Below are positions 1 through 29,884 of a stretch of 29,884 bases of DNA, piece by piece (positions within the stretch are counted from its first letter, which is position 1; each line of letters begins with the position of its first letter). A program made the translations under genes and the position numbers. The stretch is taken from positions 1-29,884 of IMG/VR virus record IMGVR_UViG_3300042554_000875. One strand, written 5' to 3'. Under the pieces are notes generated by a model. It searched no databases and was not told the origin of the DNA. It worked only from the letters and a program-made list of their open reading frames with translations. This DNA comes from a virus.

Positions 1-3000
1 CCAAGTTGTTTAGCTATAGTCGTGGTAGCACAGTGGCAGATCCAGTATTGGGATTCTCATTGAGCTACAGCAGCACTGGTGGCAGCATTGGGCAGTTAAA
101 CTTCACTAACAATTACTGTGCAGATACCTTTGCATATACATCAGATTCGGTTAAACGCATTACCACTGAGCTTAAGACCAATGTGGGATTTATTAGAAAG
201 ATCACTGGTAGAGTAACTTATAGTTTACTAAACACCTGGAACCGTGTTAGTGATACCAGCAAGCAGTACCAACAAATTACGGCAGTTTATGATGGCCTAA
301 CCAGTTATTTTGAACTAGGCGCGGTACCAGTACTAGACACCATTGACACTCCATCTATAAAAATTTATATCAACAATCGTCGTTTAACCAGAACAACTGT
401 AGCTGGTAGTTTTGCCACAATTACGGGCACAGCAGCAACAACCACAGTGACCGGAGCTAATGCAGCAATCTATGCCACCACTGTCAATGGTTACTACAAT
501 ACCTATCTTGGTAGACATGCTGACCAGACTGGTTTAGATTATTGGGTAAATCTTGTTAATAATGGGACTGTGACACTCAGCGAAGTCGAAGCCAGAATCA
601 TAGCCAGCGAAGAAGCCTATAGATTTGCCTGTGGATTTGAACTAGCACAGGTCGGGGCAAGAACCGCAGTTAAAATACGCACAGACTTGTTAAGTCAGGG
701 CGACCGTGTGGATATCCTGTTCTACAGCACTGCAATCAGTGAGCTGGCTCACTATGAAATTCCCAAGAATCTAGAGTTTAATCCGCAGAATTCCGAAATC
801 GCACAATTAACACTAGGTCAACTACGCAACCACCTTCAAACCATTGGAGAAAATACTCGCGGTCTAATAGGATCAGCACTGGCTCAAGGTAACATAAGAG
901 ACTTAGATATCACAGCCAAACCCGGAACTATTTTACAGCACAGTGCTCCTATTATCTACAGTAGCTTATTTCTGTCAGACTCCGATGCTAACTTTATAAA
1001 CAGTATAGATTTTGCTCGTAGAGAATACACAAGGTTTAAAAATAAATTTTTAGAATTATCAGTGACTTTGCCTGATGTGAATCCTAACGACATCAGTCAC
1101 AGCGTGGATGTAATTTTAGAATCAATCAACACTGTTAAGAATAATTTGTTCCCATGGTATTATTCTGACATGATGGCCCATGGCAGCGACTACAATCAAA
1201 CCACTATCACTGTGTTAAATGCATCAGTGAAGACCTATAATCTTTCTAGATCTTATAGAACTCTTAGTGTGGGCAGTACCGCAGTATTGATTTATCGCAA
1301 TGGAACATTGTTGGTCAAAGACATTGATTTTGTGTTTGACGCCAGTGCTACTTTTACCTTGAGTAGCAGTGTGACATTGAATTTAAATGATACTTTGGTT
1401 ATTAGAGAATATGCCAACACCGAAGGATCTTATGTTCCTGAAACACCTAGCAAGTTAGGCCTTTATCCTAAGTTTGTTCCTGCTATCTACACAGATACAA
1501 CATATAGAACAGCTCGACAAGTGATTCAAGGTCACGATGGTAGCGTTACGCCAGCCTTCGGTGATTATCGAGATAATTTACTACTAGAGCTAGAAAAGCG
1601 CATTTACAATAATATTAAAACCGAATACACTGGCGCTCTGTTCAACATAAACTCTAACCAGCCTGGAAAATACAGAACCACTGCCTATACCAACAGCGAA
1701 TATAGAGATATTCTCAATACTGAATTCCTAAAGTGGGTCGGCTATAACCAACTTGACTTTGCCAGCAATACTTACTTTCTAGGCAACGATGAATGGAGTT
1801 GGAACTACAGTGGTTCCCTAGACATAGATGACGCTGAAGTATCCGGATACTGGCGTGGCATCTATCGTTATTACTATGACACAGATCGTCCACATACGCA
1901 TCCTTGGGAAATCATGGGTTATGCGATAAAGCCAAATTGGTGGGATACTTATTATTCCTGGACTGATCCTGTCAAGCGTAGCACCTTGATATTTAATATT
2001 ACCAATGGGCTAATCAATGACCCAGGGTCTGCCACAGCAGCGCAGGCTAATCCTGTTTATGCTAGACCAGGATTCAGTAGTCGTGTACCAGTGAACAGTG
2101 CTGGTCAATTACTGTCGCCAATGTCTACAGTAATTAAGAAATTTAACGATTCGAACTTTAACAGACCATTTGCAGTCGGTGATCAAGGTCCAGTTGAAAG
2201 TGCTTGGTATCGTAGCAGCGAATATGCTTTTGCTGTGCAACGTGCCATGGCATTAATGCGTCCTGCTGAGTATTTTGGCAGATTAGCTGACACATTCAGA
2301 TATGGTATCAACAGTTTAATTAACCAATATGTACGCAGCACAGGTCTAGTGCGTGGTAGTACCAGTGGCACTGCTATCAACGGAGAAGTCATTGGATCGG
2401 TGACCACAAGATCGTTGGGGTATTTAAATTGGGTACAGGCTTATTTGACCAGTCTGGGTCGTGATGGCACCGCAGTTATTAGAACACTGCTTAACACTGT
2501 GCAGGTTAAACTAAGTCATAAACTAGCTGGATTCACTGACAGAAACATGATCACTGTGCTAGCTGAACAGTTTTCGCCTACTAGCACCAGTGAAAGTGTG
2601 ATTATTCCTGATGAAAACTATCAGGTTCATTTAAATCGTAGTGTGCCGGTGGCAAGAGCTACCTACAGTGCTGTGATCATTGAACGATCAGAAAACGGTT
2701 ACACAGTCAGCGGTTACGATCTCAAATATCCTTATTTTATTATTGTTCCTAGTGAAACAGCCGGTACTGCCTATGAAATTGGTGTGCTTGATCAAACTGC
2801 TGTGGTCTACGAGGATTTCAAAATACAAAAGGTAGCTGTGCCTTATGGTTATGAATTTACCAGTGCACAACAGGTTGTTGATTTCCTAGTAGGTTACGAG
2901 CGTTGGCTAATAGCTCAAGGATTTATCTTTGATAGATACAGCACAGATTTTCAATTGATGCAAGATTTTAAACTTGCTGCAAGAGAATTTTTAACTTGGG

Positions 3001-6000
3001 ATCAACAAGGATGGCAACCTGGTAACATTATTGTGGTTAGTCCAGTTGGTGACAAATTAGATATTTTCACCGACAACACAGTGGTTGATTATATTACTAA
3101 CAGAATCAATGAATCTCAGCTGATGGGTGTTAACTTTAATGTAATTAAAGCTGCTGATTTTTCTGTGATACGTGACAGTAATTTAACCACAATATTTACT
3201 CTTAGCGGGCAAAGTATTGCATTTGCTGAACTAAATCTTGTGCAGTATGAACATGCATTGGTGTTTGATAATACCACGGTGTTCAATGACATAATTTATA
3301 AACCTGATCTGGGCAATAGACAATATAGATTAAGACTAGTAGGAGCCATAACCAGTAACTGGGATGGACAATTAACACCACCAGGATATATCTATAACAC
3401 TGGTAATATTGCTGATTGGGCCACGGGTCAAGATTACCGTAAAGGTGATATTGTTAGATACAAGTTGAAAAATTATACTGCGGCACAAGATGTTGCTGCC
3501 AGCGATAGTTTCAACTACAATTATTGGACTCTATTAGACAGCGTACCAGATTCTGGACTAAATGCAAACTTTGTCACTGGTGCCAGCAGATCGAAGCAGT
3601 TTTATGACGTTGACGATCAGCCATTGGATGAACAATTTGCTAGATTTAGCAATGGCCTAATAGGTTTTAGGAATCGTACCTATCTTGAAAACTTAGGTAT
3701 GAATACCATAACCCAGACCAAGTTTTATCAGGGTTACATACGAGAAAAAGGAACCAAGAACAGTATTGCTGCTCTAAGTCGTGGACAATTCAATAACATA
3801 AGCAGTACAATTACTGTATACGAAGAATGGGCTGCTCGAGTTGGTGAATATGGAGCCATAGACAGCAATCCTTATATTTCATTGGCACTTAAAGATTCTG
3901 TGTTCCGTGACAGACCCATGGCCATTGAGTTACTATCTATCACAGGTACTGCCAGCGATAACAATGTGATTGCTGTAAAGCCTCATGAATTAACTTATCG
4001 TCCTGATCCTTATACACCAAATATCTTTTTAACTAGAGAACCTGCTGTTACCAAAACATTCAAAATAGAATTGTTCGGCGATGGTATCATGTGCGGCCGA
4101 GATCCTGCTGCTGCATCCATGGTAAATTTACAACTAGTGGTAGCATGCCGTGATGATCGAACCACAGCCAGAGTTGCTAGCCCTCCGGATTATCTACTTT
4201 ATCAGGCACTTAATAGCAAGTATAACCTAGCAATTACCACACGTTCAGTGGAAAACTCAACTTCGGCACAGTTGTTGTCCGGTGGCGACAGTGTAAATGG
4301 TGCTTGGCCCGACGACATAGAAGCTGACATTGTTGTAATCAACCATGGCATGATTGATGCTAAAAATGGCATATCAGTGGTTGATTATAAATCAAATCTA
4401 CGAGCACTGCGTACAGCATTGAAGCCAAATCAAATGGTTATTTGGCAAACTCCTAGTTTGGTAAATCGTAGTTTGCCCAGTACTGATTGGAGTTTAACTG
4501 GAACCAACGACGTAGCCATATATGCTCAGGCCATGAGAGAAGTGGCAGCAGAATACAATGATGTAGTAGCCGATGCGGCCGCTATACCAAATTGGACTAA
4601 CTACCTTGGCACAAATGGAGTATATCCTTCGCAACAAGGATACACCGTGTTGGTTAACACAGTGTTGGCACCCGCAGTAGAAAAGGTTATAAGAAAACAA
4701 CTACAACAGCAGATTAGAGTATTCGAAGACGATGTTAAAACTGCTGGTTACGTAAATCAAGACCATGTTGATTATTTGCTATTCGATCTTTATAACTACA
4801 GCTCATTGACTGACTCTGTGTTGTCTGAGCTGGTAACCGGATATAAAATTTGGGTTGCCAAGGATTTTAACGACGATTGGCAGGTTTACAGAGCCTACCA
4901 AGCAGAAAACATTGTTACCAGAGTAGAAGCCGATATTGATAATCGCATTGTATTCACCATGGAATCAGCACATGGGCTTGCGGCCTATGATGTGTTTGCA
5001 GTGCGTGGTATGGATCCTGCTATCGACGGATTTTATCAGGCCCTGATTGTAGACGCCAACACTGTAACAGTGTTAGCCAGTGATACAGTTTATCAATATG
5101 TAGGCAATCAAGTTACAACTAGTAGTACCGCACTGTTATTCGACCTGCAAAAATTAAGATTTGCCAATAATACACAGCGTGATCTAGCAGTGCCCAAGCA
5201 TGGATGGTTAAATTCTGATCGTGTGTGGATCGATGACAGCGGTGATGCACTTGGTAGTTGGGCAGTATATGATAGATTAGACACTTATAGAATAGCCGGC
5301 GATCGAGGTAATGTGTCCACTAGCGGCACAGTTAATTTTACAGTTACCACAGTACAACCAAACGAAACTGTGTACTATACCATTGCCGACGGAGCCACTG
5401 CTACAGTAATACCAGAAACCAATGCATGGACATTGTTGGTCAGCCAGCCCATGCATGTGGACATTGACAGTATCAGTAATTGTTATTTGTTCTCTAATAA
5501 AACCAAAGAAATTGTTGCTAGACTAGACATACTTGACCCAGCCAAAGGCAGACTACTAGGTGTAGCACAAAGCAATATCGACTACACAACCAGTATTGAT
5601 CCTGCACGTTATAGTAACAGCAGCAGTTTGTCTGACGTACTACCAACCAGTACTGATTATTATTGGGCGGCAGCACAAGTAGGAAAATTCTGGTGGAACA
5701 TAGACACCTGTAGATTTGTAGACTATGAACAAGGATCATTGACCTATAGATTGGCCAATTGGGCAAAACTATTCCCAGGTAGCAGCGTGGATGTTTATGA
5801 ATGGATCGAAAGCGATCTGTTGCCCAGCGAGCATGTTGCTGCTGGTCTACCTGGTGTGCCTTTGTATGCCAATGACGACGGATATAGTCGTGTAAGTTAC
5901 ATAGACCCGGCTACTAACATAGTCAAAACCAAGTACTACTATTGGCTTCACGGTCATAACACCAAGATTAGCGATCAGCGCACACATACCAGTTACAGTC

Positions 6001-9000
6001 TTGAACAAATCATTGCTGCTCCAGAACAACAAGGAATTCCTTATCTGGCACCATTGAGTACCAATGCTTTTGCGTTGTTTAATGTAGGTAGCTATTTGTC
6101 TGGGTCTGACACAGTGGTACATGTCAGTTATCGTCGTGTGCTTAATGAGCGCATTATTCACAGTGATTACAAACTGATACAGCAAGGTGATCCTGCTAGC
6201 ACAATTCCTGATAGAATTGAAAGCAAAATCATCGACAGCGTGATCGGCTCTGACGCACTGGGATTGCCAGTGCCGAGTCCTATTTTACCGCCTAGCCAAC
6301 GTTTAGGATTAGGCATGAGACCAAAACAAACAGTGGTACTCAATGCTGATGTGGCCAAGGAAAATCTGGTCAAATATGTAAATTCGGTATTGATCAAGCA
6401 GGCACTAGCAGGCAAGCTAGTGGACAGTGCTAGCAGTACCGTAGACAACTTTTTCGCACGAGATCCTATTCCTGCTGCCACCGAGTACCTGCATAGAGTT
6501 AGTACCTACAGTAGAATTACACTGCCTCCGGCCAACGTTGGAGAACGTATACTGGTTGAACGTGATGAGCGTAACAGTAATTACTGGACCATTTATCAAC
6601 GTACCGACACTGGTTATAAGCTATTACGTCGCCAGCAATTTGACGTAACCAAACTCTGGAGTCTAGTAGACTGGTATGCCGATGGCTATTCGGCCAAAAC
6701 CAATCCAGACTATACTGTAAACGAATACAAAGACATTTATAAACTACCATTGGTTGATGGAACCTTGGTGCAAGTTTTAAACAGTCGATTCGATGTCGCC
6801 AGTCTGATTAACACTTATCGTACAGCCAAACAAACCACTGGTGTTACAGAACTTTATAGATTTGATACCATTGAAGGTACTTTAAAACCTATTTTAATTG
6901 GTAGAGAAAATGGTACTTTCCAACTCAGTGACGATTTATATGCTGGCAAAGGCTTTGACAGTGCAGCTTTTGACACAGAAGATTTTGATAATCATTACAT
7001 GACAGAATGGCGCTATATCATGCAAGGGTTGAAGCATGATATATTTGTAGCTGATTTAGCAGTAAATTATAATCAGATGATTTACTTCCTAATCGATTAC
7101 ATACTCAGTGAACAGCGTTACATTGATTGGTTCTTCAAAACCAGCTTTGTAAAAGTGCTACACCAAGTATCAGGATTGGTACAATCACCTACCTATATTA
7201 AGAATCGCCAGGAAAATTATGAAAGCTATGTGCGTGAAGTCAAACCATACCGTACCAAAATACGCGATTACACACTTGGTTATGATCACGTAGAAAAGCC
7301 TAGGTTCACTGTAACTGACTTTGATATTCCTGCTTACTATGATACCACACTGAAAATTTTCCGTAGTCCCAATGGTGAACAACCAAGCATTGACGCAGAA
7401 AAATTTACCGAACCTGAATATCAAGACTGGGTAAACAACCATGGATATTCAGTTACAGCATTAAATCTTGCACAGTCAGGTTATGGTTATCGTGGCGGCA
7501 ACGCCGCGCCTAGTGTTAGCATAATACGGCGTGACACCAATACAGGCACTGATGCCGAAGCCAAAATATTCCTCAACAGTGACACTGGTGGAATCAGTCG
7601 AGTTGGTGTTACCAGCTTTGGGTCAAATTATACACTAACACCCACAGTTACCATCAATGGCAACGGTGGTACCATAATCAGTGACCATAAGAGTTATGCA
7701 TTTAGAGTAACTGCTAAAGGTCAAGCAGACACCAGTGGCAACATAGCTTTTGGGTTGTATAGCCTAGTAGGCAATGCAAATGTCTCGCTGTACACTACTG
7801 CCAACATCGGATACACCATGCATCGTATACGCAGGTCTGATGGTCAACTGTTGTTTACAAGACATTATGAATTACCTAACGAGCTTACTGGTGGCTATAC
7901 AGGATATACCAGTGCTGATTTAGCCAATGATCTCAATGATAGTTCTGCTAATCAGTTGGTAGTGGTACACACTCTAGGAGATGCTAGAACCAACAGACTT
8001 AACAATAATCTAGATCTTGCCATGTATCGTTGCGGTGCTAGCCCACTGGTGTTTGGTAATAACACAGTGATGACCGCTAACTGTGCTTATTTGTTGGTAG
8101 GGATACCCGGCGTAGGTCAAGGTAATGGACTAGAAATACAGTCAGGCAATGTAGCCAACAGTACTACTTCATTTAGTAGATTAGATTTCAAACTACGACG
8201 CAGTTTCTTTATACCCACAGTGGCTCAGCCTAAAACTGCCAACAGTGATTTTGCATACTCGAGTTCATTGGGCACAGATCTAGCGCCACATTACGCAGTG
8301 ATATCACCTAGACTGGAAAACAATACCATTAGAAAGCTCAAAACCACCATGCGTTTTGACAGAATCCAGTATACCACACAGGTAGTAGATTGGCAACCCG
8401 GCGGATTTGATGTCAAGAACTTTGACATGGATAACTACGATCAAACCTATGCTGCTGGTACCTATGTGGCATATCGCGGTGAAGCATATGTAGCCGACGG
8501 GTTTAGCAGGACCACACCGTATGCGTACCCAGTGGTAGGCAGTTTAGAGAATCCTAATTCTAGAACATATCGACATGGATTTTTCGATAATGCCAATGAT
8601 CGTATCATGGCATATTATCAACCCACCGCAGATATGATACCCAAAGATCTAGAAAGATTGATTCCTGGTATTAGACAAGGTGGTACTACCTATGCAGGCA
8701 GTGGATCTGGATCTGGTGCTGGTGGTACTACCACTATCATGGTAGGTGATACATTTAGTAGCATGGGCGGTTTACCGGCCAGCAATATCACTGTCACTGG
8801 TGGCAGTTTTGTAAATGAATTGTTCAGCCATGCTCCGGAAGAGCTGTTACCTGGCCAAACATTTGAAAGTTTACAAATCAGAGTGATGAGTAATGCCACT
8901 AATACAGGATTCCATTTGTTTAAACCATTGCAGGGTAATGTGGAATATGCTACTAGAAATTCAGTGTATACAACCACATTAACACAAGCATTGTTACTAA

Positions 9001-9239
9001 CTGATACCACTATTACTGTGGCAGACGGTACTAAGTTAGCCGCTCCTGATCCTTTATTGATTAAACCAGGTATTCTTTATGTCAACGGTGAACGTATTGC
9101 CTACTACAGCAAAGTAGGAAATGTGCTAAGTCAAATTAATCGTGGTTATGGTGGTACCGGTGCTGCTGCTGTGCATCCAGCTGGAAGCTCAGTGGAGGAT
9201 GTCAGTGAACGAACCAAATTGCCCACAGTTCAAACTTAA
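1..9239 (+). CDS. Giant phage tail/baseplate structural protein, 5' end outside window
   Basis: The reading frame is open at the left edge, so the gene starts upstream. At least 3077 residues are visible (numbered from the codon at position 6). Recognisable pieces in order: a DUF4214-like segment (about 161-206, with YLGR and a GLDYW motif); a conserved phage stretch near 485-545 (TPSKLGLYP, IQGHDGS, RIYNNIK); a carbohydrate-binding CBM5/12-like segment (about 1137-1180) and a similar one near 2815-2836; an SGNH/GDSL-hydrolase-like domain (about 1350-1560); a Gly/Ser linker near 2897-2912; and a C-terminal INRGYGGTGA motif often seen at the end of virion proteins. The SGNH blocks read FGDG, NHGMID and GVYPS, so nucleophile Ser, Asn and His are replaced by Gly, Ile and Tyr. 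It is probably a virion surface scaffold with sugar-binding modules. Its exact place in the tail is inferred. Confidence 0.85.
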   Translation, partial: KLFSYSRGSTVADPVLGFSLSYSSTGGSIGQLNFTNNYCADTFAYTSDSVKRITTELKTNVGFIRKITGRVTYSLLNTWNRVSDTSKQYQQITAVYDGLTSYFELGAVPVLDTIDTPSIKIYINNRRLTRTTVAGSFATITGTAATTTVTGANAAIYATTVNGYYNTYLGRHADQTGLDYWVNLVNNGTVTLSEVEARIIASEEAYRFACGFELAQVGARTAVKIRTDLLSQGDRVDILFYSTAISELAHYEIPKNLEFNPQNSEIAQLTLGQLRNHLQTIGENTRGLIGSALAQGNIRDLDITAKPGTILQHSAPIIYSSLFLSDSDANFINSIDFARREYTRFKNKFLELSVTLPDVNPNDISHSVDVILESINTVKNNLFPWYYSDMMAHGSDYNQTTITVLNASVKTYNLSRSYRTLSVGSTAVLIYRNGTLLVKDIDFVFDASATFTLSSSVTLNLNDTLVIREYANTEGSYVPETPSKLGLYPKFVPAIYTDTTYRTARQVIQGHDGSVTPAFGDYRDNLLLELEKRIYNNIKTEYTGALFNINSNQPGKYRTTAYTNSEYRDILNTEFLKWVGYNQLDFASNTYFLGNDEWSWNYSGSLDIDDAEVSGYWRGIYRYYYDTDRPHTHPWEIMGYAIKPNWWDTYYSWTDPVKRSTLIFNITNGLINDPGSATAAQANPVYARPGFSSRVPVNSAGQLLSPMSTVIKKFNDSNFNRPFAVGDQGPVESAWYRSSEYAFAVQRAMALMRPAEYFGRLADTFRYGINSLINQYVRSTGLVRGSTSGTAINGEVIGSVTTRSLGYLNWVQAYLTSLGRDGTAVIRTLLNTVQVKLSHKLAGFTDRNMITVLAEQFSPTSTSESVIIPDENYQVHLNRSVPVARATYSAVIIERSENGYTVSGYDLKYPYFIIVPSETAGTAYEIGVLDQTAVVYEDFKIQKVAVPYGYEFTSAQQVVDFLVGYERWLIAQGFIFDRYSTDFQLMQDFKLAAREFLTWDQQGWQPGNIIVVSPVGDKLDIFTDNTVVDYITNRINESQLMGVNFNVIKAADFSVIRDSNLTTIFTLSGQSIAFAELNLVQYEHALVFDNTTVFNDIIYKPDLGNRQYRLRLVGAITSNWDGQLTPPGYIYNTGNIADWATGQDYRKGDIVRYKLKNYTAAQDVAASDSFNYNYWTLLDSVPDSGLNANFVTGASRSKQFYDVDDQPLDEQFARFSNGLIGFRNRTYLENLGMNTITQTKFYQGYIREKGTKNSIAALSRGQFNNISSTITVYEEWAARVGEYGAIDSNPYISLALKDSVFRDRPMAIELLSITGTASDNNVIAVKPHELTYRPDPYTPNIFLTREPAVTKTFKIELFGDGIMCGRDPAAASMVNLQLVVACRDDRTTARVASPPDYLLYQALNSKYNLAITTRSVENSTSAQLLSGGDSVNGAWPDDIEADIVVINHGMIDAKNGISVVDYKSNLRALRTALKPNQMVIWQTPSLVNRSLPSTDWSLTGTNDVAIYAQAMREVAAEYNDVVADAAAIPNWTNYLGTNGVYPSQQGYTVLVNTVLAPAVEKVIRKQLQQQIRVFEDDVKTAGYVNQDHVDYLLFDLYNYSSLTDSVLSELVTGYKIWVAKDFNDDWQVYRAYQAENIVTRVEADIDNRIVFTMESAHGLAAYDVFAVRGMDPAIDGFYQALIVDANTVTVLASDTVYQYVGNQVTTSSTALLFDLQKLRFANNTQRDLAVPKHGWLNSDRVWIDDSGDALGSWAVYDRLDTYRIAGDRGNVSTSGTVNFTVTTVQPNETVYYTIADGATATVIPETNAWTLLVSQPMHVDIDSISNCYLFSNKTKEIVARLDILDPAKGRLLGVAQSNIDYTTSIDPARYSNSSSLSDVLPTSTDYYWAAAQVGKFWWNIDTCRFVDYEQGSLTYRLANWAKLFPGSSVDVYEWIESDLLPSEHVAAGLPGVPLYANDDGYSRVSYIDPATNIVKTKYYYWLHGHNTKISDQRTHTSYSLEQIIAAPEQQGIPYLAPLSTNAFALFNVGSYLSGSDTVVHVSYRRVLNERIIHSDYKLIQQGDPASTIPDRIESKIIDSVIGSDALGLPVPSPILPPSQRLGLGMRPKQTVVLNADVAKENLVKYVNSVLIKQALAGKLVDSASSTVDNFFARDPIPAATEYLHRVSTYSRITLPPANVGERILVERDERNSNYWTIYQRTDTGYKLLRRQQFDVTKLWSLVDWYADGYSAKTNPDYTVNEYKDIYKLPLVDGTLVQVLNSRFDVASLINTYRTAKQTTGVTELYRFDTIEGTLKPILIGRENGTFQLSDDLYAGKGFDSAAFDTEDFDNHYMTEWRYIMQGLKHDIFVADLAVNYNQMIYFLIDYILSEQRYIDWFFKTSFVKVLHQVSGLVQSPTYIKNRQENYESYVREVKPYRTKIRDYTLGYDHVEKPRFTVTDFDIPAYYDTTLKIFRSPNGEQPSIDAEKFTEPEYQDWVNNHGYSVTALNLAQSGYGYRGGNAAPSVSIIRRDTNTGTDAEAKIFLNSDTGGISRVGVTSFGSNYTLTPTVTINGNGGTIISDHKSYAFRVTAKGQADTSGNIAFGLYSLVGNANVSLYTTANIGYTMHRIRRSDGQLLFTRHYELPNELTGGYTGYTSADLANDLNDSSANQLVVVHTLGDARTNRLNNNLDLAMYRCGASPLVFGNNTVMTANCAYLLVGIPGVGQGNGLEIQSGNVANSTTSFSRLDFKLRRSFFIPTVAQPKTANSDFAYSSSLGTDLAPHYAVISPRLENNTIRKLKTTMRFDRIQYTTQVVDWQPGGFDVKNFDMDNYDQTYAAGTYVAYRGEAYVADGFSRTTPYAYPVVGSLENPNSRTYRHGFFDNANDRIMAYYQPTADMIPKDLERLIPGIRQGGTTYAGSGSGSGAGGTTTIMVGDTFSSMGGLPASNITVTGGSFVNELFSHAPEELLPGQTFESLQIRVMSNATNTGFHLFKPLQGNVEYATRNSVYTTTLTQALLLTDTTITVADGTKLAAPDPLLIKPGILYVNGERIAYYSKVGNVLSQINRGYGGTGAAAVHPAGSSVEDVSERTKLPTVQT

Positions 9240-9256
9240 AATCAGGATTTTATACC

Positions 9257-9406
9257 ATGATAAATATAGAGAAAGCCGTTGATGATCAGGAAAGCCAAGA
9301 CACAGAACAGCACGAACCCGATGATGTGGGCGGTATTGCTGTGCAAGGGTTTTTCAAGATTTTTGATCCTGAGTCAGGCGAAGTCTTAACGCAAGGTCGT
9401 GCATAG
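9257..9406 (+). CDS. 49-residue mini-protein with IFDPESG motif
   Basis: An ATG preceded by AGGAT (9244-9248) opens a 49-codon frame that ends 2 nt before the next gene. The first half is acidic (many D, E and Q). The C-terminal half reads GFFKIFDPESGEVL, which matches the N-terminus of the next protein (GHVHIFDPESGTTY). This suggests a partial duplication or a split relative of that structural protein. The tight spacing between two late structural genes and the shared motif argue that it is translated. Its function is unknown. Confidence 0.6.
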   Translation: MINIEKAVDDQESQDTEQHEPDDVGGIAVQGFFKIFDPESGEVLTQGRA

Positions 9407-9408
9407 AT

Positions 9409-10017
9409 ATGAAACACAATAGCGAGTTGAAAATTACTGGTCATGTGCATATATTTGATCCTGAATCAGGAACTACATATGTGGATCAACACAATGCCAT
9501 ACACTTTGAAAACATCAGTGAAGCACTGGCCTATAGTTTAGCCAATAAGAGCACTAATTTTATCAGTGAAATGCATTTTGGTCGCGGCGGCACCAGCATT
9601 GATAGCACTGGGGTAATTAACTATTTGCCGCCCAACACCAACAGCCAAAATTCAGATTTATATAATCCTACATTTTTCAAAATTGTAGATGACACTGATG
9701 AGGAAAACACAGATCCTGTGCGTAATAACATGACTGTGCGGCACATCCCTGGCACAGTGTATTCTGACATAGTGGTAACCTGTCTACTAGATTACGGTGA
9801 GCCTGCTGGACAATTGGCTTTTGACAACACCAGCAGTTTAGAAAATACTTTTGTGTTTGATGAATTAGGCTTGAAAAGTTGGGGAGCTGCCGGAGGTGGA
9901 ACCGGTAAGCTGTTGACTCATGTGGTGTTCCATCCTGTACAAAAGAGTTTGAATCGTTTGATACAGATTGATTATACCATTAGGATTCAGAGCTTGACTA
10001 ATTTGACTGGTGCTTAA
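9409..10017 (+). CDS. Phage structural protein, 202 aa, tail/baseplate associated
   Basis: The ATG follows the 49-codon frame after 2 nt. The N-terminus has the pattern KITGHVHIFDPESG then HNAIHFENISEALA, which I associate with small structural proteins next to tail-fibre genes in T4-like aquatic phages. The middle has GRGGTSID and a Pro/Asn-rich segment. The C-terminal third is beta-rich and ends in a predicted strand pair (QIDYTIRIQSL). No signal peptide or membrane segment is seen. Its position between the giant virion protein and the S74 fibre supports a virion role, perhaps as a fibre connector. The exact role is not known, and the family assignment is from memory of similar sequences. 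Confidence 0.75.
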   Translation: MKHNSELKITGHVHIFDPESGTTYVDQHNAIHFENISEALAYSLANKSTNFISEMHFGRGGTSIDSTGVINYLPPNTNSQNSDLYNPTFFKIVDDTDEENTDPVRNNMTVRHIPGTVYSDIVVTCLLDYGEPAGQLAFDNTSSLENTFVFDELGLKSWGAAGGGTGKLLTHVVFHPVQKSLNRLIQIDYTIRIQSLTNLTGA

Positions 10018-10020
10018 CCA

Positions 10021-10028
10021 GCTAAATA
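10021..10028 (+). promoter_or_regulatory. Late-promoter-like box GCTAAATA upstream of the S74 fibre gene
   Basis: GCTAAATA lies 26 nt before the ATG at 10054, in the 36-nt gap after the preceding gene. T4 late promoters use TATAAATA at about -13 to -6. Here the last six bases match, which would give a leader of about 20 nt carrying the GGAG ribosome site near 10039. The match is partial, so this is an inference supported by similar boxes elsewhere in the window. Confidence 0.4.
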
Positions 10029-10053
10029 ACTAAAACTTCGGAGCATAGGTTTC

Positions 10054-11220
10054 ATGGCTTACATTATTAACAAAACAAATGGTGATCCGCTTATCACAGT
10101 AGATGATGGTACTGCGGATGTAACCACAACCACATTGGCCTTGATTGGTCGTAATTTTCCTGGCTATGGCGAGTACATAAATGAAAACTTTGTCAAGCTG
10201 CTGGAAAACTTTTCTAGAAATACACAACCAAACACAGCGCAAAGCCTAAAAGGGCAGCTCTGGTATGATACCAGCGTTAGTCCTGGTGTGCTTAAAGTTT
10301 ACAATGGTACTGCATACGTAGCAGCTGGTAGCAGCATTGAACTAGAGCAAACCAGTGCCAACATGCATTACATGACTGTGGTAGCCAGTGAAACCGGCGC
10401 ACCTGCACTTAAGACTACCAAAGACAAAGGTCTAACTATACAACCCAGCACTGGTAACATTGGTATTAATACCACACAGGTTCCTGTAAGTAAGTTAGTA
10501 ATAAATGCAGACAGCAATCGTAGTCGTGCACTACCTGCGCTAGCATATCCTGGCACAGTGGCTCAGATATATGGTGCTGACAGCCAATATTGTATTGTTG
10601 CCATTGATGCCTTTAGTGGTACAGATGGTGTTCCTACAGGGGGGTTTTGGTTTAGAAAAGCACGTGGCACCAGTGCAGCACCTGCCACAGTACAGCAATA
10701 TGATTTTCTAGGTGGTATGGCTGCTGGTGGATACGGATCGACAGCTTATTCACCGAATCCTCGAGCAGCAGTATGGTTCCAAACTAGTCAGGTATGGACT
10801 GATGCTAATCACGGAACTAGAATCGCATTTTACAATACTCCAAACAATAGCACCACTTGGCGCGAGTCCTTGGCCATTGAAGCCAATGGCGACATCAAAG
10901 CCAATTACGGCGATGTAATCGCCTATGCTGCATCCGACGAAAGAATGAAATCTAACATTGAAAAGATTCCTAGTGCTCTAAGCAAGGTGTTATCATTAGA
11001 TGGTGTGACCTTTAACTGGCGCGAAAACATCAACGGCAAAGACAGTACGCAGCGCGAACCTGGCGTTATTGCACAACAAGTACAGCAGGTATTGCCAGAA
11101 GCTGTTAAACAGCGTGATGATGGTAATCTAGCAGTACGCTATGAAAAACTAATTCCCTTGTTGATTGAAGCTATCAAGGATCTACAAGCCGAAGTAGCTG
11201 ATCTAAAGAAATTTGCCTAA
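10054..11220 (+). CDS. Tail fibre/spike protein with C-terminal S74 intramolecular chaperone domain
   Basis: The protein has 388 residues. The N-terminal ~90 residues (MAYIINKTNGDPLI, then LWYDTS and LKVYNGTAY) follow the pattern of the fibre N-terminal domain in T4-like aquatic phages, which attaches the fibre to the virion. The middle is a beta-rich shaft. The C-terminus (about 294-388) is a peptidase S74 domain. SDERMK contains the Ser294/Lys299 dyad that, in this family, cuts the chaperone off after trimer folding. It is followed by the conserved GVIAQQVQQVLPEAV and a terminal coiled coil (LIPLLIEAIKDLQAEVADLKK). The mature fibre would therefore end near residue 293. A GGAG ribosome site lies about 11 nt upstream. 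It is probably a receptor-binding fibre, with the ligand unknown. Confidence 0.9.
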   Translation: MAYIINKTNGDPLITVDDGTADVTTTTLALIGRNFPGYGEYINENFVKLLENFSRNTQPNTAQSLKGQLWYDTSVSPGVLKVYNGTAYVAAGSSIELEQTSANMHYMTVVASETGAPALKTTKDKGLTIQPSTGNIGINTTQVPVSKLVINADSNRSRALPALAYPGTVAQIYGADSQYCIVAIDAFSGTDGVPTGGFWFRKARGTSAAPATVQQYDFLGGMAAGGYGSTAYSPNPRAAVWFQTSQVWTDANHGTRIAFYNTPNNSTTWRESLAIEANGDIKANYGDVIAYAASDERMKSNIEKIPSALSKVLSLDGVTFNWRENINGKDSTQREPGVIAQQVQQVLPEAVKQRDDGNLAVRYEKLIPLLIEAIKDLQAEVADLKKFA

Positions 11221-11232
11221 TAGGAATCTGCT

Positions 11233-12414
11233 GTGACACTACCTGTATGGTCTAATACAACACCTTTGTCGCTGGGTAATATACAAGCTGAATTTGGCGG
11301 CACCGGTAACATCGGTCTCAGTGAATATTATGCAGGTGGCTTATATGTTACTGCTGGTACCACTGGTAGTTATCAAGGTGTTACTACACCTATACCAAGT
11401 TCTGGAAACATAGCCATTGGTAACTTTTATGGTGCTAGTGCCAGTGGCGGTGGCGGTGGCGGGACTACTTCAACAACAACAACCACAGCAGGGCCCGGAA
11501 CTACCAGTACTACCACTACCACTACAACCACAGCAGCAGTACCATTAGAGCTGATATTCCAAACCACAGGAACGTCTCGATTCACTCCTGGCAGTTATCT
11601 AAAAACCAATCTTAGCACTGGTGCACTAGCAGTAGGTAGTTACGGTGGTGGCGCAGGTCCTTATTGGGTAGCAGATCAAAGTCAAAGTTATAATGGTGTA
11701 TATAGAACCAGTATTCTAAGCCCAGGTGCAGGATTCGACGGACCAGCTACTTATGCTGATCCAGCTGGTGCACTAGACGGCATTAATCATTATTTTGAAG
11801 AAAATCAAAGCACACGAATTACCGCTGCACCGTACCCGGGTGGTGCTAAAAAGGTTAAAAGCATTGTTATCACAGGAACCACTGATCCCGAGACCAGCAC
11901 AACTACCAATGGGTACATACTAGAAAACTGGGGCCACGCCGCAGGTGGAGACACAGCTTATTCAGTGGATCAGAGATTTACTACAACCAATAATGTAAAT
12001 TGTAGAATTGCAGGAACTCCATACGTGTTCTTAGGTATCCACTACGGTAATAATACTACTCAGGTTGCTATTGGAACCAAGTTGGGCGAAGTTGGATTAA
12101 ACACCGATCTAGCAATCAAGATAAGACTATATGATCCTGTTAATAATACATTATTAGCCACTCACAATACTTGGATTCCTGCACCTAATGCACCGGGATT
12201 TGGTTTTGCAAGTTCAGGTGGCGTTGTTAATGCTGATACTGCAAATGTATGTTGGCAAGTAACCAGCGCAGGTAGCCCAAGCGATTGGACCAGAACCAAC
12301 TTTGTAGATGTAGGCGATCCGGGTAATAATACCGGTGCCGGTGATTGGGGAGTATTTAAGAGTAGAACTCAATCAGGACTGCCAACTAAATTGGTTATTA
12401 CCTTAGGTCATTGA
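11233..12414 (+). CDS. Adhesin-like virion protein with poly-Gly/poly-Thr linker
   Basis: Translation probably starts at GTG 11233, 7 nt after AGGA (11222-11225), and gives 393 residues. The N-terminal ~70 residues (LPVWSNTTPLSLGNIQAEFGG, then GLSEYY) match a short module common in phage fibre tips and tail-associated proteins, where it appears to anchor the chain. A Gly6 run and a Thr/Ser-rich stretch (about residues 73-105) form a low-complexity linker coded by imperfect ACN repeats. The C-terminal ~285 residues are probably a beta-rich binding head, which I do not recognise. The gene follows the S74 fibre by 12 nt and is probably co-transcribed. A receptor-binding or decorating role is inferred. 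Confidence 0.75.
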   Translation: MTLPVWSNTTPLSLGNIQAEFGGTGNIGLSEYYAGGLYVTAGTTGSYQGVTTPIPSSGNIAIGNFYGASASGGGGGGTTSTTTTTAGPGTTSTTTTTTTTAAVPLELIFQTTGTSRFTPGSYLKTNLSTGALAVGSYGGGAGPYWVADQSQSYNGVYRTSILSPGAGFDGPATYADPAGALDGINHYFEENQSTRITAAPYPGGAKKVKSIVITGTTDPETSTTTNGYILENWGHAAGGDTAYSVDQRFTTTNNVNCRIAGTPYVFLGIHYGNNTTQVAIGTKLGEVGLNTDLAIKIRLYDPVNNTLLATHNTWIPAPNAPGFGFASSGGVVNADTANVCWQVTSAGSPSDWTRTNFVDVGDPGNNTGAGDWGVFKSRTQSGLPTKLVITLGH

Positions 12415-12435
12415 TGACCTACCACAGGTTACGCA

Positions 12436-14427
12436 ATGCCTAAATCATTTTTAGTTGAGCTTAGAACAGGTGGCATAGACGGTCCAGTACGTGCTACTAG
12501 TAATATCATCACCATAGACGGAACCACTGGCAATATTACAAGTACCGATTTCGCTGATCGCACTTTGTCTGGCATAGTAACCAGCAACGAAAACAGCATT
12601 GGGCGTTTTGCTAAAACCATGACGGTAACTGCTGCACCCGCACCAGTTACCCCGGGCTCAGCAAATTATACACTGTCAGCTGTGGTAACCAGCACAGGAA
12701 GCACTAGTACAGTTACCGAAGGTGACACAGTTACTTTTAATTTAACTGTGGCTAATATTGCTGTAGGTAGCCAAATACCATTTACTGTAACTGGGGTAAG
12801 TGCTGACGATGTAATAGGTCCGGATCTTAACAATCTCCGAGGTTATTTTACAGTACAGTCTAACTTAACAGCCAGCTACAGCATATATGTTGTAGACGAT
12901 TATGTAACTGAACCAATGGCAGAAACACTGACATTGACCATTGATGGAACTAGTGTGTCTAGTTCCGTTAATATTGTTGATAGTTCTCAAACCATGTCGG
13001 GTACAGCCTGGATTGCTGGCCCAGAAAGTTCAGGTACGCTGTCTGGAACTCCTGTAATCCCCAGAGCAGCCGCTTGGGTAATGTTTAGAATGATTGGCGC
13101 CGGTGGAGCCGGCGGTGGAGGTGACGAAGAATCGCAACCCGGCGGAGTAGGCGGTGGAGGTGCAGCCATACGTGGCATAGTGAGATTACCTAGAACCGCT
13201 AACACCAAGGTATTAGTAGGTGGTGTGGGTGCTGGTGCTGTAGGAGTACCAAGTTGGGTACCAATAAGCCAATTTGGCGCAGCAGCTGGTGGTCGTGGCC
13301 ACAGCTTTGGACAAAATAGTTTTGATGGCGCAGGAGGTGCTGGTGGCGCAGTTGGACCAAGTGGTCGTAGTGGCCCTGGTGGCGGTGGTGGTGGGTCAAC
13401 TTCATTGGGATTTTATTTAACTAACGTACTGCCACAAACAGTGGTAGGTATAGCAGCAGCTCCCGGAGGTGGTGGTGGAGGTGGTGCCAGTCTTTTTAGA
13501 GCAGGTGGTAATGCCACCGTAGCTACTAACACAGCCAGTGTAGATTCCATGCCAGACCCTCGTGGTCGTGCAGGTAATTCTGTCAGCGGCGATGGTGGCG
13601 GTGGTGGAGGGGGCGGTGGTGGTTTTGGCATCGGTGGCAGTGGAGGGTTAGATCGAATGACGCCTAGCACCGGAGGTAGCATTGGTAACTTGGTGAAAAA
13701 TACCACATTTGCACTAGACAACACCGACTGGCACTATTACGAAGCCACAGTTCCCGCTAGTAGCTTTGTGCTTGGTGTGCCCGATAATGTAGCATCTAAT
13801 AATCGTGGATACTTTGGTTACGGTGGTATTGGTGCTGTAGGTAAAGCTGGTCCTAGTGGCAGCGGTACACAAGGCGCACTTAGCGTTTATTGGACCACTG
13901 CTTCAGAACCACCTAGTAACTGGAATCTAGTGCCGGGTTTTCGAGAGCCTGCTGATGCTGTGTCTATATCAAACAGAACCATGTGGGCATATACCAATTT
14001 AAGTATATCATTCTATCGTAGTGGACAACTAGCTGTACCTGGCGCTACTCCCTGGAACGCAGGTTACGAACTAGCCACCGACGAATACGGCAACGAATAT
14101 TGGGCAGGAGTACCTACATATTGGACAGTAACACCTACTCAATTCATTGGCAATCTATATCAAATACGTGCTACACTAGTAAGCAGCAGTCCCAATGGCA
14201 GCGTAGTAACCGGCAATTCGCCACTGAGTACTTGGATAAACATGGATGCAAGTACACCAAGGACCTGGACTTTAACTGTGCCGCCTGCGGAGTTTGTTAC
14301 TCATACCGCAAATATATTAATTGAAATACGTGGCGTTAATACGCAAACTATTTTTGACAGTGCTACTTATAGTTTACGCACTGAATTCTTGTATCAAGCA
14401 CCTGATTTTGGTGGCGGTCAAGAATAA
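12436..14427 (+). CDS. Glycine-rich adhesin-like protein with Calx-beta-like domain
   Basis: The protein has 663 residues. The N-terminus MPKSFLVELRTGGIDGPVRA is followed by a Calx-beta-like segment at about 72-185 (VTEGDTVTFNLTV, then EPMAETLTLTIDG). Residues about 221-412 are extremely glycine-rich, with runs such as GAGGAGGGG and GGGGGGGGGGFG spaced by hydrophobic strands. This is like the polyglycine-II sandwich of phage adhesins such as S16 gp38. The C-terminal ~250 residues are aromatic-rich and probably beta-structured. It is the last gene of the rightward block and stops 1 nt before the convergent leftward gene. It is probably a host-recognition adhesin. The fold comparison is by composition only. 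Confidence 0.75.
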   Translation: MPKSFLVELRTGGIDGPVRATSNIITIDGTTGNITSTDFADRTLSGIVTSNENSIGRFAKTMTVTAAPAPVTPGSANYTLSAVVTSTGSTSTVTEGDTVTFNLTVANIAVGSQIPFTVTGVSADDVIGPDLNNLRGYFTVQSNLTASYSIYVVDDYVTEPMAETLTLTIDGTSVSSSVNIVDSSQTMSGTAWIAGPESSGTLSGTPVIPRAAAWVMFRMIGAGGAGGGGDEESQPGGVGGGGAAIRGIVRLPRTANTKVLVGGVGAGAVGVPSWVPISQFGAAAGGRGHSFGQNSFDGAGGAGGAVGPSGRSGPGGGGGGSTSLGFYLTNVLPQTVVGIAAAPGGGGGGGASLFRAGGNATVATNTASVDSMPDPRGRAGNSVSGDGGGGGGGGGGFGIGGSGGLDRMTPSTGGSIGNLVKNTTFALDNTDWHYYEATVPASSFVLGVPDNVASNNRGYFGYGGIGAVGKAGPSGSGTQGALSVYWTTASEPPSNWNLVPGFREPADAVSISNRTMWAYTNLSISFYRSGQLAVPGATPWNAGYELATDEYGNEYWAGVPTYWTVTPTQFIGNLYQIRATLVSSSPNGSVVTGNSPLSTWINMDASTPRTWTLTVPPAEFVTHTANILIEIRGVNTQTIFDSATYSLRTEFLYQAPDFGGGQE

Positions 14428-14428
14428 T

Positions 14429-14677
14429 CTATTTGTATTTTAGCAGAAAGTAAGTGATATTCTGCTCGGTTAACCGAGCAGAAATCTTGTACTTATACCC
14501 ATAGTACATTTGATCTATGACTCTTTGGTAGACGGGTGTTTCCAGTGAGTGTTCAATAACCCACTGACCTTTTTCACTTTGTTGAAATTGCCATAATGGT
14601 TCGGCGGCATAGATATCAGGATCATCTACATCGCCCATGGTGAATTCATGGACGACTTGCCACCGTCCTTTATCCAA
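14429..14677 (-). CDS. Conserved small phage protein (HEFTMGDVDDPDIYAAEPLW type)
   Basis: The conserved core HEFTMGDVDDPDIYAAEPLWQ and WVIEHS match a short protein of unknown function found in T4-like aquatic phages. The start is uncertain. The core begins around WQVVHEF, just after the thyX stop. TTG at 14677 overlaps thyX by 8 nt and keeps the whole core. ATG at 14638 would cut it, and the ATG at 14761 would overlap thyX by 92 nt. I chose TTG 14677 (82 residues). The C-terminus holds a perfect 24-bp palindrome. It is probably the last gene of a thyX operon. Confidence 0.6.
   Translation of the reverse strand: MDKGRWQVVHEFTMGDVDDPDIYAAEPLWQFQQSEKGQWVIEHSLETPVYQRVIDQMYYGYKYKISARLTEQNITYFLLKYK
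14460..14483. terminator. Perfect 24-bp palindrome at the convergent gene junction
   Basis: The arms TTCTGCTCGG and CCGAGCAGAA flank TTAA, giving a 10-bp stem in RNA from either strand. It lies 33 nt beyond the stop of the last rightward gene and inside the 3' end of the last leftward gene. No clear U-run follows on either strand, so action as a bidirectional terminator or 3'-end stabiliser is inferred from position. Confidence 0.45.
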
Positions 14678-15347
14678 CGAATTCACTGGACATGGGGAAA
14701 ATTTGGGCAATAGCGGCCGCACAGGCTCTAGCCACTTCGACATGCTCTTGCTGAGTGCCATGAGCGCTCCTTAGTTCGATATAGTGAATCCATGAACGCA
14801 AGGTACCGTTCATGTACAAGCGACTTTCTATAAGCCCTTCGGGTAACACAGCTCGAGCTTGCTCTTTAGCAATACCATTACGTATAGCCCACTCATAGGC
14901 ATTCTTGGCTGCATCAATAACCTGTTGTTGTTTGATCTGCCAATGATTGGCCAAAACAGGATCATCAACAGCAATGCTATTTTGTCTATTGGTAGTATCT
15001 TGTAACCTAGATTCACGATAGACAAAATTGAGATCCTTTGTAGGATCGGCATATCGTTGACTAAATTCTTGAAAACTAAAACTACGATGTCTAAGTATTT
15101 GCCTGGCAATATCTCTGGTGGTAGTGATTTCCATGCAAGCTGAAACCATTTCCAATGGTGACCAATGCTGATGTTTAATTAAATATCTAATCAAGCGTTC
15201 ACTGGTTTCGGTATTGAGTTGATTGCTAGGATTGCTAACACGAGCGCAATAAGCAACAAGGTCTTGAAGATCAGGTACGAGGTTCCGGTCATAATCCTCC
15301 AGCATGTCCTTGGCGGCCTGGCTATAACTAATTAATCTAACTTTCAT
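14670..15347 (-). CDS. thyX: FAD-dependent thymidylate synthase ThyX
   Basis: The protein has 225 residues and makes dTMP from dUMP using methylene-tetrahydrofolate, FAD and NADPH. The ThyX signature RHRxxSxxxxSxR is intact at 86-98 (RHRSFSFQEFSQR). HWSPLEM (61-67), MNGTLRSWIHYIELR and the terminal QQEHVEVA segment also fit the family, and the length is typical. It overlaps the preceding gene by ATGA, so translation is probably coupled. T4 itself uses the unrelated td enzyme, whereas many aquatic phages carry thyX. The role is phage nucleotide supply. Confidence 0.95.
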   Translation of the reverse strand: MKVRLISYSQAAKDMLEDYDRNLVPDLQDLVAYCARVSNPSNQLNTETSERLIRYLIKHQHWSPLEMVSACMEITTTRDIARQILRHRSFSFQEFSQRYADPTKDLNFVYRESRLQDTTNRQNSIAVDDPVLANHWQIKQQQVIDAAKNAYEWAIRNGIAKEQARAVLPEGLIESRLYMNGTLRSWIHYIELRSAHGTQQEHVEVARACAAAIAQIFPMSSEFVG

Positions 15348-15688
15348 AGGTCTTTTAAAATTTGATCAGTTATTGGTTGAACAGTATCTGCTACTTTGTC
15401 TATGCTTACGAAAAAGTCTATATCAACAATTATACTATCAAGTGCTTGTAAACGTCTATCTAATAATTCTTCGATATAGTCGGGATCTGTGCCTTCGTCT
15501 AGTAGTTCTTTGATGTTGATATTGACCTTGGTACCATCTATTAGATTAACGTTTAGTGCCAATAAAAGTGGAATAGGAATCTCTTCTTTGTCAATATCTT
15601 TGAGAATACTTTTCCACTTTTCCTTAGGTGATATGTTTATCTTTTTAGGCTTTGACTTTCGCCCTGACCTTTTTTGCGGGTTTGTCAT
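15344..15688 (-). CDS. Conserved phage protein of unknown function, 114 aa
   Basis: It has a very basic N-terminus (about residues 1-25, many K and R), then a mixed alpha/beta stretch with LLLALNVNLIDGTKVNINIKEL. The acidic helical C-terminal half includes DYIEELLDRRLQALDSIIVDIDFF. No catalytic motif, signal peptide or membrane segment is visible. It overlaps the gene before it by 44 nt and thyX after it by 4 nt (ATGA), which fixes it in the same operon. Similar small proteins occur near thyX in T4-like aquatic phages, but I cannot give a function. The basic tail could contact nucleic acid; this is a guess. Confidence 0.7.
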   Translation of the reverse strand: MTNPQKRSGRKSKPKKINISPKEKWKSILKDIDKEEIPIPLLLALNVNLIDGTKVNINIKELLDEGTDPDYIEELLDRRLQALDSIIVDIDFFVSIDKVADTVQPITDQILKDL

Positions 15689-16286
15689 TTGTGTTTACCG
15701 GATCCAATTTGTTGGCTTCTTCTACCAATAGTTCAGCCTCGCGCAATAACCTGGCAGCATCTGCCTTCATTGATTCCGCTTGTTGACGACGTTGGCGTGC
15801 TAGAGTAACGTCATCAAGTACACTATCTGCACTGGGCATAGCAGCAGGCTCGCCTAGCTCACGGCCAGTGGTTTTAGTGTTACGTTTCTTTTTACTTTGT
15901 TCAGCATCTAGTTCAGCTAAACGTTTGACAGCATCCTTTCCTTGCGTCATTTGATCCAGTAACAGATTCAGCTCGTCTAATTTCACTGAGCTAACAGTGT
16001 TAGGTGTAATTACCACCTGCTCAGTTTGAACCTTTTTGATCATGCCATTGCGATGCAGTGCTTCTAAACAGTTTTGACCATCAGGTAAAATTGTTCTAAA
16101 TAACACATCACTGAAACTTTCAGCTTGTTGTCCTGAGGCACTTTCTAGTACCTTCATGATTTCATCGTGGTACATTCTCGGTAGTAGATCACTGTAAATC
16201 ACTAGACACATATGATCTTCATTGGGTACTTTTCTATACAATAAAACTATTTTCTTGCCGTTGTGTTTACCTACGTGTTTAAGCAT
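15645..16286 (-). CDS. Conserved phage protein with coiled-coil C-terminus, 213 aa
   Basis: The N-terminal ~110 residues form a compact domain (MLKHVGKHNGKKIVLLYRKV, then EDHMCLVIYSDLLP and DEIMKVLESASGQ) that I recognise as a recurrent but uncharacterised domain of T4-like aquatic phages. Residues about 120-200 are rich in K, E, A, Q and R with heptad spacing and probably form a coiled coil (ARQRRQQAESMKADAARLLREAE). The C-terminus is a basic tail (KPAKKVRAKVKA). It starts 2 nt after the preceding gene. Function is unknown. The coiled coil suggests oligomerisation or binding to a partner. Confidence 0.75.
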   Translation of the reverse strand: MLKHVGKHNGKKIVLLYRKVPNEDHMCLVIYSDLLPRMYHDEIMKVLESASGQQAESFSDVLFRTILPDGQNCLEALHRNGMIKKVQTEQVVITPNTVSSVKLDELNLLLDQMTQGKDAVKRLAELDAEQSKKKRNTKTTGRELGEPAAMPSADSVLDDVTLARQRRQQAESMKADAARLLREAELLVEEANKLDPVNTNDKPAKKVRAKVKA

Positions 16287-16288
16287 GA

Positions 16289-16510
16289 TTATTCCTTATC
16301 TGTGGTCATAGCGCCATCTTGACCACTGTTTGGGTTAACACCAGCGGCGCTGAGAAAAGACATCATACGATCATACAAGATACCCACGGTGCTGAGTTCT
16401 TCAGGCTTCCAGGTACTGCGTTCAGTGGCAACTTGTATGACCTGTACCATGGCAGCGATATCTTGCAGTGTAAGATTGGGTTTTTTGTCTTCTGATTGCT
16501 CTTCGGACAT
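16289..16510 (-). CDS. Conserved small phage protein, 73 aa
   Basis: An acidic, mostly helical protein with a core LTLQDIAAMVQVIQVATERSTWKPEELSTVG, then YDRMMSFLSAAG. It resembles a small protein repeatedly found in aquatic T4-like phages; function is unknown. The ribosome site GGAG (16518-16521) lies 7 nt before the ATG. It sits in the 3' arm of a strong hairpin that also contains a late-promoter-like box, so translation may depend on which promoter made the transcript. Confidence 0.75.
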   Translation of the reverse strand: MSEEQSEDKKPNLTLQDIAAMVQVIQVATERSTWKPEELSTVGILYDRMMSFLSAAGVNPNSGQDGAMTTDKE

Positions 16511-16514
16511 AGTT

Positions 16515-16553
16515 GATCTCCAGTTAAATATAAACTTATTTAAGCTGGAGATC
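16515..16553 (-). promoter_or_regulatory. RBS-sequestering hairpin with embedded late-promoter-like box
   Basis: The arms GATCTCCAG and CTGGAGATC (9 bp), then a one-base bulge and 7 further pairs (TTAAATA with TATTTAA), enclose a 6-nt loop. In leftward RNA the 3' arm contains the GGAG ribosome site of the 73-residue gene. The 5' half holds CTTAAATA (16537-16544), a partial match to the T4 late promoter TATAAATA. A transcript starting about 6 nt past this box would lack the 5' arm and leave GGAG free. T4 genes e and soc are controlled in this way. Whether the box is a promoter is inferred. Confidence 0.5.
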
Positions 16554-16570
16554 GTGGTAGATAAAATTTA

Positions 16571-16846
16571 TCAAAATACCAGACTGCTCTGATTGAGCTC
16601 TGGTAATACCATGGCAAAATAGCTGGCTTCGCTGTGTATTTCAAAAGCAGCACGTTTACAAATTGTTTGTCGTCCTTGCTTGATAAGCAAGGCATCACCA
16701 AGGTAATATCTGCCATGTAGATGCTCATAGATCCAATCACTGATGCGTTTAGCTTGTACTTTGCAGTCAAAGTCCACCGCGAAAAAGTGCGGTGGACAGT
16801 GTTCTACAATACGAAGATCAAACAGGTTGAGAGGATTTATTTGCAT
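16571..16846 (-). CDS. Conserved phage protein of unknown function, about 91 aa
   Basis: The frame reads MQINPLNLFDLRIVEHCPPH, then ISDWIYEHLHGRYYLGDAL and AAFEIHSEASYFAMVLPEL. This pattern looks like a conserved unknown protein of T4-like aquatic phages. Four starts are possible (TTG 16864, ATG 16858, GTG 16852, ATG 16846) and none has a clear Shine-Dalgarno sequence. I chose ATG 16846, which keeps the conserved part; ATG 16858 is almost as likely. All overlap the preceding gene. A strong 9-bp hairpin (16772-16797) lies within the early coding region. No function can be assigned. Confidence 0.65.
   Translation of the reverse strand: MQINPLNLFDLRIVEHCPPHFFAVDFDCKVQAKRISDWIYEHLHGRYYLGDALLIKQGRQTICKRAAFEIHSEASYFAMVLPELNQSSLVF
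16772..16797 (-). repeat. Intragenic 9-bp GC-rich hairpin
   Basis: The arms GTCCACCGC and GCGGTGGAC flank an 8-nt spacer. It lies 21 nt beyond the stop of the preceding 98-residue gene and inside the start of the next one. On the leftward transcript it is followed by TTTGACTG, which is too weak a U-run for a clear terminator. It may act as an attenuator or an mRNA-processing or stability element. Confidence 0.4.
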
Positions 16847-17114
16847 GAGCACGATCATCTTCAATGATGATGTTGGGACGGTCTAGATCCTCTTGTGATA
16901 CTTCAGGCATGGTCAAACGGTCTTCAAGGCACACTTGCGCCGCATCAACAAATGTCTGCATCAAATGCGTCTGTTTAGTGATGTCGGCAATTTCAGCTGA
17001 ACGTGCTAGATCATCTAACGCCTGTTCGCACTTGAACAGACGCTTTTGCAAGTCTAGGATAAGTTCACGAGCCTCTTTAATCTTCTTAACTGACTTGGGA
17101 TTAATAATTTCCAT
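16818..17114 (-). CDS. Small helical phage protein downstream of the VWA gene, 98 aa
   Basis: The protein is almost entirely predicted helix with heptad-like spacing (KKIKEARELILDLQKRLFKCEQALDDLARSAEI) and ends in an acidic-to-polar tail. No enzyme motif is visible. The ATG overlaps the stop of the VWA gene as TAATG, so it is translationally coupled to the MoxR-partner gene and may be an accessory subunit of that unit. This association rests only on gene order. It overlaps the next gene by about 29 nt. Confidence 0.7.
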   Translation of the reverse strand: MEIINPKSVKKIKEARELILDLQKRLFKCEQALDDLARSAEIADITKQTHLMQTFVDAAQVCLEDRLTMPEVSQEDLDRPNIIIEDDRAHANKSSQPV

Positions 17115-18379
17115 TAGTGTGCCTTTTTAGCGTCTTCGTAATGTGCCCAAATACCAAAGGGAGGTTCAGCATGTTTATTACCTTTAATAATCCATACAGT
17201 GTCGCAGTAGTTCTCGTCACCCCATGAACCATACGGCATGCCATCAGTGAACACAATAAACTTCTTGGGCTCAATGCCTTGATCTTTCATGTATTCCCAA
17301 TTAGCCATAAAGTCAGTGCCACCACCACCTTTGGGCTCGTAGTTAGCAATAGAGTCCATGTTCTCACTGGTAAACAACTGATCATTATAAACTTCGGTAT
17401 CAAAGCTCCACACGCGAATCCGATACTCCTCGTAACTTTCCATGATACCTTGAATCTCACTCAAGAAGATCTTGAGTTCAGTCTCACCGATGCTACCAGA
17501 AGTATCAATAGCTACACAGATGTCAATCTGTTCACCTGGCTTCATGCCAGGCAAAATGGCATCCATATGCCAACTACGACGACTGGGCTTGAGCCAGGTG
17601 TAGTCTTGCTTGATGGTGCTTTGGATTTGTTGTAACAACAATTCACGCCAGTCAATTACAGACTCAGTCATGTCTTGGATCAGACGCTTGACACCAGCAG
17701 GAACATTACCTGCGCCTGCGGCCTGTGCTGCCTGTAGTACAGCATCTTTGATCTCGTCGCGCAGTTCCTTGGCTAGTTTTTTGCCAATCCGGGGCCGCCC
17801 GCCTTCACCATCTTCATTCTCACCATCAGTGTCGTCACCATCCATGTCCAAGTGCTCATCTAGTACCTGCTTCATGAGCTCGCTGAGGGGAATCTTCTCT
17901 GCATTTTGGTACAGCAGCTCATAGACTTCCTCAAAGCTGAGACCGCGGTATTTAGTATTCAACAAGATAGGTACCTTGGTAATCTTGGTACCAATGTTGT
18001 GATCTACCAAGTCTTGGTTTACGCAGTAGTCAGCGGCAATATTACTAAGGATAGGGTCACGATGTTCGCGACGGCTAAGGTGATCATAGACTACGTGCAA
18101 GACTTCATGTCCAAACAAGAACTCACACTCGCGTAGACTCAGCGAGTTGATAAAGTTACTGTTATACCAAAAATGGCGTCCATCAGTGGCAGCAGTAGCA
18201 CACCACTCATCTGCGTTCTTGAGCTTGAGACGAGTAGCCAAGTTACCAAAGAATCCCGCCTTGAGCAAGAGACCCACACGAGCAGTAATCAACTTCTCTA
18301 GTGCGGCTGCGTTGACTTTGGGGTCGGTAACAGTTTTCTTAGCAGACTTTTCTGCTACAGTAGTATCTTCACGTGCCAT
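17114..18379 (-). CDS. Metallopeptidase-like/VWA-like protein, MoxR partner
   Basis: The protein has 421 residues. Residues about 25-260 resemble the DUF2201 N-terminal putative metallopeptidase domain: FLFGHEVLHVVYDH contains HEVLH at 91-95 and is followed by NIAADYCVNQ. A Asp/Glu/Gly-rich acidic linker lies at about 174-197. Residues about 285-415 form a VWA-like domain with MIDAS residues DTSGS (292-296), Thr355 in GGGGTDF and Asp379 in FTDG. Families of this type pair with MoxR AAA+ ATPases, here encoded just upstream, and are thought to act as metal-dependent chaperone or remodelling units. The gene has its own consensus promoter (18403-18431) and an AAGGAG ribosome site. The substrate is unknown. 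Confidence 0.88.
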   Translation of the reverse strand: MAREDTTVAEKSAKKTVTDPKVNAAALEKLITARVGLLLKAGFFGNLATRLKLKNADEWCATAATDGRHFWYNSNFINSLSLRECEFLFGHEVLHVVYDHLSRREHRDPILSNIAADYCVNQDLVDHNIGTKITKVPILLNTKYRGLSFEEVYELLYQNAEKIPLSELMKQVLDEHLDMDGDDTDGENEDGEGGRPRIGKKLAKELRDEIKDAVLQAAQAAGAGNVPAGVKRLIQDMTESVIDWRELLLQQIQSTIKQDYTWLKPSRRSWHMDAILPGMKPGEQIDICVAIDTSGSIGETELKIFLSEIQGIMESYEEYRIRVWSFDTEVYNDQLFTSENMDSIANYEPKGGGGTDFMANWEYMKDQGIEPKKFIVFTDGMPYGSWGDENYCDTVWIIKGNKHAEPPFGIWAHYEDAKKAH

Positions 18380-18402
18380 ACATGCTCCTTTGTGATATTT
18401 AC

Positions 18403-18431
18403 ATTATATGCGATAACCAAAAGGCAGTCAA
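18403..18431 (-). promoter_or_regulatory. Sigma-70 type promoter for the VWA gene
   Basis: Leftward -35 TTGACT (18426-18431), spacer of exactly 17 nt, -10 TATAAT (18403-18408), followed by AAGGAG (18385-18390) and the ATG at 18379. One mismatch in twelve to consensus. It is one of four similar promoter-leader units between 18.4 and 20.2 kb. Confidence 0.85.
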
Positions 18432-18434
18432 CTT

Positions 18435-18450
18435 GGGGGCCGAAGCCCCC
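18435..18450 (-). terminator. UUCG-tetraloop hairpin after the MoxR gene
   Basis: In leftward RNA the element is GGGGGC-UUCG-GCCCCC, a 6-bp G/C stem with the very stable C(UUCG)G loop, 8 nt after the MoxR gene stop. No U-run follows on this strand; the opposite strand has TTTT. It probably marks the 3' end of the MoxR transcript and lies 3 nt before the -35 box of the next promoter. Confidence 0.65.
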
Positions 18451-18457
18451 TTTTGGA

Positions 18458-19558
18458 CTAGTTAGCATTGCTAACAGCGGCTACCACGTACTTGCCAAAA
18501 CGCTTGTGAAACTCATCAAAATGCTTGAGCTTGCCGGGTACGAACGGAATGTTGTAGGTAGTAATTGCAACACGAGCCGCCATAACTACAAGCTCAGTAT
18601 TGAAATTATCCATAATGAAACGGAAGAAGTTATCGGCCATTCCGTTCCACTTGTCCAACTTGCCATTTGCCTTGTCGTAAGCATCCTTAAGCTCGTAGCA
18701 CAGGCTGATAGTCAGCGAGTACATAGCAGACACTTCTTTGACTTTGAGCTCAGTGACCTTGCCATTTAGTACTTCAATAGGATCGGGCATCTGTCCACTT
18801 ACCTTGCGGTGAGCCATGAACTTGACCGCCATACCTTCGCCAACAGCACCAGCCACCAAGTCGGTGAGACCTACGTCATTGTCCTCGTCTAACAACTCGC
18901 TGACAAAAGTCCAGCTACGGGGAGTAGCAAAACTACGACCTGCCGAACGCGGGTCAAAGTCAAACAAGTCACCCTTAGCAAAACTCAAGTAGCCAACTAC
19001 ATCTTTATGAATGCGATTGCTCACAGCCCAAGTCTGCCAAGAGTCAAAGTCCACACGCATTTCTAGGTGAACAAAGCGATTAGCAAGAGGACTTGGCATA
19101 CGATAAGTAACACCTTTGTCGCTGTCGCGATTACCTGCCGCCACCATAACTACATTGTCAGGTAGCACATACTTGCCTACGCGACGATTCAAAATCAGCT
19201 GATAAGCCGCAGCCTGGGTTGCCGGGGGAGCAGAATTCATCTCGTCCATAAACAGTACCACAATGGGATACTGACTGGCAGTCTCAGCGTCAGGCAGTTC
19301 AATTGGGGGAGCCCAATCCATCTTGCCATTGTCTTTGTTGTAGAACGGAATACCACGCAGGTCGGTGGGCTCCATCTGACTCAAACGAATATCGATCATG
19401 AGTCCGCCCAAGTCCTCAGCAATGCCAGCAACTAATTCTGACTTGCCAATACCCGGAGGACCCCACAGAAAAACGGGACGTTGACGCTTGAAGCAACGAA
19501 GTAAAGCACGACGAGCTTCAACACTGGTAACGGTACGATTTTCGCTTACTACTGCCAT
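18458..19558 (-). CDS. MoxR-type AAA+ ATPase
   Basis: The protein has 366 residues. Walker A is GPPGIGKS at 33-40, Walker B is VLFMDEMN at 101-108, sensor-1 Asn is in AAGNRDSD (140-147), and the arginine-finger region is PLANRF (156-162). The insert DLRGIPFY before the second strand is typical of the MoxR/dynein-related AAA+ clade. The C-terminal ~150 residues are helical. The partner VWA gene lies directly downstream. MoxR-VWA pairs are proposed to remodel or load metals into client proteins. It has a near-consensus promoter (19588-19616) and AAGGAG 6 nt before the ATG. Similar pairs occur in T4-like aquatic phages, but their role in infection is not known to me. Confidence 0.9.
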   Translation of the reverse strand: MAVVSENRTVTSVEARRALLRCFKRQRPVFLWGPPGIGKSELVAGIAEDLGGLMIDIRLSQMEPTDLRGIPFYNKDNGKMDWAPPIELPDAETASQYPIVVLFMDEMNSAPPATQAAAYQLILNRRVGKYVLPDNVVMVAAGNRDSDKGVTYRMPSPLANRFVHLEMRVDFDSWQTWAVSNRIHKDVVGYLSFAKGDLFDFDPRSAGRSFATPRSWTFVSELLDEDNDVGLTDLVAGAVGEGMAVKFMAHRKVSGQMPDPIEVLNGKVTELKVKEVSAMYSLTISLCYELKDAYDKANGKLDKWNGMADNFFRFIMDNFNTELVVMAARVAITTYNIPFVPGKLKHFDEFHKRFGKYVVAAVSNAN

Positions 19559-19587
19559 TTCGGGCTCCTTTGTGTTAATGTAAGGCT

Positions 19588-19616
19588 ATTATAGAACAGA
19601 TCTTGATCACAGTCAA
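19588..19616 (-). promoter_or_regulatory. Sigma-70 type promoter for the MoxR gene
   Basis: Leftward -35 TTGACT (19611-19616), 17-nt spacer, -10 TATAAT (19588-19593). The -35 box lies inside a 9-bp inverted repeat (19605-19628), so the same DNA could act as terminator for the gene before it or as an operator. Confidence 0.85.
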
Positions 19617-19628
19617 ATCACTGTGATC
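19605..19628 (-). terminator. 9-bp inverted repeat overlapping a stop codon and a -35 box
   Basis: The arms GATCACAGT and ACTGTGATC are perfect, with a 6-nt loop. The element covers the stop codon of the 75-residue gene and the -35 box of the MoxR promoter. No U-run follows, so it is either a weak terminator or a protein-binding operator. Confidence 0.4.
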
Positions 19629-19845
19629 GAATGGATTCGCAAAACCAATGCTCGCGCTCGATCTTGCGACGAGCTGAGAGCATGGTATTTCGCAATTTAC
19701 GCACTTCTGGGGTATTGGGAGCATGAATGCCACCTAATGCTTTGAGTTTGAGCAGAGCAGCATCACGACGCTGATAAGTTTTAACAGCAGCCTCAGGCAC
19801 TAAAAACTTAGCATTTACAGCAGGGCTAGTATAAACTACACGCAT
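19618..19845 (-). CDS. Small basic protein of unknown function, 75 aa
   Basis: A positively charged, mostly helical protein (KTYQRRDAALLKLKALGG, then RKLRNTMLSARRKIEREHWFCE). No membrane segment or enzyme motif is visible. It is supported by its own promoter (19875-19903), a GGAG ribosome site 8 nt upstream, and a start context resembling its neighbours. As a short monocistronic gene behind a sigma-70 type promoter it could be an early host-takeover protein. That is inference from arrangement only. Confidence 0.65.
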   Translation of the reverse strand: MRVVYTSPAVNAKFLVPEAAVKTYQRRDAALLKLKALGGIHAPNTPEVRKLRNTMLSARRKIEREHWFCESIRSQ

Positions 19846-19874
19846 TTCGCACTCCGTTTTGTTACTGTACCACT

Positions 19875-19903
19875 ATTATAGCAGGAATCAATAACCCTAG
19901 CAA
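19875..19903 (-). promoter_or_regulatory. Sigma-70 type promoter for the 75-residue gene
   Basis: Leftward -10 TATAAT (19875-19880), 17-nt spacer, weaker -35 TTGCTA (19898-19903). The leader GTGGTACAGTAAC closely matches that of the promoter at 20157-20185. Confidence 0.7.
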
Positions 19904-19913
19904 GTCTAGGGTT
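19893..19913 (-). terminator. 8-bp hairpin after the 67-residue gene
   Basis: The arms AACCCTAG and CTAGGGTT enclose ACTTG, 9 nt past the stop at 19923. It is followed by ATTG on the leftward strand. It shares the AACCC/GGGTT arms with the clear terminator at 20229-20249. The 3' arm contains the -35 box of the next promoter. Confidence 0.5.
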
Positions 19914-19922
19914 GTTGCGCTT

Positions 19923-20126
19923 TTACAACACTCGACCATTGTGATCAAACCGCACAGGCGCACTAAACTCAGGAAAATGCAGGCCCAATGGAGCCAAATA
20001 TTCTGCAACTCTTAGTAGGTTGATGCCTAGAATTTCTGCAATGTCCTCGGGCTCAAAATCATTGATGTACAGCTCATTGATATTCCAATCAAGTGATTTT
20101 GTAGTATCAACATGCTCAACAGACAT
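19923..20126 (-). CDS. Small protein with helix-turn-helix-like segment, 67 aa
   Basis: The ATG at 20126 has AAGGAG 6 nt upstream and a promoter before it. The open frame extends further upstream, but that extension crosses the promoter and terminator and is not used. The acidic protein contains LYINDFEPEDIAEILGINLLRVAEYLAPLG, which has the spacing of a short helix-turn-helix (EDIAEILGINLLRVAEYL) as in small regulators. DNA binding is a possibility, not shown. It is monocistronic and probably early. Confidence 0.65.
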   Translation of the reverse strand: MSVEHVDTTKSLDWNINELYINDFEPEDIAEILGINLLRVAEYLAPLGLHFPEFSAPVRFDHNGRVL

Positions 20127-20156
20127 TACTGACTCCTTGTTGTTTACTGTACCCAC

Positions 20157-20185
20157 ATTATAGCAAAAATGGATAACCCAGTCAA
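20157..20185 (-). promoter_or_regulatory. Sigma-70 type promoter for the 67-residue gene
   Basis: Leftward -35 TTGACT (20180-20185), 17-nt spacer, -10 TATAAT (20157-20162). The -35 lies in the loop of an inverted repeat with arms ATAACCC and GGGTTAT (20173-20197). Confidence 0.85.
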
Positions 20186-20223
20186 ACCGCGGGTTATTCT
20201 GGTGTGTTGTAGGAAAACAACAA

Positions 20224-20249
20224 TAAAAAACCCTGCTCTGAGCAGGGTT
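20224..20249 (-). terminator. Rho-independent terminator after the 92-residue gene
   Basis: In leftward RNA AACCCUGCU-CAG-AGCAGGGUU forms a 9-bp stem, directly followed by UUUUAUUG. This is the clearest intrinsic terminator in the window. It sits 22 nt after the stop at 20272. Confidence 0.9.
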
Positions 20250-20271
20250 GTGCCTGTTTTTTAAGCAGAGT

Positions 20272-20550
20272 TTAGCGGCCTTTTGGGGTGGCTGCGTTGA
20301 CAAATGCGTACATCTTTTCTGCTGTAGCAAGTACTTGATCAAGTCCGGGAAACTCGGGCATACCAATTTTAGTGGTTACATGACCTTTATCATCTTTGGT
20401 CACGCTTAGTTCCCAACCATGGAACTTACTATGGTATTCTTCTGCAACCAAGTCTTTGGCCATTTTGAGAATTTCTGTGCGAATTTCGTATCCGTTCTTG
20501 TTGAATTTAACTTCTGGTGCTTTAGGCATATTGAATAGTTCAGCAGACAT
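20272..20550 (-). CDS. Conserved phage protein (PKAPEVKFNKNGYEIRTEIL type), 92 aa
   Basis: The N-terminus carries MPKAPEVKFNKNGYEIRTEI, then LKMAKDLVAEEYHSKFHGWE. I recognise this motif from a widespread small protein of T4-like aquatic phages whose function is unknown. The C-terminus is helical and ends in a basic PKGR. AAGGAG lies 6 nt before the ATG. A strong terminator follows, so expression is separated from the downstream genes. The high conservation in the group and a dedicated terminator suggest abundant expression; a structural or nucleic-acid-binding role cannot be told apart here. Confidence 0.75.
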   Translation of the reverse strand: MSAELFNMPKAPEVKFNKNGYEIRTEILKMAKDLVAEEYHSKFHGWELSVTKDDKGHVTTKIGMPEFPGLDQVLATAEKMYAFVNAATPKGR

Positions 20551-20574
20551 ATTTTTCTCCTTTGTGTGTGTATG

Positions 20575-20871
20575 TCATTTGTTGGTTTTTTGTTCCGCGC
20601 GACTCTGCGCGATCCAGGCATCCCAACCGGCCTTGTGCCAATCAATACTAAATGGATTTAACAACTTCTCCAATTTGGTATGATAAAATTCTCTTATGCA
20701 AGTTGATACGATTCCACTAGTAGCTTCTACGGCACTATGCAAGAACCGAGTTTGTGCATCGATATAGATGATCATATCATTCTTGAGGTCTGGATGGCGT
20801 ACATATTTTTCTACAAATTGCATTTTAGCATTCTGTACGCTGTCAATGAAAAGTAGTGGTTGATTAAACAT
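20575..20871 (-). CDS. Small helical phage protein, 98 aa
   Basis: The pattern FIDSVQNAKMQFVEKYV, then IIYIDAQTRFLHSAVEATSG resembles short phage proteins with phasin-like helical repeats (QxxKxxFVxxxV and DAQT). The similarity is weak. The C-terminus has FSIDWHKAGWDAWIAQSR. GGGAG lies 8 nt before the ATG, and a sigma-70 type promoter (20891-20920) overlaps the stop of the preceding tiny gene. No enzyme motif is seen and the function is unknown. Confidence 0.65.
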   Translation of the reverse strand: MFNQPLLFIDSVQNAKMQFVEKYVRHPDLKNDMIIYIDAQTRFLHSAVEATSGIVSTCIREFYHTKLEKLLNPFSIDWHKAGWDAWIAQSRAEQKTNK

Positions 20872-20890
20872 TCAGTGTCTCCCTGTGTGT

Positions 20891-20920
20891 AATATACAAA
20901 ATTATTTATATGCCTGTCAA
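20891..20920 (-). promoter_or_regulatory. Overlapping sigma-70 and late-type promoter boxes
   Basis: Leftward -35 TTGACA (20915-20920), 18-nt spacer, -10 TATATT (20891-20896). Inside the spacer is an exact T4 late box TATAAATA (20903-20910). The 98-residue gene could therefore be read both early and late. The -35 contains the TGA stop of the preceding 46-codon gene. Confidence 0.65.
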
Positions 20921-21057
20921 CCCCTGCGGCGATTCAATGGTGTCAAAAAATCCCATTCTTCGCCCAAAGTTGAACTGCGCTCTAACATTTCGTCTATGGC
21001 TACTACTGCACATAAAAAGGTTAGTACGCCAAATGTGGCCAATAGTTCAGGTTCCAT
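20917..21057 (-). CDS. Tiny membrane protein, 46 aa
   Basis: MEPELLATFGVLTFLCAVVA is one predicted membrane helix, followed by an acidic stretch (DEMLERSSTLGEEWDF) and a basic end (LNRRRG). The start lies 2 nt after the stop of the preceding 35-codon frame and no Shine-Dalgarno site is visible, so coupling is likely. An in-frame ATG at 21093 would add 12 residues. It is the fourth member of a chain of very short genes. It may act on the host membrane; no function can be assigned. Confidence 0.6.
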   Translation of the reverse strand: MEPELLATFGVLTFLCAVVAIDEMLERSSTLGEEWDFLTPLNRRRG

Positions 21058-21059
21058 AG

Positions 21060-21167
21060 TTATCGATTCATCAGTCGAGTAGCACTCTGCCATTTACCGC
21101 GGCGAGTAAGTTGAGCAGCCAATAGTCCTTGACACCATACAGTGTATAACATTTTTAGAAAAGTCAT
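21060..21167 (-). CDS. Tiny basic protein, 35 aa
   Basis: MTFLKMLYTVWCQGLLAAQL is followed by TRRGKWQSATRLMNR. AGGAG lies 7 nt before the ATG, and the start overlaps the stop of the preceding frame as ATGA. The pattern small-residue helix, then RRGKWQSATRLM resembles short phage proteins with an A.L.R.G.Y.EA..LM signature. The frame before it has a related ARARRYL stretch. The precise gene overlaps make it likely to be real despite its length. Confidence 0.55.
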   Translation of the reverse strand: MTFLKMLYTVWCQGLLAAQLTRRGKWQSATRLMNR

Positions 21168-21277
21168 TGCCATGCTCCTGGGTTGTGGTTGCTTAAGTAT
21201 CTGCGGGCACGAGCTTGACCGCTGGCTTCTAAGGCCAGAAAAATTTTATGAAATACTGCTAATACGTAAGTGATCAT
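21164..21277 (-). CDS. Tiny protein with ALEASGQARARRYL motif, 37 aa
   Basis: MITYVLAVFHKIFLALEASG is followed by QARARRYLSNHNPGAWQ. The ATG overlaps the preceding stop as ATGA, and its own stop overlaps the next start as ATGA. AAGGAAT lies 7 nt upstream. The N-terminal half is hydrophobic and amphipathic, the C-terminal half basic. It may be a distant paralogue of the following 35-residue protein. Function is unknown. Confidence 0.55.
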   Translation of the reverse strand: MITYVLAVFHKIFLALEASGQARARRYLSNHNPGAWQ

Positions 21278-21453
21278 TTATAATATTCCTTGTGAGAATG
21301 GTATTCAAACTCTTTGATGTAGTTATCTAGAGTAGCCGCATCAGTTATACTGCGGCGTGCCAAATATGCTTCTAAGCGTGATTGGTAACCATCTTGCGGA
21401 AACATTTCGGCTAGACGCTCAAGGATGTTGAGCATGAATTGTGAAATAAACAT
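21274..21453 (-). CDS. Small helical protein, 59 aa
   Basis: The frame reads MFISQFMLNILERLAEMFPQ, then DGYQSRLEAYLARRSITDAATLDNY and ends in EYYK. AGAGGAT lies about 6 nt before the ATG. The leader contains a hairpin (21474-21490) and a late-promoter-like box (21494-21501). It heads the four-gene chain. No motif that I can name is present. The regular helix pattern and exact ATGA overlap with the next frame support it. Confidence 0.6.
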   Translation of the reverse strand: MFISQFMLNILERLAEMFPQDGYQSRLEAYLARRSITDAATLDNYIKEFEYHSHKEYYK

Positions 21454-21473
21454 TTTATCCTCTGTAAATGTGT

Positions 21474-21490
21474 ATGCTGCTTTGCAGCAT
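21474..21490 (-). promoter_or_regulatory. Leader hairpin before the tiny-gene chain
   Basis: ATGCTGC-AAA-GCAGCAT forms a perfect 7-bp stem that would be at the very 5' end of a transcript started from the late-like box at 21494-21501. It could protect the mRNA 5' end or terminate read-through from the gene before it. Confidence 0.5.
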
Positions 21491-21492
21491 AA

Positions 21493-21885
21493 TTATTTAT
21501 CAAGGTCAGAGGTATTGTCCAAGTACTTTTGTAAGTCGTTATTATACAAAATTAGAGTCATGCTGGTGCGTTCATCAAATACTCTAAGTTCATTTTGATA
21601 ACCGATATAGTAGGGAGCAGGAAAATATTTCTCCATCTGCAGGAGTGTTTTTGGTAGTAAAACCGAGTCTAAATCGTGCTTATAGTACTGGATTTCTGCA
21701 TTTTTGGTGCAGAATTGAAAGCCAGTCTTAGTAAGACGCATACTAGCCGCATTAAGAGGATTAAAGAACCAAACTTTACGAAAATGGTCAATGCTGTCTT
21801 TTACACTGCCATAGAAGGGACTGTTAGCATATAAACTGCTATTATCAATAAGCCAACGAGTAAAGGTTGGTTGATCTAGTCGCAC
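21493..21885 (-). CDS. Conserved phage protein of unknown function, 130 aa
   Basis: The start is GTG at 21885, overlapping the preceding stop by 1 nt (TAGTG). The sequence has FRKVWFFNPLNAASMRLT, YFPAPYYIGYQNELRVFDE and TLILYNNDLQKYLDN. The last part matches a conserved end of uncharacterised proteins in T4-like aquatic phages. No catalytic motif is visible and the fold is probably mixed alpha/beta. It is coupled to the 96-residue gene before it. Confidence 0.75.
   Translation of the reverse strand: MRLDQPTFTRWLIDNSSLYANSPFYGSVKDSIDHFRKVWFFNPLNAASMRLTKTGFQFCTKNAEIQYYKHDLDSVLLPKTLLQMEKYFPAPYYIGYQNELRVFDERTSMTLILYNNDLQKYLDNTSDLDK
21494..21501 (-). promoter_or_regulatory. Late-promoter-like box GATAAATA before the tiny-gene chain
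   Basis: GATAAATA differs from the T4 late box in one base. It overlaps the stop codon of the 130-residue gene and lies 41 nt before the ATG at 21453. Confidence 0.5.
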
Positions 21886-22175
21886 TATTGTTGGTAAATC
21901 ACTGAACCTTGATTTAACAAGACCACTGTAAACTTATCGGTCCTAAATTGACTGTTTAATTTCTTAGCTAAACTGATAGCATGGCCAGGGTTCGAAAAGC
22001 TGACTTTGCGATACTTGGGACCAGGATAGCTAACTAATATATTCTGTGTCTTTAAGTTGACTGGACGTCCATCGTAGTAAACAGCCCAAATGCCTTCGCT
22101 GGCCAACACTTGATCGCATTTATAACTGGATTTATCCAGTGTTTCTAGAATCACTGTAGGTTTGGGTCTGCTCAT
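21885..22175 (-). CDS. Conserved phage protein (PGPKYRKVSFSNPGHA type), 96 aa
   Basis: The signature PGPKYRKVSFSNPGHAISLA with KLNSQF, and the earlier DQVLASEGIWAVYYDGRPVNL, recur in proteins of unknown function in T4-like aquatic phages. AAGGAA lies 5 nt before the ATG, and a late-type box (22199-22206) lies a further 13 nt upstream. The small beta-rich domain has no metal or nucleotide motif. It overlaps the following gene by 1 nt. Confidence 0.75.
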   Translation of the reverse strand: MSRPKPTVILETLDKSSYKCDQVLASEGIWAVYYDGRPVNLKTQNILVSYPGPKYRKVSFSNPGHAISLAKKLNSQFRTDKFTVVLLNQGSVIYQQ

Positions 22176-22198
22176 TCAACTTCCTTGATATACATTGT

Positions 22199-22206
22199 TA
22201 TTTATG
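22199..22206 (-). promoter_or_regulatory. Late-promoter-like box CATAAATA
   Basis: CATAAATA matches seven of eight bases of the T4 late box and sits in the 36-nt intergenic gap, 23 nt before the ATG at 22175. The predicted leader is about 17 nt and includes AAGGAA. Confidence 0.55.
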
Positions 22207-22211
22207 AGTAG

Positions 22212-22673
22212 TTAACGGTGATTTTCATTTAAAACCTGTGCCATTTGCTCTCGACTCCGGAATGGTCCTAGAAATTTATTGCGTGTAAGTATGATCTTTT
22301 TAGGACAGAATTCTTCAACCCATTGCGAATCTATGCATACCAAATAATATCCGGCACAGCGATAACTGCGACTTTTACGACTGGTAGTATATAACGGCAA
22401 TCGTAACCTAAGATCGTAAATGGCATTGTACGGCACAGTCCGACATGGGTAGTCATAAACCGAGTCTACCGACGCTGTCTGAGCCCTCTGCCCACGCACA
22501 AATCGGATATTGTGAGCAGTGCCCAACACCTTGATGCTGGGATATTTAAGTCTACGATTATCCTGTACCAATACAACACCATCTTCTGCGGCTTGTATAG
22601 TACCGACTTTACGACCATCGTCTTCAACGATCCAATATTTATTTTTAACTACGAGTTTGGCTTCTATAGTCAT
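22212..22673 (-). CDS. Conserved phage protein of unknown function, 153 aa
   Basis: The N-terminus (KYWIVEDDGRKVGTIQAAEDG) looks like a short beta-barrel-like repeat, followed by DNRRLKYPSIKVLG, a basic region around SRKSRSYRCAGYYLVC and a C-terminal KKIILTRNKFLGPF. I recall similar proteins from T4-like aquatic phages next to the RNase H gene, without known function. It overlaps the exonuclease gene by ATGA, so the two are co-translated. A role in DNA replication is suggested only by this neighbour. Confidence 0.75.
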   Translation of the reverse strand: MTIEAKLVVKNKYWIVEDDGRKVGTIQAAEDGVVLVQDNRRLKYPSIKVLGTAHNIRFVRGQRAQTASVDSVYDYPCRTVPYNAIYDLRLRLPLYTTSRKSRSYRCAGYYLVCIDSQWVEEFCPKKIILTRNKFLGPFRSREQMAQVLNENHR

Positions 22674-23668
22674 TGTTTATCCTTATAAGCGGCACTAAAA
22701 ATCTCAGCGAAATTTTGGCTGTTTTCACTTAGTTTTTGTAGATCAAACTTTCCACAGAACTTAAGGAATTGAGCACCAATCATGGGACGAGTGCGTTCTA
22801 CGGATCCTTGCGTGATAGTTTCTGCAATTTTGACTTTGATTTCGTCTGGTTGTGCTTTTAAGTCAATTAAAATACGATTGCGATTATAATCGTCAAGTAC
22901 ACGGTGTTCACGACCTTCATGGTCGGTCCAACGCTGTAACATGAGATTATTCCAATTGAATCCACGGCTGCGACGGTCTTCATAGGCTTCTTGTAAGCCT
23001 ACCTTATTGCGCGATCCTTTTACACGAACACCAGGATAAGCACTAAACACATTGTCTGTGGGATCACCGCGCATGCACTTTTCAAACAGGATCCATTCGG
23101 GATCGGGTATTACTTTAGGTTCTTTGGTTTTTTTGTCGACGACTAACTTTCCTCGACAATCGAAAATGCCTTCTAGTGTATGAAGTTCATCCATGACACC
23201 ATTGTATTGTTTAACATTAGTGGCTAGCAATTGATGAAAGTCACTGTCAGTGCTAACAATAATATTCATATCATTGGGATGAGCTTGAATCCATCCTGAT
23301 ATCAAGTCATCAGCTTCTAATTCTGGATGACGCAATACTGTACAATTAGTGCGAGTATCTAGAAAATCTTTAAGCGCATCTAGTCCTTCCCAAAATGCAC
23401 GATCTTCTTCGGCTTCCTTTTCGGTAAGAGCAGCACGACCTTCGGCCCGGTTACGCTTGTAAGCGGGATAAAAGTCTTTGCGCCAGCTACGACCCTCATT
23501 GAAAAATACAACATGGTCACCACGTTGATCACGCCAGCATTTGTTTACGCTACTCAGTGTGACATGAATAGCAAAAGCCACCTTTTCTTCAGCACTGGTT
23601 GCGCGGTGGGCCGAATGACGAGCACGAAAGTACATGTTCGCCAGATCAATAAGTAGATATGTTTTCAT
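22670..23668 (-). CDS. rnh: T4 RNase H-type 5'-3' exonuclease (FEN family)
   Basis: The protein has 332 residues, a little longer than T4 RNase H (305). Acidic metal ligands of the FEN/5' nuclease fold are present: Asp8 in LLIDLANMYFRAR, Glu118, Asp120 and Asp121 in ELEADDLI, Asp141 and Asp143 in STDSDFHQLL, and Asp202 and Asp205 in GDPTDN. In T4 this enzyme removes lagging-strand RNA primers with gp32. The position of Asp8 fixes the start at ATG 23668. There is no Shine-Dalgarno site, and a promoter (23675-23704) would start transcription almost at the ATG. It overlaps the next gene by 4 nt. Confidence 0.92.
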   Translation of the reverse strand: MKTYLLIDLANMYFRARHSAHRATSAEEKVAFAIHVTLSSVNKCWRDQRGDHVVFFNEGRSWRKDFYPAYKRNRAEGRAALTEKEAEEDRAFWEGLDALKDFLDTRTNCTVLRHPELEADDLISGWIQAHPNDMNIIVSTDSDFHQLLATNVKQYNGVMDELHTLEGIFDCRGKLVVDKKTKEPKVIPDPEWILFEKCMRGDPTDNVFSAYPGVRVKGSRNKVGLQEAYEDRRSRGFNWNNLMLQRWTDHEGREHRVLDDYNRNRILIDLKAQPDEIKVKIAETITQGSVERTRPMIGAQFLKFCGKFDLQKLSENSQNFAEIFSAAYKDKQ

Positions 23669-23674
23669 GTCGTT

Positions 23675-23704
23675 ATATTAGCAGTTAACGACTTGTATTG
23701 TCAA
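23675..23704 (-). promoter_or_regulatory. Sigma-70 type promoter for the exonuclease gene
   Basis: Leftward -35 TTGACA (23699-23704), 18-nt spacer, -10 TAATAT (23675-23680). The -35 overlaps the preceding stop codon. The -10 ends 6 nt before the ATG, so the transcript would be leaderless or nearly so. Confidence 0.55.
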
Positions 23705-24132
23705 CTAATTTCGGTTCTACCGTCGCCCAAATTTTTTCTATTTAATCTACGCACATCCGGATCGGCTTGCTCTTGTTCGTAGTATTCCAGAACCACACTA
23801 CGGCAAATTTCCTGGAACCAACGATCCACAATATCAGATTCGGGCTCATTGGCCTGACGTTGATAGCCAGCTCTAACCAAATTGGCAATGAACTTGTCAT
23901 TCCAATCTAGTTCAAATGCGCCAGACCTTAGATCATCAGGGTCCAAGCTAAAACTAACTATGGTAACATATGGTTCACCTTGCTGAGTTGCCAATTCCTT
24001 GGCACTCAAGGTCTGTTTGGACCGACGCGGTGTTTTGGGTTTTGGTTTCGGCTCAGCAGGCAACGGTGTAGGATGCTCGAGCCCTTGCGATCCTACGTTT
24101 AGTGCTCGTACTAGACGATCGAAAAAGCTCAT
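23701..24132 (-). CDS. Conserved phage protein (DPDDLRSGAFELDWNDKF type), 143 aa
   Basis: After MSFFDRLVRALNV comes a Pro/Lys-rich linker (about 20-40). The conserved domain follows: VTIVSFSLDPDDLRSGAFEL, DWNDKFIANLVRAGY, DRWFQEICRSVVLEYYEQ and LGDGRTEIS. I recognise this domain from T4-like aquatic phages; its function is unknown. I chose ATG 24132 because it overlaps the queE stop as ATGA and has GGGGA upstream. A GTG at 24141 is the alternative. It is probably translated from the queE transcript. Confidence 0.78.
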   Translation of the reverse strand: MSFFDRLVRALNVGSQGLEHPTPLPAEPKPKPKTPRRSKQTLSAKELATQQGEPYVTIVSFSLDPDDLRSGAFELDWNDKFIANLVRAGYQRQANEPESDIVDRWFQEICRSVVLEYYEQEQADPDVRRLNRKNLGDGRTEIS

Positions 24133-25019
24133 GTTCCCCACTCGTTCTTAAAGAGCGGCACCTGAAGTCTATCACTGTATCTTAGTCCATATTTCATACA
24201 TTCTAAGGCCACAGTGCGATTATTTAAAGAGTATACCGACTCTATACCACCCACTGGCATCAAGTAAATTTCACCTCGAAATCCAGCGTCTCTATAGGCC
24301 ACACTAGCTGTAAGTGCATCATAGATATCCTGTTCATTGGCTACCACAAACTTTAGATAGGTCCAACCCACAGTTTCATAGTCGCAGACAACTTCAGGTT
24401 TGATAGCATCTTCCCAGCGTTCTCCACTGCAAGGCAACTTGGCACTCACACTAAAAGTGATTTCTTTGTGTTTAGTTGGAATACTAAATCCTTGACTGAG
24501 CTGGTAAGCATGTTTTGGGCCTGAGCTCCAGTCTTTTAAGTATTCCTTAAACTCTTTGGTCAACGGCTGAGTACCATTGGTTTCAAAGGTGATTTCACGT
24601 AGTCTACGCATGAACTTGTGATCTAGCAAATCTGGATAACTACGTTGCCATCCTAGCAAAGGTTCACCACCAGTTATGACCAAGTGTTCCCTGGTCCATC
24701 GCTTGAACGGTAAGAGTTGCCGGATTCTTTCAACAATCGCTTCTGTTGTAAGTACCGGTGAAAAGTCTTTGAACCTAGGATCCCAACTAGCGTAACTATC
24801 GCAGCCGGTACTAACAAGTGGAAGATCTCTATACTGCTTAAACTTTGTAATATTAACTGCCACTTCGTTTCGTTCATTGGATTTCTCTCCACGTGGCATT
24901 CCGAAAGAGTCACATGTAAAATTACAACCGAATGTTCTTAGAAAGACACTGGGAACCCCCATATATCTTCCCTCTCCTTGGATGCTATAAAATAACTCAC
25001 TTATTTTAATCTTTGACAT
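24129..25019 (-). CDS. queE: 7-carboxy-7-deazaguanine synthase QueE (radical SAM), phage type
   Basis: QueE converts CPH4 to 7-carboxy-7-deazaguanine on the way to preQ0. Family marks: SELFYSIQGEG at the N-terminus, VFLRTFGCNFTC (Cys32, Cys36), TGCDSYASWD (Cys73), TGGEPLLG (116-123) and FETNGT (145-150). In bacterial QueE the third cluster Cys lies close to the second, in a WCDT motif. Here about 36 residues separate Cys36 and Cys73, with a CDSYASW motif taking that place, and the protein is long (296 residues). The ribosome site AAAGGA lies inside the end of the homing endonuclease gene. A second copy of its first eight codons remains at 25707-25733. The partner enzymes folE and queD lie upstream in the same direction. 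Confidence 0.93.
   Translation of the reverse strand: MSKIKISELFYSIQGEGRYMGVPSVFLRTFGCNFTCDSFGMPRGEKSNERNEVAVNITKFKQYRDLPLVSTGCDSYASWDPRFKDFSPVLTTEAIVERIRQLLPFKRWTREHLVITGGEPLLGWQRSYPDLLDHKFMRRLREITFETNGTQPLTKEFKEYLKDWSSGPKHAYQLSQGFSIPTKHKEITFSVSAKLPCSGERWEDAIKPEVVCDYETVGWTYLKFVVANEQDIYDALTASVAYRDAGFRGEIYLMPVGGIESVYSLNNRTVALECMKYGLRYSDRLQVPLFKNEWGT
24995..25007. repeat. 13-bp direct repeat, copy at the present queE start
   Basis: ACTCACTTATTTT on the given strand. The identical 13 bp recur at 25709-25721 on the other side of the homing endonuclease gene. In reverse complement both copies encode part of MSKIKISE in the queE frame. Confidence 0.85.
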
Positions 25020-25656
25020 TACTATCCTTTAATATGTCGAATCCGATTTCTCTTGGTGTCTTGCCTCTCCAATCTTTTGGAGTGCGTCGTCCTTCTAAGT
25101 TTAACACACTGTCAAGAGAATGTAAATATTTTCTTAAGGTATTTCCGTCTGTTACAACATTATGATTGCCGTTTTTTCTCTGTATTTTTCCTTCGGCGAT
25201 TGCTTGTGAACCAGTTTCAAATATGCCCCAGGGGGTTTTAATATGACCTTTGTATTGGTAATTATTCTTTCCTGCTATCTTTTTCCTGGCTTGATACCAT
25301 GCTTCGGTCTTAGTTTTCTTATTTTTCATCTTTTTGGTATCTTTTATAGTCCAAGTTTTACCTAACTGCCCGGTACCTATTAGTCCTCCGTCGCCTTTTT
25401 CTTCTGTTAAATTTGCCCAACCTTGGTCTTTGACTACATTATATAATTGTGAATAATATAGCCCTGCTTCTTTTAGTTCTTCTTTAGTATTGTATGAACC
25501 AATAATACAAGTTATTATAAATGAATTATGCTTTTTAATATGGTGTAACCATCTTTTTCCTGATCCTGTGTATGTATATGGATTAGAATTACTGCTAGTT
25601 TTACACAAATACTTTAATCCAGTTGCTAGGCATTTTTTAATCATTAAGTGGTGCAT
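25006..25656 (-). CDS. Free-standing homing endonuclease (T4 Hef/GIY-YIG-like)
   Basis: The protein has 216 residues from ATG 25656, chosen because GGAGGG lies 6 nt upstream and the late box GATAAATA 18 nt upstream. The N-terminal half reads GLKYLCKT, YTYTGSGKRWLHHIKKH, EAGLYYSQLYNVV and WANLTEEKGDGG, the pattern of putative homing endonucleases related to GIY-YIG enzymes in T4-like phages. The C-terminal half is very Lys-rich and has a NUMOD-like DNA-binding segment (IKTPWGIFETGSQAIAEG). It is visibly richer in A+T than its neighbours. It lies exactly between the old and present starts of queE and overlaps queE by 14 nt. Catalytic residues cannot be assigned from the sequence alone. Confidence 0.82.
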   Translation of the reverse strand: MHHLMIKKCLATGLKYLCKTSSNSNPYTYTGSGKRWLHHIKKHNSFIITCIIGSYNTKEELKEAGLYYSQLYNVVKDQGWANLTEEKGDGGLIGTGQLGKTWTIKDTKKMKNKKTKTEAWYQARKKIAGKNNYQYKGHIKTPWGIFETGSQAIAEGKIQRKNGNHNVVTDGNTLRKYLHSLDSVLNLEGRRTPKDWRGKTPREIGFDILKDSNVKD

Positions 25657-25673
25657 TTCAAACCCTCCACAGT

Positions 25674-25681
25674 TATTTATC
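25674..25681 (-). promoter_or_regulatory. Late-promoter-like box GATAAATA for the homing endonuclease
   Basis: GATAAATA is followed after 5 nt by GGAGGG and then the ATG at 25656. Late promoters directly before free-standing homing genes are known in T4. Confidence 0.55.
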
Positions 25682-25706
25682 TGCGAAGGGTTAAAAGCCA
25701 CCGGAA

Positions 25707-25733
25707 TTACTCACTTATTTTGATCTTGCTCAT
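25707..25733 (-). pseudogene. Remnant queE 5' end (MSKIKISE then stop)
   Basis: This frame encodes M-S-K-I-K-I-S-E followed by TAA. The eight residues are identical to the N-terminus of the intact QueE 0.7 kb downstream. Ser2 and Ile4 use different codons (AGC/TCA, ATC/ATT), so it is not a simple recent copy. It overlaps the 3' end of the 72-residue gene in another frame, as an ancestral queE start would have done. It appears to be what is left of the recipient queE start after the endonuclease gene was inserted. Confidence 0.75.
25709..25721. repeat. 13-bp direct repeat, copy at the remnant queE start
   Basis: ACTCACTTATTTT, identical to 24995-25007. The two copies bracket the homing endonuclease gene. 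Confidence 0.85.
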
Positions 25734-25929
25734 TATTGATTCCGAAATGATTGATAATGTATGATCCAGGTGTATATGCTGGATATTGGTAGTTCATAAC
25801 TGGGCTATGATTTACCGCACGAGCACATTCTAGCACAACTAGTTCAATAAGTCTACGGGTACGTTCAGGTTCGTATGTTCTACTGAACCCAGCTTGTGCT
25901 ATAAGTTGTTGAACGAGTTCATTATTCAT
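25711..25929 (-). CDS. Conserved small phage protein, 72 aa
   Basis: MNNELVQQLIAQAGF, then RLIELVVLECARAV and YIINHFGI match a small protein family found repeatedly in T4-like aquatic phages (FxxLIVxECAxV followed by HFGI). Function is unknown. It overlaps the preceding gene by 8 nt. Its last codons overlap the remnant queE start in another frame, which shows that this gene and queE were originally adjacent. Confidence 0.75.
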   Translation of the reverse strand: MNNELVQQLIAQAGFSRTYEPERTRRLIELVVLECARAVNHSPVMNYQYPAYTPGSYIINHFGINNEQDQNK

Positions 25930-26134
25930 TTTTAAAATACAACTCCAGTACTTCTAATTTATCATGATAATCACTGATGTGTGCTAATTCTGCTTCAATA
26001 GCTGCCATGATGTCGGTGTGCTCGGGTATAGCAATGGGATTAGACAGCATGACTTCTACATTGGTTACGTGTTTGGTAACATGGCTTCTAAGATGTTCTC
26101 GTGTGGCTTCTAGTAATCGTTTACGCATTTTCAT
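25922..26134 (-). CDS. Conserved small phage protein (RKRLLEATREH type), 70 aa
   Basis: MKMRKRLLEATREHLRSHVT is followed by KHVTNVEVMLSNPIAIPEHTDIMAAIEAELAHI. This matches a short helical protein family of T4-like aquatic phages with no known function. No ribosome site is visible. It overlaps the MazG-like gene before it by 14 nt, so translation is probably coupled. ATG 26128 is an alternative start. Confidence 0.75.
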   Translation of the reverse strand: MKMRKRLLEATREHLRSHVTKHVTNVEVMLSNPIAIPEHTDIMAAIEAELAHISDYHDKLEVLELYFKNE

Positions 26135-26399
26135 ATATATTTGACCATTGTTTAAGTTTTAGTTTCTTGGCTGCTGTAGCAGCAGTCAAGCGTTCTCTGT
26201 CAACGATGCCTTGTTCTACCAGAATATCAATCATGGCAAGTACATCTCCAATCTCTACTTCTAGGTGTTCGGCATTGGTAGCAGGTTTACCGGGTTTGAA
26301 GTTATCTAGGCCAAATCTAAAACATTTACTAACTGCCTGTGTAACTTCAGCGCATTCTTCTTGTAAAATTAACAGCGTTTCTCTAACTCGAGGATCCAT
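26121..26399 (-). CDS. MazG-like nucleotide pyrophosphohydrolase
   Basis: From ATG 26399 the protein has 92 residues. It shows the all-alpha NTP-pyrophosphohydrolase metal motif: EECAEV (14-19; Glu14, Glu15, Glu18) and EIGDVLAMID (49-58; Glu49, Asp52). This is a single MazG-like domain, as in many aquatic phages. Such enzymes hydrolyse non-canonical (d)NTPs, and a role in (p)ppGpp or dNTP control is debated. The longer frame upstream lies inside dadA and is not used. It overlaps the dadA 3' end by 17 nt. Confidence 0.85.
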   Translation of the reverse strand: MDPRVRETLLILQEECAEVTQAVSKCFRFGLDNFKPGKPATNAEHLEVEIGDVLAMIDILVEQGIVDRERLTAATAAKKLKLKQWSNIYENA

Positions 26400-27573
26400 T
26401 TGTAATCTCTTGTGTAATTTGTTTAGCAGTAAATGGAGCCAAGGTCCAACCAAGGTGTCCATGTCCAGTGTTATAGTATACACGTGAATTGCGTTGACTG
26501 CGACCTACTCTAGGCATCATATTGGGTGTCATTGGCCGTAAACAGGCAAAACTAGAATAGTCACTGGCATCTATTGCAGGAAAATTGCTATGTACCCAGG
26601 ATAACAGGGGTTGTATTCTATCGCGTCTGATATCGTAGTTTTCACCGGCTAGTTCAGCAGTACCAGCTACTCTAAATCTACCACCCAAATTAGCACAAAC
26701 AATTTTGGCCTGATCATCTAGCAAACTGGTTCTGGGCATGGCTCGATGTGACTGTATATCTTTAATATTGATAGTAACACTATATCCTTTTACCGGGTAG
26801 ATGTTGAGCCTATCGCCTATGCTTCTGGCTAACTTTTCGCTTCCTACTCCGGCACTGACCACTACAGTGGTGAACTCTTTGGTAAGATCATGCAGATCTA
26901 CAGTATAGTTGAATCTGAACTCAACTTGGTATTTGCGTTTTAAGATTTCGGCTAATGATGTACAAAACTTGTGTATATCCCCAGTCCAGTCTGATTCAGT
27001 ATAAGCACCACCAATGATGCTCTTACAGTTGTATAATGTAGGTTCTAACTCACATACTTGTTGATTGTCTAATATCTCCCATTCGCAACCATTGGCGTTA
27101 TACATTTCCTGTACTAGAGTAGCCGCTTGCATGTATTCAGAGTCACGATAGATATGCAATATACCTGAACGCATACGATCAAATTCAATACCTTCTTTAA
27201 TGATAATGTTTTGGTATAAGTCTCGCGCTTCTATGCCCATTCTAATAGTTTGGCTTGTATTACGGGCGTAATCATTATTGGCTGTGTGATATAGGAATTT
27301 GAATAACCATTTAAGTTGATTCCAATCCATACCAGGTCTGATTAGCAGTGGTGCATCTTTTTTAAGTAACCACTTGATACCTTTTACTACATTAGACCAT
27401 GTGTTCCAAGTTTCGCTATTACTCACCGAAACTTGGCACCCATTGGCATAACTTGTACGTTGAGCAGGATAGCGTTCTTGATCGTATACGAAAACACGAT
27501 ACCCTGCTTGGGCAAGATAATATGCTGTGGTGAGGCCGGTAATACCGGCCCCAACTACTGCTATCTGTTTCAT
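26383..27573 (-). CDS. dadA: DadA-type FAD-dependent D-amino acid dehydrogenase
   Basis: The protein has 396 residues, slightly shorter than bacterial DadA (about 430). It has an FAD Rossmann motif VVGAGITGLTTAYYLA (6-21), the DadA stretch YANGCQVSVSNSETW (42-56), and the C-terminal NTGHGHLGWTLAP (368-380) that closes the FAD site. DadA oxidatively deaminates D-amino acids such as D-Ala to 2-oxo acids and ammonia, passing electrons to the host chain. The bacterial enzyme is membrane associated; no membrane helix is seen here. It overlaps the YhhQ gene by ATGA. A related glycine or sarcosine oxidase-like specificity cannot be excluded. It is unusual in a phage. Confidence 0.85.
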   Translation of the reverse strand: MKQIAVVGAGITGLTTAYYLAQAGYRVFVYDQERYPAQRTSYANGCQVSVSNSETWNTWSNVVKGIKWLLKKDAPLLIRPGMDWNQLKWLFKFLYHTANNDYARNTSQTIRMGIEARDLYQNIIIKEGIEFDRMRSGILHIYRDSEYMQAATLVQEMYNANGCEWEILDNQQVCELEPTLYNCKSIIGGAYTESDWTGDIHKFCTSLAEILKRKYQVEFRFNYTVDLHDLTKEFTTVVVSAGVGSEKLARSIGDRLNIYPVKGYSVTINIKDIQSHRAMPRTSLLDDQAKIVCANLGGRFRVAGTAELAGENYDIRRDRIQPLLSWVHSNFPAIDASDYSSFACLRPMTPNMMPRVGRSQRNSRVYYNTGHGHLGWTLAPFTAKQITQEITNGSSS

Positions 27574-28193
27574 TGAACCTCTTGTGACTTAGCCAATCGT
27601 TGTTGAAGATGATTTAGTAACAATCCATACGCTGGTAAGATTACTAACAAGCTAACAATGACTTTACTAATTGAATTATTAGTAGCCACAATGTGCCAAT
27701 TAGCAGCCATAAACTCATTTTCCCCGCCAGCAAATGCTGTGAAGAAGAATACATAAGTATCAATGAATGTGCTAACAATAGAACTCAATGCCGGAGCAAT
27801 CCACCAAGTTTGATACCGTTCTCTAAAGTATTGAAACACATATACATCAAGTAGATTACTGATAAAGTACGCCATACCAGAACCTAGACCGATTCTAAAT
27901 GCTACAGAATCGGGTGCCCCACCTGCTTTGACTACTACCATACTGACCACAATGGCCGGAAGAAACGCTAGGGCAATTACAGCACGCCCGGTTTCCTTGC
28001 CTAATAATCGCACAGTGAGGTCAGTTAGAACTACCACCAGTGGAAAGGTAAATGCTGCTGCTGCCAGCGGTGCACCAAACACTGTAAATTTGAATTGTAC
28101 GATGTAATTGCTTATAGCAATAATAATGATGTGTAGTAACATTAGTTTGTAGGCTAATGTACGATCCACACCTGCTAACATACGATCAAACAT
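27570..28193 (-). CDS. yhhQ: YhhQ/VUT-family queuosine precursor transporter
   Basis: The protein has 207 residues and about six hydrophobic helices. Family signatures: FPLVVVLTDLTVRLLGKETGR (about 50-70), ISNLLDVYVFQYFRER (111-126) and LSSIVSTFIDTYVFF (136-150). In E. coli YhhQ imports preQ0 and preQ1. The protein would sit in the host inner membrane. The gene lies between dadA (4-nt overlap) and the GNAT gene, and in the same direction as folE, queD and queE. It may supplement de novo synthesis with imported precursor. Confidence 0.88.
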   Translation of the reverse strand: MFDRMLAGVDRTLAYKLMLLHIIIIAISNYIVQFKFTVFGAPLAAAAFTFPLVVVLTDLTVRLLGKETGRAVIALAFLPAIVVSMVVVKAGGAPDSVAFRIGLGSGMAYFISNLLDVYVFQYFRERYQTWWIAPALSSIVSTFIDTYVFFFTAFAGGENEFMAANWHIVATNNSISKVIVSLLVILPAYGLLLNHLQQRLAKSQEVQ

Positions 28194-28202
28194 GATTTCT
28201 CC

Positions 28203-28802
28203 TTAAAAATTAAAATAGTCTTCGGTTGTGGTTCCTGGACCATACCAGACAACTGATCTATTACGCATGGTAGATTGTATAGCAGTGATAGATTCATTGA
28301 TGGTTCGACCTTCAGGTAAGGCTAACCATCTTGTATTTGTCTGATTATTGTATACTTCTTGTGGATCTATTTTGGGTAAAATAGAATTGGTTGCTGTATC
28401 ATAACCAACCACAGGATACCGACGGTTGTTTCGGAGTCGTAACCATAGTCCACGAGATCCATGTACCCCGTCGGTATTAGTGGCATCTGACATGATTTTC
28501 AAACCATCATTCATCACAGCATAATCATAGAAAAATGTACCAAGGCCTTGACCTTTGTAGGCCTGAGCTAATTGTACTAATGAAACCACCCAAATGTCTT
28601 TACCATAATAGTAGAGGGAGAAATAACCAACTAATCTCGATTGTTGATCAAGTAGTCCGTATTCAATCTCGGTATTAGACGCATTCTTTTTCAAGTCTAA
28701 TCCTCGAATTCGTGCTACAGTTGTAGCACGATCGAAATTACTCCGATATTGGTCGATATATTCATCCCTGGGAGGATTTACAATTATCTCAGGTATCAAC
28801 AT
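28203..28802 (-). CDS. GNAT-family acetyltransferase
   Basis: The start is ATG 28802, which overlaps the queD stop as TAATG and has GAAGG upstream; it gives 199 residues. The acetyl-CoA motif is QLAQAYKGQGLGTFFYDYAV (77-96) with the QGLG loop. The preceding strands (RLVGYFSLYYYGKDIWVVSLVQL) also fit GNAT. The C-terminal ~90 residues are not typical and include an RGLWLRLRNNRRYPV stretch. The substrate cannot be read from the sequence. Modification of a host protein or of a hypermodified base are both possible; the second is suggested only by the neighbours. Confidence 0.75.
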   Translation of the reverse strand: MLIPEIIVNPPRDEYIDQYRSNFDRATTVARIRGLDLKKNASNTEIEYGLLDQQSRLVGYFSLYYYGKDIWVVSLVQLAQAYKGQGLGTFFYDYAVMNDGLKIMSDATNTDGVHGSRGLWLRLRNNRRYPVVGYDTATNSILPKIDPQEVYNNQTNTRWLALPEGRTINESITAIQSTMRNRSVVWYGPGTTTEDYFNF

Positions 28803-29314
28803 TATAAGCCTTCGAAAAGGTCTTCGTTCCATTCTCTATGACCTTCTCTGAAAGCCATATTACTCTGTGTCTCTCTTACTTCCACACGATAGCACCATAA
28901 ACGATTGTGCTCGCCCAGTCCCCACATCTCTGGAATGTAAACACCGTTAACATACTTGTAAAGCATATCGGCTAAGCCTTCACAACCTAACTTAGGCAGT
29001 ACTGTGAGTTTAGCAAGTTTCTTTGATTCCAGCAACTTGAATGTTTCGAATTCGGGATCGTCACGAGCCACCAATAAGGTATGATCAAATTGGTCTTCTA
29101 AGATCTTCTTGAGTTCCTTAAGGCCACCATAGTCAGCAGCCCAATTGCGTACATCTAGTTCGTTGGTACCAAAGTAAAACTTCATTGAAAAACTATAACC
29201 GTGTATCATGTTACAGTGACTATCTGCTCGCCACTGTCGATACGCACATGGAAAAGCATCGTGATACTCTTTAGTGCTGGTATATTTGTATACTACTGGT
29301 TCAAACTTGGTCAT
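28802..29314 (-). CDS. queD: QueD/6-pyruvoyl-tetrahydropterin synthase-like protein, altered metal site
   Basis: The protein has 170 residues. QueD turns dihydroneopterin triphosphate into CPH4. It has CNMIHGYSF (34-42; catalytic Cys34, His38) and DQFDHTLL (74-81; His78), with the C-terminal WCYRVEVRET strand. Two of the usual zinc ligands differ: the FxAAH histidine is Tyr25 (FPCAYRQW) and HGH is HGY (Tyr40). His18 and His33 lie nearby and could replace them. The HGY form seems usual for phage versions. AAGGAGG and a late-type box (29357-29364) precede the ATG. It is flanked by folE-side genes and the GNAT gene. Confidence 0.85.
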   Translation of the reverse strand: MTKFEPVVYKYTSTKEYHDAFPCAYRQWRADSHCNMIHGYSFSMKFYFGTNELDVRNWAADYGGLKELKKILEDQFDHTLLVARDDPEFETFKLLESKKLAKLTVLPKLGCEGLADMLYKYVNGVYIPEMWGLGEHNRLWCYRVEVRETQSNMAFREGHREWNEDLFEGL

Positions 29315-29356
29315 CTCTTGCCTCCTTGTATTGAGTAAGTTTGATGACTTGCAGAA

Positions 29357-29364
29357 TATTTAGA
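29357..29364 (-). promoter_or_regulatory. Late-promoter-like box TCTAAATA before queD
   Basis: TCTAAATA (last six bases match the T4 late box) lies in the 80-nt gap between the basic protein gene and queD, 42 nt before the ATG at 29314. No sigma-70 type promoter was seen in this gap. Confidence 0.4.
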
Positions 29365-29394
29365 GTGGGATGAAAGCCAAAGTCCACTTACTAC

Positions 29395-29703
29395 TTAAAC
29401 AGTTTTCATGTGCTCTCGAAGTTTATCCCAGTCGATAGAGAAATCTACCTTACCACTGGGATGAACTGTGCGTACACTATAGTTGCCTACATGTACTCCA
29501 GGTTCTTCAGGCTTGACTTCAACTAATTCAGTCTTAACCTTAGCAGGCTTCTTAGGCTTGGGTGCCGACTCTTGAACCTTTTGAGCAGTTTTCTTAGATA
29601 CTGGACCATCGTCCTTGGGGTAGTCGGTTTTAGCAGGTTTCTTGGCTGGAGCCTTAGCAGCAGGCTTTGCTGATGCTTTAGCAGCAGGTTTCTTAGTTGC
29701 CAT
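29395..29703 (-). CDS. Basic Ala/Lys/Pro-rich protein, 102 aa
   Basis: The start is ATG 29703, overlapping the folE stop as TAATG with AGGAC upstream. Residues about 1-30 are Ala/Lys/Pro repeats (KPAAKASAKPAAKAPAKKPA), like the tails of bacterial histone H1-like and AlgP-type proteins. A Lys/Pro-rich middle and a short folded C-terminus (GNYSVRTVHPSGKVDFSIDW) follow. The tail predicts DNA or polyanion binding. Its place between folE and queD could link it to DNA modification or packing; this is inference. Confidence 0.72.
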   Translation of the reverse strand: MATKKPAAKASAKPAAKAPAKKPAKTDYPKDDGPVSKKTAQKVQESAPKPKKPAKVKTELVEVKPEEPGVHVGNYSVRTVHPSGKVDFSIDWDKLREHMKTV

Positions 29704-29884
29704 TATCCATGTCCTTTCATTGATAAGCAAATGTCGTAAAACTCTTTCTTCAGTGCTGGGTCTGTTTCAAAAGCACCTAACATGATAGCAGTGGTCATGT
29801 CTGACTCATGCTCACGTACTCCACGCATGGTCATACAATGATGTTCAGCTTTCACTACGACGGCAATATTTTCGGTCTTGGCAT
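29703..29884 (-). CDS. folE: GTP cyclohydrolase I FolE, C-terminal part, cut by window edge
   Basis: Only the last 60 codons are in the window. They contain VVVKAEHHCMTMRGVRE, the conserved FolE segment with the zinc-ligand Cys (E. coli HFCMVKRGIR), then a Thr-rich MTTAIMLGAF and the terminal KKEFYDIC helix. FolE makes 7,8-dihydroneopterin triphosphate from GTP, the first step to preQ0 and also to folate. With queD and queE on the same strand the deazaguanine role is the more likely. The stop overlaps the next start (TAATG). Confidence 0.9.
   Translation of the reverse strand, partial: AKTENIAVVVKAEHHCMTMRGVREHESDMTTAIMLGAFETDPALKKEFYDICLSMKGHG

Follow-up and report, generated by a model that had tools for sequence, protein, structure and literature searches.

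What use does a large phage have for a probable D-amino acid dehydrogenase, and why does the gene lie among genes of queuosine-precursor synthesis? This question is raised by a 29,884-nt stretch of viral DNA (IMG/VR record IMGVR_UViG_3300042554_000875, positions 1 to 29,884), referred to here as the window. Its minus strand carries, in order, a folE fragment, a Lys-rich ORF, a queD-like gene, an unknown ORF, a transporter gene, dadA, a mazG-like gene, two small ORFs, an unknown ORF and a queE-like gene, the main features being as follows:

29703..29882, minus strand: folE-like (GTP cyclohydrolase I) 3' fragment, cut by the window end and identified by eye
28802..29314, minus strand: queD-like gene (6-carboxytetrahydropterin synthase family), phrog_2389 at 3.7e-36, below the NCBIfam QueD cut-off
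28203..28832, minus strand: 209-aa ORF between queD and the transporter gene, family match absent
27570..28193, minus strand: queuosine-precursor transporter (YhhQ/TIGR00697) family gene, TIGR00697 at 107 bits for a cut-off of 50.95
26383..27573, minus strand: dadA-like gene, DadA-type FAD-dependent dehydrogenase of 396 aa, ATG start, stop codon inside the coordinates
27487..27570, minus strand: FAD-binding Rossmann segment of DadA (residues 2-29), with the GxGxxG glycines G8, G10 and G13
26536..26538, minus strand: codon of R346, the residue that aligns with the arginine used by glycine oxidase for the substrate carboxylate; two residues earlier stands the virus-typical C344
26121..26399, minus strand: mazG-like nucleotide pyrophosphohydrolase gene, taken from the ATG at 26399 (the ORF is listed to 26483 with a GTG start)
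24129..25019, minus strand: queE-like radical SAM gene, phrog_2076 at 1.3e-48

Among these neighbours, the transporter ORF scores 172.9 bits with PRK11212 and misses the cut-off of 252, and folE is found at the matching place in relatives. The 209-aa ORF has no match in Pfam, NCBIfam or PHROG and no tblastn match in the 80 viral dadA loci described below; its YKGQGLG motif, picked by eye, is presumably GNAT-like. Regarding its origin, the source record is a large uncultivated phage, as indicated by a virion structural protein of 3,077 aa (phrog_10938, 2.5e-233) and a tail-fibre protein encoded in the window. Moreover, the exonuclease and the ATPase of the window are closest to those of jumbo phages, such as Pseudomonas phage PA5oct and its kin (49-50% identity).

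The dadA gene is intact and under purifying selection. Its frame is open over 396 residues, with 21 stops on the plus strand across the same positions, and an AAGAGG noted by eye lies just 5' of its start. Compared with its four closest viral relatives, dN/dS is 0.06-0.14, values that are rough because dS reaches 1.0-2.2; a fifth relative gave 0.10 at a dS of 3.1, and saturation affected two of the seven relatives compared. The gene shares the ATGA at 27570-27573 with the upstream transporter ORF, a 4-nt overlap, and 17 nt (26383-26399) with the mazG-like gene when the latter is counted from its in-frame ATG. Both overlaps agree with the original prediction, made from the sequence of the window, and support its conclusion that dadA is not a recent loose insertion. 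It had also described a full-length FAD oxidoreductase with intact FAD motifs, and this description holds, the three glycines G8, G10 and G13 being present in 50 of 50 viral sequences.

On the basis of sequence, tree and predicted fold, the protein is placed as a DadA-type FAD dehydrogenase, with DadA and not with the glycine and sarcosine oxidases. It belongs to the Pfam family DAO (PF01266, residues 4-388, 199.9 bits for a cut-off of 27.9, 1.1e-58). Within NCBIfam, it matches the proteobacterial equivalog NF009074/PRK12409 over its full length (residues 1-392, 472.2 bits, 1.6e-141), narrowly missing the cut-off of 494. With NF001933/PRK00711, the model of E. coli type DadA, the score is 322.2 bits for a cut-off of 383 (E. 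coli DadA itself reaches 755), and with the ThiO model TIGR02352 it is 117.5 bits against 250.8, which places the protein outside the ThiO glycine oxidases; D-proline dehydrogenase and MnmC models give 49 and 48.5 bits. Three other viral proteins obtain 451-465 bits with PRK12409, and four bacterial ones obtain 703 (L107), 521 (L084, from SAR86), 492 (L086) and 469 (L082). Since 494 bits is missed by all four viral proteins scored, they are classed as a viral branch beside the PRK12409 equivalog and not inside it, it being understood that two of the four bacterial PRK12409-type proteins miss the cut-off as well. The idea of a phage-borne D-amino acid dehydrogenase thus stands as regards the DadA-type FAD dehydrogenase, and falls short as regards the NCBI equivalog cut-off.

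The likeness to the PRK12409 proteins extends to the FAD and substrate-site residues and to their grouping in the tree, and the differences are a 50.9% identity to the nearest of the 79 bacterial sequences listed and a shorter chain, viral copies having 386-396 aa whereas 72 of these 79 have 410-454 aa. E. coli DadA, encoded in the dadAX operon, shares the flavoenzyme branch and the motifs but belongs to another subfamily (30.5% identity over 390 columns). No PHROG family was found for the window protein, the sole match being a weak one to its first 41 residues. By sequence, solved relatives are distant, the best being glycine oxidase at 51.5 bits. An AlphaFold2 model (pLDDT 92.3, pTM 0.92) compares best with glycine oxidase (Z 39.1) and gives Z 33.8 with D-arginine dehydrogenase; ThiO structures (PDB 4ysh, 1ryi, 7cyx) are the closest solved folds with Z 36-39 at about 20% identity, and Foldseek and fold comparison return glycine, sarcosine and proline enzymes among the nearest ones. 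In BFVD, the best viral match has 11% identity, and among the 50 matches listed one, at 13% identity, is named D-arginine dehydrogenase.

To compare residues, 50 viral sequences were aligned, namely the window protein and those of 49 of the best 80 fetched loci (of 167), together with 79 bacterial sequences from 80 loci, L131 being dropped for an in-frame stop. The bacterial sequences were collected via two peptide patterns, so that the sampling itself accounts for part of the conservation near residues 347-353 and 370-377, and closer bacterial kin may exist. G8, G10, G13, Y259, K262, K290 and R346 are identical in the 50 viral sequences, the 79 bacterial ones listed and E. coli DadA. In the alignment with glycine oxidase, numbered by tag offset, R346 pairs with the arginine to which the carboxylate of the substrate binds, and K290 with an active-site tyrosine. 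Loss of substrate-site residues had been named as an observation that would speak against the assignment; by alignment, R346 and K290 are kept in all 50 viral sequences. Three positions are by contrast virus-typical: residue 344 is a cysteine in 50 of 50 viral sequences and a glycine in all 79 bacterial ones listed, V50 occurs in 50 of 50 and 3 of 79, and G113 in 50 of 50 and 0 of 79. C344, a glycine in the bacterial sequences, is two residues from R346, so that the specificity of the viral enzymes may differ.

Phylogeny gives a concordant picture. In a quick tree of 95 of 131 sequences, the 50 viral ones form a single group (SH-aLRT 99) adjoining SAR86 sequences (86) and then short alphaproteobacterial ones. 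In a careful tree of 43 sequences, nine viral sequences form one clade (100/100), which joins six PRK12409-type sequences of SAR86 and alphaproteobacteria (93/92). This tree also took in PRK00711, ThiO-like, MnmC, SolA and PuuB sequences, the planned ThiO sequence L321 being left out for want of an HMM match. Viral sequences fall with the DadA ones, on the DadA-type branch, away from ThiO-like, SolA and PuuB, and neither tree moves them elsewhere. The rooting is rough because the far outgroups have very long branches, MnmC sits at an open fork among DadA sequences and the ThiO-like sequences are below the ThiO cut-off. Placement in another FAD family, which the original prediction had named as a refuting result, was not found. 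Viral dadA copies form one virus-only branch beside marine SAR86 and alphaproteobacterial homologues and, with structural genes in the window and a viral clade lying within bacterial DadA-type sequences, the gene is an AMG in the sense of a metabolic gene of cellular ancestry in a phage genome. In the SAR86 locus L084, genes for Peptidase_A8 (signal peptidase II) and LytB precede dadA.

How widespread is this gene among viruses? Relatives are encoded by 167 of the 169 pattern-matching stretches of IMG/VR, the best 80 of which were fetched as viral dadA loci. The original prediction spoke of few phage examples, which is too low an estimate as far as metagenomic viruses are concerned. Among deposited phage records, 4 of 50,697 match dadA, all of them named 'Acinetobacter phage MD-2021a', and the one examined (L163, CAKLQH020000012.1) shows bacterial chromosomal genes: its 13-kb stretch holds tusD, tusE, argF, glnG and others, and no phage-named gene. 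Automated phage sets that include this record could therefore report false AMGs. Whole-record searches, which covered 20 (or 12) chosen and mostly longer records, gave a single dadA copy in each of the seven viral dadA records searched for copy number, some as large as 352-355 kb.

The company kept by dadA is recurrent without being fixed. Within 3 kb of the gene, in the best 80 of 167 viral loci, que genes (queD/queE/folE) are found in 45, nrd genes (nrdA/nrdB) in 23 and other genes in 12, near-duplicate loci (e.g. L069-L073, L041-L043 and L077/L078/L080) being counted separately. In nine of the 80 loci dadA stands directly between nrdA and nrdB, and the tblastn partners ending within 60 nt are QueD upstream (17), QueE downstream (13), NrdB downstream (11) and NrdA upstream (10). 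On the gene tree, 41 labelled sequences require at least 9 context changes, for 9-13 (mean 11.2) in 100 label shuffles. The lowest of the shuffles gives the same value as the one observed, which indicates some clustering, yet context is only weakly tied to ancestry, implying that the gene or its surroundings have been reshuffled repeatedly.

Loci retrieved with other baits point the same way. Among the best 80 of at least 591 queD matches, dadA is present in 14, always downstream of queD and within 1 kb, and was not found in the other 66, whose flanks extend up to 6 kb and are often shorter; it is thus optional there. With exo, a lineage marker, dadA is found in 3 and queD in 37 of the best 80 of at least 596 matches. 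Absences in both sets are upper bounds, as many loci are short, and dadA is likewise absent from five whole large records, chosen from the queD and exo sets for having no dadA close to the bait. In the 66 queD loci without dadA, the genes after queD comprise a 290-aa family without Pfam match, radical SAM and B12-binding radical SAM proteins, UvdE, methyltransferases and 33 singletons, and none is an obvious substitute for dadA. Given this weak tie to ancestry, and since most queD-bearing relatives have no dadA nearby, dadA resembles metabolic cargo that moves about more than it does a constant component of the que pathway, and the que and nrd company may simply mark where such phages keep metabolic genes. 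In one queD-bearing relative without dadA at that place, the second gene after queD encodes a B12-binding radical SAM protein (L219:7364-9361). Other neighbours of viral dadA that recur (L050, L022, L026, L036 and others) encode a UvdE UV-endonuclease, a class II aldolase, an NAD-dependent epimerase and a cytidylyltransferase.

Which function is then to be assigned to the viral protein? DadA enzymes convert a D-amino acid and an acceptor into a 2-oxo acid, ammonia and the reduced acceptor. Judged from its sequence, the window protein is probably such a D-amino acid dehydrogenase, from the DadA-type branch of the DAO flavoenzymes. It would oxidise a D-amino acid, perhaps D-alanine-like, to a 2-oxo acid and ammonia, and electrons would pass from FAD to an acceptor presumably of the quinone type; the exact substrate is a guess, because the solved relatives are all distant ones. 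D-amino acids could come from wall turnover or from dissolved organic matter and, if the gene is expressed, the infected cell would have more ammonium, carbon skeletons and electrons at its disposal during nucleotide synthesis by the phage. Such a contribution to nucleotide supply during infection fits the que and nrd genes that repeatedly accompany viral dadA, and we propose it tentatively, as a possible role rather than a probable one.

The same chemistry might serve another purpose, namely to lower host D-alanine or other D-amino acid pools, thereby weakening or remodelling the wall, or to remove inhibitory D-amino acids. The family evidence (NCBIfam ranking and 43-sequence tree) is shared by this alternative, and an Amidase_2 gene located directly 3' of dadA in the SAR86 locus (L084:5229-5768) points weakly to a substrate from the wall in the sister group of bacteria. 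Against it, an amidase is annotated in this one locus only, no wall gene is among the ten viral neighbour clusters annotated, two of which lacked a match, and the commonest partners are nucleotide genes. We thus consider this purpose unlikely. The connection to peptidoglycan amino acids and to the wall advanced in the original prediction found no backing in the whole-record searches, alanine racemase (Ala_racemase_N) being found in 0 of 20 viral dadA records and the D-Ala-D-Ala peptidase VanY in one, below the cut-off, so that a D-amino acid source was not found in these incomplete records. Two more specific links were rejected: one to alanine racemase, a DadX-like gene being absent from the 80 viral and 80 bacterial dadA loci, except for E. 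coli's own, and from the two 80-locus bait sets, and one to D-Ala-D-Ala peptidase, for which that single VanY match is all that was obtained.

Alternatively, the protein could be a relative of these flavoenzymes whose substrate has shifted, for instance to an imino acid (D-proline or hydroxyproline) or an N-substituted amino acid. The glycine, sarcosine and proline enzymes among the nearest solved folds, as well as the virus-typical V50, G113 and C344, are in line with this alternative. It is countered by profile scores that favour PRK12409 (472 bits) over ThiO (117) and D-proline dehydrogenase (49), and by K290, which is common to E. coli DadA; a shift of this kind is rather improbable. Should the viral clade, with these three virus-typical residues, have been retuned into an amine oxidoreductase peculiar to phages, one working directly in nucleotide or 7-deazaguanine metabolism (on an aminated intermediate, for example), the repeated placement of dadA inside que and nrd clusters would be explained; we see this as very unlikely.

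Another reading would make dadA a working member of the 7-deazaguanine pathway, with an intermediate or modified DNA as its target. It draws on the position of the window gene amid queD, the precursor transporter and queE, on the que genes near dadA in 45 of 80 loci and on QueD being present in 16 of the 20 dadA records searched whole. In these 20 records, QueC (PF06508) is matched in five, two of them above the cut-off, and tRNA-guanine transglycosylase (PF01702) was found in none of 12 large records, a search that a divergent DpdA may escape. A pathway partner would hardly be expected to leave 23 loci in nrd context and 12 in neither, to escape detection in 66 of the best 80 of at least 591 queD loci, with flanks of up to 6 kb and many shorter, and in the five large bait records, or to be so rare near exo (3/80) where queD is common (37/80); moreover, the residues of the amino-acid site are invariant. 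Partnership with the queuosine pathway was accordingly rejected as the main reading, on the two contexts outside que and the 66 queD loci, and is highly improbable as an alternative. Finally, that bacterial DNA was mis-binned as viral, as the deposited Acinetobacter phage record with its chromosomal genes and the detection of terminase (phrog_2) in only 5 of 20 incomplete dadA records might suggest, is hardly tenable in view of the virion and tail genes of the window, of the separate viral clade and of que or nrd genes within 3 kb in 68 of 80 viral loci.

In a survey of wastewater viruses (PMC11183165), dadA is listed with queC, queD and queE among transcribed viral AMGs and, in the section concerned, is named without a sequence, a clade, a gene context or a function being given. 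Another study (PMC10845958) deals with a prophage that increases the use of D-glutamate by its host, the part consulted not naming a phage-borne DadA, and DadA figures in a SAR11 gene table, not in a phage, in the relevant part of PMC3686209; 'D-amino' is not mentioned in PMC8265664 or PMC9611531. A published description of the viral DadA clade was not found in a coverage that leaves out most subscription papers and bioRxiv, which is weak evidence of absence. The viral proteins thus form a genuine branch within an enzyme family already known; they are common among metagenomic viruses, seem to have received little study, and presumably work by an ordinary mechanism. Provided that the activity is as proposed, certain large phages would redirect D-amino acids, a nitrogen pool of both cell wall and dissolved organic matter, into the metabolism of the infected cell, and the recurrence of one viral clade in que and nrd clusters hints that viruses may be under selection to supply nucleotide synthesis with nitrogen or electrons.

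Two further ORFs of the window deserve mention. The 231-aa ORF adjoining queE (25006-25701, minus strand) is without Pfam or PHROG match and is matched once, at 46% across 89 residues, in L009. Between folE and queD, a Lys/Ala-rich, histone-H1-like ORF of 111 aa (29395-29730, minus strand) has relatives in 4 of the 80 dadA loci.
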